Below are positions 1-59,431 of a stretch of 59,431 nucleotides of DNA, one piece after another. The stretch is from Planctomycetota bacterium (GTDB lineage: Bacteria; Planctomycetota; Planctomycetia; Gemmatales; Gemmataceae), in assembly GCA_021413735.1 (NCBI GenBank), contig JAIOPV010000221.1, forward strand, positions 1 through 59,431, read 5' to 3'. The first letter of the stretch is position 1. Every line of letters starts with the position of its first letter. The notes beneath the pieces were generated by a model. The model made no database searches and was not told the origin of the DNA. It was given only the letters and a program-made list of their open reading frames with translations. Both the position numbers and the translations under genes were made by a program.

Positions 1-947
1 ACGACTTCATGTGCGTCGGCAGCGTCGATAGTTACATCGGCCGGCACACCAAGGGCGGTCCGAACTCACGCGGCACGCAGCAACTTCTCATCGGTCCCTG
101 GCTGCACGGTCGGTTCAAGAACACGAACAAGACCGCCGAAATGGAGTATCCCGAGAACGCCAAGTTCGACACCGAAGCCCACATGATCCGCTGGTTCGAT
201 CATCACCTGAAGGGCAAGGACAACGGCGTGATGAAGGACCCCACCGTGCGCTATTACGTCATGGGTGCAGTCGGCGAGAAGGACGCGCCCGGCAACGTGT
301 GGCGAACCGCCGACGACTGGCCCGTGAAGGCCGAGGCCACGCCGTTCTACCTCCGCGACGGCGGCACGCTCTCCACGAAAGCCCCCACGGAGGAAAAGGC
401 TTCGACGACGTTCGCCGCCGATCCCACCAAACCCGCGACGATCCCCGCACGCGGTTTCCCAGGAGCGAAAGACGCTCGCGATTTCGAGAAGCAAGCCGAG
501 GTGCGGACGTTCACGTCGGAAGTGTTGACCGATCCCGTCGAATGGACCGGCAAGGTGCAGGCGGAACTGTGGGTGTCATCCACCGCGAAGGATACCGACT
601 TCATCGTGCGGGTGAGCGACGTGTACCCGGATGGGCGTTCGATGCTCGTGATGGATTACGTTCGCCGGGCCCGCTATCGCGATGGCTACGAGAAGGAAGT
701 GTTCATGGAGCCTGGCAAGGTGTACCCCGTGAACTTCGACATCGGTTGGGTGAGCCTGATCTTCAACAAGGGGCACCGCATTCGCGTCACGGTTGCGAGT
801 ACGGGAGCCCCGTTCTACGAGACGAATCCGAACACTGGCGAACCGCTCACGAACGAGCCACCCGAGAAAACGGCGATCGCCAAGAACACGGTTTACTTCG
901 ACAAGCAGCACGCCACTCGCATCATCGCGCCCGTCAAAGCGAAGTAA
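1..947 (+). CDS. CocE/NonD-type acyl hydrolase, C-terminal part (gene starts before the window)
   Basis: The reading frame is open from the first bases of the window to the TAA at 945-947, so the start lies upstream and an internal ATG at 9 need not be the start. The visible 312 residues match the end of the X-Pro dipeptidyl-peptidase / cocaine-esterase-like family. The GPWLHGRF segment near the left edge resembles the conserved block that carries the catalytic His in this family. From about residue 150 the chain looks like the jelly-roll PepX_C domain (VQAELWVSSTAKDTDF, then a VSDVYPDG block). Such enzymes are serine hydrolases acting on acyl or peptide bonds. The substrate cannot be inferred. 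The gene converges on the next one across a strong hairpin. Confidence 0.8.
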   Translation, partial: DFMCVGSVDSYIGRHTKGGPNSRGTQQLLIGPWLHGRFKNTNKTAEMEYPENAKFDTEAHMIRWFDHHLKGKDNGVMKDPTVRYYVMGAVGEKDAPGNVWRTADDWPVKAEATPFYLRDGGTLSTKAPTEEKASTTFAADPTKPATIPARGFPGAKDARDFEKQAEVRTFTSEVLTDPVEWTGKVQAELWVSSTAKDTDFIVRVSDVYPDGRSMLVMDYVRRARYRDGYEKEVFMEPGKVYPVNFDIGWVSLIFNKGHRIRVTVASTGAPFYETNPNTGEPLTNEPPEKTAIAKNTVYFDKQHATRIIAPVKAK

Positions 948-954
948 GTTCAGT

Positions 955-1014
955 CACGGGAGCAGGGACTCCGGATGCCGTCCCCACACGACATCCGGAG
1001 TGGCTGCTCCCGTG
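955..1014. terminator. Bidirectional hairpin terminator between convergent genes
   Basis: The arms 955-977 and 992-1014 are inverted copies of about 23 bp with two mismatches, separated by a 14-nt loop. The hairpin fills the gap between the convergent hydrolase and FG-GAP genes. It is GC-rich and lacks a clear U-tract, as is common in high-G+C bacteria. Confidence 0.7.
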
Positions 1015-1023
1015 GCGATTCCG

Positions 1024-3405
1024 TCAACCCACCCAGACGCCACCGTTGACGCCTGGGTCCGGGTCGAAGGCATACAGGAGCGGCGGCAAGCCATTCGCAG
1101 GCAAGCTGCCGCCCTTGAACGCAGATACCAATTCCCCCGACGACGTGAGAAGGTCGAGCTTCCCGTCGCCGTCGATGTCTCGCACGGCCACCCGTTCACC
1201 GGTCGCGGTGCTGCTCCCCGCTGGCGCGAAGCTTGCGAGTTTGGTGCGAGTGTTCGTCTGCACCAACGGCTTGCCAGAGTAGACCGTCACGTTCGATGTG
1301 GCATTCGCGCCGCTGCCGATGACGAGGTCGGCGTAACCGTCGGCGTTCATGTCTCCAGCCGCGAGGAACAACCCCTGGGTGGAGGCACCATTCGGCGTGA
1401 ACGTGTTGAACAGTTTCACCGGCCTGCCGCCCGACACAAGCGACGTGCCGTTGTACCCGAAGATCCGCGTACCCGATGAGTACATCCCAGCAACCACGAG
1501 ATCGGCTTTGCCGTCGGCGTTCAGATCGCCGATCGCAACCTGCGTGCCGCCCTTGAAGGTGTTGCTCGGGCCGGTAATGGTGATGAGCTTGGCGAAGGTG
1601 CCGCCACGGTACACTCGCGCTCGCGGTCCCGTTTCGTTGGTGCCCAGCGCGATATCGGCCACGCCGTCGCCCGTCACATCTCCGACAGCAACCGAGACCG
1701 CACCGGTGTAAGTTGTTGTGCCGAGCAACTGCGTCGAGAGAACCTTTCCGGCAACTCCGTCGATGATGCGAGCCTGTGCAGCGATGCCGCCGTTCGTGAC
1801 TGCAACGATATCGGGTACGCCGTCGCCTGTGACATCTCCGACCGCAACGCGAACGCCACCGGTGTAACCCGTTCCGAACGGCGTTGCGGTGAAACGAACG
1901 GTGTGATCCGCGTTGTACATGGTGACCGTTGCGACTCGCCCCGCATTGGTGCCGACCGCGAACCGCTGTCCGACCGGGGGCGGCGGAGGAGGCGGCGGAG
2001 GCGGAGGCGGTGGAGGCGGTGGAGGCGGAGGCGGTGGCGGAGGCGGCGGTGGCGGTGGTGGAGGCGGTGGCGGTGGTGGTGGAGGCGGAGGAGGCGGTGG
2101 TGGCGAGGTCGAGTTGAACGTGAATTGATCGGCCGAACTCGTCGCCGATGTTCCGTAGCCGAAGAAGACGCTTTGGCCGTCGGTGTCTGTCTTCGTCGTT
2201 CCGGATTGAACCTTCACATCGACCTGACCGGCAACATGAGCGGGAGCCACCGCGATCAACTGCGTATCCGAAACGATGGTGACCGATGTCGCCTGCGTGC
2301 CGCCGAATAGAACGTGCAACTGCCCCGACGCACCCGAGAAATTCTGACCCGTAATCGTGACCGACGTACCGCCCGCGACCGATCCAGACGTCACGCTCAG
2401 GCTGCTCACGATCGGCGTCAGGTTCAGCACCTCAAAGTCAGTCGCCTTGATTTGCTGCACTTGCAGCACGGAATCCATGTTCCACTGCGTCGAGGGCGTG
2501 CCCTGGAAGTACATGTCGGAACCGTTATCGGCCACGATCATGCCGTAGTCTTTCATCGCCTGCGCGATCGCCTTCGCCTCCGGCGACCAGTTCGACGGAA
2601 TGACGAAACTTGCCTTGAGCCGGAAGCGGTCACCCATCCTCGGCAGATCGCTCGACGTGAGCGAACTCGCTGCGTGCGATGCCGGGTAAATGAAGGAGTC
2701 GAGCGTCTGCTGCACGGTCATGCGGATGGCGTGGTCGATCTTGCCCTGACCGCCGGAAGCGACTGGTAACACATCATCGGGCCGCACCAATCCGGGCATG
2801 ATCGGCAACCCGGCTGCATCCGCGGAAGTCTCGCCGATGGTGCGGAAGTTGTCCGTCTTGAGATCCCAGAACGAGATTTGGTAAGCGCCCCATTGCCCCG
2901 TTGGATGCGTGCCGCCGTAGGGGAACACGGTCTCGCTCGGTCGCACGGCCTGATACAGTTCGTACAGCACGTTCGCGGTCTTGTCGTACACGAGCAAGTG
3001 CGAGTCGCCGCGTTCGCTCGAATCCAGCGGGCCAGTGGGGCCATCGCCTTCGATCACGGCATTCGCGGGAATCGGCACCTGAACGATGTCGCTCTCGTCG
3101 GCATAACCAAATGACGGAATGACCACCGTGACCTTCGGAACTGAGTTATCCACGACATTCAGCGGGATGCCGTAAAGCGCTCCGTCAGTCGCGGGGTTGC
3201 CGAAATCGGCGTGCAGCTTCGGTGCGGTGCCACTGTGACGGTTCACGATTCGACTGATGATCGCGTCGGAGTTTGCCGCGACCGGTGCGTTCGTGACGAG
3301 TTGGTTCCAGGGGTTATCGAGCGGAAAGACTTGGTTTCCGAGGAGTGTCGGAACGTCGCGGCATTCGAGTTGGAGAACACGCAGACGGGTACGCAAACTC
3401 ATCAT
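1024..3405 (-). CDS. Secreted FG-GAP repeat protein with IPT/TIG domain and a 43-proline linker
   Basis: About 793 aa. The N-terminus (LRVLQLECRDVPTLL) resembles the RxLxxExLExRxxP signal found at the start of many exported planctomycete proteins. Residues of about 20-340 form a domain I cannot name (motifs FPLDNPWNQ and HADFGNP). It is followed by an IPT/TIG immunoglobulin-like domain (ITGQNFSG ... VLFGGTQATSV), then 43 uninterrupted prolines at 1975-2103. The C-terminal part carries five or six FG-GAP/VCBS blades with Ca-binding-like DxTGDGVPDI and DxNADGKADL loops, as in integrin-type propellers. A surface or adhesion role is an inference. Tandem ATGs at 3405 and 3402 were preferred to an upstream TTG; no clear ribosome binding site is seen. 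Confidence 0.8.
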   Translation of the reverse strand: MMSLRTRLRVLQLECRDVPTLLGNQVFPLDNPWNQLVTNAPVAANSDAIISRIVNRHSGTAPKLHADFGNPATDGALYGIPLNVVDNSVPKVTVVIPSFGYADESDIVQVPIPANAVIEGDGPTGPLDSSERGDSHLLVYDKTANVLYELYQAVRPSETVFPYGGTHPTGQWGAYQISFWDLKTDNFRTIGETSADAAGLPIMPGLVRPDDVLPVASGGQGKIDHAIRMTVQQTLDSFIYPASHAASSLTSSDLPRMGDRFRLKASFVIPSNWSPEAKAIAQAMKDYGMIVADNGSDMYFQGTPSTQWNMDSVLQVQQIKATDFEVLNLTPIVSSLSVTSGSVAGGTSVTITGQNFSGASGQLHVLFGGTQATSVTIVSDTQLIAVAPAHVAGQVDVKVQSGTTKTDTDGQSVFFGYGTSATSSADQFTFNSTSPPPPPPPPPPPPPPPPPPPPPPPPPPPPPPPPPPPPPPPPPPPVGQRFAVGTNAGRVATVTMYNADHTVRFTATPFGTGYTGGVRVAVGDVTGDGVPDIVAVTNGGIAAQARIIDGVAGKVLSTQLLGTTTYTGAVSVAVGDVTGDGVADIALGTNETGPRARVYRGGTFAKLITITGPSNTFKGGTQVAIGDLNADGKADLVVAGMYSSGTRIFGYNGTSLVSGGRPVKLFNTFTPNGASTQGLFLAAGDMNADGYADLVIGSGANATSNVTVYSGKPLVQTNTRTKLASFAPAGSSTATGERVAVRDIDGDGKLDLLTSSGELVSAFKGGSLPANGLPPLLYAFDPDPGVNGGVWVG
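1975..2103 (-). repeat. 43 consecutive proline codons (CCN microsatellite)
   Basis: Read on the minus strand, every codon from 2103 down to 1975 is CCN, with mixed CCG, CCT, CCA and CCC in the third position. It joins the IPT domain to the FG-GAP propeller. The mixed third bases show this is not a simple mononucleotide slippage tract. The opposite strand appears as a false poly-Gly ORF. Confidence 0.97.
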
Positions 3406-3611
3406 CCGAGAGGAGAGGTCACGCAACGGAATACCCTTTTAGCGGGGCGATAACGGGAATAACGAAACGCGCCGGGCGATCATTCCCCTTGCTGACGTGT
3501 TGGGGGAGTTGATGGCGGTTAAGTGAAGCAAATCTAAGTCACGTCTTGGCTGCGTCCAAGGCACCTGACGGATTTTGTTGCACTTCGCGTGTCCAGAAAT
3601 CCGACTTTCGG

Positions 3612-4931
3612 TTAGGAGTCGGAACTCATCAGAATCGGCCGCAATTCTCCAGCCAAGAACACGCTCCCCGTGATGCACACCAAATCGTTCACCCCTGCGG
3701 CTGCTCTCGCAGTTCCCCAGGCAGCGCTGGGTTTTGCGTGGAGAGTGAACGCTTTTCCGGGTGCCACTTCCGCGAGAATCGTGGCGAGTTTCTCGGGCGG
3801 CACCCCACGCGGATTGCCGTATTTCGTGAAGTAGAAGCGATCGAAATAGCTCGCGAGGATGCGGATGATTTCGACGTACTGCTTATCTGATGACACCGCG
3901 AACACGACCGATTTGCTCCCGGACACGGGGAACGCCTGCCGGAGTGTCGCGACCAATGCCTCGGCGCTTGGCACATTGTGCGCTGTGTCGAGAATCACCG
4001 TCGGCCGTTCGGAAATCTGCTCGATTCGCGCTGGCCAGCGAACGGTCGCAAGGCCACGCGAAAGGGCTGCATCCGAGATGGGCATTCCCGTTGCGCGAAG
4101 TCGTTCGATCGCGGCAACAGCGCCGGCAGCATTCGCGGCTTGATGCTCTCCAGCTAATCCAATCGGGAGCAAATAGTCAGCAAACCTCGCTCCGCTGATG
4201 GTCGCGCGCGGTCCGCTCGGATCCATGCGATAGTCGTACCCAAAATCTTCGCGTGCCTCGCACAACGACGATTGCATCTCGGTCGCGATCTTTCGCACAA
4301 CTTCACGCGGTCCGGGTTGCGTCACGCCGCTGACGACTGGAACCCGATGCTTGATGATGCCCGCTTTCTGGAACGCGATCTCTTCGAGCGTGTTGCCGAG
4401 TTGGGCCATGTGGTCGAGTCCGACATTCGTGATGACCGACACTAACGGATTGCACACATTCGTGCTGTCGAAGCGTCCGCCAAGCCCTACCTCGATGACC
4501 GCAACATCGCAGCGACGATAGCAGAAGTGCAGGAAGCCGAGGGCGGTTCCAATCTCGAAGAACGTGATCGGAGCACCGTGGCGTTCGAGCAGCCGCACAG
4601 CCGACGCGACTTCATCCATGCGAGCCGCGAGTTCAGCGTGCGTGATGCAATTGCCGTCAACTTGGATGCGTTCTTCGACGTGTTCGAGGTGCGGCGACGT
4701 GAACAGCCCAACGCGGTAGCCCGCACAGCGAAGAATCTGCGCGATCATGGCGCAGGTCGACCCCTTGCCCTTCGTGCCAGTGACGTGGACGAGTCGAACG
4801 CGGTCGTGCGGATCGCCGAGCAGCGACAGCAACGCTCGCATCCGTTCCAGTTTCATATCGCCCGGCTGGGCCGCCCGCACCTCGTAGTTGATGCGGCCAT
4901 ACCAGAAGCTCAGGGCTTCGTCGTAGGTCAT
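3612..4931 (-). CDS. folC: Bifunctional folylpolyglutamate synthase / dihydrofolate synthase
   Basis: At 439 aa the length is normal for FolC, a Mur-ligase-type enzyme that adds glutamate to dihydropteroate or tetrahydrofolate in the cytoplasm. The P-loop TGTKGKGSTCAM is at residues 51-62, followed by the LFTSPHLEHVEERIQV block typical of FolC. The region VIEVGLGGRFDSTNV carries the metal/glutamate-side motif, and ILDTAHN starts the C-terminal Mur-ligase domain. No accD or other usual partner gene is adjacent. It stands alone on the minus strand, divergent from the membrane protein gene at 5408. Confidence 0.95.
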   Translation of the reverse strand: MTYDEALSFWYGRINYEVRAAQPGDMKLERMRALLSLLGDPHDRVRLVHVTGTKGKGSTCAMIAQILRCAGYRVGLFTSPHLEHVEERIQVDGNCITHAELAARMDEVASAVRLLERHGAPITFFEIGTALGFLHFCYRRCDVAVIEVGLGGRFDSTNVCNPLVSVITNVGLDHMAQLGNTLEEIAFQKAGIIKHRVPVVSGVTQPGPREVVRKIATEMQSSLCEAREDFGYDYRMDPSGPRATISGARFADYLLPIGLAGEHQAANAAGAVAAIERLRATGMPISDAALSRGLATVRWPARIEQISERPTVILDTAHNVPSAEALVATLRQAFPVSGSKSVVFAVSSDKQYVEIIRILASYFDRFYFTKYGNPRGVPPEKLATILAEVAPGKAFTLHAKPSAAWGTARAAAGVNDLVCITGSVFLAGELRPILMSSDS

Positions 4932-5018
4932 GGGGAAAAGTTATCAGTTCTCAGTTGTCAGTCATCAGTCAGACGTGGCGATGTTCGACAAATGCCGTTG
5001 CGACACCGGACATGGAAC

Positions 5019-5050
5019 AACACGAGAGCGGCAATTGCCACTCTCGTGTT
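5019..5050. repeat. Palindrome with 20-nt-scale perfect arms except one mismatch
   Basis: The sequence AACACGAGAG C GGCAATTGCC A CTCTCGTGTT is symmetric around AATT, with a single C/A mismatch pair. It could be a hairpin in the folC leader or a protein binding site. Confidence 0.7.
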
Positions 5051-5071
5051 TTGACTGATTACTGATAGGGA

Positions 5072-5155
5072 TCAGTGGCGTAATGAATTGAACGCGCTGG
5101 TTGGTTTGTGCGTTCAGTGGCGTAATGAATTGAACGCGCTGGTTGGTTTGTGCGT
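5072..5155. repeat. Two perfect 42-bp tandem copies
   Basis: The 42-bp unit at 5072-5113 is repeated exactly at 5114-5155. The length is a multiple of three, but no supported gene covers it. Identity of the copies suggests a recent duplication. Confidence 0.95.
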
Positions 5156-5407
5156 AATGAAGCGGAGGGGAGTTACTGTGTTGGCTGCTTGGGCCGTTGG
5201 GAGCAAAAATCGTTGCCCAGTGCCATACCAGGGGGAACAACGATTCTCCACACTTTCCAGGCGAGCCTCACCGATTACGCCCGTTTGAAATGAACCCGAA
5301 GCTTTCCGACCCGTCGTGACTGCTGTTCTTCTGAATCGAGAATCGTATCTTGTTCACGCGACTCGTGACGTCATCACCACACCCTTCTTTTCAGGTGCTT
5401 CGTACCA

Positions 5408-6622
5408 ATGAACGATCACCTGCCGCCTCCTTCCCAGCGTGATCGACTCGCTCGGATTTGGCTCCTGCTCGCGCTCGCGGGACCGGTTGTGCTTTACGTC
5501 GGTTTCGGCTGGCTCTCGACATCCCGTGTGGGTGGCGTGCGTGTCTTGTTCGACAGCTACGATCCGTTGGTGTACTTCGGTGCGAGCCGTTGGGTGCCCG
5601 AGGGCGGCGTCCTCTACCGCGATGTTCTCTCGGAGTATCCGCCGACCGCGAATGTGATTTTCGCCGCAGTCCGGGCCGTGTCGGAGTTCCTGAAACCGTT
5701 TCCGTCGCCGTTCGATAGTTTCGTCTGGGCGTGGATGTCCGCGGCGTGGTTGACGTACCTCGCGGTCGTGCGGTTGACGCTCAAACACTTGCCACGCCAC
5801 GCGGTCTGGTTGTGGCTCAACCCAGTCGTCATCTACTTCTCGCTTCAGCGGTTCGACATCTACCCCGCCGCATTCACGTTGCTCGCTTTGATCGCGGCGA
5901 GCCGCGACCGCTATCTCACCGCTGCCTTGTGGCTCGGGTTAGCGGCTTCGCTGAAGGGCTATCCGCTGTTTGTGGTGCCGGCGTTCGCTCTCTTCGTGCT
6001 GAAGCGAGCCGACTTGAGGCGAGCAGCGGAAGTCAGCGCGATTAGTGCTGTGGTGTTTGTCGCTCCGATTGTCTGTGTCGCGAGCTATGCGGGATGGGAT
6101 GCCGCGACGCTCCCGTTCAAGTATCACGCGGCCCGTGGACTGGACCCCGACGCGAGAAGTAGCAGTTACGACGCGGCCATCGACGTATTGGGCATTGAAG
6201 CTGTTGCGAAACTGGCAGCGAACCCCGCGGCGCCTCGGGTGCTGCAACTAGCAACGGTGTTGCTCGCGGCGAGTCTGTTCCCCTGTCGTGTCGATCAGTT
6301 CGCGAACGCCGCGTTGATCGCCGTGACGGGGTTCATCTCGTTCTCGCTGTTCTTCTCGCCGCAGTTCGTGATTTGGCTTGTGCCGTTCGCTGCGTTTTCC
6401 AACTCGCGAATTGTTCGAGCAATGGTCCACGCGACGCTCATCGCGACGTGGCTTTTCTTCCCGTTGGCCTACGATTTGAAGGCGGCTCACCCGGACTCAG
6501 TTGCGATGGTGCGGTTCTACGGCGCGACTGTTCTCGTGATGACGCTGATGCGTTTCGGCGTGATCGCAGCCGCCCTCGCTGCTGTGTGGACCAGCCGAAG
6601 CGAACCGGATTCACCCAAATGA
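5408..6622 (+). CDS. Polytopic membrane protein, GT87/DUF2029-like mannosyltransferase
   Basis: 404 aa with about nine or ten hydrophobic segments, starting near residue 17 (LLLALAGPVVLYVGFG). The N-terminal region contains FDSYDPLVYF and a YRDVLSEYPPTAN loop. In GT87/DUF2029 enzymes an acidic residue in this first large loop acts in transfer from polyprenyl-phosphate sugars. The SLKGYPLFVVPAFAL segment is also typical of the family. These proteins add mannose or related sugars to lipid-linked glycans on the outer face of the membrane. The substrate is unknown. It converges on deoC with a 9-bp gap. Confidence 0.65.
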   Translation: MNDHLPPPSQRDRLARIWLLLALAGPVVLYVGFGWLSTSRVGGVRVLFDSYDPLVYFGASRWVPEGGVLYRDVLSEYPPTANVIFAAVRAVSEFLKPFPSPFDSFVWAWMSAAWLTYLAVVRLTLKHLPRHAVWLWLNPVVIYFSLQRFDIYPAAFTLLALIAASRDRYLTAALWLGLAASLKGYPLFVVPAFALFVLKRADLRRAAEVSAISAVVFVAPIVCVASYAGWDAATLPFKYHAARGLDPDARSSSYDAAIDVLGIEAVAKLAANPAAPRVLQLATVLLAASLFPCRVDQFANAALIAVTGFISFSLFFSPQFVIWLVPFAAFSNSRIVRAMVHATLIATWLFFPLAYDLKAAHPDSVAMVRFYGATVLVMTLMRFGVIAAALAAVWTSRSEPDSPK

Positions 6623-6631
6623 CAGCCGCAA

Positions 6632-7318
6632 TCAGCCGCCGAGCTTCGCCTTCGCTTCATCCAGAATGACCTTCGTCGCGGTGGCACCGACGCGGCTCAC
6701 GCCGAGAGTTCGCACTTCCAGCAGCCGCTCGAAGGTTCGCACGCCGCCAGCAGCCTTCACCTGCACCCACGGCGGGCTACATTCTCGCATCAGCTTCAGG
6801 TCTTCGAGCGTCGCGCCGGTCTCCGCGTAACCGGTGCTGGTCTTCACCCAGTCGGCACGCACTTCGCCGCAAATGCGACACAACGCACGCTTGTGTTCTT
6901 CCTTCAGGAAGGCGTTCTCGAAGATCACTTTCACCTTCGCCACTGCACGATGCGCCACTTCGACGACAGCGCGAATATCGTCCGCGACGTAGTTCCACTC
7001 ACCGGAAAGCACCTTGCCAATGTTCACGACCATGTCGAGTTCCGTGGCACCATCCGCGAGCGCGAGATCGCTTTCGAGAACCTTCACCGCTGTGAGATTG
7101 CCGCCGTGGGGGAAGCCGATGACGGTACTCGATGCGACCGTGGAACCCGCGAGCAGTTTCGTGGCACGCTTCACGGCGTAGGGCTTGATGCACACCGACG
7201 CGACGTTGTACTCGACGGCCAGTGCCAGCCCGCGATCCATCTCCGCGTCGGTGAGTTGCGGTTGAAGCAGCGAGTGGTCGAACATCTTGGCGAGTTCAGC
7301 GAGCGTCGGCGTGGACAT
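6632..7318 (-). CDS. deoC: Deoxyribose-phosphate aldolase
   Basis: 228 aa from the ATG at 7318 (MSTPTLAELAKMFDHSLLQP), the usual DeoC length. A longer in-frame reading to 7594 passes through a palindromic repeat and is not credible coding. The enzyme cleaves 2-deoxyribose-5-phosphate to acetaldehyde and glyceraldehyde-3-phosphate through a Schiff base. The lysine motif VKTSTGYAETGATLEDL is present, as is the KVIFENAFLKEEHK segment. No other deo genes are adjacent, so it is probably a scavenging enzyme on its own transcript. Confidence 0.95.
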   Translation of the reverse strand: MSTPTLAELAKMFDHSLLQPQLTDAEMDRGLALAVEYNVASVCIKPYAVKRATKLLAGSTVASSTVIGFPHGGNLTAVKVLESDLALADGATELDMVVNIGKVLSGEWNYVADDIRAVVEVAHRAVAKVKVIFENAFLKEEHKRALCRICGEVRADWVKTSTGYAETGATLEDLKLMRECSPPWVQVKAAGGVRTFERLLEVRTLGVSRVGATATKVILDEAKAKLGG

Positions 7319-7405
7319 GCGAATTTCCTGTGAATCGAGAGCGTATGCGATGGGGTGTTTAGAAACGGTAGCGGAATAACGTCGAGACGCAGAGACTTTG
7401 TCTTT

Positions 7406-7540
7406 GACCTCCCCCCCTTGTGGGGGAGGTCGCCACGAGTCTTCGAGTGGCGGGTGGGGGGTAAAGCACTTGGAACTCTTGTGGCATCCCCCCCACCCGG
7501 CTCGCAAAGCCTCGCCACCCTCCCCCACAAGGGGGGAGGG
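7406..7540. repeat. Palindromic dispersed element, family A (G-run type)
   Basis: Two inverted units (about 7406-7462 and 7487-7540) of the pattern CTCCCCCCTTGTGGGGGAG followed by GGTGGCGAGTCTTCGAG and GGGTGGGGGG. Each unit contains its own small hairpin around CTTGTG. It lies between deoC and the BatA/VWA gene. A sister copy with the units in the opposite order lies inside the ATPase gene at 16881-17013. Confidence 0.85.
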
Positions 7541-7594
7541 CAGAAGACAAATGCCGCCCACGATGTTCATTCCGCCACCGTTTCTTATAGGCAT

Positions 7595-9961
7595 CTACTT
7601 CGGTCTGCGGTAGAAGCGATTCGCGACAACCCCTTCTAGTGCGAGCAGCATCAGCACCGCGATGAGCAACCATGGGAACAGGTCAATCGGCTGATCGACG
7701 ATCACCTTGAGAATGTCCGCGAGCTTCACGTCCTTGCCCAGCGGCGCGACGGTATCCTTGCCTGTCAGATCTTCGATGCCCTCGCTCGGCACCTTGTCCA
7801 GCGTGCTTTCGTCGGCGGGCGAGTTCAGACTGTAGCCGTCTTCCCAGTTCACCGAAGGCACCGACAGCTTGAAGTTGCCCGCGTAGTTCGTTCGTGGCGG
7901 GCTGAGTCGCAGTTCAGTTTGCTTGTCGCCAGCCTCGATCGGTCCGATGTCGGCACCGCCCGGCCCCTGGATGAGCACCTTTGTCCCACGCGGCACGCCA
8001 CCCTTCGGAAGCGGTACAACGACGGTCTGCCCCGCGAGGTAGTTGAAGTTCGCATCGGCCGTGTCGCCAGCGAGATAGCGAGCCAGCAACCACGGGAACA
8101 CCACGGACCACGAGGAATCGGTGATGTCCCAGTAGTTGTTCCACTGATCGTTTGCTGAAGTCATGTCCATGCGTGTCGTGAGCAACACCACGCGACCCTT
8201 CGCCTTCGTCGGGTCTTTCGGGTCCGCGATGCTGCGTTCCAGCACAGCCGGGTGACGGTCGGCAGGTTTCTCGGCGTCGTTGTACGACACCACGACATTC
8301 GCCTCGGGGGCCTTCACCACGTTCCAGTATTTCCAGGCTCGCCGAGGATTCTTCACGGCATCGACGTTGCCCTTCGCCTCCCAGCCCTGGAACGGCTTCA
8401 GCATCGGATGCTGAACGACACGGCCTTCCGGATCGTTGAGATACCATGTCACGCCGGCTTTGCCGTCGCGTGGCGTTTCCCACCCCGGAGCGGACTGCGG
8501 TGGCGGATTGATGTCCCTCGTGCTGATGACGCCCTTGAACGCCCCCGGCATCAGATCCTTGGCAACGGCGTATCCATCCGCCATCAGCTTGCCATCACCG
8601 GGACCAGGACCGTCGCCCGGAATGATGAGTAGTTTCCCACCGGCTTCGACATACGGCCGCAACTTGTCCCACAGCGTATCGAGTGTGCCGTGCTTCTCGC
8701 TCGGGTCCGCGACGCCAAGCAGACACACGACCTCGAACGCCCGGATGTTCTCCTCAAGCGATTTGGCCTTCGGGTCGGGGTTCGGATACTCGACTACAAC
8801 GCGATTGCCGTCTTTCATCTTCACGGCGTCGGGCTTCACGACGAGACAACTGAACTCGCCCTTCGACTGATGCGAGATTTGCCAGAACGCGGCGCTGTCG
8901 GGGTCGTCGGAGATGGTGAGGATTCGCCGAGCTTCGCCGACCTTGAACGTGAGGAACCGCGAGTTGTCGAACATCATTTTGTCGGCGGCGTCGAGACTGA
9001 ACACCACCTGATGCAGCCCTGGCTTCAGGTTCTTGAAGTCGAACGTGAGCGCCTGCGATTGCCCATACGGCACGACCGCCCGACGGCGTTCGACATCCGG
9101 CGAGCCACTGAACTTCGCGAGCACCACGACCTCGACCGGCGGAAGTTCGGCAGGGCCACTTGCCGCCACGGTGACGGTAACCGTGGCGGGCTGATTCGCG
9201 GAAATCACCTGCGGTTTCATCTCCGCCGAGAGGATGCCGACGTTCAACGGCTTCTCGACGCCGACATCGACGACCGCGTGTGCGGGCTTCGGATCGGGAA
9301 TCTTGTCGCGGAGTTTCTTCAGGTCTTCGATCTGTCCGGCATCCCAGCTCGCGGCGGCTCGATCGGTGAAGACGGCGAGCAACTTCGGCAACTTCTCTGC
9401 TTCTTCGATGTCAGGCGCTTCGATCTTGGTGAGCAGTTGGTAGCCGTGTGAAAGGGCCGCGCTGACGGACGCACTTCCGGCCTGTGGCTTGTCGAGTTTC
9501 TCGATTCGCTTGCGAGCGTCCGCCACGGATTCCCAGATGGCGGCATTCGGATCGTCGGTCGTGACGACCGCAATCGGTGACTTGTCGGGGAGTTCATCGA
9601 GGAGTTCGCGTGCTCGGCGACAGGCTTCGGCGAGGCGCGTTTTATCGTTCGCGGTGTAGCCCATGCTGGGGCTGTTGTCGATGACGAGCACGGCCGCGAC
9701 CGGCTGTTCGCCGCGAATGTTGAGGCGGTCACTTCGGAGCGAGGGCTGGTAGAGCGTGAGGCAGAACAGCGCGATGAGGAGCATTCGCATCGCGAGCAGG
9801 ATAAAGTGCCGCAGACGCAGCTTCCGCTGGTTGGTCTTGAGCTTTTGCGTGAGGAAGCGGAACGCCGGGAAATTGAGCCGTTTCGGCTCTTGCTTCATGA
9901 TGAGGTGTAGCAGAATGGGCAGCCCGACGAGAGCGGCCCCGGCGATCAGGATGGCGTTCAT
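7595..9961 (-). CDS. BatA-type membrane protein with von Willebrand factor A domain
   Basis: 788 aa. The N-terminus (LIAGAALVGLPILLHLI, then KRLNFPAFRFL) matches the BatA N-terminal domain, with two membrane segments within the first 80 residues. A VWA domain follows, with the MIDAS motif DNSPSMGYT. A large extracytoplasmic middle region precedes a C-terminal membrane helix (FPWLLIAVLMLLALEGVVA). In planctomycetes such proteins usually sit with a MoxR ATPase and DUF58 protein; those partners are not visible here, so they may lie elsewhere. The role is probably envelope-associated complex assembly, but this is an inference. Start chosen at the ATG giving a complete BatA_N domain. Confidence 0.85.
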   Translation of the reverse strand: MNAILIAGAALVGLPILLHLIMKQEPKRLNFPAFRFLTQKLKTNQRKLRLRHFILLAMRMLLIALFCLTLYQPSLRSDRLNIRGEQPVAAVLVIDNSPSMGYTANDKTRLAEACRRARELLDELPDKSPIAVVTTDDPNAAIWESVADARKRIEKLDKPQAGSASVSAALSHGYQLLTKIEAPDIEEAEKLPKLLAVFTDRAAASWDAGQIEDLKKLRDKIPDPKPAHAVVDVGVEKPLNVGILSAEMKPQVISANQPATVTVTVAASGPAELPPVEVVVLAKFSGSPDVERRRAVVPYGQSQALTFDFKNLKPGLHQVVFSLDAADKMMFDNSRFLTFKVGEARRILTISDDPDSAAFWQISHQSKGEFSCLVVKPDAVKMKDGNRVVVEYPNPDPKAKSLEENIRAFEVVCLLGVADPSEKHGTLDTLWDKLRPYVEAGGKLLIIPGDGPGPGDGKLMADGYAVAKDLMPGAFKGVISTRDINPPPQSAPGWETPRDGKAGVTWYLNDPEGRVVQHPMLKPFQGWEAKGNVDAVKNPRRAWKYWNVVKAPEANVVVSYNDAEKPADRHPAVLERSIADPKDPTKAKGRVVLLTTRMDMTSANDQWNNYWDITDSSWSVVFPWLLARYLAGDTADANFNYLAGQTVVVPLPKGGVPRGTKVLIQGPGGADIGPIEAGDKQTELRLSPPRTNYAGNFKLSVPSVNWEDGYSLNSPADESTLDKVPSEGIEDLTGKDTVAPLGKDVKLADILKVIVDQPIDLFPWLLIAVLMLLALEGVVANRFYRRPK

Positions 9962-10000
9962 GGATGCATTGTAATCGCGATCGGCCGTCGTGGGATGGCG

Positions 10001-10216
10001 TTATCCCGGCTTCGGCCTGCCGTTTTCGTCGAGGCCGTAGCGAGCGAAGATTTCGGCCGGTGCAATCCACACAACTTGTCCATCGCGCGATTCGCAAACC
10101 GAGCGGCCCATCCGTGCGTGTTCCAAGAGGGCATCCTTGGTTGCGAGATAGTGAAGACGGTCGATTGCTGCGTGGTCGATCAGATTAGCTGTCGGCAAGG
10201 TTGCTGGTTCCGCCAT
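10001..10216 (-). CDS. Small partner of zeta-like kinase, candidate antitoxin
   Basis: 71 aa from the ATG at 10216. Its start overlaps the end of the upstream zeta-like gene by 32 bp, so the two are very likely translated together. The core GRSVCESRDGQVVWIAPAEI resembles small proteins that I recall being encoded beside zeta/AAA kinases, with an R-x-G-x-x-V then DGxVVxxxPxxI pattern. An antitoxin role is inferred from size, overlap and this similarity. The classical epsilon antitoxin is a helical bundle encoded upstream, which this is not. Confidence 0.6.
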   Translation of the reverse strand: MAEPATLPTANLIDHAAIDRLHYLATKDALLEHARMGRSVCESRDGQVVWIAPAEIFARYGLDENGRPKPG

Positions 10217-10805
10217 CGTCGGCACTCCTGTTGAAGCGTTCCCAAACATCTTGATCGAGAATCGTGTCGAAGTAGCTGTTGTTGAACGCGAACAATTTTG
10301 AACCGCCATTGCTATTATCATACACCTGCCACGTTGTCACCAGCGGTCGGTACAGTTCGAGAAAGTTACCGACACTGCGAGAGTACCGCCGTCGAATCGT
10401 GTCGTCGGGAACGTGATGGCCTCCTGCCCGGACTCGTTCGGCAACTCGGCCAATCGCCAAACTCGGATCCCGCAGCCAATAGTAGAACAGATGGACCGCA
10501 TATCCGTCGCGTTTCATGTCGGTGATCCAACGGGCATACGTTCGGGCTGCAAGTGTCGTCTCAAACGCGAAACTGCGTCGCGCATTTATCAACGCCCGCA
10601 TATGTTCGAGCATGATTCGCCCTGCGTTCATCGCCTCCGATTCGGGGTCGAACATGTTGAGCCCGCGTGCGATGATGTCCGCATTCGTGAACAACGGAAT
10701 CCGCATCCCCTCTCGCAGAATTCGCTGCGACGCGGTCGTCTTCCCCGCGCCGTTGATGCCACCAAGGATTGCGACTTGTGGTTGCTGGATTGTTTGGGCG
10801 TCCAC
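10185..10805 (-). CDS. Zeta-toxin-like P-loop kinase
   Basis: 206 aa. Walker A is GGINGAGKTTAS at about residues 15-26, followed by FTNADIIARGLN and the SFAFETTLAART segment. This order is typical of the zeta toxin / AAA_33 family. Zeta toxins phosphorylate UDP-N-acetylglucosamine or related sugars and block peptidoglycan synthesis. Chromosomal relatives may have other substrates. The downstream overlapping 71-aa gene is the likely partner. The start at 10805 gives a short lead to the P-loop, as expected. Confidence 0.8.
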   Translation of the reverse strand: MDAQTIQQPQVAILGGINGAGKTTASQRILREGMRIPLFTNADIIARGLNMFDPESEAMNAGRIMLEHMRALINARRSFAFETTLAARTYARWITDMKRDGYAVHLFYYWLRDPSLAIGRVAERVRAGGHHVPDDTIRRRYSRSVGNFLELYRPLVTTWQVYDNSNGGSKLFAFNNSYFDTILDQDVWERFNRSADDGGTSNLADS

Positions 10806-10929
10806 GGTCGTCCTCCAGAATCAGCCAAGTATACACAATGGCACCGCGTAACTGAAAGACCCTTTCCCCTTGTCCGACAGGCCGCGTCGGAGGATCATAG
10901 CCATTCGTCCGTTCAACAGGAGGTTTCTC

Positions 10930-12246
10930 ATGTCCCGCGTATTGTGGGCTTTCGCCCTCGTGGTTCTCGCCAGTCCACTCGCTCATGCAGACGACTGGCC
11001 GCAATGGATGGGGCCGAAACGCGACAACGTCTGGCGCGAAGAAGGCATCATCGACAAGTTCCCCAAGGGCGGGCCGAAAATCGCCTGGCGCACGCCCATC
11101 TCGGCTGGGTATGCAGGGCCAGCCGTTGCGAACGGCAAGGTCTACGTCATGGATCGCCTGCTGGCAAAAGATGCTGCTAACCCCGAGAACCCGTTCGACA
11201 CGAAGAACAAGATCGGTGGCACAGAGCGTGTGCTGTGCCTCGACGCGAAGACCGGTAAAGAACTCTGGAAGCACGAGTACGAGTGCGGTTACCAGATCAG
11301 CTATCCAGCCGGGCCGCGCTGCACACCGATCGTTCACGATGGCAACGTTTACACTCTCGGCGCGATGGGCAACGTGTTCTGTCTGAACGCCGACACGGGC
11401 AAGGTTGTTTGGACCAAGGATCTCGTCAAGGATTACAACACGAAGCCCGCTCTGTGGGGTTACGCGGCACATCCGATCATCGACGGCAAGAAGCTCATCA
11501 CGCTCGCCGGTGGTGAAGGCAGTCACGTTGTCGCGCTCGACACTGCGACTGGCAAGGAAATCTGGAAGGCCGGCACGCAACCACAACAAGGCTATTCACC
11601 GGTGCTCATCACGGAAGCGGGCGGCAAGCGACAGATGATCGTCGCGGGAACGAAGTCGATCTACTCGCTCAATCCGGATACCGGCGAACAGTATTGGACG
11701 ACGCCGTTCGCCGTGGACAACGGTTGCATCGTGATGACGCCTGTGCGGTCCGGCGAGTTCCTGTTCGTCGGCGGCTACAGTGCCAAGAGCACAGTGCTGA
11801 AGCTGTTAGCCGACAAGCCTGGCGTTGAGGTCGTGTGGCAGAACAAGAAGGGGTCGGGTGTATCGCCGGTGAACGTGCAGCCGTTCCTGCAAGACGGCGT
11901 ACTGTACGGTTACGACGACACCGGGAATATGTACGCCGTGGAGATTCCGAGCGGTAAGCGGTTGTGGGATGACGCCGGTCCGGTCGGTGGTGAACCGAAG
12001 GGTTCCGAGACGGCGTTCATGGTCAAGCAGGGCGACCGCTTCTTCTTCTTCGCAGAGACGGGCCACCTCGTGATCGGCAAGCTGACTGCGAAGGGTTACG
12101 AGGAGATCGACCGCGCGAAGGTGCTTGAGCAAACGGAATCCGCGTTTGGCCGGAAGGTCGTGTGGTGCGCGCCGGCGTACTCCGACAAGAAGGCGTTCAT
12201 CCGCAACGGCAAGGAAATCATCTGCGTGGACTTGGCCGCGAAGTAA
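10930..12246 (+). CDS. Exported PQQ-like beta-propeller protein
   Basis: 438 aa from the ATG at 10930, preceded by a clear AGGAGG at 10919-10924. A longer reading upstream lacks a ribosome binding site. A signal peptide (VLWAFALVVLASPLAHA) is followed by DDWPQWMGPKRDNVW, a common start of planctomycete outer-membrane-side propellers. Repeats such as LCLDAKTGKELWKHEY, VFCLNADTGKVVW and VALDTATGKEIWKAG are PQQ-type blades. It may be an enzyme-less scaffold or a BamB-like protein. No dehydrogenase cofactor motif was recognised. It ends 66 bp before a convergent ligase gene. Confidence 0.85.
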   Translation: MSRVLWAFALVVLASPLAHADDWPQWMGPKRDNVWREEGIIDKFPKGGPKIAWRTPISAGYAGPAVANGKVYVMDRLLAKDAANPENPFDTKNKIGGTERVLCLDAKTGKELWKHEYECGYQISYPAGPRCTPIVHDGNVYTLGAMGNVFCLNADTGKVVWTKDLVKDYNTKPALWGYAAHPIIDGKKLITLAGGEGSHVVALDTATGKEIWKAGTQPQQGYSPVLITEAGGKRQMIVAGTKSIYSLNPDTGEQYWTTPFAVDNGCIVMTPVRSGEFLFVGGYSAKSTVLKLLADKPGVEVVWQNKKGSGVSPVNVQPFLQDGVLYGYDDTGNMYAVEIPSGKRLWDDAGPVGGEPKGSETAFMVKQGDRFFFFAETGHLVIGKLTAKGYEEIDRAKVLEQTESAFGRKVVWCAPAYSDKKAFIRNGKEIICVDLAAK

Positions 12247-12264
12247 CCGCAACCCGCATTGATC

Positions 12265-12308
12265 GCCGCTTGCGGCGTAGCGCTCTGGAGCGCTACGCCG
12301 CAAGCGGC
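12265..12308. terminator. Perfect long hairpin, family B palindrome
   Basis: Arms 12265-12285 and 12288-12308 are perfect inverted copies (GCCGCTTGCGGCGTAGCG core) with a 2-nt centre. It sits between convergent stop codons. The same core occurs at 22329-22378, again between convergent genes. It probably ends transcription from both sides. Confidence 0.8.
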
Positions 12309-12312
12309 AAAA

Positions 12313-13827
12313 TCATACTTCGCTGCCGCCCGCCTCGGCCATCCACACCAACCGCGAACGATCGAGCTTCCCCTGATCGGTCACCGGCCAGCGTTCAAGA
12401 TGCGCGAATCCCACCGGCACCGACGCCGCTTCGAGTCTGGCTGCGACCCACGCCCGCAAGCCGTCAGCTCCCGGATCAGTTGCATCAGGATGCAATCGGT
12501 AGAACGCGAACGGAAGCTGTCCGTAACGCTGGCACGACACGCCAACCACCGCAGCTCCTGCCACCGACGGATGAGCTACCAACACTTCCTCAACCATCGA
12601 CGGGGGCACCTTCGTACCACCCCGACAAATCATGTCCTTGTCACGCCCGACGAACCACAAATAGCCGTCGTCATCGGCATACGCCAAGTCGCCCGTGTCG
12701 AGCCAGCCATCCCGCAGCACACGATGCGTTTGGAGCGTATCGTTCCAATAGCCGATCATCAGATCCGGAGTCCGCACAACAATGTGGCCAACCTCCCCAG
12801 GGGGAACATCGTTGACGCCACAAGGCGTGACAAGCCGCACCGCAACGCCTCGCATTGCCAGCCCGATCGAACCCTTCTTCACAGGCCCGCCCCACGGATT
12901 GACCGCGTAGAAACCGGCCTCGGTCATCCCGCACATTTCCAGATGCGGACGCTTCAATACTTCTGCCATGCGTTTGTGGAGTGCGGGCGTCGCCTTGTCG
13001 CCTCCGGTGATCCAGAACCGCAGGCGGCTGTGATCGGCGGCACTCGCCGCTGGGTGTCCGAGCAGGTCGAACGCGAGCCCTGGAATCGAGATGATGTAGC
13101 TTGGGCGGTTGGCGGCGTACTCGTTCCAAAACAGCGTCGGGTTTAGCTTCGGCAACAGCGTCACACGACCGCCAACACGGAGCATCGGGAGCAACTGACT
13201 GAGCAAGACCATCGGCCGACCGGCATCGGCCAGCGTCATCGTCGAATCGGCCGACGTGAGCGACATTTCACCGACGAAGAGATCGACACGCCTGGCCATG
13301 CGGCGCTGGGTATGTGCGACCCCCTTTGGGCGGCTCGTCGTACCAGAGGTATACAGCAACAAACCGATGGGGTCCGTGGCGGTTCGCACGGGTGGAACAG
13401 GCGGACCAGTTAAGAGATCGCTGAACCGCACGCAGTTCGTTGCTTCACCGGTAACGATCGTAATATCGAGTGCAGCCAGAGCCTCTTCGGGCACGGTCGG
13501 GAGCAAGGTTGGCGTGGTGATGAACGCACGGGCCCCGCTGTGTCGCATCGCGTAGCCAACCTGCGGCGGCGCGTATCGGACTGAAATCGAAACAGCGATG
13601 AGTTCTGCTCGTGCCGCGGCGAGAAGAGTCGTGACGAGATCGAAGCCGTTGGGGATCAGCGTGGCGATACGGTCGCCGGGACAGAGGCCAAGTCTGACGA
13701 ATCCGCCCGCGAGTCTGGCTACCCGATCAGCGAGAGCGGCATAGGTAAGAGATTGATTGCCGGCAGTGACCGCGATTCGGTCTGCGTATTTGGTGGCCGA
13801 TTCGTCGAGGATTGTGGCGAAGTCCAT
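12313..13827 (-). CDS. AMP-dependent acyl-CoA synthetase/ligase
   Basis: 504 aa from the ATG at 13827, preceded by GGAGAAGAAG. The ANL-family signatures are in order: the P-loop LLYTSGTTSRPKGVAH near residue 150, YWNDTLQTHRVLRDGWLDTGDLA, the hinge GRDKDMICRGG, and the C-terminal lysine motif as VTDQGKLDR. Such enzymes activate carboxylic acids as acyl-adenylates and transfer them to CoA or a carrier. The short adenylate-forming architecture fits a fatty or aromatic acid-CoA ligase. The exact acid is unknown. It is divergent from the receiver-domain gene with 23 bp between start codons. Confidence 0.88.
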   Translation of the reverse strand: MDFATILDESATKYADRIAVTAGNQSLTYAALADRVARLAGGFVRLGLCPGDRIATLIPNGFDLVTTLLAAARAELIAVSISVRYAPPQVGYAMRHSGARAFITTPTLLPTVPEEALAALDITIVTGEATNCVRFSDLLTGPPVPPVRTATDPIGLLLYTSGTTSRPKGVAHTQRRMARRVDLFVGEMSLTSADSTMTLADAGRPMVLLSQLLPMLRVGGRVTLLPKLNPTLFWNEYAANRPSYIISIPGLAFDLLGHPAASAADHSRLRFWITGGDKATPALHKRMAEVLKRPHLEMCGMTEAGFYAVNPWGGPVKKGSIGLAMRGVAVRLVTPCGVNDVPPGEVGHIVVRTPDLMIGYWNDTLQTHRVLRDGWLDTGDLAYADDDGYLWFVGRDKDMICRGGTKVPPSMVEEVLVAHPSVAGAAVVGVSCQRYGQLPFAFYRLHPDATDPGADGLRAWVAARLEAASVPVGFAHLERWPVTDQGKLDRSRLVWMAEAGGSEV

Positions 13828-13850
13828 CTTCTTCTCCGGGACCAACCAAT

Positions 13851-14246
13851 ATGACGCCCAACCCAATTTCGATTCTGATGATCGACGACCAACCCATCAT
13901 GGCGGCGGCAATCCGTCGATTGCTTGCTCCCGCTACGGACATGATCGTCCATTATTGCCAGGACTCATCGAAGGGGGAAGCCGAGGCGGAAACGCGGAAC
14001 CCTTCACTCGTGATTGTCGATTTTGTGATGCCTGTCGTCAGCGGGTTGGAAGTCGTGCGCCGCCTGCGGGAGAACCCGAAGACTGCCACAGTGCCGATTA
14101 TCATGATGTCGAGTATCGACGACCCGCAGACGAAAGCGGAGGCGTTCAACACGGGGGCGGACGATTACGTCATCAAGTTGCCCGACCCGGTGGAATTGAT
14201 GGCACGCATCCGGGCGTTGCTTCGCCGTGCGAAATGGCATTCATGA
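13851..14246 (+). CDS. Single-domain response regulator (REC)
   Basis: 131 aa from the ATG at 13851, consisting of one receiver domain. The acidic pair is in ILMIDDQP, the phospho-acceptor Asp in LVIVDFVMPV near residue 55, the Thr/Ser switch in IIMMSSIDDP, and the conserved Lys in YVIKLPDP. There is no output domain, so it probably acts through protein contact. No kinase gene is adjacent. It lies 75 bp upstream of the winged-helix/ATPase pair on the same strand. Whether it belongs to that pair is an open question. Confidence 0.88.
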   Translation: MTPNPISILMIDDQPIMAAAIRRLLAPATDMIVHYCQDSSKGEAEAETRNPSLVIVDFVMPVVSGLEVVRRLRENPKTATVPIIMMSSIDDPQTKAEAFNTGADDYVIKLPDPVELMARIRALLRRAKWHS

Positions 14247-14321
14247 TCGGGGTTGCAACTGCTTTGCCGTTTCCTTTACGATGCTCGCAAGCATTCCCTT
14301 GCACCGCATGGAAGCGGACTC

Positions 14322-15173
14322 GTGGCCGACAAGATCACACAACAACTCCTCGACGCGCTGACCAAGGCTGCCGCCCATCCGGGTGGCCTGCCACTTCATG
14401 CGAACAAGACCGAGCCGGGATTATTCCAGGCCACCAGTGCCGCGAAGCCAGCCGCCGAGAAGTGCCTGGCTGATCGCTTCGTGAAGGTCGTCGGCTCCGA
14501 GCAACTCAAGGGGAAGACTTCTCGCGACTTGTATGGCCTGACCGACGCGGGCTGGGATTTTCTGCTCGCTCAGGTGAACCCGAAGCAGGTGCTTGAGGAC
14601 TTCGTGCGGGTGCTGGAAGACCGTCGTGGCGAGGTCGGCGAACTGCTCGTCACCGCTCGGCAGATGGCCGACAGCCTGCAAGGGCTGAAGGAGGCCGTTT
14701 CGCGAGTGTTGCCCGTCGTGAGTGCATCGCGGATACCTCAACCAAGTTACCCCAATCGGCTGGCAGAACCTAACCCCCAAACCCCCTTCCCTAAGAAGGA
14801 AGGGGGCTTTGATTTGAGCCCTTCTCCCCTTGGGGGAGGGGTTGGGGAGGGGTCTTCGGAACCCGAACCCGTTCCCACGGCGGTTGCGGTTCTCGATGAG
14901 GCACCGGCAGTCGAACTCGCACCGATCATCCTGGCGCGGCTGGCCGATTGGTCCGAGGCCACGGATTGCACGCTACCGGAGTTGTTTCGTTCGCTCTCCT
15001 TGCTCGATTCGCCGCCAACGATTGGCGAGTTCCATGATTGTCTTCGTGCGTTGGCTGCTGATGGAATGATTAGTTTGCCCGCGTGGACTGGGCCACTCTA
15101 CGCGATGCCAGAACCGGCTTACGCCATGATGAACGGCCACGGGATCGCCTACTACGCTTCGCTTCGCGGTTGA
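14322..15173 (+). CDS. Winged-helix-like protein paired with P-loop ATPase
   Basis: 283 aa from a GTG at 14322 preceded by GGAAG at 14310-14314; a TTG at 14253 is possible but has no better signal. I do not recognise a named family. Residues 1-80 look like a winged helix ending in DLYGLTDAGWDFLL, followed by a helical segment likely to form a coiled coil (VLEDFVRVLEDRRGEVGELL). A second wHTH-like region lies near the C-terminus (TIGEFHDCLRALAADGMISL). Between them, about residues 147-178 are encoded by a palindromic repeat kept in frame. The stop is 16 bp before the ATPase start, so the two genes probably form an operon. Confidence 0.6.
   Translation: MADKITQQLLDALTKAAAHPGGLPLHANKTEPGLFQATSAAKPAAEKCLADRFVKVVGSEQLKGKTSRDLYGLTDAGWDFLLAQVNPKQVLEDFVRVLEDRRGEVGELLVTARQMADSLQGLKEAVSRVLPVVSASRIPQPSYPNRLAEPNPQTPFPKKEGGFDLSPSPLGGGVGEGSSEPEPVPTAVAVLDEAPAVELAPIILARLADWSEATDCTLPELFRSLSLLDSPPTIGEFHDCLRALAADGMISLPAWTGPLYAMPEPAYAMMNGHGIAYYASLRG
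14770..14854. repeat. Palindromic element inside the winged-helix-like gene, in frame
   Basis: Two adjacent hairpins: CCCCCTTCCCT AAG AAGGAAGGGGG, then CCCTTCTCCCC TT GGGGGAGGGG followed by a G-rich tail. It adds a Pro/Gly/Ser-rich stretch between two predicted folded parts of the protein. It is related in style to family A elements but differs in sequence. Confidence 0.8.
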
Positions 15174-15189
15174 ACACGGAGGTTCGACA

Positions 15190-17799
15190 ATGACTGCAAC
15201 AACGACTGAACCCACTCTGAACGGTCGCACCCGCGATGTGCTCAAGCGAGCCGGGAACCCGTTCCGCAACTACTTCGCCCGCAACCCGGACGACGAAGTT
15301 TGCGCTCGCTATCACGTTCCCGAGCTGTTTGCAGCCGAGCGCGATCTGCTGCACGCGATCATCGACCTGTACCGCTACGACCCGATGACGCACAGCGAAG
15401 TGCTGCCGGTGCTAGGCAACAAGGGTGCGGGCAAGACTCACTTGCTGCACTCGATCAAGCACGGCTCGGGCGGTCAGTGGCAACTGCTCGTCACGCCCGG
15501 CGTGTATCAGAAAGACAGCGATTTCCTCGAATACCTGCTGTTCCAGATCATCGACACGCTCCTCGGGGGCGGCAAGCAGAAGGGCGTGCGGCCGCTGGAG
15601 CATGTCAGTGACCAGCTCGTTCGCCGACTGCTCGGCGTTGCGCTGCGTGAACTGACACCGGGCGACAAAGTTGAACTGTTCCCGCCGCCGGGACTTGGCC
15701 GCTGGGCGCGTCGCCTCGGGCTTGGCACGCAACAAGCGCAGGAACGGGTCGAGTGGCTGGCCGAGAATCTGTCGGGCTACTCGAACTTCGCCCGCAACCC
15801 GGCCCCGCTGAGTCGAGCGCTCGAAGAAGCGGGCCTGACGCCGCAGAAGGCGTTCGATTTGCTGTCGGCTTACGTGCAGAAGACGGAAGCGCACAACACC
15901 GCTGGGCTGATGCGGCGGCACATCTATCAGGGCTTCGCTCGTGCGGCGCTGCTGAAGGACGAAGCCGACCTCGCGGGCTTCCTGACCTACGGCTTCGCGG
16001 AACTGGAGTTCCACGTTCGCCCGACGCGGCAAGACTTGGTGCTGGCGCTGTTCAAGGTGCTGATGGAAGTGTTCCGCAGCCTGAAGACGCCAGTTGTGGT
16101 CGCGTTCGATCAGTTGGAAGATTTGCTGCTCGCTCGTCGCAGCGACGACGCCCACCGCACAGCCGAATCGTTCTTCGCGGGCATCGTGCAGGTGATGCAT
16201 CAGATCGACGGCTTGTGTTTCCTGATCTTCGCCGAGCGAGGCTTGTGGAACCGCTTCGTGCCGAGTCTCGATGGCTACATTCAGGACCGCCTGAACAACC
16301 CCGTGCATGTGCCGAAGCAGGGCACGGTGAAGGCGATTCGCCTCGAAGCGCCATCGACTGATCTATTCCGTCGTGTCTGCGAAGCGCGGCTCCGGCCGTG
16401 CCTCGATGAACTGCCGAGCAGCGATCCCGTGCCCGACATCTTCCCGTTCGCGGACGAGCAAGTCCTGCGAATCGCGAAGACCGAGCCGACGCTTCGCGAC
16501 ATGCTTCAGCAGTGCCGTCACTTGTTCGACCACTTGATTTACGGCCCGGATGACGCCCCAGCGGCGCGATCGGTCGAAGCGACTACCGAAACTTCAGCAG
16601 CCGAACCCGAGGCTCCGAAACCGACACCGACGCCTCATCTGGAATCGCGAATCTCGCCCGCCGATATGCCCGAAGAACCCGTTGCCCCTTCCGTGAGTCG
16701 CGTGTCGGCGATGTTGGAGCCTGAGGCACCGCAGACCCCGACGGAGATCACATTCAAGCGAATTGATGTGGTCGAGAGCCAACCCACCGAAGCGGAAGAG
16801 TTACCGACCGGAACGCCAATCGAAGAGGTCGAACAGCCAGTCGCAGATGTGGTTGTGAACCGTTCTCCTGGTGAAGGTTTACCCCCCACCGTCTCGCAAA
16901 GCCTCGACACCTCCCCCACAAGGGGGGAGGACAAAAACCAAGAAGGCGCCTCGCTTTTCTTGCCCTCCCCCCTTGTGGGGGAGGGTGGCGAGTCTTCGAG
17001 CCGGGTGGGGGGTGAGCGTTCCCCTGTGGAAACGCCAGTTCCCGTTCAGCAAGTTGCCCCCGAAGCAGCGGTTGCGGAGGTGCCGCCTCCGTTGCCCTTT
17101 CCGGCTCCGGTGGTCGCGGCGGAACCGGCCGTCGCAGTGGTGATGCCTGCCCCCGTGGCTGTTGCGAATCGTGCGATTCCGTCGCTAACGGAACTGTGGG
17201 ATCAGGAACAGCGAGCAGCACGGCGTAAGCTCGAGCCTGAAGGTGCGCTCACCGGAGCGACACGCGAACTGCAAGCGGGTTTGGGTGCGTTCCTGAGCAT
17301 CTGCCACGAACACGGCGTGAAGGTTGGCCCGTGGCGGCTTCAGCACGTTGTGCCCGAGTTCACGTTCGGCGAACACCCAACCTACGGTGCGGTGACGATC
17401 GCACACTGGGCCTGCAAGGATGGTCAGCCGTGGAAGGTGGGCATTGGGTTGTTCCTCGCACGCGGAGCCGGCAAGCCGAAGGATCTCGAAGTCAAACTCG
17501 GTGCGATGGAGATCAACCCCGTGATGGTCGATCTGCTGATTCTGCTTCGCCCCGAAGACGATCTCACGATGACGGGCAAGAGTAAGACCCTGTGGCAAGA
17601 CGCGGAACGCCGCGGTCGCAATGCTCGTCTGGAAGCGGCTTCGATCGATGGCTTCGCACAGCTTTACAGCTTCCCGCGCTGGCTGGCGGCAGTTCGTGAA
17701 TCGCTGCCGGAAGGCACGCCGCTGCCGAACCTGGCCGACATCATTCAGGAGAAGGCCGAGAAGTTGCTGGAACAGGTGTGCATGCCTGTGCAGGGGTAG
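15190..17799 (+). CDS. Large P-loop ATPase with an unassigned C-terminal domain
   Basis: 869 aa, ATG preceded by GGAGG at 15179-15183. Walker A GNKGAGKTHLLHSI is at residues 76-89 and a Walker B-like VVVAFDQLEDLL near 302-313, with a sensor-like FLIFAERGLW near 340. This suits an AAA/STAND-type ATPase in the Orc/Cdc6 style. A disordered Pro/Glu-rich linker (about 455-655) includes a palindromic repeat translated in frame. The last 200 residues form a compact domain (TIAHWACKDGQPWKVGIGLFL, then MEINPVMVDLLILLRPEDDL). It could be nuclease- or ligand-binding-like, but no catalytic motif can be fixed. The preceding winged-helix gene is its likely partner. Confidence 0.7.
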   Translation: MTATTTEPTLNGRTRDVLKRAGNPFRNYFARNPDDEVCARYHVPELFAAERDLLHAIIDLYRYDPMTHSEVLPVLGNKGAGKTHLLHSIKHGSGGQWQLLVTPGVYQKDSDFLEYLLFQIIDTLLGGGKQKGVRPLEHVSDQLVRRLLGVALRELTPGDKVELFPPPGLGRWARRLGLGTQQAQERVEWLAENLSGYSNFARNPAPLSRALEEAGLTPQKAFDLLSAYVQKTEAHNTAGLMRRHIYQGFARAALLKDEADLAGFLTYGFAELEFHVRPTRQDLVLALFKVLMEVFRSLKTPVVVAFDQLEDLLLARRSDDAHRTAESFFAGIVQVMHQIDGLCFLIFAERGLWNRFVPSLDGYIQDRLNNPVHVPKQGTVKAIRLEAPSTDLFRRVCEARLRPCLDELPSSDPVPDIFPFADEQVLRIAKTEPTLRDMLQQCRHLFDHLIYGPDDAPAARSVEATTETSAAEPEAPKPTPTPHLESRISPADMPEEPVAPSVSRVSAMLEPEAPQTPTEITFKRIDVVESQPTEAEELPTGTPIEEVEQPVADVVVNRSPGEGLPPTVSQSLDTSPTRGEDKNQEGASLFLPSPLVGEGGESSSRVGGERSPVETPVPVQQVAPEAAVAEVPPPLPFPAPVVAAEPAVAVVMPAPVAVANRAIPSLTELWDQEQRAARRKLEPEGALTGATRELQAGLGAFLSICHEHGVKVGPWRLQHVVPEFTFGEHPTYGAVTIAHWACKDGQPWKVGIGLFLARGAGKPKDLEVKLGAMEINPVMVDLLILLRPEDDLTMTGKSKTLWQDAERRGRNARLEAASIDGFAQLYSFPRWLAAVRESLPEGTPLPNLADIIQEKAEKLLEQVCMPVQG
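16881..17013. repeat. Family A palindromic element inside the ATPase gene, in frame
   Basis: The element carries the same two units as 7406-7540, arranged in opposite order. It is read through as about 44 codons without a stop, in the linker before the C-terminal domain. It contains the G-run hairpins around CTTGTG and the GTCTTCGAG core. Confidence 0.85.
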
Positions 17800-18100
17800 C
17801 TCACTGTTAGCAGTTAGAAATGGCAGCTAATGAGTGGAATCGTTGCGGATGTTTAAGGTGAGGTTTTGCGAGCCGGGTGAGTGGGAAATACCGCCACACA
17901 CCTAATTCCACGCGAGCCTCACCGATTACCATTTCAAACGCGACCGCGTGCAGGATTAATTGCAAAGTTCCGCTCGACGGACTGGCGACGAACTCGATCG
18001 GCCACTAGAACCATAGCTGGCCTCGCCGCTTCCAAATTTACTGCCATGGGCGACAGTGGAAGAGGGGCGGCGGGCCAACTTATCCGAAAACCATCTGCAA
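17800..18100. other. Intergenic region with no gene seen
   Basis: 301 bp between the convergent ATPase and esterase genes. It holds an 18-bp motif at 17912-17929 shared with 5261-5278 and no clear ORF or tRNA. No strong terminator hairpin was found. Confidence 0.6.
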
Positions 18101-19012
18101 TCACTTCTTCAGAGCGCTGCCAACGAAATCGAATAACGCCTTTGTGCCCAGATCGTCGGGCAAGCCGAGGTCCGCGTTGATCTTGTTGTGGTTCGTCTCC
18201 TTGCCGCCGAAGAGCGTGGCGGGAAGGCCAGCGTCCTTCAGCACGTTGCCCAAACGCTGCGCTTGTGCGCTCGTGTCGGGATGATCGGCGACGTACACGA
18301 TCAGGAACGGCGGGATGCCCTTGTCCTTCGCGACGTGCGTCACAGCGGAGAAATCCTTGTGCTTCGCGGGGTCGTTGCCGAATTTTTCGCGGTGCCCGTA
18401 CTTCGCTTGCGGAAGACCGTGAACCCGGCGACGGGTTTCCGCTGTCTCGATGATCGCTGGCACGTCGTAAGTGTCGCCATCGACGGGCACGCAGCCCTTG
18501 ATGATGCCCAGCGACAACCCCTCGGCCTTCAGGTAGCGATCATCGGTGCAGATCAACGCGGCGAGCTGAGCGCCTGCGGAATGGCCCATCACGAGCAGAC
18601 GCTTCGGGTCACCTCCGTATTCCGCGATGTGGTCGTGAACCCAGTGAACGGACTTGGCGATGTCCTGCACGATGGTCGCCATGTCAACGTTCGGCAGAAG
18701 TCGGTAATTGGTGGAGACGAAGACGAATCCTTTGTCAACGAAAGCCTTCGGCTTGAGCTGGACGCTCGATTTATCGCCCGCCTGCCAGCCGCCACCGTGA
18801 ATCCAGAACACCACCGGAAGGTTCTTCGCATCCTTTGGTGAGTACACGTCGAGCACCTGGCGGTCGAGTTTGCCATACGCGACATTCTCGGCGGTCGGCG
18901 GGAAGGCCGGCACCGGGGGTTTCTTCTCGTCTTTCTTGTCCTGTGCCTGTCCGCCATTCGGGGCGAACAGGATAAACACGAGCGGCAGGAACAGGAACTT
19001 GCGGGCCATCAT
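18101..19012 (-). CDS. Exported alpha/beta hydrolase, BD-FAE/carboxylesterase type
   Basis: 303 aa from the ATG at 19012, which has GGAG six bases upstream. A signal peptide ([18 protein letters not shown]) is followed by the esterase core. The oxyanion block [12 protein letters not shown], the nucleophile motif [13 protein letters not shown] and a C-terminal acid/His region (ADHPDT ... [13 protein letters not shown]) are present. This matches planctomycete esterase/lipase-like proteins that act on acetylated or feruloylated sugars outside the cytoplasm. The substrate is not known. It stands alone. Confidence 0.85.
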
Positions 19013-19113
19013 GGTGTGCTCCGGGCGACGAGTGGGAATGGAGGTCGGCGGGGTGATGCGATTTGGTCCGACCGTACCACAGGATTCGTGTGCCCGCAAC
19101 TATGCGAGCCTCC

Positions 19114-19231
19114 GGAACCCAGGCCGTTGGCCTGGGCTGAGGAAGCGCGGTCCTTCAGACCGCAAAGACATTCCCGGTTTTTGAGGTCCGAAGGACCGAT
19201 CTTCCTGAGTCCAGGCCAACGGCCTGGTTCC
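19114..19231. repeat. Imperfect inverted repeat with arms of about 50 bp
   Basis: The left arm begins GGAACCCAGGCCGTTGGCCT and continues through a GGTCCTTC segment. The right arm near 19181-19231 is its inverted copy with a few differences. Each arm contains its own small hairpin. It lies in the 462-bp gap before the acidic-tail gene, which is otherwise empty apart from that gene's promoter region. Confidence 0.8.
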
Positions 19232-19474
19232 ACGCCCGATTGGGTTCCGCGTCCGGTGTTTCGCTCGCGATGGCGGTTCTCGGTCGCGTTCTGCGTCGAT
19301 CTTTGTCACGAACGACCGAGGAAGGATTGTATAAAGTTGCGCTGCTGTCAGCACAAATGCTGAATTGGCTATAGTTTGCGGAGGACAGGAATTTCATATT
19401 TCCCTCGCTTGACACCCTGGAAATCGTTTACTAAGAAGCGTCTACCTTTGACCGGCCGCGCCGGGGAGACCGCC

Positions 19475-19960
19475 ATGCTCGCCCGAATTGTCGCGGATGC
19501 AGTCTTAATCGCACCTTTGCGCTGTTGGTGGGTAGCTTGTCGCGCCACTCACAGCCTCAAGTTAGTGTCCGGGCCGTTGGAAGCCGATAGCAGTGGGGTT
19601 CTTGGGTCCGTCGGCCGTTACCTTGTACACGAGGATGATCAGATGTCCGGTCGCTGCCTGTTGGTGCTGCCAGGACTCGCCACCGCCGAGGAATTGTCGC
19701 CGTGGCTGGTCCAGAAAACCTCGCCCTTCCTTGTCGCCGCCGATGAGGACGAAGACCTGGAAGACGATGATGACGATGACGACGATGATGATGACGACGA
19801 TCTGGAAGACGATGATCTGGACGACGAAGAATTCGACGACGATGAGTTCGACGACGAAGAATTCGACGACGAAGAATTCGACGACGACCTCGACGATGAC
19901 CTCGATGACGACGACGACGACGATGACGATGATGAAGACGAGGACGAAGACGACGAGTGA
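19475..19960 (+). CDS. Hypothetical protein with a long Asp/Glu tail
   Basis: 161 aa from an ATG at 19475 with GGGGAG upstream; another in-frame ATG at 19643, with GAGG upstream, would give a 105-aa product. No family is recognised. The last 70 residues are almost only Asp and Glu with a few Leu and Phe (pattern DDEEFDDDEFDDEEFDD). Such tails can bind Ca, mimic nucleic acid or buffer basic proteins. None of these is shown here. The tail is encoded by GAC/GAT/GAA/GAG repeats that are prone to slippage. Confidence 0.55.
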   Translation: MLARIVADAVLIAPLRCWWVACRATHSLKLVSGPLEADSSGVLGSVGRYLVHEDDQMSGRCLLVLPGLATAEELSPWLVQKTSPFLVAADEDEDLEDDDDDDDDDDDDDLEDDDLDDEEFDDDEFDDEEFDDEEFDDDLDDDLDDDDDDDDDDEDEDEDDE

Positions 19961-20069
19961 TTGACTCGACATCAGGACGGGATGGGGTTCGCCCTGTCCC
20001 GTCATTTTGTTTTTCCGCGACGGCTCACATTTTGCATCGAGTCTGCATTTCACGAATCCGCTGGCTTCG

Positions 20070-21020
20070 ATGACCTCTCGAATCGAACGTGAGGCAGCCC
20101 TCGGGGGTTCCCAAGAGGTTCGCGTGAAACCGCCGTTCGTCCCACATCACACACACGCAGTTCCGCCAGGCCCAAGTTTCAAGGGTCGTGTCGCGGGCTT
20201 CCTCGGGCGCAACTGGGCTCGTGTCGGATATGCGTATCACGTCGAGCCAACCTGGCTGGAAGTGAACCACATTCCGTTATCGGTTAGTGGGCTGCCGACA
20301 GCGTTTCACGGCGTGAAGATCGCGCACCTCACGGACTTCCATTGCGGCACGCACATACCCAAGGGCTATCTCGAAGACGCAATTTCTCGCACGAACGACG
20401 AGAAGCCCGATCTGATCGCGCTGACCGGCGACTTCATCGACCGTGGCCCCAATCACGTCGCGTCGGCTGCGAAGCTGTTCCGCCCGCTGACGGCACCACT
20501 CGGGGTGTTCGCGGTGTTGGGGAATCACGACTTCTCGGTTCACACGCCTCGCGGCGTTCGCAAATACGCGGGCTTGGATCAGGCAATCACGGATGCGCTC
20601 CAGGCCGAGGGCGTGAACGTGTTGCGGAACCGTGCCGTGCAACTTGATCGCGGTGGCGAGAAACTGGTGGTCGCCGGCGTGGATGATTTGTGGAGCGGTG
20701 AGGCAAACCCGACGGCAGCGCTTGCTGGCGAAAGTCCAGACACGCCGCGAGTTGTGCTGGCGCACAATCCGCATGCGGTGGAATCGTTCGGCGACAACCG
20801 TGCCGACCTGACGCTGAGCGGCCACACGCACGGCGGACAGATCAACTGGCCGGGCTTGGGGCGAATTCTGCTTGCGAAGAAGGCGAAACGCTGGGCTGCG
20901 GGGTTGTATCCGCACAATGGCGGGCATGTTTATGTGAACAAGGGAGTCGGCTTCGGCTGGCGTTTCCGTTTTGGAGTCCGACCCGAGATCGCGGTGTTCA
21001 CGCTTCACCCTTCGCAGTGA
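20070..21020 (+). CDS. Metallophosphoesterase of the YkuE/YaeI type
   Basis: 316 aa from the ATG at 20070. All metal-binding motifs of calcineurin-like phosphoesterases are present in order: DFHCGTH, TGDFIDRG, GNHDFSVH and SGHTHGGQ. The N-terminal part (WLEVNHIPLSVSGLP) matches YkuE/YaeI relatives that cleave UDP-2,3-diacylglucosamine or phosphodiesters at the membrane. No clear membrane helix is seen before the domain. It is a single gene followed by a 342-bp regulatory-looking gap. Confidence 0.88.
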   Translation: MTSRIEREAALGGSQEVRVKPPFVPHHTHAVPPGPSFKGRVAGFLGRNWARVGYAYHVEPTWLEVNHIPLSVSGLPTAFHGVKIAHLTDFHCGTHIPKGYLEDAISRTNDEKPDLIALTGDFIDRGPNHVASAAKLFRPLTAPLGVFAVLGNHDFSVHTPRGVRKYAGLDQAITDALQAEGVNVLRNRAVQLDRGGEKLVVAGVDDLWSGEANPTAALAGESPDTPRVVLAHNPHAVESFGDNRADLTLSGHTHGGQINWPGLGRILLAKKAKRWAAGLYPHNGGHVYVNKGVGFGWRFRFGVRPEIAVFTLHPSQ

Positions 21021-21054
21021 CCAGCAACTCGCCAACGCGATATTCTGACGTCGA

Positions 21055-21103
21055 TTCCTCCGGGCGAGGATGACCGATTCCACATCGCCGGGCGTGGTTC
21101 CGG
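21055..21103 (+). promoter_or_regulatory. Degenerate TTCCGG box array upstream of the epimerase element
   Basis: Boxes TTCCTC at 21055, TTCCAC at 21078 and TTCCGG at 21098 are 20-23 bp apart. The last is set in GGTTCCGGACGTGT, nearly the same context as a box at 57018. They lie just after the phosphoesterase stop. Confidence 0.4.
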
Positions 21104-21172
21104 ACGTGTTTTCGGTTCTCGTGAAGCAATAATTTCGACGCAAGTCACATCCAGATTACGTTTTGCAAACAC

Positions 21173-21245
21173 TCTGATATAGTTTCTTCCGGACAGATAA
21201 AATGGTTCCGGGGAGGGGTGTGCATGTCGTCCGGAACCAATGAGA
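21173..21245 (+). promoter_or_regulatory. Conserved leader element, copy 1 (upstream of epimerase gene)
   Basis: The 5' part TCTGATATAG is followed by TTTCTTCCGGAC at 21183-21194. A perfect 9-bp stem, TGGTTCCGG (21203-21211) with CCGGAACCA (21231-21239), encloses a 19-nt G-rich loop. The stem differs from copies 2 and 3, with changes on both sides. It ends 123 bp before the epimerase ATG. A possible sigma70-like promoter (TTGAAT, 18 bp, TACACT) lies downstream at about 21288-21317. Confidence 0.65.
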
Positions 21246-21362
21246 ACCAACCAGAGCCTTGACTTTCAGCGAGAGTTGAACCCCGCTTGAATTGGTTTGT
21301 CCAGCGGGTGTACACTCCGCAATTCCAGGCAAGAACTTCTCGACACCTACGGACTCCTGCTC

Positions 21363-22325
21363 ATGGAAGAGCTTTCGCTTATCACCGGCGGCGCTGGGTT
21401 CATCGGTTCGCACCTCGCCGAGCAACTCGTGCTCCGCGGCATGCCGGTTCGTGTGTTCGACGACTTCAGCACCGGGCTGTGGTCGAACCTGTCGCATCTC
21501 GATCCGACGCCCGAACTCGTCGAAGGCAGTCTGACCGACCCAGCAGCAGTGAAGCGAGCGATGCAGGGCGTCGGCGTGGTGTATCACCTCGGGGCGTTGG
21601 CGTCGGTTGCCCGGAGCGTCGAGAACCCGGCGGCAACGCACGCGGCCTGTGCGACTGGCACGCTGAACCTGCTCGACGCGGCTCGAACCTGTGGCGTTCG
21701 ACGGGTGATTTACGCAGCCAGTTCCAGCGCTTACGGCGGGGCAGGCGGCGGCATGGCCGGTCAAACCGAAGACTTGCCGATGGTGGCGAAATCGCCTTAC
21801 GCGGCCGCGAAACTGGCTGGCGAACTGTACATGCAGGCGTTCGCGGCGACGTATGGCATCGAAACCGTCAGGCTGCGATTCTTCAACATCTTCGGGCCAC
21901 GGCAACGGGCGGATTCTCCATACTCGGGCGTGATCGCGCTCTTCACGGCCGCGATGAACCAGGGTCGCCGACCGACGATCCAGGGCGACGGATTGCAATC
22001 GCGTGACTTCACCTATGTGTTGAACGCGGTGGAAGCGCTGATGCGAGCGGCGGACGCTCCAGAAGTTTCGGGCAACGTGTACAACGTCGGCACCGGCCGC
22101 ACGGTGACGGTTCTCGATCTGGTGAACGCGTTGAATCGCATCCTGGGGAAGAACCTGAAGCCGATCTTCGCGCCGCCTCGTGTCGGCGACGTGAAGTTCT
22201 CGAAGGCCGACATTCGCCGCACCCGTGCTGACTTGGCCTACGAGCCGATCGTGAGCTTCGAGGATGGACTCGAGAAGACCGTCGAGTGGTATCTGGAGAC
22301 CCAGATGCGGGCGCTGGAGATCTAA
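21363..22325 (+). CDS. NAD-dependent epimerase/dehydratase (UDP-glucose 4-epimerase-like)
   Basis: 320 aa from the ATG at 21363. An extended short-chain dehydrogenase: nucleotide-binding motif ITGGAGFIGSHLAEQL at the N-terminus, active-site SSSAYG and YAAAK (SPYAAAKLAGELY), and the RFFNIFGPRQR block. These fit enzymes that interconvert UDP-sugars such as GlcNAc and GalNAc (WbpP/GalE-like). The product probably feeds cell-surface glycans. Which sugar is used cannot be told. The 342-bp upstream region carries conserved leader element copy 1. Confidence 0.88.
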   Translation: MEELSLITGGAGFIGSHLAEQLVLRGMPVRVFDDFSTGLWSNLSHLDPTPELVEGSLTDPAAVKRAMQGVGVVYHLGALASVARSVENPAATHAACATGTLNLLDAARTCGVRRVIYAASSSAYGGAGGGMAGQTEDLPMVAKSPYAAAKLAGELYMQAFAATYGIETVRLRFFNIFGPRQRADSPYSGVIALFTAAMNQGRRPTIQGDGLQSRDFTYVLNAVEALMRAADAPEVSGNVYNVGTGRTVTVLDLVNALNRILGKNLKPIFAPPRVGDVKFSKADIRRTRADLAYEPIVSFEDGLEKTVEWYLETQMRALEI

Positions 22326-22328
22326 GGT

Positions 22329-22378
22329 TTTGCCGCTTGCGGCGTAGCGAGCGAGAGCGCTACGCCGCAAGCGGCAAA
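22329..22378. terminator. Perfect long hairpin, family B palindrome
   Basis: Arms 22329-22349 and 22358-22378 pair over 21 bp and share the GCCGCTTGCGGCGTAGCG core with 12265-12308. The hairpin lies between the convergent stops of the epimerase and hom genes. It is flanked by T and A runs, as expected for a two-way terminator. Confidence 0.8.
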
Positions 22379-22392
22379 TCCAGAGTCCCTTG

Positions 22393-23769
22393 TCAGTCGC
22401 CCATGCTGAAGAACACCGCCGGCGCGGCGACGGTTGCCAGAGCGTTGATCTTCTTCAGCGCAGTCTTGAAGCGGCCCGTTTCGGCGTAGTGCGTCACGAT
22501 CACGAGCGGAACGGGACTGCCGCCGCTCTCGGCCGCTTCGTGCTGAACCACGCTCGAAATGCTGATCTCTTCGTCGGCCAGAATGCGAGTCACGTCCGCC
22601 AGCACGCCCGGCTTGTCCGCAACCAGAAGTCGCAGATAGAAGCGACTTCGCACTCGCTCCGCTGGCTCGATCGCGAAGCCTTTATTTGCCGTCGACCACA
22701 ACTGCGCTGCCGCGAACGTTCGTTGTGCCCGACCGACCGCAATGTCGATGATGTCCGCGACGACAGAACTCGCGGTCGGACCGCGACCCGCTCCAGGCCC
22801 CTGGTAAAGCGTCTCACCGACGATGTCGCCGTGAACGAGAATCGCGTTGTAAGCGCCGCGTACTTGCGCCAGCAAGTCGGTGTGCCGCAGCAACACGGGC
22901 GCGACGTGTAACGCCACCCAGTTTAAGGCGGAAGGCGGAAGGCGGAAGGCGGAATCTGTCTCGTCTTTTCCGCCTTCTGCCTTCCGCCTTCCGCCTTCGC
23001 CTGAGGTCCACGCTTCCGCGAGCAGCTTGATCGTGTACCCCAACTCGTCCGCGAAACGGATATCCATTGCGTCGAGGGTGTCGATGCCCTGACGTTGGAT
23101 CTCGTGCGGTCGTGCCGCAACACCGAACGCAATCTGCGCGAGCACCGCGAGCTTGTGAGCAGCGTCGGACCCGTCCACGTCGAGCGTTGGATCGGCTTCG
23201 GCATAGCCCAGCTTTTGAGCCTCAGCGAGCGCAACCGCGTAACTCATGCCTCGCTCAGCCATCGCCGTCAGGATGAAGTTCGACGTGCCATTGAGAATGC
23301 CCTGGATCGCCGTCACCTGATTGGCCGCGAGGCTTTCGCCCAGCGCCCGGATGATCGGCACACCACCCGCCACAGCCGCTTCAAAGCAGACGCAGCGTTC
23401 GGCCTTGCGAGCAGCCTCGAAGAGTTCGTGACCGGCATCCGCGAGCAACGCCTTGTTCGCCGTGACGACGTGCTTCCCGGCAGCGAGAGCGTCGAGAACG
23501 ACCTTCTTCGCGGTGGTGGTGCCGCCAATCAGCTCAACGACAACGTGAACCGTCGGATCGTGGATTGCCGCTGCGTGATCGGTTGAGATGAGTTCTTTCG
23601 GGATCGCTGAGTCGCGGAGCTTGCTCGTGTCGCGAACGACAACGCGACGGAGTGCGATGGGCCGACCCGAGCGGCTGGCAAGGCGATCTTTGTGGCGAAG
23701 GAGGATGTCGGCGACGCCACCTCCGACGGTGCCGCAGCCGATGAGTGCAATACCAAGCGTGTCAAGCAT
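22393..23769 (-). CDS. hom: Homoserine dehydrogenase with ACT domain and an in-frame repeat insert
   Basis: 458 aa. The NAD(P) motif IALIGCGTVGGGVADIL is at the start. ELIGGTTTA and the catalytic-domain block GILNGTSNFIL ... YAEADPTLDVDGSDAAHK follow. The C-terminal ACT domain (FYLRLLVADKPGVLADVTRIL) suggests feedback control by threonine. The enzyme reduces aspartate semialdehyde to homoserine. Residues of about 257-283 come from a palindromic repeat at 22925-22998 and have no counterpart in the family. They lie in the catalytic part, so they are probably a tolerated surface loop. No thr genes are adjacent. Confidence 0.93.
   Translation of the reverse strand: MLDTLGIALIGCGTVGGGVADILLRHKDRLASRSGRPIALRRVVVRDTSKLRDSAIPKELISTDHAAAIHDPTVHVVVELIGGTTTAKKVVLDALAAGKHVVTANKALLADAGHELFEAARKAERCVCFEAAVAGGVPIIRALGESLAANQVTAIQGILNGTSNFILTAMAERGMSYAVALAEAQKLGYAEADPTLDVDGSDAAHKLAVLAQIAFGVAARPHEIQRQGIDTLDAMDIRFADELGYTIKLLAEAWTSGEGGRRKAEGGKDETDSAFRLPPSALNWVALHVAPVLLRHTDLLAQVRGAYNAILVHGDIVGETLYQGPGAGRGPTASSVVADIIDIAVGRAQRTFAAAQLWSTANKGFAIEPAERVRSRFYLRLLVADKPGVLADVTRILADEEISISSVVQHEAAESGGSPVPLVIVTHYAETGRFKTALKKINALATVAAPAVFFSMGD
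22925..22998. repeat. Palindromic repeat inserted in frame in hom
   Basis: Left arm: GGCGGAA units repeated four times. Right arm: TTCCGCC units inverted. They are separated by about 20 bp (TCTGTCTCGTC). The element reads through in the hom frame as a Gly/Arg/Lys/Ser-rich stretch without a stop. Confidence 0.9.
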
Positions 23770-23834
23770 GTGCCCGGACTCCGTGTTCGTTCCGGGCTAT
23801 TATCGGGAGCGATGTGCATGCGGCCACCAGCGCA

Positions 23835-24866
23835 TCACCAGTCGCCTGGCAGGTTCTCGCCGCCAGCACGAGTCGAGAGCGAACGAAGTGCGGTGATGTC
23901 GATGCTGTCGCGAAGGAAACGAACGCTGCCGTCGGCGAGGGAGATGTTCGCGCCACCGGGGTGGTAACTGCCGATCGCGCCGAGCCGTGCCCACCATTGC
24001 GGGCCGAGCGTTGCCCATGCGATCTTTGGCGGCGGCGGCGGAATCATCGGCGGCGGTGGCGGAATCGGCGGCGTGTAAACGGACCCATGTTTGTAGCCGA
24101 CGTTGGCGGTCGATCCGATGAGGCTTCCCGCGACGTTCGGGCCTGGAGGCGGTGCCCAGACCATGTAAGTCGAAGCGGGTTGAAGTTGCGGCATCGGCGG
24201 CGTGTCGAACGGTGCGATCAAGTACGAGTCGAGGGCCGTATCCCCGACGATCCGTTCGCCGAAGAGGAGCGTATTGCTGGTGCCGTCGGCGATGTCGAGA
24301 ATGCGAACGCCGCACTGATTAGCCTTCGGTTTCGACCCCGGGCCAGTCGTGGAGAACACGCCATCGACCGGTGACAAATCGGGCGGAAATGGCTGCGTCC
24401 CGCCATTCCCGCCGTAGGTACACAGACCGTATTTACCCGTCGTGAGGCCAGCGGGTGTCTCTGCCCCTTGGTGGCTCGGGCAGATGTACGTTTTCAACAC
24501 GGTGCCCGCGAGTGAGGTTCCGTTCGCTGTGGGGTTTGTGAAGTCCCACTGCCGATACAGCGGGTCTTGCTCGATCTGCGGGAGGAGTTCCACGAACAGC
24601 GAAGTATAGCGTGCCCCGCCCTGGTCGATGCCACCGGGGAACTTGTTGTTGACGTCGTGGTAGTTGTGAGCCGCGAGGGAGATTTGCTTCATGTTGCTCT
24701 GGCACCGCAACCGGCTGGCGGCTTCGCGAACTTTCTGCACGGCCGGTAGCAACAATCCGATCAGCACGGCGATAATCGCGATCACGACCAACAGTTCGAT
24801 CAACGTGAACCCCGTTCGCGGAGCAGCACGGCGAGCGTGGCCAGCGTGATGATCGAACTCGGACAT
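23835..24866 (-). CDS. DUF1559 pseudopilin-like protein
   Basis: 343 aa from the ATG at 24866. After a short leader comes a type IV prepilin signal (TGFTLIELLVVIAIIAVLIG), expected to be cut by prepilin peptidase before the Phe. LLLPAVQKVREAASRLRCQNN-like text then leads to the DUF1559 domain, with FPGG, the CPSH motif and the C-terminal block NISLADGSVRFL. Dozens of such proteins occur per planctomycete genome, and they probably form envelope fibres or a pseudopilus-like structure. A Pro/Gly run near residue 300 is a local oddity. It is divergent from the sulfotransferase gene. Confidence 0.92.
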   Translation of the reverse strand: MSEFDHHAGHARRAAPRTGFTLIELLVVIAIIAVLIGLLLPAVQKVREAASRLRCQSNMKQISLAAHNYHDVNNKFPGGIDQGGARYTSLFVELLPQIEQDPLYRQWDFTNPTANGTSLAGTVLKTYICPSHQGAETPAGLTTGKYGLCTYGGNGGTQPFPPDLSPVDGVFSTTGPGSKPKANQCGVRILDIADGTSNTLLFGERIVGDTALDSYLIAPFDTPPMPQLQPASTYMVWAPPPGPNVAGSLIGSTANVGYKHGSVYTPPIPPPPPMIPPPPPKIAWATLGPQWWARLGAIGSYHPGGANISLADGSVRFLRDSIDITALRSLSTRAGGENLPGDW

Positions 24867-25115
24867 GCGAAACTCAGAGAGTCGCTGAAAGATTACCTCA
24901 TGATGCCTTATTTGCGGCAGCGAGTCCACAGAAGCGCTGTGAAAACGTGATGAGGTTGCGTCGGCCGGCGCCTCTCCTTCATCAGTGGTACTTTGGGAAT
25001 TAGTCATTCCTTCGTTATTGGTGGCTCCTTCGTCATTTGCGGAGAGGGTTGCCACGCACGGCATATTCGATTCACTGGTGTAGTCGCCCTGATGTTGGAA
25101 ATGTTTGGGATGCCC

Positions 25116-26258
25116 ATGTCTGCGGTCGCAGAAACACCGACTCCGCCACGTTCCCCAGCGAAACCGCGTTCACGTCGATGGTCGCCGCGATTCCTTCAGG
25201 GAACCGACGCGATCACCTGGGCTCGGCTGATCTGGCGAAGTCGCTTCACCGTTCACCCGCGTTACTGGTACATCGCCGGAATCGTGTCGCCTGCCTCGAC
25301 GATGAATCTGGTTTTTCGCTGGATTCAGAACAGCATGTACGGCGAAGAACTTGCACGCACGAATTTCGACAAACAGCCGCTGTTCGTGATCGGTCACTGG
25401 CGAACCGGAACGACGCTGCTGCACGAGTTGTTGATTCAGGATCCGCAGTTCAACTACCCGGATTTCTTTGCGTGCTTCAACCCGAATCACCGACTGCTCA
25501 CGGAGCGATTCTTCAAGACGTATGCGAAGTGGATGGCTCCCGAACAGCGCCCGATGGACAACATGGCCGCCGGTTGGGATCGCCCGCAAGAAGATGAATT
25601 CGCGCTGTGCCTGCTTGGGCTGCCAAGTACGTACATCGACGTCGCGTTTCCGCAGAGTGCGCCGATGTATCCGGGGTCGCTCGATCTGTCGGGGCTGTCG
25701 CCAAGCGAACTGAAACACTGGAAACGGAGCTTCGTGAAATTCCTTCAGACGATCAGTTTCCGCGACGACCGCCGACTTGTGCTGAAATCGCCACCACACA
25801 CGGCCCGCATTCCGACGTTGCTCGACCTGTTCCCGGATGCCCGTTTCCTGCACATCGTCCGCGATCCGTATGTTGTGTTCCCTTCGACCGTGAATCTGTG
25901 GAACTCACTGACGAGCCGCCAGTGCCTCCAAACGCCGCCCAAGACCGGCACCGAGGAGAAAGTGTTGCGTGAGTTCCGTGTGATCTATGATCGCCTGGAA
26001 GAAGCGCGGCCACTGCTGAAGCCGGGCCGCTTTCATGAATTGCGTTACGAGGAGTTGGTGAAGAACCCGGTTGGTGAAATGCAGAAGGTGTACGCAGCGT
26101 TGGAACTGGAGGGCTATGACGAAGCGCAACTGCGTATCGAGCAATACGTGAAGCAGACGACCGGTTACGAGACAAACAAGTACGCGATCACGCCCGAGCA
26201 ACGCGAGAAGGTGAAGCGAGAGTGGGGCGACGTGATTCGGCGGTATGGGTATGGGTGA
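25116..26258 (+). CDS. Sulfotransferase family protein
   Basis: About 380 aa; in-frame ATGs at 25092, 25101, 25110 and 25116 are all possible, and 25116 has GGGA six bases upstream. The PAPS 5'-phosphosulfate loop is FVIGHWRTGTTLLHELL. The 3'-phosphate site is HIVRDPYVVFPSTVNLW. The domain order and LRYEELVKNP agree with the Sulfotransfer_3 family, which moves sulfate from PAPS to sugars, lipids or peptides. Planctomycetes are rich in sulfated glycans, so a polysaccharide acceptor is plausible but not shown. Confidence 0.85.
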   Translation: MSAVAETPTPPRSPAKPRSRRWSPRFLQGTDAITWARLIWRSRFTVHPRYWYIAGIVSPASTMNLVFRWIQNSMYGEELARTNFDKQPLFVIGHWRTGTTLLHELLIQDPQFNYPDFFACFNPNHRLLTERFFKTYAKWMAPEQRPMDNMAAGWDRPQEDEFALCLLGLPSTYIDVAFPQSAPMYPGSLDLSGLSPSELKHWKRSFVKFLQTISFRDDRRLVLKSPPHTARIPTLLDLFPDARFLHIVRDPYVVFPSTVNLWNSLTSRQCLQTPPKTGTEEKVLREFRVIYDRLEEARPLLKPGRFHELRYEELVKNPVGEMQKVYAALELEGYDEAQLRIEQYVKQTTGYETNKYAITPEQREKVKREWGDVIRRYGYG

Positions 26259-26404
26259 AGTCTTCCCTCCGTGGACCGCAAGCGGCCCCGTTCTGAAGCG
26301 AAACTTCGCTTTCCCATTTCCAACCGCCTTGCTGACTGTCACAATACACCTACCGCCTGTTGTCGCTTCTCTCACATTCACCGCATCATCCACCCGAGTT
26401 GCCG

Positions 26405-27793
26405 ATGCGATTCCCTCTGCCGTCCGTCAATCGCCGCAATTTCCTGAGTCTCAGCGCTGCCGGGTTGCTGTCACTTCCCAAGTGGCAGCCGGCGTTCGCT
26501 GCCGGGAAGAAGGCGAGCGCGAAGTCGATTCTGGTGATCTTCGAGCAGGGCGGTGTGTCGCACATGGACACCTTTGACCCCAAACCCGAAGCCCCCGCCG
26601 AACACCGCACTCCCTTTGAAACGATCAACACCGTTGTTCCCGGAATGCGTTTCACGGAACTGCTGACCCGCACCGCGAAACACGCCAACAAGCTCTCGGT
26701 GGTGCGCTGCATGACGCAACCGAAACCCGGCATCGGGAACAGTCACCCCAAGGGTTCGCAGTATATTTTCAGCGGCGAATCGCCGGGCGGTCCGGAAGAG
26801 ATGCCCGATATCGGTTCGGTGGTGTCGAAACGCATCGGCAGCGAGGCCCGCAACCTTCCGCCATACATCATGGTGCCGGGCACGAGCGAGCAAGAGTACA
26901 ACACGCACGTCGGGTTCTTGCCACCGCAACACCGCGTCTTCAAGACCGGTGGCAAGCCCCATGATCCCGCATGGAGCGTTCCGAATCTCGCACTCGCGGG
27001 CATCGCTCCGGAACGCTTCAAGGATCGCGCCGACCTGCTCAGTAACCTCGACATCGGCATTCCAGGAGCTGACAAAGCCAAGGATGCCAAGACGCTGGCG
27101 AGCATGCGAGATCAGGCCGAGGACATGCTGACGAACCCGGCGACGCGAAAGGCGTTCGACCTGAAGGCCGAGCCGCAGAAAATTCGCGAAAGCTACGGTC
27201 TCGGCCATCGTGGGCAGTGTTACTTACTCGGTCGCAAGCTGATCGAATCCGGCGTACGATTCGTGACGATTGATTGCCGTGAACCGCCGGCGAAGGAGTA
27301 CCCCGGCGGCGGCAACATGAACTGGGATCACCACGACCACATCTATTCGACCTCCGACACCAAGATTAAAGGCGGCGGCGCGGGTGCGGGTCGGTGGGGT
27401 ATTCAGACGTGGCCGATGATGGGCAGCACCGATCTGGCATTCTCGGCGTTGCTCGAAGACATGGGGCAGCGTGGCTTGCTCGAAGAAACGCTGCTCTGCT
27501 TTGTGACGGAGTTCGGCCGCACGCCTCGCATCAACGACCGCAAGGGCCGCGACCACTGGACGCATGCGTTCAGTTTCGCGTTCGCGGGTGCTGGCGTGCC
27601 GGGTGGTCAGGTGGTTGGCGAAACTGACCGCGAGGGCGGCTACATCGTTAGCTCGAAGGCGTACACGATCGAAGATTACGCGGTGACGCTGTACGAGAAA
27701 CTCGGCATCGACACTACGAAGCCGCTGCACACGCCCGCTGGCCGCCCGATCTATCCGGGCAAAGACGGCCACGCCATCAGCGAAATAATGTGA
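26405..27793 (+). CDS. DUF1501 protein with Tat signal
   Basis: 462 aa from the ATG at 26405. The N-terminus NRRNFLSLSAAGLLSL is a twin-arginine signal. The body matches DUF1501: LVIFEQGGVSHMDTFDPKP, PNHP-type blocks and the C-terminal FVTEFGRTPRIN followed by GRDHW, with His/Asp residues like those of alkaline phosphatase superfamily members. In planctomycetes these genes almost always pair with a DUF1549/DUF1553 gene, as here. The biochemical role is unknown. An exported hydrolase working with cytochromes is a guess. A 155-bp gap with a palindrome separates it from the partner. Confidence 0.92.
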   Translation: MRFPLPSVNRRNFLSLSAAGLLSLPKWQPAFAAGKKASAKSILVIFEQGGVSHMDTFDPKPEAPAEHRTPFETINTVVPGMRFTELLTRTAKHANKLSVVRCMTQPKPGIGNSHPKGSQYIFSGESPGGPEEMPDIGSVVSKRIGSEARNLPPYIMVPGTSEQEYNTHVGFLPPQHRVFKTGGKPHDPAWSVPNLALAGIAPERFKDRADLLSNLDIGIPGADKAKDAKTLASMRDQAEDMLTNPATRKAFDLKAEPQKIRESYGLGHRGQCYLLGRKLIESGVRFVTIDCREPPAKEYPGGGNMNWDHHDHIYSTSDTKIKGGGAGAGRWGIQTWPMMGSTDLAFSALLEDMGQRGLLEETLLCFVTEFGRTPRINDRKGRDHWTHAFSFAFAGAGVPGGQVVGETDREGGYIVSSKAYTIEDYAVTLYEKLGIDTTKPLHTPAGRPIYPGKDGHAISEIM

Positions 27794-27806
27794 TCGGTTT
27801 TGAGAG

Positions 27807-27905
27807 TGGTCCGCTCGCTCCGCGAGCGGCTGCGGTGCGTCTGAACTGACCCCCCATGTGGAATTGGTCCCAAAGGGTAGACCCGCTCGCGGAGCGAGCG
27901 GACCA
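27807..27905. repeat. Inverted repeat with perfect 23-bp arms
   Basis: Arms 27807-27829 and 27883-27905 (TGGTCCGCTCGCTCCGCGAG type) are 53 bp apart and match perfectly. Each arm also folds on itself (CGCTC / GAGCG). It lies between the DUF1501 and DUF1549 genes on the same strand. It may be a partial terminator or an RNA stability element. Confidence 0.9.
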
Positions 27906-27948
27906 CATTAAAGCCATAGCAGCGTTTGACCCCAACGAAGCACACTCC

Positions 27949-30390
27949 ATGTTCTGCACGATACTCCTGGCCGCAACCCTCGCCGCACCGACGGATGTGC
28001 CGAATCGCGTCGAGGTGTATCCACCGAAGGTCACGCTCGCGTCGAAGCGGGCGGCGGTGCAACTCGTCGTCACGGGGCACTTCGCGAACGGCGAAACGCG
28101 CGACCTCACCCGCGACGCGACGTTCACGCCATCCGCTGAGAGCGTCGAAGTTCGTGGCGGTGTGGCGTTCCCCAAGAAGGACGGCAAGGCCGAGATCGCG
28201 GTGAAGGTCGGCGAGCAAACACTGAAAATTCCCGTGGAGGTGAGCGGACAGACGAACCCCGATCCGATTCGCTTTCGCACGGAAACGCTCGCTGTTCTCA
28301 CAAGGCACGGCTGCAACGCAGGCTCGTGCCACGGCTCCCCCGAAGGCAAAGGCGGGTTTCGCCTGTCGCTGTTCGGCTACGACCCGCTGATCGACGCCGA
28401 GAGCCTGGTGCGTGGTGGGTTGAATCGCCGCGTCGATGCGTTCAGCCCAGCGGATAGCCTCGCGTTGAAGAAGCCTCTGATGCGGGTGCCGCACATCGGC
28501 GGGAAGAAGCTGAACAAGACCGATCTCGGCTATCGGGTGCTGCTCGACTGGATCGCCGAGGGTGCGAAGACCAACGACGAGAAGCAGGCCGCCTGCGTGA
28601 AACTGGTCGTGTATCCGGGGCCGAGCCGCATCTTGCGTTCGCCGCACATGAGCCAGCAACTCAGCGTGATCGCCAACTTCGCCGACGGCACCACCCGCGA
28701 TGTCACCACGCTGGCGACGATCGAGGTGTCGCACAAGGAAATTCTGTCGGTGTCCGATTCGGTGCTGGTCACGGGCCTGAAACGCGGGCAGGGTGCGGTG
28801 TCGGTGCGATACCTGAACCACCTCGAATCCGTGCACTTCACCGTCACCGAAGACGTGCCGGGGTTCGTGTGGCCGAGCCTGCCAGAAACGAACTTTGTCG
28901 ATCAGCACGTTCACGCGAAGCTCAAGCAACTGCAGGTAATGCCGTCGGGGTCGTGCGACGACGCCACGTTCCTCCGGCGGGTGTATCTCGACCTGACGGG
29001 GTTGTTGCCGCCCGGCGAGAAGGCGAAAGCGTTCCTCGCGGAAACCGCCAAAGACAAGCGTTCCAAGGTGATTGACGAGTTGCTGGAGTCGGAAGAGTTC
29101 GCCCGCTACTGGGCACTGCGAACCGCCGACCTGCTCCGGGTGAACGCGAAGACGCTACCCGAAGGGCGTGCGGAACTGTTCGCGGAGTTCTTGATTGACG
29201 GCTACCGCAAGAACACGCCGTTCGACAAAGTCGCCACCGAGATTCTGACCGCCAGCGGCGACGCAACCAAGGTTCCCGCCGCGAACTACTTCCTCGCAAC
29301 GCCCGTGCTCGAAGACCTCGCCGAGACGACCGCTCAGTTGTTCATGGGCTCGCGAGTGAACTGTGCGAAGTGCCACAACCACCCGTTCGAGAACTGGACA
29401 CAGGAAGACTACTACAGCATCGCCGCTGTGTTCGTGCGGGTAAAGAAAGCTGGCAAGGTCGTGACCGTCACGCCGACTGGCGAGACGAAACACCCCACGA
29501 GTGGCAAGACGCTGTCGCCGTTCGGAGCCGGGGCAACTGATGCCAAAGCCGACCGACGTATTGCGTTCGCGGCGTGGCTCACGAAGCCTGGGAATCCGTT
29601 CTTCGCACGGGTGGAAGTGAACCGTACATGGGCACGGCTGTTCGGTCGCGGCATCGTTCACCCCGTCGATGACTTCCGTTCGTCGAACCCGCCGGCGATT
29701 CCAGATTTACTCGATTCGCTGGCGGTGGAGTTCGAGAAATCCGGCTTCGACCGCAAGCAAGTTGTGCGGTTAATCTGCAATAGCCAGACGTATCAGCGTT
29801 CGACCGCGACGAACAAGTTCAACGAGGAAGACGAGGCACTCTTTTCGCACTACCCGATTCGCCGCTTGACAGCCGAACAGATGCAGGACGCCATCGGTTA
29901 CACGGCCGGCAGTCTCGTTCCGCCATCGGAACTGACTATCGCACTTGCGAAGGCCGAAAAGGACGCGACGGCAGCGCCGAACGACAAGGGGAAGCAGGCG
30001 GCGTTCAAGAAACTGCGTGCCCGCACCGAGTACGCGACACAGCGGCTCACGCCGGAGCAGTCGCCATTCCTGATGGCGTTCGGGCAGCCGAAGCGTGAGA
30101 GTCCGTGTGCCTGCGAACGCATCGACGAGCCGACCGTCGATCAGGCACTGCAATTGCTCAACGGTCCGCTGGTCAACGGTCGGCTCACGGGGGCAGCGGG
30201 TGAGTACGCGAAGTTCGCCGACGCAGAGTTGATCGAACGACTGTGGCTGGCGGCGTTCTCGCGGATGCCTACCGAGGCCGAACGGAAAAAGGTGGCCGAG
30301 CATTTGAAACGCAGCGAGAACCGCCCGGATGCCATGCGTGATCTCGTTTGGGCGATCATCAACACCCGCGAGTTCCTGCTGCAACACTGA
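27949..30390 (+). CDS. DUF1549/DUF1553 protein with Big_2 domain and cytochrome-like motifs
   Basis: 813 aa from the ATG at 27949, with a signal peptide (MFCTILLAATLAAP). A BIG2-like domain (VEVYPPKVTLASKRAAVQLV) comes first. A CNAGSCHG motif then gives a CxxxCH-type haem or metal site. A second Ig-like region is followed by DUF1549 (RRVYLDLTGLLPPGEKAKAFL, VNCAKCHNHPFENWTQEDYY) and DUF1553 (NRTWARLFGRGIVHPVDDFR, ending near REFLLQH). It belongs to the DUF1501 partner set. It ends 12 bp before the WD40 gene, so these are co-transcribed. The role is unknown, probably periplasmic electron transfer or polymer degradation. Confidence 0.92.
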   Translation: MFCTILLAATLAAPTDVPNRVEVYPPKVTLASKRAAVQLVVTGHFANGETRDLTRDATFTPSAESVEVRGGVAFPKKDGKAEIAVKVGEQTLKIPVEVSGQTNPDPIRFRTETLAVLTRHGCNAGSCHGSPEGKGGFRLSLFGYDPLIDAESLVRGGLNRRVDAFSPADSLALKKPLMRVPHIGGKKLNKTDLGYRVLLDWIAEGAKTNDEKQAACVKLVVYPGPSRILRSPHMSQQLSVIANFADGTTRDVTTLATIEVSHKEILSVSDSVLVTGLKRGQGAVSVRYLNHLESVHFTVTEDVPGFVWPSLPETNFVDQHVHAKLKQLQVMPSGSCDDATFLRRVYLDLTGLLPPGEKAKAFLAETAKDKRSKVIDELLESEEFARYWALRTADLLRVNAKTLPEGRAELFAEFLIDGYRKNTPFDKVATEILTASGDATKVPAANYFLATPVLEDLAETTAQLFMGSRVNCAKCHNHPFENWTQEDYYSIAAVFVRVKKAGKVVTVTPTGETKHPTSGKTLSPFGAGATDAKADRRIAFAAWLTKPGNPFFARVEVNRTWARLFGRGIVHPVDDFRSSNPPAIPDLLDSLAVEFEKSGFDRKQVVRLICNSQTYQRSTATNKFNEEDEALFSHYPIRRLTAEQMQDAIGYTAGSLVPPSELTIALAKAEKDATAAPNDKGKQAAFKKLRARTEYATQRLTPEQSPFLMAFGQPKRESPCACERIDEPTVDQALQLLNGPLVNGRLTGAAGEYAKFADAELIERLWLAAFSRMPTEAERKKVAEHLKRSENRPDAMRDLVWAIINTREFLLQH

Positions 30391-30402
30391 GGACAGCGAA
30401 CG

Positions 30403-31365
30403 ATGCTGACACTGGCCGGCCACAAGGGGGACGTACGAACCGTGGCGTTCGCGCCTGACGGCAGTCTTATCTCCGGGGGTAGCGACCGCACTGTCCGCGT
30501 GTGGAACCCGGTCACCGGCGAGTGCCGCACGACGGTGAAGGCGGGTCAGATTGTCTACGCCGTGGCCGTTTCGCCGGATGGCAAGACGTTCGCCTGGGGA
30601 GGCCGCCCCGCATCGGGTGCTGTGACGAGTGCCGTGCAACTCGCCGATGCCACCGGCAAGAAAACTCGCAAGCTGGAGTTCGCGACCACCGGCATTGTCT
30701 CGCGGTTCGATACCGTCAGCATGACGTTACACACGGAAGAGCAACCGATGGCCCGCTCTGTCTGGGGGCTGGCGTTCTCGACCGATGGGAAGTACCTGGC
30801 AGCGGCGGTTCGCAGGCCCGGCAGCGCGAACATCCCATACGGAGCAGGTGGGTGTTTCTGGACTGTGAATGAGAAGTCTGAAGCCCACGCCCTTCCAGGC
30901 AACGACATCTACGCTCTCGCGTTTGCCACGGTTGGCCACGCGCTCGCTGTCACGAGTGAACAATCGGTTCTGTTCCTGGACCGACCGGAGGCCACAGAGG
31001 CTGTGACCTACCCACTGACGGCCAACTGGTCGGCTGGAGTTGCGTTCATTCCGGGGTCGGCACTCGCGGTCGTCGCATCGAACAGCTTCTTGGAGTTCGT
31101 GAACCCGACGAAGCGCGAGAAGGTCACTCGCCTCAAGACGGGTTGCAGAACGATCATCGCGCTTGCCGCTTCGCCCGACGGGAAGACGGTGCTGGCCGGA
31201 GGCCGCCCCGGTGCCGTCGAGGTGTACGACACAAAGAGCTTGAAGAAGTTGACCGAGTACGATTTCAAGATTGGCGGCGTCCACGCTCTCGCCTTCGCCC
31301 CGGATGGACTGACGTTCGCCGCGGCCGGAGACGACGGGCTGGTCGTCTGCGATGCAGCCATCTGA
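30403..31365 (+). CDS. WD40 repeat protein
   Basis: 320 aa; the ATG has GAGGA eight bases upstream. It lacks a signal peptide, unlike its neighbours. WD40-type blades are seen as LAGHKGDVRTVAFAPDGSLI, SGGSDRTVRVWNPVTGEC, IALAASPDGKTVLAGGRPG and VHALAFAPDGLTFAAAGDDG. Seven blades would close a propeller; about six can be counted. It probably binds a neighbour from the DUF1501/DUF1549 group. It is separated from the next gene by 37 bp. Confidence 0.85.
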   Translation: MLTLAGHKGDVRTVAFAPDGSLISGGSDRTVRVWNPVTGECRTTVKAGQIVYAVAVSPDGKTFAWGGRPASGAVTSAVQLADATGKKTRKLEFATTGIVSRFDTVSMTLHTEEQPMARSVWGLAFSTDGKYLAAAVRRPGSANIPYGAGGCFWTVNEKSEAHALPGNDIYALAFATVGHALAVTSEQSVLFLDRPEATEAVTYPLTANWSAGVAFIPGSALAVVASNSFLEFVNPTKREKVTRLKTGCRTIIALAASPDGKTVLAGGRPGAVEVYDTKSLKKLTEYDFKIGGVHALAFAPDGLTFAAAGDDGLVVCDAAI

Positions 31366-31402
31366 TTAGCCACACGCATTCACCACCACAGGCACCGACG
31401 AT

Positions 31403-32812
31403 ATGAACCGTTTGCTGATCGCACTGCTCGCCATGCTCGTGCCTACCTCCGTTCGTGCCGCAGACCCGGCGTTCTTGCCGGATGTCGCGCCGGTCATGGT
31501 GTCGCGTTGCGTCAGTTGCCATGGCGGCACGAAGGCTCGCGGCGAGTACAAGCTCAACACTTTCGAGAACCTGCTGAAGCCCGGCGCGTCGGATGCGAAG
31601 CCCGTCGTGCCCGGGAAGCCCGAGGAATCGGAACTGTATCGGCGACTCGTCGCCACTGATCCGAAAGAGCGAATGCCACCCGGCGACGATCCGCTGACGG
31701 CCGAAGAAATCGCGGTTGTAAAGCGTTGGATTGCCGCTGGTGGCAAGTTCGACGGCACCGATCCCGTGGCTTCGCTCAAGTCGATTCTGCCGCCACGCAA
31801 GCATCCCGCCGCACCCGAGAAGTACCCAACACCGGCCCCGGTGTGTGCGATCGCGTTCTCGCCGGACGGCAAGGAACTCACGGTCGGCGGCGTGAACGAA
31901 GTCACAATCTGGGACGCCACGAACGGCAAACTTCTCCGACGACTTCCGAAACAACCGGCCCGCATTCACTCGCTGGCGTACTCCACCGACGGCAAGAAAA
32001 TTCTGCTCGGTGGCGGCACCGTCGGCGAGTACGGCGAAGCCGCGCTGATCGACGCCACGAACGGCAACCGCGAACGTGTGTTCGGGCCGTTCGACGATCT
32101 CGTGTTGAGCGTCGCGTTCTCGCCGGATGGCAAATCCATCGCGGCTGGCAGCGCTGACCGCACCGCTCGCAGTTACCGCATCGCAGACGGAACGGAGGTG
32201 TGGCGCTCGTCACTGCACAACGATTGGGTCACGGCCGTGGCGTACAGTCACGGCGGCAAGTGGCTCGCGACGAGCAGCAAGGACCGCACCGTGAAAGTGC
32301 TCGACGCCGCGACTGGGAAACTGTTCACGACCTACAACGGGCATCGTCGGCAGTTCTCGCCGCACGTCGGGCAGTTGGAGGTGTACGCGGTTGCGTTCGA
32401 TTCGACGGGCACGGCGTACTCGGTGGGTGCGGGGTTGGCGGTGCGAGCGTGGAACCCGGTGAAGGCTCACGACGAGAACGGCAGCGCCGCCGACATGGAG
32501 GAACGTTTCAAGAACGTCGGCCACACGCGGTATCTCGAATACAAGGGAGAGCGGCCGTCGTTCGGGTTGGTGGTTGGTGGTGGTCAGGTCTTCTCAGCGG
32601 GCGGCGACAAAGTCGTGCGTCAGCACGATGCCGCGAGTGGGAAGTTGGTTCGTGAATACGCAGGCCACGCCGACTGGATTTACTCGCTTGCGGTACACCC
32701 TGCGACTGAGCGAATTGCATCCGGTGCGTTCGATGGCGAAGTACGTATCTGCGACACGAAGACGGGCGATCTTGTGGTATCGTTCAAGGCTGCCCCCGGA
32801 TTGGCGAAGTGA
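31403..32812 (+). CDS. Exported cytochrome-like (PSCyt1) and WD40 fusion protein
   Basis: 469 aa. A signal peptide (LLIALLAMLVPTSVRAA) precedes a planctomycete cytochrome-type module with VSRCVSCHGGTKARGEYKL (CxxCH haem site), which continues to RMPPGDDPLTAEEIAVVKRW. WD40 blades then run to the end (VCAIAFSPDGKELTVGG, LSVAFSPDGKSIAAGSADRT, WVTAVAYSHGGKWLATSS, IYSLAVHPATERIASGAFDG). It closes the DUF1501 / DUF1549 / WD40 operon and is probably the haem protein of that set. A 21-bp hairpin follows the stop. Confidence 0.9.
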   Translation: MNRLLIALLAMLVPTSVRAADPAFLPDVAPVMVSRCVSCHGGTKARGEYKLNTFENLLKPGASDAKPVVPGKPEESELYRRLVATDPKERMPPGDDPLTAEEIAVVKRWIAAGGKFDGTDPVASLKSILPPRKHPAAPEKYPTPAPVCAIAFSPDGKELTVGGVNEVTIWDATNGKLLRRLPKQPARIHSLAYSTDGKKILLGGGTVGEYGEAALIDATNGNRERVFGPFDDLVLSVAFSPDGKSIAAGSADRTARSYRIADGTEVWRSSLHNDWVTAVAYSHGGKWLATSSKDRTVKVLDAATGKLFTTYNGHRRQFSPHVGQLEVYAVAFDSTGTAYSVGAGLAVRAWNPVKAHDENGSAADMEERFKNVGHTRYLEYKGERPSFGLVVGGGQVFSAGGDKVVRQHDAASGKLVREYAGHADWIYSLAVHPATERIASGAFDGEVRICDTKTGDLVVSFKAAPGLAK

Positions 32813-32825
32813 AACGCGAGGGACG

Positions 32826-32880
32826 GCGTAGCCGCGACCGAAGGGAACGCTTTCCACGCTCCCTTCGGTCGCGGCTACGC
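32826..32880. terminator. Strong hairpin after the cytochrome-WD40 gene
   Basis: Arms 32826-32846 and 32860-32880 are perfect inverted copies (GCGTAGCCGCGACCGAAGGGA type), followed by GTTTTGG. It begins 14 bp after the stop and is the likely end of the operon. Confidence 0.8.
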
Positions 32881-32938
32881 GTTTTGGCTAACCAACATTA
32901 CAATTCGCCACTGTCCCCCCCTCACGGAACCTCCCGCC

Positions 32939-34207
32939 ATGAAACGTCTGTTCGTTCTCGCTGCGTTGATCGCCGTTGTGGCGTTCACAACGCCAGCTCG
33001 TCAAGCCGCCAGGGCCGATGAACCGAAGGCCGGCAAAGACTTCTTCTTCAAGCCCAACGACCGCATCGTATTCCTCGGCGACAGCATCACCGCACAGTAT
33101 CAGTATTCGTCGTACATCGAACTGTACCTCACCACCCGCTTCCCCGAAGGCAACTTCACCTTCCTCAACGCGGGCATCGGCGGCGACACCGCGAACGGCG
33201 GAGCAGGTCGTTTCCAGCGCAGCGTTCTCGACGAGAAGCCCACGGCCGTCACGATCAACTTCGGCATGAACGACGGCGGCTACGGCAAGTTCAACCCCGC
33301 CGGCAACAAACTGTTCGTTGAGAAGACGAAGGCCATGCTCGACATGGCGAAGAAAGCGAACGTGCGGGTGGCGCTGTTGTCGCCGAACGCCGTGGATCGC
33401 CGCAACAAGAGCAACGGTGCCGAGTACGTCGAGACGCAGAAGCAGTTCTACGCTCCGCTGAAAGACATCGCCGCTGAGTACGGAACTGCATTCGTCGATC
33501 AGTACGCGATCACTCGCGCCGCGACCGATGCGATGGAGAAGGATGACCCGATGGCCAAGAAGGCTGTGCCGTATCCCGATGGCTTCCACACCGGCCCTCC
33601 GGGTGGGTTGCTCATGGCGGGTGCGATCCTCACGGGGCTGCACGCGCCTGCGGTCGTGAGCAAAGCTGAAGTGAACGCGACCACTTCGCAAGCCAAAACG
33701 AGCGGTTGCAAAGTCGATGAAGTGAAGGCAACCGATAGCGGCGTGACGTTCACTCGCACCGATGCCGCGTTGCCGCTCCCGGTTCAGAAAGAGTGGCTGA
33801 CAATGCTGCCGTACATGAACGAGTTGAAGGATCTGAACTGGTACGGTCTCACCGTGAAGGGGCTCAAGGAAGGCGACTACACGGTCAGCGTTGATGGGGT
33901 CGCGGTTGGCAAGTATTCGGCGAAGGAACTGGACGCGGGCGTGAACCTGGGGAACGTGCAGGTTGGTCCGATCTGGGAACAGGGGAACAAGGTTCTTCAG
34001 GCGATCAACGCGAAGAACGGCATGGTGTCGCAACGGTTCTTCAGCGTGGTGCTTTTCAACGCACCGGATTGGCTGGCAGACGTGGCCGCGGAGCGAAAGG
34101 CTGCGGAACTGAAGAAGCGAATGGATAAGATCGACGCGGCCCAGGCTGAAATCTACAAGCTGGCGAAGCCTGTCGCCCACAAGTTCGAGATTGCTCCGGC
34201 GAAGTGA
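32939..34207 (+). CDS. Exported SGNH/GDSL hydrolase
   Basis: 422 aa with a signal peptide (VLAALIAVVAFTTPARQAARA). Block I is IVFLGDSITAQY with the nucleophile Ser, block II has NAGIGGDTANGG, block III GMNDGGYG, and block V the Asp/His pair in YPDGFHTGPPGG. It probably removes acyl groups from polysaccharides or lipids outside the cytoplasm. The C-terminal 170 residues form an extra domain not seen in minimal family members. The gene is single, between two hairpins. Confidence 0.9.
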   Translation: MKRLFVLAALIAVVAFTTPARQAARADEPKAGKDFFFKPNDRIVFLGDSITAQYQYSSYIELYLTTRFPEGNFTFLNAGIGGDTANGGAGRFQRSVLDEKPTAVTINFGMNDGGYGKFNPAGNKLFVEKTKAMLDMAKKANVRVALLSPNAVDRRNKSNGAEYVETQKQFYAPLKDIAAEYGTAFVDQYAITRAATDAMEKDDPMAKKAVPYPDGFHTGPPGGLLMAGAILTGLHAPAVVSKAEVNATTSQAKTSGCKVDEVKATDSGVTFTRTDAALPLPVQKEWLTMLPYMNELKDLNWYGLTVKGLKEGDYTVSVDGVAVGKYSAKELDAGVNLGNVQVGPIWEQGNKVLQAINAKNGMVSQRFFSVVLFNAPDWLADVAAERKAAELKKRMDKIDAAQAEIYKLAKPVAHKFEIAPAK

Positions 34208-34214
34208 GTAGGGC

Positions 34215-34291
34215 TTTGCGAGCCACGGGGTTTACCCCCGTGGTCTTTTCTTGACCCAAGCGCCACGGGGATTAACCCCGTGGCTCGCAAA
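34215..34291. terminator. Double hairpin with 16-bp outer arms
   Basis: Outer arms TTTGCGAGCCACGGGG (34215-34230) and its inverse at 34276-34291. Each half also folds alone (CCACGGGG-TTTA-CCCCCGTGG and CCACGGGG-ATTA-ACCCCGTGG). It follows the SGNH hydrolase stop and lies 29 bp before truncated flavoprotein copy A. Confidence 0.75.
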
Positions 34292-34320
34292 ACAATTCTC
34301 TCGTCCCACGAGACAAGGGC

Positions 34321-34488
34321 ATGCCCACGTTCGACTGGGACGCGGTAATCGTCGGTGCGGGAGCGGCCGGGCTGATGGCCGCGATTCGCGCCGCCGAACG
34401 CGGACGCCGTGTGCTGCTCCTCGAAAAAGGGAAGAAGCCCGGCGTCAAGATTCTGATGAGCGGCGGGACGCAGTGCGAAAGGATTTAA
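34321..34488 (+). pseudogene. Truncated flavoprotein N-terminus, copy A
   Basis: A 55-codon reading frame that copies the first 50 residues of the intact flavoprotein at 35885: the FAD/NAD Rossmann motif VIVGAGAAGLMAAI, then VLLLEKGKKPGVKILMSGGT. It then changes to QCERI and stops. It cannot bind FAD alone in the normal way, because only one beta-alpha-beta unit is present. Differences from copy B are mostly synonymous (about 17 synonymous, 4 amino-acid changes). It is either a relic once under protein-level selection or a short expressed peptide. The SUKH gene follows 33 bp later. Confidence 0.85.
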
Positions 34489-34521
34489 CGTGACTTTTCC
34501 AATCGGCTGGAAGGCTGCTGT

Positions 34522-34947
34522 ATGAAGAAGTTGCGTGCACTCGTGCTGGGTGGCGGGCACCAATGGGATGGGGACGTACCAGCATCCCCCGGTGAGATGG
34601 CGGACTTGATAGCTTGGTCGCCCGTCCCATTGCCTGCAGAGTATTTGGAGTTACTCCGACTCAGCAATGGTGGACATGCCTCGCTCGCTGGATACCCCAG
34701 CTACTCTCGCATTTGGCCGGCTCAAACGGCGATTGAATCTAACCAAGACTATGAAGTCCCGGAGTGGGTTCCGGGATTCGTGGCTTTTGGAGATGACGGT
34801 GGCGAGGTTCTCATCGGGTTCGACACTCGGGCTGGCTCGCCCTACCCTGTTCGGGCTGTGCCGTTCGTCCCTATGGCATGGTCGGATGCGACCGATGTCG
34901 CTGGCGACTTCAAAGAGTTCATCGGCCGTCTGCTTCCGAGCGGATGA
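34522..34947 (+). CDS. SMI1/KNR4 (SUKH) family protein
   Basis: 141 aa. The pattern PLPAEYLELLRLSNGGHASL, then VPGFVAFGDDGGEVLIGFDT and a C-terminal DFKEFIGRLL, matches the SUKH/SMI1-KNR4 superfamily. Members often act as immunity proteins against nuclease or deaminase toxins of polymorphic toxin systems, and planctomycetes carry many orphans. No toxin gene is visible next to it. It sits between two truncated copies of a flavoprotein N-terminus, 33 bp after one and 30 bp before the other. That suggests the group moved or was duplicated together. Confidence 0.8.
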   Translation: MKKLRALVLGGGHQWDGDVPASPGEMADLIAWSPVPLPAEYLELLRLSNGGHASLAGYPSYSRIWPAQTAIESNQDYEVPEWVPGFVAFGDDGGEVLIGFDTRAGSPYPVRAVPFVPMAWSDATDVAGDFKEFIGRLLPSG

Positions 34948-34977
34948 TACAGCGATCTCAGGTCGTTTGGTGCGATG

Positions 34978-35145
34978 ATGCCAGTTTTCAACTACGACGC
35001 GGTAATCGTCGGTGCTGGTGCGGCAGGTCTGATGGCCGCGATCCGTGCCGCCGAGCGTGGCCGTCGGGTGCTGCTGTTGGAAAAGGGTAAGAAGCCCGGC
35101 GTCAAGATTCTGATGAGCGGTGGGACGCGGTGCGAAAGGATTTAA
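34978..35145 (+). pseudogene. Truncated flavoprotein N-terminus, copy B
   Basis: A second 55-codon copy (ATG at 34978, with another ATG at 34975). It differs from A by V for T at residue 3, N for D, Y for W, and R for Q near the end, plus many silent changes. The end RCERI and TAA are the same as in A. The last 21 nt (35131-35151) are identical to 34474-34494, while the coding part is much more diverged. The DNA after it to 35267 holds no clear gene. Confidence 0.85.
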
Positions 35146-35267
35146 CGTGACAACGCTGGATGCCCCTAATACGCTGATTTCTCGGTGGTTTCATTACTCC
35201 GTGGAGTGCGGTCGCGTGAAAACGGCTTTCCTCGACAGACGCCCAAAATTTCTGCTGCTAGACAAAT

Positions 35268-35675
35268 TCACTGCCTGACTTTGGCTTCCATTGCGTCAGC
35301 AGCCTCCCTCGCGTTCTTTAGCTTGTCCTCAATCAGCTTTATGGTTTCGGGCTTTACGGATGGCGAGAGACGCCGGAGGGCTTCCACTTGCTTGTCCCAT
35401 AGTTGACGCTGGCGATTCAGGGACACCAATATGGCCGTTCGGTGCCTCTCTTTTTGGTCAGGTGCGGACTCATCGAAGTCTATCAGCAAATTGTTGAAGT
35501 TCTGCGTTTCGGCCGCAGAGTCTTTCATCAGGTCGTCTAGCGATTTGTCAACCACTTCCTGCGTCATCGACTGTTTGAAAGCTGGTGTTCGCAGGAAGTC
35601 CACTTTGGTGGTCTGAGGCGGCTTCTTGCTACACCCGAATGCCACGATCAGACCAAGAGCGATTGCCGCACGCAT
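35268..35675 (-). CDS. Small putative lipoprotein
   Basis: 135 aa from the ATG at 35675. A signal peptide ends in a lipobox-like LIVAFGC (Phe at -2 is unusual), followed by SKKPPQ. The mature part is charged and helical (KSLDDLMKDSAAETQNFNN, LNRQRQLWDKQVEALRRL, KNAREAADAMEAKVRQ), with likely coiled coil. No family is recognised. It lies on the opposite strand between truncated copy B and the intact flavoprotein. Confidence 0.65.
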   Translation of the reverse strand: MRAAIALGLIVAFGCSKKPPQTTKVDFLRTPAFKQSMTQEVVDKSLDDLMKDSAAETQNFNNLLIDFDESAPDQKERHRTAILVSLNRQRQLWDKQVEALRRLSPSVKPETIKLIEDKLKNAREAADAMEAKVRQ

Positions 35676-35884
35676 GAGGGAGCCTCTGGAGTTTGGAGAA
35701 GGAAGCAGGCGGACTGTCCCTCTCGTGAGACATGATAACACTGGAACCCGCACGCAATCGACACTTTCGTTTTTCGTGTCTGCGGTGCCCGTCACTCCTT
35801 CCTACCACACCCGCCACTGCCGCAAGTTCGACAGGAAGGATAAGCCTTATCATGTCCGGTGGGTCAACCTGCTGGGGAAACGTC

Positions 35885-37120
35885 ATGCCGTTCGATTACG
35901 ATGCGATCATCGTTGGAGCCGGTGCGGCCGGGCTGATGGCCGCGATTCATGCTGCCGAGCGGGGTCGTCGTGTGCTGCTATTGGAGAAGGGAAAAAAGCC
36001 GGGTGTAAAAATTTTGATGAGCGGAGGAACTCGCTGCAACATCACCCACGACTGCGATTCTCGCGGAATCATCGCCGCGTTCGGACCCAACGGCAAGTTC
36101 CTCCATTCCGCTCTCGCTCAACTCGGGCCACGCGAAACGGTTAGCTTCTTCGAGGCTGAAGGCGTCGCCACGAAGGTCGAAGACACCGGCAAGGTCTTTC
36201 CCGTCAGCGATCGCGCTGTCGATGTCCTCGATGCGTTGCTTCGTCGGCTCTCGCGAAGTGGAGCAAAGCTGAGCCTCCTCGAGCCGATGCGCGAACTTCA
36301 CGCACAACCCGACGGCGGCTTCCGCATCGTCACGCCGAACCGCACCATCACCGCCGAGAAGGTACTCATCACAACGGGCGGGCGTTCGTTTCCTGGTTGC
36401 GGCACCACTGGCGATGGCTACGGATTCGCGGCCGCGTTCGGTCACACGATCTTGCCGCAAACGCCGGCACTCGTGCCGCTGCGGGTGCAACCCGAATGGG
36501 TCGGCGAACTGCGCGGCATCACGCTTCCCGACGCGAACCTGAAGGTGCTTGGCCCCGATAACAAGAAGCTCACCTCGCGGCGCGGCTCGATGCTGTTCGC
36601 GCACTTCGGACTCACCGGTCCCGCTCCGCTCGATGTGAGCCGAGCCGTCAGCGGACATCCGGAACCGACGTCGCTCATCCTCGAAGTGGATTTGCTGCCG
36701 AACGAGACGGAACAGGCGTTCGACGAGTTCGTGCAACTTCAGACCTCGACGAACGGGAAGCAGCTTCTTGCGGGCGTGCTTTCGACCAAGATTCCCAGAC
36801 GAATCGCGGATCAGTTATTGGTGCTGTGCGGCTTATCGTTGACACGCACGGCCGCGGCACTGAGCCGCCCCGATCGGTTGAAGCTGGTCGCGGCGACGAA
36901 GCGGTTACGGCTTCCGTTGCGTGGCACGCTCGGCTTCGAGAAAGCCGAAGTGACGGCTGGCGGCGTGCTGCTCGATGAGGTTGACTCGAAGACGATGCAG
37001 AGCAAGAAGCAAGCAGGGTTGTACTTCGCGGGGGAAGTGCTCGATCTCGACGGCTGGATCGGCGGCTACAACTTTCAGTCGGCGTGGAGTACAGGCTGGC
37101 TCGCGGGTCGCGAACTGTGA
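35885..37120 (+). CDS. FAD-dependent oxidoreductase, HI0933/BaiN-like
   Basis: 411 aa from the ATG at 35885; an upstream extension of 51 codons lacks similarity and was rejected. The FAD motif IIVGAGAAGLMAAIHAAERG is at residue 8. SGGTRCNITHDC is the family's signature after the Rossmann unit, with FVSDRA-like text following. The C-terminal block LYFAGEVLDLDGWIGGYNFQ and SAWSTG matches the HI0933/BaiN family. Known members reduce bile-acid intermediates or act on unknown substrates. It is the full-length parent of two truncated copies upstream (34321 and 34978). Confidence 0.9.
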   Translation: MPFDYDAIIVGAGAAGLMAAIHAAERGRRVLLLEKGKKPGVKILMSGGTRCNITHDCDSRGIIAAFGPNGKFLHSALAQLGPRETVSFFEAEGVATKVEDTGKVFPVSDRAVDVLDALLRRLSRSGAKLSLLEPMRELHAQPDGGFRIVTPNRTITAEKVLITTGGRSFPGCGTTGDGYGFAAAFGHTILPQTPALVPLRVQPEWVGELRGITLPDANLKVLGPDNKKLTSRRGSMLFAHFGLTGPAPLDVSRAVSGHPEPTSLILEVDLLPNETEQAFDEFVQLQTSTNGKQLLAGVLSTKIPRRIADQLLVLCGLSLTRTAAALSRPDRLKLVAATKRLRLPLRGTLGFEKAEVTAGGVLLDEVDSKTMQSKKQAGLYFAGEVLDLDGWIGGYNFQSAWSTGWLAGREL

Positions 37121-37179
37121 ACGTGGTATCGGATTCGTAGAATGCCCGCGTCCTTTCGCACTCGCAGGAGCAATTGACG

Positions 37180-38484
37180 ATGGCCGATATCCGGGGTTTC
37201 CGTGGGTTCCGTTACGATCTCGGGCAGGTGGGTTCGCTCTCCGATGTGGTCGCGCCGCCTTACGATGTGGTCGATGCCGCACTCCAGAAGCAGCTTTACG
37301 ACCAGAGCAAGTACAACGCGATTCGCCTCGAACTCACGAAAGACGAGCCGACCGACGACGAGACGGAGAACCGCTACACCCGCGCTGCCGGCACGCTCCG
37401 TGAGTGGATCGCCGAGAATGTGCTGCGTCAGGACACGTCACGCGCTCTGTACATCTACGAACAAACCTTCACGGTCGAAGGCCAAGAATACACCCGTCGC
37501 GGGTTCCTCGCTCGCGTTCGCCTCGAACCGTTCGGCCAAGGGAAGATCTACGCTCACGAACAGACGATGTCCGGGCCGAAGGCCGACCGCCTGAAGCTGT
37601 ATCAGGCCACGAATTTCAACCTGTCGCCGATCTTCGGACTGTACCCCGATCGCGACGGCGAGGTCTCGCGTATCCTCGATCCGTTCACGCTGAAGAACCC
37701 GCCCGTTGTCGCGAAGGATCACCTCGGCGTCACGAATCGGCTGTGGACGATCACCGATTCGCACGCGATCAGCACGCTCATCGGGCTGATGGGGCCGAAG
37801 CCGGTGTACATCGCCGACGGCCACCATCGCTACGAAACCGGCGTGAAGTACCTCGAAGAAAAGAAGGCTGCGGGGGAAGTGGCCGACAACGAAGCCGCGC
37901 CGAACTTCACACTGATGATGCTCGTCGGCATGGCCGATCCTGGGCTTATCATTCTGCCGACGCACCGGCTATTCAGCGGCCTTGATGGCGTCACGTCCGA
38001 CCTGATGGAGAAGGTGCTTTCGGAGCACTTCGACATTGTCGAACGTACCGGCACCGACGCGAAGGCGGCGTGGGATCACATCCAGATGGACGGCTCGCAG
38101 TCAGCGCTCGGCTTCGGCACGGTTTCGGATGGGAAGTGGTTCGTGGCGAAGCTGCGTGACGCGAAAGTGATGGCGGAAGTGGCTCCCGATCAGAGCGAAG
38201 AATGGCGTGGTCTTGGCGTGAGCATTCTTCACAAGCTCGTCATGGATCGCCTCGTTGCCGAGAAACTCGGCGGCACACCATTGTGCCGGTACGTTCACCT
38301 GCTGAACGAAGTGACGGACGCGGTCGCTGCGAAGTCGTGTCAGCTTGCGGTGCTGGTGCCACCCGCGACGATGGGGCATGTCGAGCAGATCGCGGGGCAC
38401 CTGGAAAAGATGCCGGCGAAATCGACGTACTTCTATCCGAAGCTGCTGACGGGAATGGTCTTCAACTCGCTGAAGAAAGACTGA
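37180..38484 (+). CDS. DUF1015 family protein
   Basis: 434 aa from the ATG at 37180, with AGGAG ten bases upstream. The N-terminus (VVAPPYDVVDAALQKQLYDQ) and SKYNAIRLEL match DUF1015. The motif VYIADGHHRYETGVKYLEE is the family's best conserved block. The central PFGQGKIYAHEQTMSGPKAD also fits. Members are often annotated as HTH-type or SpoOJ-like, but their true role is uncertain; a recent link to lactate or amino-acid kinase activity is possible. No partner gene is visible. The gene ends exactly at the left arm of a 163-bp palindrome. Confidence 0.88.
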   Translation: MADIRGFRGFRYDLGQVGSLSDVVAPPYDVVDAALQKQLYDQSKYNAIRLELTKDEPTDDETENRYTRAAGTLREWIAENVLRQDTSRALYIYEQTFTVEGQEYTRRGFLARVRLEPFGQGKIYAHEQTMSGPKADRLKLYQATNFNLSPIFGLYPDRDGEVSRILDPFTLKNPPVVAKDHLGVTNRLWTITDSHAISTLIGLMGPKPVYIADGHHRYETGVKYLEEKKAAGEVADNEAAPNFTLMMLVGMADPGLIILPTHRLFSGLDGVTSDLMEKVLSEHFDIVERTGTDAKAAWDHIQMDGSQSALGFGTVSDGKWFVAKLRDAKVMAEVAPDQSEEWRGLGVSILHKLVMDRLVAEKLGGTPLCRYVHLLNEVTDAVAAKSCQLAVLVPPATMGHVEQIAGHLEKMPAKSTYFYPKLLTGMVFNSLKKD

Positions 38485-38646
38485 AAGACATAGCCACGGA
38501 TGAACACAGATGAAACACGGATAAGGCAAAGAGACATTGTTCAAAAGACAACCCCCACAGCGACGAGACTGCGGGGGTTTCAACAATGGCTCTCTGCTTG
38601 TTGTCTTATCCGTGTTTCATCTGTGTTCATCCGTGGCTATGTCTTT
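38484..38646. repeat. Large palindrome with perfect 42-bp arms
   Basis: Arms 38484-38525 and 38605-38646 are perfect inverted copies beginning AAAGACATAGCCACGGATGA. The 79-bp centre has its own nested stems (ACATTGTT / AACAATG, CCCCCACAG / CTGCGGGGG). It fills the gap between convergent genes. The CCACGGATGAACACAGAT text is a widespread dispersed motif in environmental genomes. Confidence 0.95.
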
Positions 38647-38651
38647 GTTTT

Positions 38652-39548
38652 TCACCGCTTCGGTCGTGTCGCGATGGCCTTGCGGATCAGCCCCAGCACT
38701 TCCTCACGTTCGGCTCCGACGAGCGACAGCCGCGGCGCCCGACACACTTCCGTGCCATAGCCACACTCCGCAGACGCGAGCTTGATGTACTGCACCAACT
38801 TCACATGCGTATCGAGGTGCAACAACGGCGTGTACCACCGATAGATTTCGAGTGCTTCCTTCCACTTCCCGGCAGACGCCAGATCCCAGATCATGCGGTT
38901 CTCGTGCGGGAACGCATTCACCAGGCCCGAAATCCAACCGACCGCCCCGAGCATCATGCATTCCAGGAACAGGTCATCGACGCCCGCGAACAGCGGGTAG
39001 CGGTTGCCCACGAGGTTGATGATGTCCGTGATGCGTCGCGGGTTGTCGCTCGATTCCTTGATGCACGCGAACTTCGGCTCGTCGGCCATTTCCGCGAACA
39101 TCTCCGGCGTGATGTCCACCTTGTACGCGGGCGGATTGTTGTAAATCATGATCGGCAGGTCGGTCGCCTTCGCAACAGTGCGGAAGTGTGCGATCGTCTC
39201 ACGCGAGTCGGTCTTGTAGACCATCGCCGGCAGCACCATCAGCCCGTCGGCACCGAGCTTCGCGGCTTCGGCTGCCCAACGACACGCGCCGGCCGTGGTG
39301 TACTCGGCCACGCCGGTCAGGACCGGCACCCGCTTCTTCACATGATCGACCGTCGCCTTGAAGAGTTCGCGCTTCTCGTTGATGTCGAGCGTCGTGTTCT
39401 CGCCGACGCTGCCGAGCATCACTAAGCCGTGAACGCCTGCAGCGAGCATCGCGTCGATGTGACTGAGTGTGCCAGGGACGTTGAGCGATTGGTCAGCGTT
39501 GAACTGCGTGCAGACGGCAGGGAATACCCCACCCCAAGTCACCTTCAT
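38652..39548 (-). CDS. Dihydrodipicolinate synthase/N-acetylneuraminate lyase family aldolase
   Basis: 298 aa. Type I aldolase of the DapA/NanA superfamily: the carboxylate-binding motif GSVGENTTL, the tyrosine block PIMIYNNPPAYKVD and the Schiff-base lysine in FACIKESSDNPRR are present. The GVDDLFLECMMLGAVGWISG block follows. The substrate is unclear. True DapA usually has a GTTGE motif where this has GSVGE, so a sugar-acid or hydroxyproline-pathway aldolase is as likely. It converges on DUF1015 across the palindrome. Confidence 0.85.
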   Translation of the reverse strand: MKVTWGGVFPAVCTQFNADQSLNVPGTLSHIDAMLAAGVHGLVMLGSVGENTTLDINEKRELFKATVDHVKKRVPVLTGVAEYTTAGACRWAAEAAKLGADGLMVLPAMVYKTDSRETIAHFRTVAKATDLPIMIYNNPPAYKVDITPEMFAEMADEPKFACIKESSDNPRRITDIINLVGNRYPLFAGVDDLFLECMMLGAVGWISGLVNAFPHENRMIWDLASAGKWKEALEIYRWYTPLLHLDTHVKLVQYIKLASAECGYGTEVCRAPRLSLVGAEREEVLGLIRKAIATRPKR

Positions 39549-39647
39549 GGGAACTCCTTCAAAGCTGCGGATTGGTGATTGAGAATTGGGCGCTATGTCG
39601 CAAGCGGCTTTGAGGAGACAGCCCTCTTGCGGCGTAACACAATCAGC

Positions 39648-41987
39648 TCACTTGGGAATCGGTGCATACACCACGCGGAAACCGACATCTTCACTCCTCC
39701 CACCCGGTCGCAACCCCATGCGAGACGCCGAGCGACAGTTCTTCGGTTCCTCCTTAAACGAACCGCCACGAACGACCCGCTTGTCGCCGTCGGGGGGCCC
39801 CGTTGGATCGACCACCGTGCCTTCGGGATAGCCCGGCTTGTACCAGTCGGAACACCACTCCGCCACGTTGCCGTGCACGTCGGACAGGCCAAACCCGTTT
39901 GGCGCGGCGAGGCCAATTTCTTGCGGCAACAGCGGCGGCTTCCCAGGCTCGCCCCCGTTTCCGTAGTCGTCCTTCTCGGATGGGCGGAACAAGGCTTGCT
40001 TGATGTAAATGATCTGCGGACCAAACGCGAACGGTCGATCCGTGCCGGCTCGCGCTGCATACTCCCACTCAGCTTCGGTTGGCAGTCGATATGCCCAGCC
40101 CTTGCGAGCGAACGGCTGTCCCTTCTCCGAGTCGGTCAGTTTCTTGCAGAAGTCGTTCGCCTCGTCCCACGTGACCTTCTCGACGGGCAGGTTCTGAGCC
40201 TTGGCCGACTTCTGGATCGACGCTGAAGGGCTCGATCCCATCACCCTCGCGAAGTGATTGTTCGATACCTCGGTGGAAGAAATCAGGAACGAGTGCTTGA
40301 TGGTCACGTCGTGCAGTGGGCCTTCATCGGCCTTTCGGGCGGGTTCGCCATCGACGGAACCCATCTTGAACGTGCCCCCGTCGATCTTCACCATCTTCAT
40401 TCCGAGCGAGTTGGTGAACGCATCGGGGGCGATCTCCGTGGGCTTCAAGAACTGCGCATACACCGCCCAACCCAGCAGGCCGACCACGAACAGAATGCCA
40501 AGTCCGAGCAACACGAGGCTCCACGGGAACCCCGTCTTCTCTGCACGCCGTCGAATCGGGTCGTCCGACGTGGTCTGCGGCGGCAGCTTGAACACCTGAC
40601 TGCTGCGGTTCGGGTCTGGCTCTGTCGCGGCTGGCGGATAGCCCGGTGGCGGGGGTGCCTGCTGCGGATACCCTGGAGGCGGCGCTTGCTGCGGATACCC
40701 TGGAGGTGGCGCTTGCTGCGGATACCCTGGAGGCGGTGCCTGCTGCTGCGGATAACCCGGCGGTGGGTAGCCCGGGTAGCCCGGCTGCGGATACCCCGGA
40801 GGCGGCGCATGGTACGGTTGTTGCGAGGGCGGTTGTTGAAGTGGTGCGTGTCCGCCGGTGCCGCCGAGAACCGGGCTGCGACCAGATGCCATCATTCCGA
40901 CCCCGCCGGAATGTCGCCCGGCAGCAACGCCGGCGTAGTTATTCGTGGGCACAGGGCACAGAGGTTGAAGTGCCTGCGCCAGTTGAAGCGGAATCTGCGG
41001 ACGTTGTTCCATCTGCTTCGACATGCACCAGTGGATGATCTGTTCCACCTGTTGCGGGGCATCCATTCGCTGGAGCAGCAAGCTCGGCGGCGGATCGGTG
41101 CAGTGCTTCAGCAACTTCTCGGTCGGCGTCGCGCCTTCGTAGGGAACCTTCCCGGTGAGGATGTAGTAGAGCGTGCCGCCGAGGGCGTAGATGTCGGCTC
41201 GAATGTCCACGCCCATCGGGTTGCGGGCTTGCTCGGGTGCGAGGAAGTCCGGCGTGCCGATTACGAACCCTTCCTGCGTGATGCGGTGCCCATCTTCGGC
41301 ACCCGCCGCGAACTCGTTATCCATCAGCCGTGCGAGCCCGAGGTCAACGAGCTTCACACCCGCACCGTTGCCGTAAACGATGATGTTGCTCGGCTTGATA
41401 TCGCGGTGAACGAGCCCCTTCTCGAAGGCATGTTGCAGGCCGAGCGCCGCTTGTCGAATGTACTCGCACGCCTCGGCTACCGGCAGCGGTCCTCGCTCGG
41501 CGACGATCTTCGTGAGGTCCATTCCGTCGATCAGTTCCATTACGTAGTAATGGGTGGTGCCTGTGAGGTCGGCGTCGTACACCTGCACCACGTTGGGGTG
41601 CTTCATGACTCCGAGAGCTTCGATTTCCTGCTTGAAGCGTGCGGCCGCAGCGGGATGAGTGAGTTTATCCTTGCGAATAATTTTGATAGCGACATCGCGG
41701 CCCATGCGATTGTCGTGGGCTTTGTAGACGCGGCCCATGCCGCCTTCGCCGAGAAGATCCTGGAGACTGTATCGGTCGAGAGTCAGATCGCGACCGCGAC
41801 CTTTGAAGATTTCCTTGATTTGAAATGCGGTGAGCCAACCTCGCTGACTGACCTCTTTTGCGAGGGCTTGAACGTCCGGACGTGCGGCGGAGACCCACGC
41901 CCACAGCTCCTGGAGCTGCTCCTGCCGAAGCAGGCCGCTTGCCCGGAGGTTGGCGAAAAAGGCAGCCGTCGGGTCGGCGGCGCTCAT
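39648..41987 (-). CDS. Ser/Thr protein kinase with C-terminal SUMF1/formylglycine-type domain
   Basis: 779 aa. An N-terminal module (about 10-65, WLTAFQIKEIFKGRG) is shared with the kinase at 44453. The kinase domain (about 73-340) has GEGGMGRVYKAH, VAIKII, HRDIKPSN at 194 and VDLGLAR; the usual DFG is DLG. A Gly/Tyr/Pro/Gln repeat linker (PPGYPQQAP units, 40630-40800) leads to a membrane helix (LVLLGLGILFVVGLLGWAV). After it comes a formylglycine/SUMF1-like domain with GGTFKMGSVDG, RLPTEAEWEYAARAG, GNVAEWCSDWY and ending GFRVVYAP. The outer domain probably binds a ligand or acts as C-type-lectin-like sensor. Confidence 0.9.
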   Translation of the reverse strand: MSAADPTAAFFANLRASGLLRQEQLQELWAWVSAARPDVQALAKEVSQRGWLTAFQIKEIFKGRGRDLTLDRYSLQDLLGEGGMGRVYKAHDNRMGRDVAIKIIRKDKLTHPAAAARFKQEIEALGVMKHPNVVQVYDADLTGTTHYYVMELIDGMDLTKIVAERGPLPVAEACEYIRQAALGLQHAFEKGLVHRDIKPSNIIVYGNGAGVKLVDLGLARLMDNEFAAGAEDGHRITQEGFVIGTPDFLAPEQARNPMGVDIRADIYALGGTLYYILTGKVPYEGATPTEKLLKHCTDPPPSLLLQRMDAPQQVEQIIHWCMSKQMEQRPQIPLQLAQALQPLCPVPTNNYAGVAAGRHSGGVGMMASGRSPVLGGTGGHAPLQQPPSQQPYHAPPPGYPQPGYPGYPPPGYPQQQAPPPGYPQQAPPPGYPQQAPPPGYPQQAPPPPGYPPAATEPDPNRSSQVFKLPPQTTSDDPIRRRAEKTGFPWSLVLLGLGILFVVGLLGWAVYAQFLKPTEIAPDAFTNSLGMKMVKIDGGTFKMGSVDGEPARKADEGPLHDVTIKHSFLISSTEVSNNHFARVMGSSPSASIQKSAKAQNLPVEKVTWDEANDFCKKLTDSEKGQPFARKGWAYRLPTEAEWEYAARAGTDRPFAFGPQIIYIKQALFRPSEKDDYGNGGEPGKPPLLPQEIGLAAPNGFGLSDVHGNVAEWCSDWYKPGYPEGTVVDPTGPPDGDKRVVRGGSFKEEPKNCRSASRMGLRPGGRSEDVGFRVVYAPIPK

Positions 41988-42164
41988 CGGGCTGATGTCC
42001 CGTTGAATGAGTGTCGGATTCCGGTACTCATCTGTTGTACCAATTGTGGAGGGCGGAAGGAAGCATCTCGAAGCGGTTCCGCCCCTTCGTTCGCGAACTG
42101 CGTTCCGGTATGCTGACCCTGTTGACCACCGGGATGAACCGCGTGGCTCGCCGGAGAGACATCA

Positions 42165-43199
42165 ATGCCAACCATTACCGTCAACGCTGAGTCGAAAACC
42201 CTTCCCGACCCAAGCACAGTCGCGGATTTGTTGCACTCCCTCGGGAAAGACCCCAAGAAGCTCGCCGTCGAGGTGAATCGCAACGTGGTGCCGCGAGCGG
42301 AACATCCGCGTTGCCGACTCGCGGATGGTGATGCTGTTGAGATCGTGACGCTCGTTGGTGGTGGTTCCGGCGTGGCACCTCCTGCTGATACGTCGCTGAA
42401 AGTGGGGCCGTTCACGTTCAAATCGAGACTGTTCACCGGCACCGGGAAGTATGCCAGCAACGAATTGATGCAGCAGAGCATGGAGGCGTCTGGCTGCGAC
42501 GTGACGACGGTGGCGGTGCGTCGCGAACGGCTATTTGACAAAGACGGCAGGAGCCTCCTCGATTTCCTCGACCTGAAGAAGCTCACCATCCTGCCGAACA
42601 CCGCAGGCTGCTTCTCGGCGGATGATGCGATTCGCCACGCTCGCCTCGCTCGCGAACTGCTGAGCAACCTGGAAAACCCGGGGGCACAGTGGGTGAAGCT
42701 CGAATGCCTCGCGGACAAGAAGACGCTGCTTCCCGATCCCGTGGACACGCTGAAGGCGACGGAACAGCTCGTGAAGGAGGGCTTCACAGTGCTGGTGTAC
42801 ACGTCGGATGATCCGGTGTTGGCGAAGCGGTTGAAGGCGGCGGGAGCGGCGAGTGTGATGCCAGCGGGCAGCCCAATCGGCAGCGGTCAGGGCATTCTGA
42901 ACCCGAATAACATCCGCATCTGCCTGGAGTATCTGAAAGAAGGCGACCCCGATTACCCGGTGATCGTCGATGCGGGCGTGGGCACCGCGAGTGATGTGTC
43001 GGTAGCGATGGAACTGGGTTGTGATGGTGTGTTGCTGAACACGGCGATCGCGTCGGCGAAGGATCCGGTGCGGATGGCGTGGGCGATGCGATACGCGACG
43101 GATGCGGGTCGTTTGGCGTATCTGGCGGGTCGCATTCCGAAGAAGCTTTACGCGAACGCAAGCAGTCCAACAGAAGGTATGATTCAAGGGAGCAAATAA
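42165..43199 (+). CDS. thiSG: ThiS-ThiG fusion, thiazole synthase
   Basis: 344 aa from an ATG with GGAGAG upstream. Residues 1-70 are a ThiS ubiquitin-like sulfur carrier (VAVEV-type fold with [14 protein letters not shown]). Residues 75-344 are Thi[17 protein letters not shown], the Schiff-base Lys block [22 protein letters not shown] and [13 protein letters not shown]. ThiS normally ends in a free GG that is adenylated and thiolated. Here the Gly-Gly runs straight into ThiG through VAPPADTS. Such fusions are known. The thiamine genes thiE, thiF and thiH are not adjacent, and I see no TPP riboswitch upstream. Confidence 0.93.
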
Positions 43200-43210
43200 C
43201 GGAGACCACC

Positions 43211-43789
43211 ATGAACACCGCCGAAGTGCTTACCCCGCTGCCGACGTTGGTTCGCGATGATTTGGAGAACAGCGACAACTACGAGATCATCGACGGCGTC
43301 AAAGTGGAGATGCCTCCCATGAGCGTGGATTCGCAAATCATTGGATTCCGGATTGCTCGCCACATGAGCAATTTCGGAATCACGAAGGACATCGGTGAGG
43401 CTTGCACCGAGGTTCTGTTCAAGCTCCCACTCGCCAAGGACCGCAACCGCAAGCCCGACGTGGCGTTCGTGTCATACACACGCTGGCCGAAGTATCAGGC
43501 GTTTCCCACGACAAATGCCTGGGCAGTCTTACCAGAGATCTGTGTCGAGGTCGTCAGCCCGAACGACTTGGCAGACGAGATCGAGACGAAGATCAGTGAG
43601 TACTTCGAGGCTGGTGTGCGGTGTGTCTGGATCGTGTACCCACGGCAGGAGCGGTTCTATGTATACGATTCACCTTCCCAAGTTCGGCGTTTGACTCGAA
43701 CCGATACCCTCGACGGCGTTGTTGTGCTTCCGGGCTTCCAACTCCCGCTCACGGAGTTGTTCCTGCAACCGCCACCCGCGAAATCATGA
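43211..43789 (+). CDS. Uma2 family PD-(D/E)XK nuclease-like protein
   Basis: 192 aa from the ATG at 43211, with GGAGA six bases upstream. The Uma2/DUF820 pattern is complete: NYEIIDGVKVEMPP, RKPDVAFVSYTRWPK, ICVEVVSPND and a C-terminal KISEYFEAGVRCVWIVYP. The Asp/Glu-x-Lys-like core resembles PD-(D/E)XK nucleases, but activity is rarely shown. These proteins are expanded in planctomycetes and cyanobacteria. The stop overlaps the next start (ATGA), so the two are translationally coupled. Confidence 0.88.
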   Translation: MNTAEVLTPLPTLVRDDLENSDNYEIIDGVKVEMPPMSVDSQIIGFRIARHMSNFGITKDIGEACTEVLFKLPLAKDRNRKPDVAFVSYTRWPKYQAFPTTNAWAVLPEICVEVVSPNDLADEIETKISEYFEAGVRCVWIVYPRQERFYVYDSPSQVRRLTRTDTLDGVVVLPGFQLPLTELFLQPPPAKS

Positions 43790-44118
43790 GCACCGAACCC
43801 GCCGCTCCGCCCAAACTGCGCATGTACATTCTCGTGCGGGAGTCGGTGCCCACCGGGTTCGCGGTACTCGCTGCTGCCCACGCTTCACTTGCTGCACACC
43901 TCAAATTCCGCGATTCACCCGAGGTCGCTGAGTGGCTCGCCGGGCCGTTCTTCAAGACGGTATGCCGAGTCACAGATGAAGAATTCGCCCACGCGAAAGA
44001 AACGCCCGATCACATTATCATCACGGAATCGGCACTCGACGGGCAGGAAGTCGCCATCGCGTTCAGACCGCGAGCGGACTATCCCAAGGCATTCCGGTTC
44101 CTCCGGCTCTACAAATGA
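43786..44118 (+). CDS. PTH2-like small protein
   Basis: 110 aa whose ATG overlaps the Uma2 stop by four bases. The order MYILVRESVPTGFAVLAAAH then ASLAAHLKF and FRPRADYPKAFRFLRLYK resembles a PTH2-fold family similar to archaeal-type peptidyl-tRNA hydrolases. No catalytic residue could be confirmed. The coupling to Uma2 is notable. A 334-bp gap with leader element copy 2 follows. Confidence 0.5.
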   Translation: MSTEPAAPPKLRMYILVRESVPTGFAVLAAAHASLAAHLKFRDSPEVAEWLAGPFFKTVCRVTDEEFAHAKETPDHIIITESALDGQEVAIAFRPRADYPKAFRFLRLYK

Positions 44119-44211
44119 CGGTTCCAACGTCAGCTCATCAGGTATGCGTTGAACAACGCAAGCTAATTGCCCAAGCAGAGATGTGTTTCACGAGCAATGC
44201 GTCACCGATGT

Positions 44212-44305
44212 TCTGATGGAATTTCTTCCGGACTTGTATGGGCGATTCCGGACTTCAGAACGTTTCCGGATGTGGGGTGTGGGTGTCGGCCGGAAACGAT
44301 GAGAG
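44212..44305 (+). promoter_or_regulatory. Conserved leader element, copy 2 (upstream of WD40 kinase)
   Basis: TTCTGATGGAATTTCTTCCG is followed by boxes TTCCGG at 44226, 44246 and 44264. The perfect stem CGTTTCCGG (44261-44269) pairs with CCGGAAACG (44290-44298) around a 20-nt loop rich in G (TGTGGGGTGTGGGTGTC). Compared with copy 1, the outer stem bases change on both sides. It ends 154 bp before the kinase ATG, or 124 bp before an in-frame TTG. Confidence 0.65.
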
Positions 44306-44452
44306 TCCATCAATCCTGCCGCAAACTCAAGTCGGCCACCAAAAACAGTTTGACTCGCCGGAACTGATGGGACGTGCTAAAGTGAAAACGCGAGTCGAAC
44401 CTCCTGAGTTTCTCACGCACCCTTGACCGACGCGCACGCAGGTAACTTTCCT

Positions 44453-47400
44453 ATGCCCGAGCCGCCTCGCACCGGCGACGCCGTTCTGGAACTTGTCCGC
44501 AAAAGCGAACTCGTCGACGACGATGTTCTGAATAGCTTCGTCACAGAATCGGGCACGGCTCTCACCGAGACCCCAGCAGCCGACATTGCTTCGCAACTCG
44601 TCAAAGCGGGGGTTCTCACTCCTTTTCAGGCCAAGGCATTTCTGCAGGGGAAAAGTCGCGGCTTCCGCCTGGGACCGTACCGCATCCTCGACCAGATCGG
44701 GGCTGGCGGCATGGGGCAGGTGTTCCTCGCTGAACACTCCCACATGAAGCGTCTCGTCGCGGTCAAGGTGCTGCCGCCGCGACTGGCGCTCGACAAAGGC
44801 ATGATCGAGCGGTTCTACCGTGAAGCCCGTGCGGTTGCCGCTCTGGATCATCCGAACATCGTCCGGGCGCACGACGTCGCCTGCTACAAGGGCACGCACT
44901 ATCTGGTTCTGGAGTACATCGAGGGGCGATCACTCGCGGAACGTCTCATCTCAAACGAGGGGCCGCTTTCCATCGGGGAAGCCTGCGGATACATCGTTCA
45001 GGCTGCGGCCGGGTTGAAGCACGCTCACGACAAGGGAATCGCACACCGCGACATCAAGCCCGGCAACCTGCTCGTCGACAAAGAAGGCGTGGTGAAGATT
45101 CTGGACATGGGGTTGGCCCGGTTCTTCGAGGACGACCGCGACCGGATCACCCGCGATCTCGACGGCGGTTCCGTGATGGGCACGGCAGACTACGTCGCGC
45201 CCGAACAACTCATGGACAGCGCAACCGCCGACCACCGTGCCGACATCTATTCGCTCGGAGCCACGTTCTACCATCTCGTGACTGGGCGCCCGCCATTTGA
45301 AGGCAGCACCACGGCGAAACTGGTCGCACATCAACTCAAGGCAGTTCCGCCAGCACACTCGATCCGCGAGGACGTGCCGGAAGAGGTGTCCGAGATCATC
45401 GAACAGATGATGGAGAAAGATCCGGATGACCGCTACCAGTCGGCGACGGACCTGATCGCTGAGTTGCTGCCGTTCGTTGGGAATGCCGTCGAGAACACCG
45501 GGATGCAGTCTGGTCGTCTGCCGCCAGTGGTTGCAGCGTCGGTGAGCCAGAGTGGCATGTACGTTGCCATGACGTCGCCGCTGGCATTACCACCGACGAA
45601 GCGACCGAACCGCAAGAAGCAACTCGCTCTCTTGACGCTCATCGCGGTAACTCTGATTGGTACTGGCCTCATCGCTGCATTCGTCCTTCAGGACGACGCG
45701 AACCCTGGCGTCGTTGACACGAGCACACCCCCAGAGCCGGACGACGCGACAAAGACTCACGCGCTGAATCCGAAGGGATCCGACCTGCCAGATCAACTGA
45801 CGCGAGCATTCAAGCTCGACGTTGCGAAGACCAACGTGGAAGTTGGTCTGTTCACCCCGGACGACAAGTTGCTCATCACGGCAGGGAACGACAAACTCGT
45901 CCGCGTTTGGGACGGCGCGAACGGCCGCGCGATCCGCAAGTTGGAAGGCCACACCGACAACATTCGCGCCATTTCGCTGCTGCCAGATGGTCGGCGGCTG
46001 CTGTCAGGGAGCCTGGACAAATCGCTGAAGCTCTGGGATCTCGCGAGCGGGAACTGCCTTCGCACGTATCACGGAAACGCACAGTTCGTCGGCGTGGTCG
46101 CCCTGCCGGATGGCCGGCGGTTCCTGTCTTCCGCGACCGATGGCAGCATCTGGTTGTGGGATATCGAAACCGAGGAAGTGCTGAAGAAATACGACCCGGC
46201 GCCGTTGCCGGTATATGGGTTGGCGGTTTCGCGTGATGGTCGGCGCGGAGTAGCAGGCACCTGGGACGCGAAACGGAACTCGGCCAAGCCCGAGGAGTTG
46301 GCCAAACTTCCGCCCGTGTCGGTTTGGACCTTCGAGGTTGAAACGGGGAAGGAGTTGAAACGGGTGGCAACGGACACCTCAGTATCGCACATTCGAATGT
46401 CGCACGACGGTCGATTCGCGGTCTTCGGGACGAACACGGGCGTCACTGTGTGGGACATCGATACCGGCAGTTTCCGGGCGTTCAGGGGTGTGCTGAAGCG
46501 AACCATCGGGGCGACGTTTACCCGCGATGGCCGCCACATTCTCTCCACGGGTTACGACAACACGTTGACGCTCTGGGACGTGACCCACGGCAAGCCGATT
46601 GCAGGAGAAGCGGGAATGCCTGGGCAGGGGTTCAACGCTGCCACGAGCCACAACGAGAAGCGGGCGATTGTCGTGGGTGCGAATGGCGTGGCGGACGTGT
46701 GGAGGCTGCCAGCAGTGGTTGTCCCGGCTCCGCGTGATCCCGATCTGCCGCACCCAATTGCGCTGCTCGCCAACCCGGTTGGCACTCCCGAAGACCTGAT
46801 CTTCACGCCTGACGGCACGCGGATTGTCGGCGCAGCGCAGAGTGCGAAGCACCTGATGGTCTGGGACGCGGCGACGGGTCTGGAGGTTACGCGGTGGAAA
46901 CTCCCGGACAACTCGACTGGGGCAAGGGCGCTGGCATTGTTGCCGGGTGACCGGCTCGTTTCGTGCGGCGTTAGTGACCCCATTGTGCGTGTGTGGAATC
47001 TGAAAACCGGCGAGCTGCTTCGTCAGTTATCGGCCGACAAGGTCAGCGGATACACTTCGGTCGCAACGACGCTCGACGGCCGGGTGCTGGCCACGGCAAA
47101 CGACAAGACCGTGCGGTTGTGGAACGCCGCCGCAGACAAAGACTCGGTCCGGTTCGACCTCAAGGCGGACGTTCGTGGACTCGCGGTAACTTCTGATGGC
47201 ACGCGGTTCGTGGTCGGGTGTGGCGACAAATCGGTACGGTTGTGGGACATCGCCACGAAGACTGAAGTCCGAAAGCTCCAGACAGAGCCGATTGTGTGGC
47301 GAGTGGGAATCTCACCGGATTCCAAGTGGATTGGCTACGGCACCAGTTCGGGAATCATACTCTGGAATCTGGAGACTGCCGAAATACGGTTCCTGCCGGG

Positions 47401-47641
47401 AGCAGAGAAGTACATTGATGGTGTGGCGTTCACGAAGGACGGGCGGGTTGTCCTGGGCGGGTCTGCCGATCGCGGCCTGTATGCCTGGGAATTCGGCACG
47501 GGCAAATCGCTTGGCAAGGTCACCGAGCACACGAACAACATCCGCTCGGTCGTCTTGTCGCCGGCTGGAAATCGCATTGCCACGAGCAGCACGGACAACA
47601 CGGGCATCATCTGGCAGCTTCCCGATTCGCTCGGGAAGTGA
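44453..47641 (+). CDS. Ser/Thr protein kinase with membrane helix and WD40 propellers
   Basis: 1062 aa from the ATG at 44453; a TTG at 44423 is an alternative. The N-terminal module LTPFQAKAFLQGKSRGFRLG matches the one at the start of the kinase at 41987. The kinase domain (about 76-340) has IGAGGMGQVFLAEH, VAVKVL, HRDIKPGN, ILDMGLARF (DMG in place of DFG) and VAPEQLMD. A membrane helix (LLTLIAVTLIGTGLIAAFVL) lies near residue 385. WD40 blades fill the rest, for example LVRVWDGANGRAIRKLEGHTD and VRLWNAAADKDS, enough for two seven-bladed propellers. It is likely to sense and relay through the membrane. Confidence 0.93.
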   Translation: MPEPPRTGDAVLELVRKSELVDDDVLNSFVTESGTALTETPAADIASQLVKAGVLTPFQAKAFLQGKSRGFRLGPYRILDQIGAGGMGQVFLAEHSHMKRLVAVKVLPPRLALDKGMIERFYREARAVAALDHPNIVRAHDVACYKGTHYLVLEYIEGRSLAERLISNEGPLSIGEACGYIVQAAAGLKHAHDKGIAHRDIKPGNLLVDKEGVVKILDMGLARFFEDDRDRITRDLDGGSVMGTADYVAPEQLMDSATADHRADIYSLGATFYHLVTGRPPFEGSTTAKLVAHQLKAVPPAHSIREDVPEEVSEIIEQMMEKDPDDRYQSATDLIAELLPFVGNAVENTGMQSGRLPPVVAASVSQSGMYVAMTSPLALPPTKRPNRKKQLALLTLIAVTLIGTGLIAAFVLQDDANPGVVDTSTPPEPDDATKTHALNPKGSDLPDQLTRAFKLDVAKTNVEVGLFTPDDKLLITAGNDKLVRVWDGANGRAIRKLEGHTDNIRAISLLPDGRRLLSGSLDKSLKLWDLASGNCLRTYHGNAQFVGVVALPDGRRFLSSATDGSIWLWDIETEEVLKKYDPAPLPVYGLAVSRDGRRGVAGTWDAKRNSAKPEELAKLPPVSVWTFEVETGKELKRVATDTSVSHIRMSHDGRFAVFGTNTGVTVWDIDTGSFRAFRGVLKRTIGATFTRDGRHILSTGYDNTLTLWDVTHGKPIAGEAGMPGQGFNAATSHNEKRAIVVGANGVADVWRLPAVVVPAPRDPDLPHPIALLANPVGTPEDLIFTPDGTRIVGAAQSAKHLMVWDAATGLEVTRWKLPDNSTGARALALLPGDRLVSCGVSDPIVRVWNLKTGELLRQLSADKVSGYTSVATTLDGRVLATANDKTVRLWNAAADKDSVRFDLKADVRGLAVTSDGTRFVVGCGDKSVRLWDIATKTEVRKLQTEPIVWRVGISPDSKWIGYGTSSGIILWNLETAEIRFLPGAEKYIDGVAFTKDGRVVLGGSADRGLYAWEFGTGKSLGKVTEHTNNIRSVVLSPAGNRIATSSTDNTGIIWQLPDSLGK

Positions 47642-47675
47642 GCCAGAACAGAAGCCTCTCGGGGAAATATCCAGA

Positions 47676-47960
47676 ATGTCGGTTCACAGCGTGCGGTGCC
47701 CTTGTTTGGGCAATTATCCCGAGTGCAAACTTTGCCACGGGTCGGAGTTTTACAGTTACGAAGTCGGACCACGCGGATGGTTGCCATTCACCTGCCCAAG
47801 TTGCGGCGGAACAAAAACTGTTGTCGGCACTGAAGGTGGTGAACCGCGAAGTTGCCCCACCTGCGAGGGAGTGGGCACGGTCGATCCCGGTTATCCACCG
47901 CAATCCAAATCCGCCGTTGGTCTCCTCCGCAGAATCTGGAAGATCTTCTTCGGCGGTTAA
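47676..47960 (+). CDS. Small zinc-ribbon protein with DnaJ-type CxxC motifs
   Basis: 94 aa from the ATG at 47676, 35 bp after the kinase stop, with GGGGAA upstream. Eight cysteines in CPCLG ... CKLCHGS, CPSCGG and CPTCEG resemble the DnaJ cysteine-rich zinc fold (CxxCxG). The C-terminus (LLRRIWKIFFGG) is hydrophobic and may be membrane-associated. The family is unknown. It may belong to the kinase transcript. Confidence 0.6.
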   Translation: MSVHSVRCPCLGNYPECKLCHGSEFYSYEVGPRGWLPFTCPSCGGTKTVVGTEGGEPRSCPTCEGVGTVDPGYPPQSKSAVGLLRRIWKIFFGG

Positions 47961-48055
47961 AATCGGAAACACTGGCCTCGGGTGGGTCTTGTGGGTAATG
48001 TTGCGGGAACGCTCCACAAACTCGGGGCTTGCCCCACCCGCCAAAGGCTGCTCCC

Positions 48056-49468
48056 ATGTCTGTCGATTCTCCCGCACCACCACCGCTGGCCCCGCGTACC
48101 GGCTGGGCCAGTCTCAAAGACCTCACAAGGTATCAGTGGTTCGTGTTCGTCGTCTGTTGCCTCGCGTGGGATCTCGATTGCCTCGACCAACAACTCTTCG
48201 TGCTTGCCCGCGATCCGGCTCTCTCCACGCTGATGCAGAAGCCGGCCAACGACCCGGAGGTCGGCACTTACGGAACCTACGCGACTTCGGTGTTCCTCAT
48301 CGGGTGGGCCATCGGTGGAATCGGATTCGGCGTGCTCGGTGATCGCCTCGGTCGTGTCAAGACACTGACCGCCACCATCGGTCTGTACGCTTTGTTCACT
48401 GGTCTCAGTGCCTTGTCTGTCGGACCAATCGATTTCATGGCATATCGGCTCCTCACTGGCCTGGGCGTCGGCGGGGCGTTTGCGGCGGCTGTGGTGCTAC
48501 TCGCCGAAACTGTGCCCGATAATTCGCGGCCATACGTCCTCGGATTGTTCCAGGCATCGAGCGTGATGGGGAACTGTTCTGCTGCGCTCATAAACATGTA
48601 TCTCGGGTCGTTGCAGAAGACCGGTGCGTTCCCCGCTGAGGAATGGCTTACTCCGTGGCGAGTAATGTTCCTGATCGGCATTTTGCCAGGCATCTTGCTC
48701 GTGGTTGTGCAGTTCTCGCTCCGCGAACCGGACAAGTGGAAAGCCATGCGAGCAGCAGAGGAGAAGGGACTACGACCGTCGCCGTGGCAGATGTTCTTCG
48801 GCACACTCACCGGTCTGTTCACCACGCCACCGTGGAACCGGCGAGTGTTGGGCGGGCTTCTGCTCACTGGTGCCGGTGTGGTCGGATTGTGGGGAATTGG
48901 CTTCTTCGCCCCTCGACTGGTGCAACTGGCGCTCGAATCGACACTCACCGCCGAGGGACTCACCGGCGACCAATTGAAAGGCGAAATTAGTTGGTGGCGT
49001 GGGATCACGTCGTTGGTGCAAAACGCGGGCGCATTCTTCGGCATCTTCGCGTTCAGTTGGGCAACCGGGCTGTTCGGTCGCCGCGCCTCGTTCGGCCTGT
49101 TCTTCGTGTTGGCGGCGCTCTCGACCGCAGCGACGTTCTGGTTCCTCAAATCCCGCGGCGATATCTTCTGGATGATCCCGATCATGGGCTTCTGTCAACT
49201 CGCGTTGTTCGGCGGGTATGCAATCTATCTGCCGGAACTGTTCCCGACGAAGTATCGCAGCACCGGCACATCGTTCTGCTACAACGCGGGGCGGCTCGTC
49301 GCGGCGGTCGGACCCTTCGCGCTTGGCATGATGACGACCGTCGTCTACAAGGATTATGGTGCCGATGCGTTCCGCTATGCCGGTGTGACGATGTGCAGCG
49401 TGTTTATTGTCGGACTTCTTGTGCTGCCGTTCTTGCCTGAAACCAAGGACAAGCCGCTGCCCGAGTGA
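48056..49468 (+). CDS. MFS transporter
   Basis: 470 aa from the ATG at 48056. About twelve membrane segments are present, such as WFVFVVCCLAWDLDCLDQQL, VFLIGWAIGGIGFGVLGDRL and AYRLLTGLGVGGAFAAAVVL. The loop GDRLGRVKTL has the MFS D-R-x-G-R pattern. The C-terminal ELFPTKYRSTGTSFCYNAGR is like the sugar porter or aromatic acid:H+ symporter group. The substrate is unknown. No operon partner is seen. Confidence 0.88.
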   Translation: MSVDSPAPPPLAPRTGWASLKDLTRYQWFVFVVCCLAWDLDCLDQQLFVLARDPALSTLMQKPANDPEVGTYGTYATSVFLIGWAIGGIGFGVLGDRLGRVKTLTATIGLYALFTGLSALSVGPIDFMAYRLLTGLGVGGAFAAAVVLLAETVPDNSRPYVLGLFQASSVMGNCSAALINMYLGSLQKTGAFPAEEWLTPWRVMFLIGILPGILLVVVQFSLREPDKWKAMRAAEEKGLRPSPWQMFFGTLTGLFTTPPWNRRVLGGLLLTGAGVVGLWGIGFFAPRLVQLALESTLTAEGLTGDQLKGEISWWRGITSLVQNAGAFFGIFAFSWATGLFGRRASFGLFFVLAALSTAATFWFLKSRGDIFWMIPIMGFCQLALFGGYAIYLPELFPTKYRSTGTSFCYNAGRLVAAVGPFALGMMTTVVYKDYGADAFRYAGVTMCSVFIVGLLVLPFLPETKDKPLPE

Positions 49469-49513
49469 GTCAGATTTCCGATTGCTACCAATTGAAAGCC
49501 AGGAGAACTCGAC

Positions 49514-49789
49514 TTGTCCACGACTGCCGTTACACACGCTGTTCCCGATTGGTTGAAACTGCACGATGGGTCACTGAAGCCCGGCGTTCGCCCCGAAACG
49601 ACCTTCGTGATGGTCGGCGGGCAACCGCTGTACAAACTCGAAGTGCGACCAACGACCGGAACATTCGCGTGTGCCGTCTCCAACACCGTGAACGGCAAAC
49701 GACTCGACGACGCGAAGGCCACCTACCCCACGTCCGAAGCGGCGCTTGCGGGTGGGTTGGAGCAACTTCGCGCCGTCCTGGGGTGGTAA
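49514..49789 (+). CDS. Small hypothetical protein
   Basis: 91 aa. The start is TTG at 49514, because AGGAG lies eight bases upstream and no ATG fits. It has no recognised family; VRPETTFVMVGGQPLYKLEV and TYPTSEAALAGGLEQLRAVL suggest a small alpha/beta fold. It converges with the secreted repeat protein with a 4-bp gap. Confidence 0.6.
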   Translation: MSTTAVTHAVPDWLKLHDGSLKPGVRPETTFVMVGGQPLYKLEVRPTTGTFACAVSNTVNGKRLDDAKATYPTSEAALAGGLEQLRAVLGW

Positions 49790-49793
49790 TCGA

Positions 49794-51230
49794 CTACTGG
49801 CCCTTCGCCAAGAACGACACGCCAACCTTCCCAGTCGGGCCGACGTGACAGAGTTGGTCGAACCCGAAGTGCTTTACTACTCGCATCAGGGTTTCGCCCT
49901 CCTCGGCTGTCGCACAGTCGAACAGGTGCCGACCGTTCTCGGTCACAGCCCAGTGGCCGCCATATTGTTGCACCTTCATCGCCGACGGATCGAATCGCCG
50001 GCCCTGTGCTGTGAACGGCACACGAGTCGGTGCCTTGCCGTTCACCAGGAAGAACGTCAGGCCCGCCGAGCCGACCTTGCAGAACTCCGTGAAACGGCTG
50101 TCGCCGATCGTTCTCGCCGCATCCCGGGCGATCCACTCGCTCGGTCCGAAGCGGCCAATCACTTCGTTCCCGGATGCCACCACCCAGTCGCCGCCGTCCT
50201 TGCGAACGTCGAGCTTGCGTGGGTCCATCCGCACCATCTCGCCGACGTAGCCGACGCCCGCGACCGGGATTCCAACGCGGCTCAAGTTGTCGATCTGCCC
50301 CTGCAACGCGGCACGAGCAAATGGTCCCTTGTCTGCCTTCACCGGCATCGCCTCATCTGACCCCACGAAGAAGTACGACATCGCCGCAGCGTTCGGCTGA
50401 CCAACAATGCCGATACGGTTGAAGCCGTAACGTCGTACGACTGCGAGCGACTGGTCGGCGTCAGCCTTCACCGGGCCAAAGTTGAAGTGGATGTTGTCGT
50501 CGTCGCGAAGGCACCACACGCCGCGAACCGCCTCGACTCGCACAGATCGCAGATCAATGGGAATAATCTGCGACGCTCCGGCACCCGTTACCGGCGGACC
50601 GTTGAAAGCGCCACCACCAGTTGAGTCGCCAGATATGAACGTGCCACCAGACCCGTCGGGGCGGATCGGCTGGCTGTTCGTCTCGTCCTTCCCATGAACA
50701 CCCAGTGTCATCGGCGGTTTGCCATCCACGAGCGCATACTCGACAATCGGCTTCGGGCTGCCAATGGTCACCCATTCCGTCGGTCGCAGATCCTTGTACA
50801 CTCGCAGCGTATCGCGTGCTTCCAGTTCGCGATCACCGAAATCGCGGAGCATCTTGAAGCCGGCCCAGAGTTGCCAGCCGCCAGAAACTCGCTTGAGGCT
50901 AACATCGCGTGCGTTCAACGGAACGCGGTTCTCGGGCTGCGGCAACGGCACTTCCTGCGGCTGCGCAATCGGAGCAGGCTGCATCGGTCCTGGGTAGTTG
51001 GGCACGCCGGGTTGTTGGATGGGCAGCGTCGAACGCAGTGGCGGCAACGTACTCGGTGGCGGTGGCGATCCTGGGACGCCCGGTGCCGGGTAACTTGGAG
51101 CGGACGGGGCAGGGAAACTCGGAGACGGAAACCGCGGCAACGGTTGTGTCTGCGGAATGGGCGGCATCTGAGCAGTGAGCGTCCCGGTGCTAAGAACGAA
51201 ACCCCATTGAGCAAGGAGAAGACGACGCAT
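49794..51230 (-). CDS. Exported protein with a Pro-rich linker and four internal repeats
   Basis: 478 aa from the ATG at 51230, preceded by GGAGG. A signal peptide (LLLAQWGFVLSTGTLTAQ) is followed by a Pro-rich stretch to about residue 105. Four copies of a 65-70 residue unit follow, near 110-175, 228-293, 338-400 and 410-478. Each has the pattern VxxxGGxWxL, FGxxExxA, LRVxxxxGFxxxxxVG and a closing YFLVNGKAP-like strand. The unit has no name that I recognise. It may be an adhesion or carbohydrate-binding repeat. Confidence 0.7.
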   Translation of the reverse strand: MRRLLLAQWGFVLSTGTLTAQMPPIPQTQPLPRFPSPSFPAPSAPSYPAPGVPGSPPPPSTLPPLRSTLPIQQPGVPNYPGPMQPAPIAQPQEVPLPQPENRVPLNARDVSLKRVSGGWQLWAGFKMLRDFGDRELEARDTLRVYKDLRPTEWVTIGSPKPIVEYALVDGKPPMTLGVHGKDETNSQPIRPDGSGGTFISGDSTGGGAFNGPPVTGAGASQIIPIDLRSVRVEAVRGVWCLRDDDNIHFNFGPVKADADQSLAVVRRYGFNRIGIVGQPNAAAMSYFFVGSDEAMPVKADKGPFARAALQGQIDNLSRVGIPVAGVGYVGEMVRMDPRKLDVRKDGGDWVVASGNEVIGRFGPSEWIARDAARTIGDSRFTEFCKVGSAGLTFFLVNGKAPTRVPFTAQGRRFDPSAMKVQQYGGHWAVTENGRHLFDCATAEEGETLMRVVKHFGFDQLCHVGPTGKVGVSFLAKGQ

Positions 51231-51547
51231 TGCTGACCTCCGAAACCGATATTGCCGGTTTGTTCGGTTGTATCGGCATTGCGGTTTGGGCGACTTGAGT
51301 TGAGAAGAACGGTATAAGGAAGTACCCACTTGATGACGGACGGTGGAGGGTGGGACAACTCCACCCGGTGAAGCAACATGGATGGCCCGTGGCACGATCC
51401 GACGCTACTCCGTTGGCACTTCGCCTGGCGCAGGCAACCGCGTTTGAAGTGTCTTTGTCGGTGCGAGAAGTGCCTGCCTGCTGAGGACGGATGAGGCCAG
51501 TAAAATGGAGAGGAGTGGCCGCAGGGTTCGCAAACTGTGGGCTTTTC
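51231..51547. other. Intergenic region, no gene seen
   Basis: 317 bp upstream of the repeat protein and downstream of the transglutaminase, both on the minus strand. No ORF, tRNA or strong hairpin was recognised. The promoter of the repeat protein should lie here. Confidence 0.6.
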
Positions 51548-52366
51548 TCAACTCAGGCCCGCCACCTCGACAGTTCCGACCTTGAACACCTCCAGGCGGT
51601 TCACGCCGAATGCTGTCGTGAGAGCCACATCAGCCGCGTCGCGCCCGAAGGCGAGTAGGATCCGACCGGATCGTGGGATGTTGTGCCTCGCGTCGCCCGC
51701 ATACCAGTGACCTCCCAGGTAGACCTCGAACCAGGCGCTGAAGTCCATTGGAGCAGGATCCTGCAACACTCCGATGTCCCCGAGGTATCCCGTGCAATAC
51801 CGGGTCGGCACGTTCAGACAGCGAAGGAGCGTGATTGCAAGGTGTGTGAAGTCGCGGCACACCCCGACCTGTTCCCGGTAGACCTCCAGGGCCGTTCGGT
51901 TTGCACGGGCCAGCATGTAGTCGAAGCGGACGTGGTGGTGGACGAAGTCGGACACCGCCCGAACCAGCGGCCAACCGGCCGCGACCTGCCCGAACTTGGA
52001 CCATGCCCACTCTTTCAACTCGCTGTCCACCTCGCAGTACCTGCTCGGAAGGAGAAAAAGCAATGCATCGTTGGGTAACTCGTAAACGGGGTGGTGGTGA
52101 ACACCCCAGGGCTGCGGGTCAGGGAGCCCGCTATCTTCCACGATCGCGGAATTCCGGAGCGTCAACCGACCTGCGGGTGCGAATGCTCTTCCACAGCGAT
52201 TCCCGTAAAGGTCGTTGAACTCCGACACCGCGAGCAACGGGTCTACCTCCAACCGCTCGTGGGTTCGCACTCTGGGCCAGACTGATGGATGGAGGTTCAA
52301 CATCCAGATCACCGCTGCCGGATTGGGGAAATTCAGACCGATTTCGCAATCGACTTTGATCAGCAT
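51548..52366 (-). CDS. Transglutaminase-like cysteine protease family protein
   Basis: 272 aa. The transglutaminase-core triad is visible: Cys in VCRDFTHLAITLLRCLNVPT, His in WFEVYLGGHWYAGDARHN and Asp in the same block. The N-terminal beta region (LLAVSEFNDLYGNRC) is that of bacterial transglutaminase-like proteins. Such enzymes cut or cross-link peptide bonds; in bacteria they often process proteins or peptides. There is no signal peptide. No adjacent DUF403/DUF404 or circularly-permuted ATP-grasp genes are seen, which are common partners. Confidence 0.85.
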   Translation of the reverse strand: MLIKVDCEIGLNFPNPAAVIWMLNLHPSVWPRVRTHERLEVDPLLAVSEFNDLYGNRCGRAFAPAGRLTLRNSAIVEDSGLPDPQPWGVHHHPVYELPNDALLFLLPSRYCEVDSELKEWAWSKFGQVAAGWPLVRAVSDFVHHHVRFDYMLARANRTALEVYREQVGVCRDFTHLAITLLRCLNVPTRYCTGYLGDIGVLQDPAPMDFSAWFEVYLGGHWYAGDARHNIPRSGRILLAFGRDAADVALTTAFGVNRLEVFKVGTVEVAGLS

Positions 52367-52384
52367 TTAATCCTTCTCTTCCAT

Positions 52385-52912
52385 TCAAACTGGGTGAATC
52401 AGTGCTGCCAAATCACACTGGTGATGACAGCTTTGGCACCGTTGAATCAACCGAACAGCGAAAGTGGCTGCTCGGAGAGCGAGATTCCGCGGGGCTTGGC
52501 GGTGATGCTCGCACTCCACCAAGTTACCACTTCGCACGGGTTCGAGGTTCTTTTCGGGGTCCGAAATGAACCCATCGAGCTCTGCAGATGGGCAATACCG
52601 AAGTCGGCCAGGTACGGTTCGCCTGCCTCGTCGGTCGACAGAACCTCCGCCGAGCATCAACTTCAGCGCCACCTCGCGGTTCAACCGGACGTTCCTGGCC
52701 CGGAACACGACCCCCATGCCGCCACGCCCCAACTCCCCCAGAACCTCGTATCCTGGGATGCCAGTATCGGTCGTCGAAGACGCGGTTGCCGCGGTCGTGA
52801 TTGTGGTTTGGTTGGGGGAACTGTCCGCGACGTCTATCGTCTCAAGCGGGATATGGGCGTCGGTCACCGGTTCGGGGGCGCATGGGCGTGTCGGCTCTTC
52901 GATTATTAACAC
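52385..52912 (-). pseudogene. Ser/Thr kinase remnant with internal deletion
   Basis: From a GTG near 52912, a Pro/Glu/Thr-rich leader is followed by a true kinase start: IPGYEVLGELGRGGMGVVFR and EVALKLMLGGG. After SVDR the next frame reads DEAGEPYLADFGIAHLQSS, the DFG activation segment. So roughly 110 residues of N- and C-lobe, including the HRD catalytic loop, are missing, and the frame shifts at the junction. The rest continues with no kinase similarity. It is not able to make an active kinase. Confidence 0.75.
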
Positions 52913-52985
52913 CGTGTGGCGTTCGATGATCGCCTGCTGGCTCTCACAGTGAGTCTCGGTTTGATCTCTCTCGATGGTTGAAGGA

Positions 52986-53156
52986 TCAGTGCGACGGCAT
53001 CGGGATCCACAGCGGCGGTTTTGTGCCCCACTTGTTACGGCGTGCGATCTCCGCATCATCTGCCCCGTGTGGCTTCAGATACACGTAGTAATCGTCGGCA
53101 CGCTCGAAGATATCTTCGCTCGGCTCTCGACTACGGGCGAGGAGGAGCGTCGCCAT
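52986..53156 (-). CDS. Small ORF after the NosZ-like remnant
   Basis: 56 aa from an ATG at 53156, starting three bases after the stop of the NosZ-like fragment. It carries DDYYVYLKPHGADDAEIARR then NKWGTKPPLWIP, which looks like the C-terminal tail of a larger protein. I do not recognise it. It may be the remains of the same or another deleted gene, or an expressed small protein. Confidence 0.35.
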   Translation of the reverse strand: MATLLLARSREPSEDIFERADDYYVYLKPHGADDAEIARRNKWGTKPPLWIPMPSH

Positions 53157-53159
53157 GAT

Positions 53160-53714
53160 TCACGAGAAGCCGGTCGCGTCCGGATAAATCATCGTGTGGA
53201 CACCTAGCCCGATACCGGTGGACTCGGCAACGTCTTCGATGAGTTCCATCTGCTTGCCGTCGTAGCGAACGCGATAGAGGTGATTGCCTTCGCCGGTTTT
53301 TTCGAGCAAGCCCATTTGCTTGATGCGAGTGGGGATGCCGTAAATCAGGACGTTCTCGCCGCCCTGCGTGGAGTTGATGAACTCGAAGCCCTTGTACGGA
53401 TCGTCGGACGGATACGCGGCGAGATGGTGCGAAATGGGGCAGGTGTCGCCATAGTTCCAGTACGAAATCCAGGCGAGGCCGCGGCCTGTGGAGAGATCGA
53501 CAGCGTGAGTGCCGCCACCGAGTTTCTGCGGACTGAGCAGAACCCACTTTCCGAGCGACTTGTGGACTTCATCGAGTTTGCCGGCGTCGATAGACACGGG
53601 TGCCTGGGCGCGACTGATACTTGGCAGCAGTTCCTCCGCACCCTTGTAGATGCCGGCTCCGGCCACACCAGCGGCCGACAGTTTCAACGCTTCGCGGCGA
53701 GTCATGCGTCCCAT
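53160..53714 (-). pseudogene. Truncated NosZ-like (nitrous-oxide reductase family) gene
   Basis: 184 aa from the ATG at 53714. A twin-arginine signal (RMTRREALKLSAAGVAGAG) precedes text that recalls exported nitrous-oxide-reductase-like proteins: HHLAAYPSDDPYKGFEFINS, TQGGENVLIYGIPTRI and YRVRYDGKQMELIEDVAEST. The reading ends abruptly after GLGVHTMIYPDATGFS, where a full enzyme would go on for some 400 more residues with the copper sites. Most or all of the catalytic part is therefore gone. The family assignment is from memory and could be another copper protein. It is 35 bp after a redoxin gene in the same direction. Confidence 0.5.
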
Positions 53715-53749
53715 GAGAATCTTCCTTTCTGGTGACGGAGCGGTCTGAA

Positions 53750-54403
53750 TCATTGCGAAAATGCACACCCAGCGGTCAGGGCACTGGGCAACCCGGCGAC
53801 ATCAACGTGTTCCTCTCGAACGCTGCTCATTCGGGCGATCCGTTCGCTCAGTTCGCGCATCATCTCCTGCGAGCAACCGGGCCATTGGGCCTCGCGTTTC
53901 CCAGAGGCCGACAGCAGCACAACCGTGGCGCCGTGCCTGGCGTGAAATCGCTTGATGAGCGTTTGCGATTCGTCGGCCAGCACCGGGTATGCGACATGGT
54001 TGTCGGCAGTGAAACGTCGTGCTGTCGGCACATCACCGTTAATAATCGTCACGAAACGGACGGCATCGGGATACGCTGCCGCCACGCGATGGAAGTAGGG
54101 TTCGAACTCGACACTGCACGGGCAACCGTTCTTGACGAAGACGACGACGACTGGCTTCCCAGCGGAAAGGTCGTTCCAGGTGCGATGCACGCCGTTCTGG
54201 TCTGTGCCCGTGAGTGTGGCGTCTGTGTCGCTGCTGCTCTGCACCAACTGCGGTGGCGAAACATAGTGCCGATCGGCCGTGCGTGGACTGGTTGATTCAG
54301 GACGGGGCGCGCGATTACCGAACTGCCGATCTGCCACTGCGAATCCGCAGAGGACAAAGAGCAACAAGGCGCAAGCCCAGAGTGCGAATGATGGTCGTTT
54401 CAT
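53750..54403 (-). CDS. Exported redoxin/peroxiredoxin-like protein
   Basis: 217 aa from the ATG at 54403, with a hydrophobic N-terminal anchor (LWACALLLFVLCGFAVA). A thioredoxin-fold redoxin domain follows: PVVVVFVKNGCPCSVEFEPY holds a CPC motif in place of CxxC. VRFVTIINGD and TADNHVAYPVLADE are further family blocks. It could be a copper-chaperone (SCO-like) or peroxide-removing protein. Its position just upstream of the NosZ-like remnant suggests it once served a copper enzyme. Confidence 0.75.
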   Translation of the reverse strand: MKRPSFALWACALLLFVLCGFAVADRQFGNRAPRPESTSPRTADRHYVSPPQLVQSSSDTDATLTGTDQNGVHRTWNDLSAGKPVVVVFVKNGCPCSVEFEPYFHRVAAAYPDAVRFVTIINGDVPTARRFTADNHVAYPVLADESQTLIKRFHARHGATVVLLSASGKREAQWPGCSQEMMRELSERIARMSSVREEHVDVAGLPSALTAGCAFSQ

Positions 54404-54529
54404 CGACTCTCGCAACTGGATGGGCGACCGAGAACTGGCTTTGGTGGTTTTGAAAAAGTGGCGACCTACGCATGATATTCTGCGGCGAATCGACGGCAAT
54501 ACTCGCCAGATCGGGGCCACGCCGTGGCT

Positions 54530-55048
54530 TCACTTCTTGAGTTTGTAGCCTTCACCACGGACATGGCTCACATCTTCCATCTCGTTGAGATGCTTCTTCA
54601 CGATGTTCGCGAAATTCGCGCTCGAGGTCTTGTACCCGCCCGCCTTGATGCGGTCCGCGATGTCGGCCCCACTCAACGGACCGCGAGCAGCGCGAAGCAC
54701 CTTCTTGATCTCGTCCTTGAGCGTGGTGACTTTCCCTTCGCTCGGCGTCGGCGACTCAGTAATCCGTGCGGCGGTGGCCTGATTCGCGATTGGCGGTGAA
54801 GTCGTCGTTGGCGGGAGCGAGTCGAACCGGTTGGCGAACCGATGCAGCGAACTCGTCATTGAGCCTTCCACCAGCGCAATGTCGCTCTCGATCGCCCGGA
54901 GTTGGTTGTGCAATTCCTCTCGTTGCTGCGTGAGTTCGGCAAGTCGATCGCGTTGTCGGCGGAGTTGCTCGATCTCCTGTTCCCGTTCACGGAGTAGCTG
55001 CTCCTGATTCTGGATCTGTGTGTCGAAGTGACTCAGCAGGTCGCTCAT
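54530..55048 (-). CDS. Coiled-coil protein with HARE-like winged-helix C-terminus
   Basis: 172 aa from the ATG at 55048. The first 70 residues form an acidic/basic coiled coil (IQNQEQLLREREQEIEQLRR). A Ser/Thr/Pro-rich linker follows. The last 65 residues (LKDEIKKVLRAARGPLSGAD, IADRIKAGGYKTSSANFANI, VKKHLNEMEDVSHV) resemble the HARE-HTH fold that links restriction, chromatin and RNA polymerase proteins. It probably dimerises and binds DNA or a partner. Confidence 0.65.
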   Translation of the reverse strand: MSDLLSHFDTQIQNQEQLLREREQEIEQLRRQRDRLAELTQQREELHNQLRAIESDIALVEGSMTSSLHRFANRFDSLPPTTTSPPIANQATAARITESPTPSEGKVTTLKDEIKKVLRAARGPLSGADIADRIKAGGYKTSSANFANIVKKHLNEMEDVSHVRGEGYKLKK

Positions 55049-55256
55049 CGGTGCGGCTCTGGGGAGTGCGGGGAGCCCACTCGCGGGCCAATCAGAACAT
55101 TGTGCCGCTGGTGTTTTCTCGCAGGGCAACCGTCAGTTTCTCGCACTCCAAATCTGTGTCAAGTGCCCAGGCGGTGTATCCCGTAACGCCCGCACCCGTG
55201 ATACACTCATAACCGTTTCCTCCGTTAAAATACTTCCCCCAAGCCGCACAGCCGTC

Positions 55257-56978
<1,722 letters not shown>

Positions 56979-57043
56979 TTCCGGGTACTCCATTTGGTTC
57001 CGCACGCGACCGGATGATTCCGGACGTGTCCAGATGGTTCCGG
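56979..57043 (+). promoter_or_regulatory. Array of four TTCCGG-type boxes at 19-20 bp spacing
   Basis: Boxes at 56979 (TTCCGG), 56998 (TTCCGC), 57018 (TTCCGG) and 57038 (TTCCGG), 19 to 20 bp apart, starting right after the ggt stop. A spacing of two helical turns would put all boxes on one face of DNA. The function is unknown. Confidence 0.5.
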
Positions 57044-57139
57044 AGGTGGATTTTCAGGACATCTGCGTGCGCGTTTTGAATCGAATTCGCAACATACGAT
57101 TGGTAAATGAGTTGCGTCAGAAGCGATTCGTTCGGCTTG

Positions 57140-57235
57140 TCTGAACGATATTTCTTCCGGACGAATGGGATGGTTCCGGGTCTGGAATGCTTGGTTCCGG
57201 AAGTGGGGTGGGGAGGTAGCCCGGAATCAATGTGC
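57140..57235 (+). promoter_or_regulatory. Conserved leader element, copy 3 (upstream of rplU)
   Basis: TCTGAACGATATTTCTTCCG is followed by boxes at 57155, 57174 and 57195. The stem TTGGTTCCGG (57191-57200) pairs with CCGGAATCAA (57221-57230) over ten pairs with one G-U, around a 20-nt loop (AAGTGGGGTGGGGAGGTAGC). It ends 109 bp before the rplU ATG. Confidence 0.65.
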
Positions 57236-57339
57236 TCGACTTCCTTGAAGCGAGTTTCTGGCGTTCCTACTGGTCGCCTTTTGTCGCTCCGCTATCATGA
57301 CAGTCTTATTTGTGCGTCACGCTTTTGAGTTGGGTCACC

Positions 57340-57696
57340 ATGTACGCAATTGTTGAAGACGGAAGCCGCCAGTACCGAGCCGAGGTCGGAACCACGATCG
57401 TCATCGACCACCGCGAGGTGGAACTTGGTGCAACGCTGGAACTGACCAAGGTGCTGCTGCTGCAAAGCGGAGCCGACACGCTGATTGGTCGCCCGTTGGT
57501 CGAAGGGGCGAAGATCATCACGGAAGTGGTGGAGTTCCCGAAGACGAAGACGATGACGCAGAAGTTCCGTCGCCGGAAGAACTCGCGTCGACTGAAGGGC
57601 CACACGCAGCCATACGTTCGGGTGAAGATCAAGCACATCCTGAAGGCTGGCGAGACGGCTCCGGCTGAGGCTCCGAAGGCGACCGCGACCGCGTGA
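57340..57696 (+). CDS. rplU: 50S ribosomal protein L21
   Basis: 118 aa from the ATG at 57340. It matches bL21 throughout: MYAIVEDGSRQYRAEVGTTI, then KIITEVVEFPKTKTMTQKFR and RRRKNSRRLKGHTQPYVRVK. bL21 binds 23S rRNA and is normally followed by rpmA (L27). Here rpmA is not downstream; a tRNA comes next. A Thr/Ala-rich tail follows the last conserved block. The upstream region holds conserved leader element copy 3. Confidence 0.97.
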   Translation: MYAIVEDGSRQYRAEVGTTIVIDHREVELGATLELTKVLLLQSGADTLIGRPLVEGAKIITEVVEFPKTKTMTQKFRRRKNSRRLKGHTQPYVRVKIKHILKAGETAPAEAPKATATA

Positions 57697-57727
57697 GGAA
57701 CGAGCTTTTTGCGTGTTGGAAACAGCC

Positions 57728-57759
57728 AACAGGGGGGTGCATGAGTGCCCCTCCTTGTT
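57728..57759 (+). terminator. Possible hairpin terminator after rplU
   Basis: AACAGGGGGGTGC, a short loop and GCCCCTCCTTGTT form an imperfect hairpin 31 bp after the rplU stop. There is no long T-tract. Confidence 0.4.
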
Positions 57760-57858
57760 CGTTTCTGGAAGTCGCCGACCGCTATTCGCGTTGACGTGTT
57801 CTCAATGCTCAAGTATGAAACGAGTACCGGCGGGTAGGGCTGGTGCTGATTGATTCAT

Positions 57859-57929
57859 TACCCGGTAGTGTAACGGTAGCACAAGAGATTTTGGCTCTCT
57901 TCGTCTAGGTTCAAATCCTAGCCGGGTAA
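57859..57929 (+). tRNA. trnQ: tRNA-Gln (UUG)
   Basis: The cloverleaf is complete. Acceptor TACCCGG (57859-57865) pairs with CCGGGTA (57922-57928). The D-arm is GTG/CAC with a GG in the loop. Anticodon stem AGAGA/TCTCT encloses loop TTTTGGC, so the anticodon is TTG. T-stem CTAGG/CCTAG holds loop TTCAAAT. The 3' CCA is not encoded. G follows the anticodon at position 37, where A is more usual. Confidence 0.95.
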
Positions 57930-57941
57930 CTTTCCCTTCTC

Positions 57942-58193
57942 TCAACCGCGACAAGTGTTTCGCGGTGAACGTCCCGAAATCCCAGCGAAATCAGGTTCCT
58001 GTGGGTATCGTTGTGTGGCACCCGCATGGTCTCGTGTGGTGACCCGTGGTGTCACTCCGCCCACGGAGCAATCGTGGTTGCCAAACATGAAGTACACCGG
58101 GCGCCGGACCTTCTCGGCGATGGCCTCTGGGTGCTCAGTCACGTCGTCGGCTTCTCCGATGTCGCCCGAGACGATGAGCCAAGCGAGTTTCAT
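57942..58193 (-). pseudogene. Metallophosphoesterase fragment
   Basis: An 83-aa frame with WLIVSGDIGEADDV and RRPVYFMFGNHDCSVGG, the middle metal-binding motifs (GDxxE and GNHD) of a calcineurin-like phosphoesterase. The DxH start and the C-terminal GHxH are absent, and the end (SGRSPRNTCRG) is unlike the family. It is probably a remnant. It lies 13 bp from the tRNA end. Confidence 0.6.
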
Positions 58194-58289
58194 TCGGTGG
58201 TTATTGCATGAGCAGATGCGAGGGTCGGTCTACCATCAATAAGAACTCCGCCCAGACATCGTCGGGCGGGAGGGCGAGTTTTGTGCTGT

Positions 58290-58646
58290 TTAGCGGAACA
58301 GGCGGCCCAGAAGCAAGGGGCGATTGAGGGGATAGGCACCGTAGTTTGAGTTGTACGGGGAATAGTACCCAGGGTTCAGGCCGTAGCCGCCGAGCCCGTA
58401 ACCTCCCAAACCGTAACCTCCGTAACCCCCAAGACCAAAGCCTCCATAACCCCCGGACCCTCCGTAGTAGCTGCGATTGTAGCCACCTCCATAGCCGCCA
58501 TGGTGATAGCCACCACCGCTGTGATAGCCTCCGTGACCACCGCCGCCATGCCCACCTCCGTGGCCCCCACCGTGAGCTGCCGAAGCAGTGCCGGCGAAAC
58601 TGAACGTCGCGAGGCCAACGCCCAGTGCCATAATCAGACTTTTCAT
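58290..58646 (-). CDS. Exported Gly/Tyr/His-rich protein
   Basis: 118 aa. A signal peptide (IMALGVGLATFSFAGTASAA) is followed by HGGGHGGGHGGGGHGGYHSG and many GGYG/GLGGYG repeats. Such chains can bind metals through His and form fibres or coats. No catalytic motif is present. The nearby sequence has a similar base content to the other genes. Confidence 0.75.
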   Translation of the reverse strand: MKSLIMALGVGLATFSFAGTASAAHGGGHGGGHGGGGHGGYHSGGGYHHGGYGGGYNRSYYGGSGGYGGFGLGGYGGYGLGGYGLGGYGLNPGYYSPYNSNYGAYPLNRPLLLGRLFR

Positions 58647-58910
58647 GATGCATCTCTTTAGGTGTTGGGCGATTCACTTAACTAACGGGGCTGAAGGTCC
58701 GGCTTGCGCGAAGTGGAATAACTGTTCTGACCGCGACCCAGCGGTTCCGGCTGGTCTGCATTTCCCGCTGCAGGAAGTGGAAGAAACAATAGAGGAGCGA
58801 ATCTTCCCCACAACGAACACGCCACGAAGGGTCGGGAATGAGAAGTGATTAACGTCGTGCGAGGGTCTTTGCCAGATGTCGGATTCGGTTCCGCGTCGCG
58901 TTGACTGATC

Positions 58911-59431
58911 CTACTGCTCATCGAGAACCGACCGCACCTTGCGGGCCAGATCGAGCGGCGTGAAAGGCTTCTGAACGAAAGAGTCTCGGGCTTCAATGAC
59001 ACCGTGTCGAACTATTGCATCGTCGGTATATCCGCTCATGAACAGCACTCGCACTCCCGGCCGCAGGGTGCGGATGGCCTCAGCCAGTTCCCGACCACCC
59101 ATTCCCGGCATCACCACGTCCGTCAGGAGCAAATCAATCGGCCCAGCGTGGGCCTCGGCGACGCGAATAGCATCCACGCCGTTTCCGGCTTCCAGGACCT
59201 TGTACCCCTTCGTTTTGAGGGCAATCGCTGCGAACTTCCGGACCGCATATTCGTCTTCGACCAGAAGCATTGTCTCGGTGCCGCTGGCGGGTGTGGTCGC
59301 GCTGGCCGTGGAGGGCGACGACCCAGCCTCGACCACCGCAGGTAGGTGGACCAAGAACGTGGTTCCAACCCCCACGACGCTGGAAACGTGGATCTGCCCA
59401 CCAGCTTGTTTCACAATGCCGTACACGGTGG
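58911..59431 (-). CDS. Hybrid histidine kinase, C-terminal end with REC domain (partial)
   Basis: The frame runs off the right edge. The visible part begins with TVYGIVKQAGGQIHVSSVVG and VGTTFLVHLP, the final part of a HATPase_c domain (G2 box region). A linker follows. The C-terminal receiver domain has MLLVEDEYAVRKF, IDLLLTDVVMPGMGG with the phospho-Asp, LFMSGYTDD, and the Lys in FVQKPFTPLDL. It is a hybrid two-component kinase; its sensor domains and His box lie beyond the window. Confidence 0.9.
   Translation of the reverse strand, partial: TVYGIVKQAGGQIHVSSVVGVGTTFLVHLPAVVEAGSSPSTASATTPASGTETMLLVEDEYAVRKFAAIALKTKGYKVLEAGNGVDAIRVAEAHAGPIDLLLTDVVMPGMGGRELAEAIRTLRPGVRVLFMSGYTDDAIVRHGVIEARDSFVQKPFTPLDLARKVRSVLDEQ

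What the first reader, a model, noticed from the sequence alone, without database searches (positions are those of the whole stretch)
21173..21245. Conserved hairpin element upstream of the epimerase gene, recurring at 44212 and 57140, with covarying stem
The same layout occurs three times: (T)TCTGA, TTTCTTCCGGAC, a GG(T)TTCCGG arm, a 19-20-nt G-rich loop (TGGGGTG core) and a CCGGAA arm, then ATG within a few bases. The arms are TGGTTCCGG/CCGGAACCA, CGTTTCCGG/CCGGAAACG and TTGGTTCCGG/CCGGAATCAA, so bases change together on both sides. That is the mark of a conserved RNA (or cruciform) structure. All three lie 105-155 bp upstream of a gene start, before unrelated genes (epimerase, WD40 kinase, rplU). 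I know no named RNA family with this layout.
Basis: partly seen in the sequence, partly recalled or inferred. Interest (0 to 1): 0.85.

Follow-up and report, generated by a model that had tools for sequence, protein, structure and literature searches.

The report
Dispersed modular intergenic repeat, REP/BOX-like
The hairpin is not a private switch of three genes but one part of a short, modular, mobile-looking DNA repeat present in well over a hundred copies between the genes of this planctomycete, of a kind known in other bacteria but with an unusually regular two-helical-turn layout and no identified mover.

Summary
The three copies are real, but they belong to a dispersed repeat. The genome holds 132 exact matches to the left half and at least 150 to a model of the hairpin. 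All 140 copies examined lie between genes. The unit is modular: a left end (ATGTTCTGATnnAG-TTTCTTCCGGAC), usually zero to seven further TTCCGG modules 19-21 bp apart, then the hairpin and often AATGAGAA. Left end and hairpin are a multiple of about 20.5 bp apart in 122 of 127 copies. It is patchy: abundant here and in one congener, present in one Fimbriiglobus MAG, no hit in 16 of 18 congeners. Upstream of rplU it occurs in 1 of 17 genomes with the gene, upstream of the epimerase in 2 of 13, so it is no conserved leader of these genes. The covariation claim largely fails: the pair it rests on shows no association across three genomes (p=0.82); two other pairs do covary. The RNA folds no better than shuffles. 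Best reading: a new non-autonomous interspersed repeat family resembling REP/BIME and BOX elements. None of 28 Y1 (RAYT-type) transposase genes found is flanked by it; its mover is unknown.

The parts
21169..21246 (+). Copy 1 of the repeat, from left boundary (CACTCTGATATAG) to AATGAGAA
   Evidence: boundary at -14 from TTTC
21183..21194 (+). Left-end motif TTTCTTCCGGAC
21203..21239 (+). Right hairpin TGGTTCCGG-N19-CCGGAACCA
21096..21115 (+). Upstream module GGTTCCGGACGTGTTTTCGG; its TTCCGG lies 85 bp before the left end. A matching module at 84-85 bp is found in 12 of 102 own copies
   Evidence: also in the congener
44208..44305 (+). Copy 2 of the repeat (one extra TTCCGG module)
44262..44297 (+). 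Right hairpin of copy 2, GTTTCCGG-N20-CCGGAAAC
57137..57236 (+). Copy 3 of the repeat (one extra TTCCGG module)
57193..57228 (+). Right hairpin of copy 3, GGTTCCGG-N20-CCGGAATC
56979..57053 (+). Upstream TTCCGG array of the copy-3 composite (TTCCGG at 56979, 57018, 57038; the last 113 bp before the left end); begins right after the upstream stop codon

Best explanation
A family of short, non-autonomous interspersed repeats (roughly 75-250 bp) that spreads between genes, analogous to BOX and REP/BIME elements. Anatomy (shown): a fixed left end, a tandem array of TTCCGG modules two helical turns apart, and a terminal hairpin in which the last module meets an inverted copy, often ending AATGAGAA. 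Spread (shown): high copy number, intergenic, patchy between related species, absent from several orthologous sites. Mechanism (inferred): an unidentified trans-acting transposase recognises the ends and perhaps the phased TTCCGG array, in double-stranded or folded single-stranded form; module number changes by slippage or recombination; copies survive where they break neither genes nor promoters. Effects on neighbouring transcripts (stability, termination) are possible but untested.
For: 132 exact matches in the genome, 0 of the reversed pattern; at least 150 hairpin-model hits here and 100 in one congener. 140 of 140 HMM hits intergenic although 83% of the sampled DNA is called coding. Sharp left boundary 14 bp before TTTC. 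Left end to hairpin within 2 bp of a multiple of 20.5 in 122 of 127 copies, 31 expected from a uniform spread; 2-9 exact TTCCGG in 125 of 127. Patchy: exact pattern in 5 of 95 family genomes, own included, two of the five single chance-like hits. Sites occupied in one species and empty in the other: rplU in the congener, L019/L120, L057/L117 in both directions. In Fimbriiglobus (G063) compact copies with the same ends but another loop; of the 13 hairpins there that face a gene's 3' end, 11 lie within 24 bp of it. No Rfam match at the element.
Against: No target-site duplication seen and no mover found: none of 28 Y1_Tnp genes found in the three genomes is flanked by it. Two sites are shared with the congener, and at 21173 the element looks better conserved than its intergenic surroundings, which may mean selection. 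In tandem gene gaps 65 copies point with the genes and 22 against, more than random insertion would give. One of 24 G063 copies (L233) was placed inside a called ORF. The empty sites are between species about 79% identical, so single insertion events are not resolved to the base; the L057 gap is some 650 bp and holds other sequence too.
Confidence: 0.82

Rival explanations
1. Operator or architectural sites: the phased TTCCGG array is a binding platform for a DNA-binding protein (global regulator or nucleoid protein) and the copies are kept as its regulon.
For: 19-21 bp spacing, two helical turns, in 293 of 299 successive intervals; orientation bias 65:22 in tandem gaps and a median of 145 bp from the right end to the start codon; in the congener the ortholog of copy 1 has TTCCAG for TTCCGG in left end, arm and inverted arm together, and looks better conserved than its surroundings.
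Against: Absent at the orthologous rplU of 16 of 16 other genomes and at the epimerase of 11 of 12; unrelated neighbours; 35 of 138 copies with a called right neighbour face a gene's 3' end, and 13 of 24 in Fimbriiglobus do; gap types much as in the genome at large; no orientation bias in G008 or G063, small numbers.
Confidence: 0.12
2. REP element proper (REPIN/BIME) moved by a RAYT or by a class 3 Y1 transposase, whose structures are described as having a CnGA foot (the left end here holds CTGA).
For: Intergenic, palindromic, high copy, near stop codons in Fimbriiglobus; GTAG repeats are reported from the PVC superphylum (PMC3733652, passages); class 3 Y1 enzymes are described mainly from Planctomycetes with atypical CnGA-footed structures in high copy (PMC6006769, passages); class-3-like genes occur in these genomes (my reading of the motifs).
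Against: None of the 28 Y1 genes found is flanked by the element; the nearest copy is about 1.3 kb away. Of the ten whose flanks I printed, most carry their own, different palindromes by eye. The CTGA is not at the foot of the hairpin. Y1 genes weaker than E=0.001, or with flanks cut by contig ends, were not seen.
Confidence: 0.12
3. Conserved structured RNA: a transcribed cis- or trans-acting RNA element.
For: Co-variation at stem pair 9 (T-A/C-G, p=2e-7) and core pair 2 (p=0.004) over 139 copies from three genomes, uncorrected for ancestry; on 89 own copies only 2 of 500 shuffles reach the percentage paired, 9 the covariation score and 13 the two-sided changes; orientation bias.
Against: Pair 7, on which the claim rested, does not co-vary (p=0.82); the numbers of pairs and pair types are reached by 158 and 104 of 500 shuffles; the four copies of 140 with a changed core arm have only one arm changed; fold z-scores of the window copies +0.04 to -1.7; loop sequence not conserved across genera.
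Confidence: 0.06

Closest known systems
BOX elements of Streptococcus pneumoniae
   Same: Short interspersed repeat with fixed ends (boxA, boxC) around a variable number of tandem inner modules (boxB), many copies, foldable (PMC3049150, passages)
   Different: Inner module here is 19-21 bp and phased to two helical turns; TIR and target duplications are reported for BOX, while here only a weak TTCTGAT/ATGAGAA inverted repeat and no duplication were seen; I made no sequence comparison with BOX and no search for an IS with similar ends
REP / BIME / REPIN elements with RAYT transposases
   Same: High-copy intergenic palindromes, often just after stop codons (clear in Fimbriiglobus)
   Different: No GTAG or CGTC tag at the foot of the hairpin; none of the Y1 transposase genes found is flanked by it; larger and modular
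Class 3 TnpA-Y1-associated structures (CnGA foot)
   Same: Planctomycetes, high copy, CTGA in the left end
   Different: The class-3-like genes of these genomes are flanked by other repeats (by eye); the CTGA is roughly 27 nt or more from the hairpin arm

Membership tests
Small interspersed (MITE/BOX-like) repeat | Many similar non-coding copies between genes | tested here: met
Small interspersed (MITE/BOX-like) repeat | Presence/absence at orthologous sites | tested here: met
   two sites shared between species
Small interspersed (MITE/BOX-like) repeat | Terminal inverted repeats | tested here: inconclusive
   only TTCTGAT versus ATGAGAA (TTCTCAT), read by eye
Small interspersed (MITE/BOX-like) repeat | Target-site duplication | tested here: inconclusive
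   none seen by eye in the flanks; no closely related empty site available
REP | GTAG or CGTC tag at the foot of the palindrome | tested here: not met
   hairpin foot reads GATGG/CCAAT in consensus; GTAG-like letters stand before TTTC at the left end only
REP | Cognate RAYT gene flanked by the repeat | tested here: not met
   0 of 28 Y1_Tnp genes found at E<=0.001 in G000 (11), G008 (7), G063 (10); some flanks cut by contig ends
Structured RNA family | Compensatory changes throughout the stem | tested here: not met
   only pairs 2 and 9 associated
Structured RNA family | Match to an Rfam family | tested here: not met
Structured RNA family | Transcription | not testable with these tools
   no RNA-seq

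The most novel reading that the evidence does not exclude
The repeat is a double-stranded recognition platform, with TTCCGG sites phased every two helical turns and closed by an inverted copy, read by an unknown transposase or site-specific host protein that has carried the family between at least two Gemmataceae genera: a modular mobile repeat outside both the RAYT and the IS/MITE schemes.
Probability: 0.3. Interest if true: 0.65.

Novelty: new variant of a known kind. Interest (0 to 1): 0.45.

Why it matters
It turns a supposed riboswitch-like leader into a genome-wide repeat family, with coordinates in three genomes. The strict two-turn phasing and the lack of an adjacent Y1 transposase pose a concrete question: what protein reads and moves it. 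Such repeats can alter transcript ends and promoters, and these may also break MAG assemblies (copies lie at the ends of contigs C76, C143 and C197).

Tried and rejected
RAYT as mover: the Y1_Tnp (PF01797) matches of G000 (11), G008 (7) and G063 (10) were searched for the element in their flanks; none is flanked, the nearest copy is about 1.3 kb away in G008 C15.

Outward promoter at the right flank: among 67 hairpins with a codirectional right neighbour TTGAC recurs at 20-24 (19), 30-34 (10) and 40-44 (9) bases after the hairpin, about 0.2 expected per bin. In the copies I inspected by eye I saw no matching -10 at the usual distance, and TTGAC also follows hairpins that face a gene's 3' end. 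I read it as part of extended flank families: six of the ten flank patterns occur only with the element (B_down 12 of 12, D_down 2 of 2, L2 15 of 15, L3 5 of 5, L4 4 of 4, L5 11 of 11), C_down 7 of 8, A_down 6 of 9; the loose patterns L1 (8 of 15) and B2 (22 of 48) also match elsewhere.

Autonomous copy with a gene inside: five pairs of hairpins 0.3-4.5 kb apart enclose one to three called genes each; only the gene in L035 was identified, a DUF1501 protein. Viral spread: 1 chance-like hit in the viral contigs. Of its hits I printed eleven: the four Fimbriiglobus and two DS2.012 ones show the element, the five others (L141, L145, L151, L152, L196) do not; the rest were not inspected. G-quadruplex: the loop G-runs are not conserved in Fimbriiglobus. 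The fold of the G063 stretch missed the 3' arm and is not used.

Limits and dropped rows: one search scored 150 candidates per genome, so 150 for G000 is a floor and the zeros mean none among 150 candidates. The single hits in G018 and two in G065 are low-scoring and were not recovered by motif. Of 92 hairpin references 89 were aligned (L007:7851, L042:3281 and L084:4975 left out as modules or chance). Those 92 required exact TTCCGG and CCGGAA, so 'core never varies' is by selection; without that rule 136 of 140 are exact. One of 25 G063 rows (L212:1404) was dropped as chance; the same spurious row is one of the four -+. The G008 hairpin set is 26, against 100 model hits; the G008 and G063 sets were picked with a motif tolerating one change, so their core conservation is biased. 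The 140 own copies come from stretches chosen because they hold copies, plus four 20-kb stretches (L085-L088) where one search lists none and searches found none; a laxer motif gave one hit in L088. The element list is lax (155 own, with both-strand doubles), so I use only its rows checked; it also lists copies in L035 and L268 without an element at the matching place in the other species, and L080/L261, which I could not resolve.

Full report
Observation. The three hairpins exist as described. TTTCTTCCGGAC occurs exactly three times in the window, each time in front of the hairpin. The genes downstream are an NAD-dependent epimerase, a protein kinase with WD40 repeats and ribosomal protein L21.

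A genome-wide family. The pattern TTTCTTCCGGAC-N(0-30)-TTCCGG has 70 forward and 62 reverse matches in the genome of the window and none for the reversed control. A covariance model of the hairpin, built from 89 copies, reports 150 matches, which is the number of candidates scored, so at least 150. I fetched 1.37 Mb of this genome, mostly around copies; an HMM finds 140 hairpins there, 131 with a left end nearby.

Anatomy. The left end starts sharply 14 bp before TTTC with the consensus ATGTTCTGATnnAG. From the left TTCCGG to the hairpin arm the distance is 19-21 bp (28 copies), 38-41 (52), 59-61 (34), 80-81 (3), 101 (1), 121-122 (6) or 142-162 (3), 127 copies in all; 122 of 127 lie within 2 bp of a multiple of 20.5. 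Successive TTCCGG are 19, 20 or 21 bp apart in 293 of 299 intervals. The hairpin core is exact in 136 of 140 copies; the four others each have one arm changed and the other not. Some copies have a further module upstream, 84-85 bp (12 of 102), 113 bp (4) or 106 bp (1) before the left end. Several flank families travel with the element. This is a mosaic, modular repeat.

Place. With my own simple gene caller (83% of the DNA coding), 140 of 140 copies are intergenic. Gap types are 65 ++, 22 --, 36 divergent, 13 convergent and 4 with one neighbour missing. In tandem gaps the hairpin points with the genes more often (65:22, p=4e-6). The right end is a median of 145 bp from a start codon (103 copies) but 42 bp from a 3' end (35 copies). 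In the congener G008 the counts are ++ 5, -- 6, -+ 7, +- 4; in G063 ++ 6, -- 5, +- 6, -+ 4 (one of them spurious), three with a neighbour missing and one (L233) inside a called ORF. The orientation bias is thus not seen there, with small numbers.

Relatives. Of 95 family genomes, exact matches occur in G000 (130 with the tighter pattern used there), G008 (23), G063 (6) and singly in two others, where the matched letters do not resemble the element. The hairpin model gives 100 hits in G008, 24 in G063, 2 in G065, 1 in G018 and none in 16 other congeners among the 150 candidates scored in each. G063 copies are compact and uniform: nearly the same left end (mostly TTTCTTCCGGCC), one spacer, the same stem and CAATGAGAG end, but mostly a GGGGTCCCCCCACCC loop.

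Orthologous sites. Within 420 bp upstream of rplU the element is present in the window genome only, 1 of 17 genomes with the gene (19 examined). Upstream of the epimerase it is present in G000 and G008, 2 of 13 (19 examined). At rplU in G008 the stretch between the upstream stop codon and rplU is about 110 bp against 361 bp here (counted by eye), and the promoter-like block ending CTATCATGACAG or similar lies downstream of the insertion in the window genome, G008 and G013. That these are promoters is my reading; the consensus scan at copy 1 lists only a site inside the element. Other sites occupied in one species and empty in the other are L019/L120 and L057/L117, the latter both ways. Two sites are shared, window 21173 with L132 and L121 with L255, the second with a different module number. 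At 21173 the element looks better conserved than the rest of the intergenic region, so selection or gene conversion on some copies is possible.

Covariation. On 89 own copies, six core pairs never vary (by selection of the copies) and pair 5-38 is broken in 20. Of 500 shuffles, 2 reach the percentage paired, 9 the covariation score and 13 the number of two-sided changes, but 158 and 104 reach the numbers of pairs and pair types. These p-values ignore shared ancestry. The orthologous copy in G008 carries two compensated pairs. A hairpin or symmetric DNA site may thus be under constraint, but the evidence is thin and does not separate RNA from DNA. Folding of the window copies gives z-scores from +0.04 to -1.7. 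Rfam has no match at the element.

Mover. Y1 transposases are common here: 11 matches in G000, 7 in G008, 10 in G063. None has the element at its flank. Of the ten whose flanks I printed, mostly the weaker and class-3-like matches, most show their own unrelated palindromes by eye, as in REPtrons. PMC6006769 (passages read) describes class 3 Y1 enzymes in Planctomycetes with CnGA-footed structures. The CTGA in the left end made this a good lead, but adjacency does not bear it out.

Comparison and novelty. It is built most like pneumococcal BOX (PMC3049150, passages) and is placed much like REP/BIME elements (PMC3733652, passages). It lacks the REP tag and a cognate gene among those found; a sequence comparison with BOX or named REP families was not made. 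Searches of the paper library for Gemmata, Fimbriiglobus, Planctomycetes or Gemmataceae with repeat terms, and for the motif itself, listed no paper whose title or abstract describes this family (listings only, apart from the passages named); the library lacks most subscription papers. I file it as a new variant of a known kind, with an open question about what reads the phased array.

Noticed in passing
22329-22378: A 50-bp inverted repeat with 21-bp arms (TTTGCCGCTTGCGGCGTAGCG...CGCTACGCCGCAAGCGGCAAA) just after the epimerase gene; similar stretches hit in several congeners, some on both strands: an ordinary REP-like repeat.
   Followed up: partly
22925-22997: GGCGGAA repeats facing their inverted copies, recurring on both strands in several congeners.
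   Followed up: no
L106, L109, L111, L113, L115, L274-L278: Y1 transposase genes, several class-3-like, most flanked by their own distinct palindromes by eye: several separate REPtron-like arrangements in these genomes.
   Followed up: partly
L015, L017, L054, L076, L077: Tandem composites of two left ends exactly 107 bp apart with a similar spacer, suggesting a larger compound form of the repeat.
   Followed up: partly
L042, L083, L109 (contigs C143, C197, C76): Copies lie at contig ends of the assembly, so the repeat may break short-read assembly.
   Followed up: no
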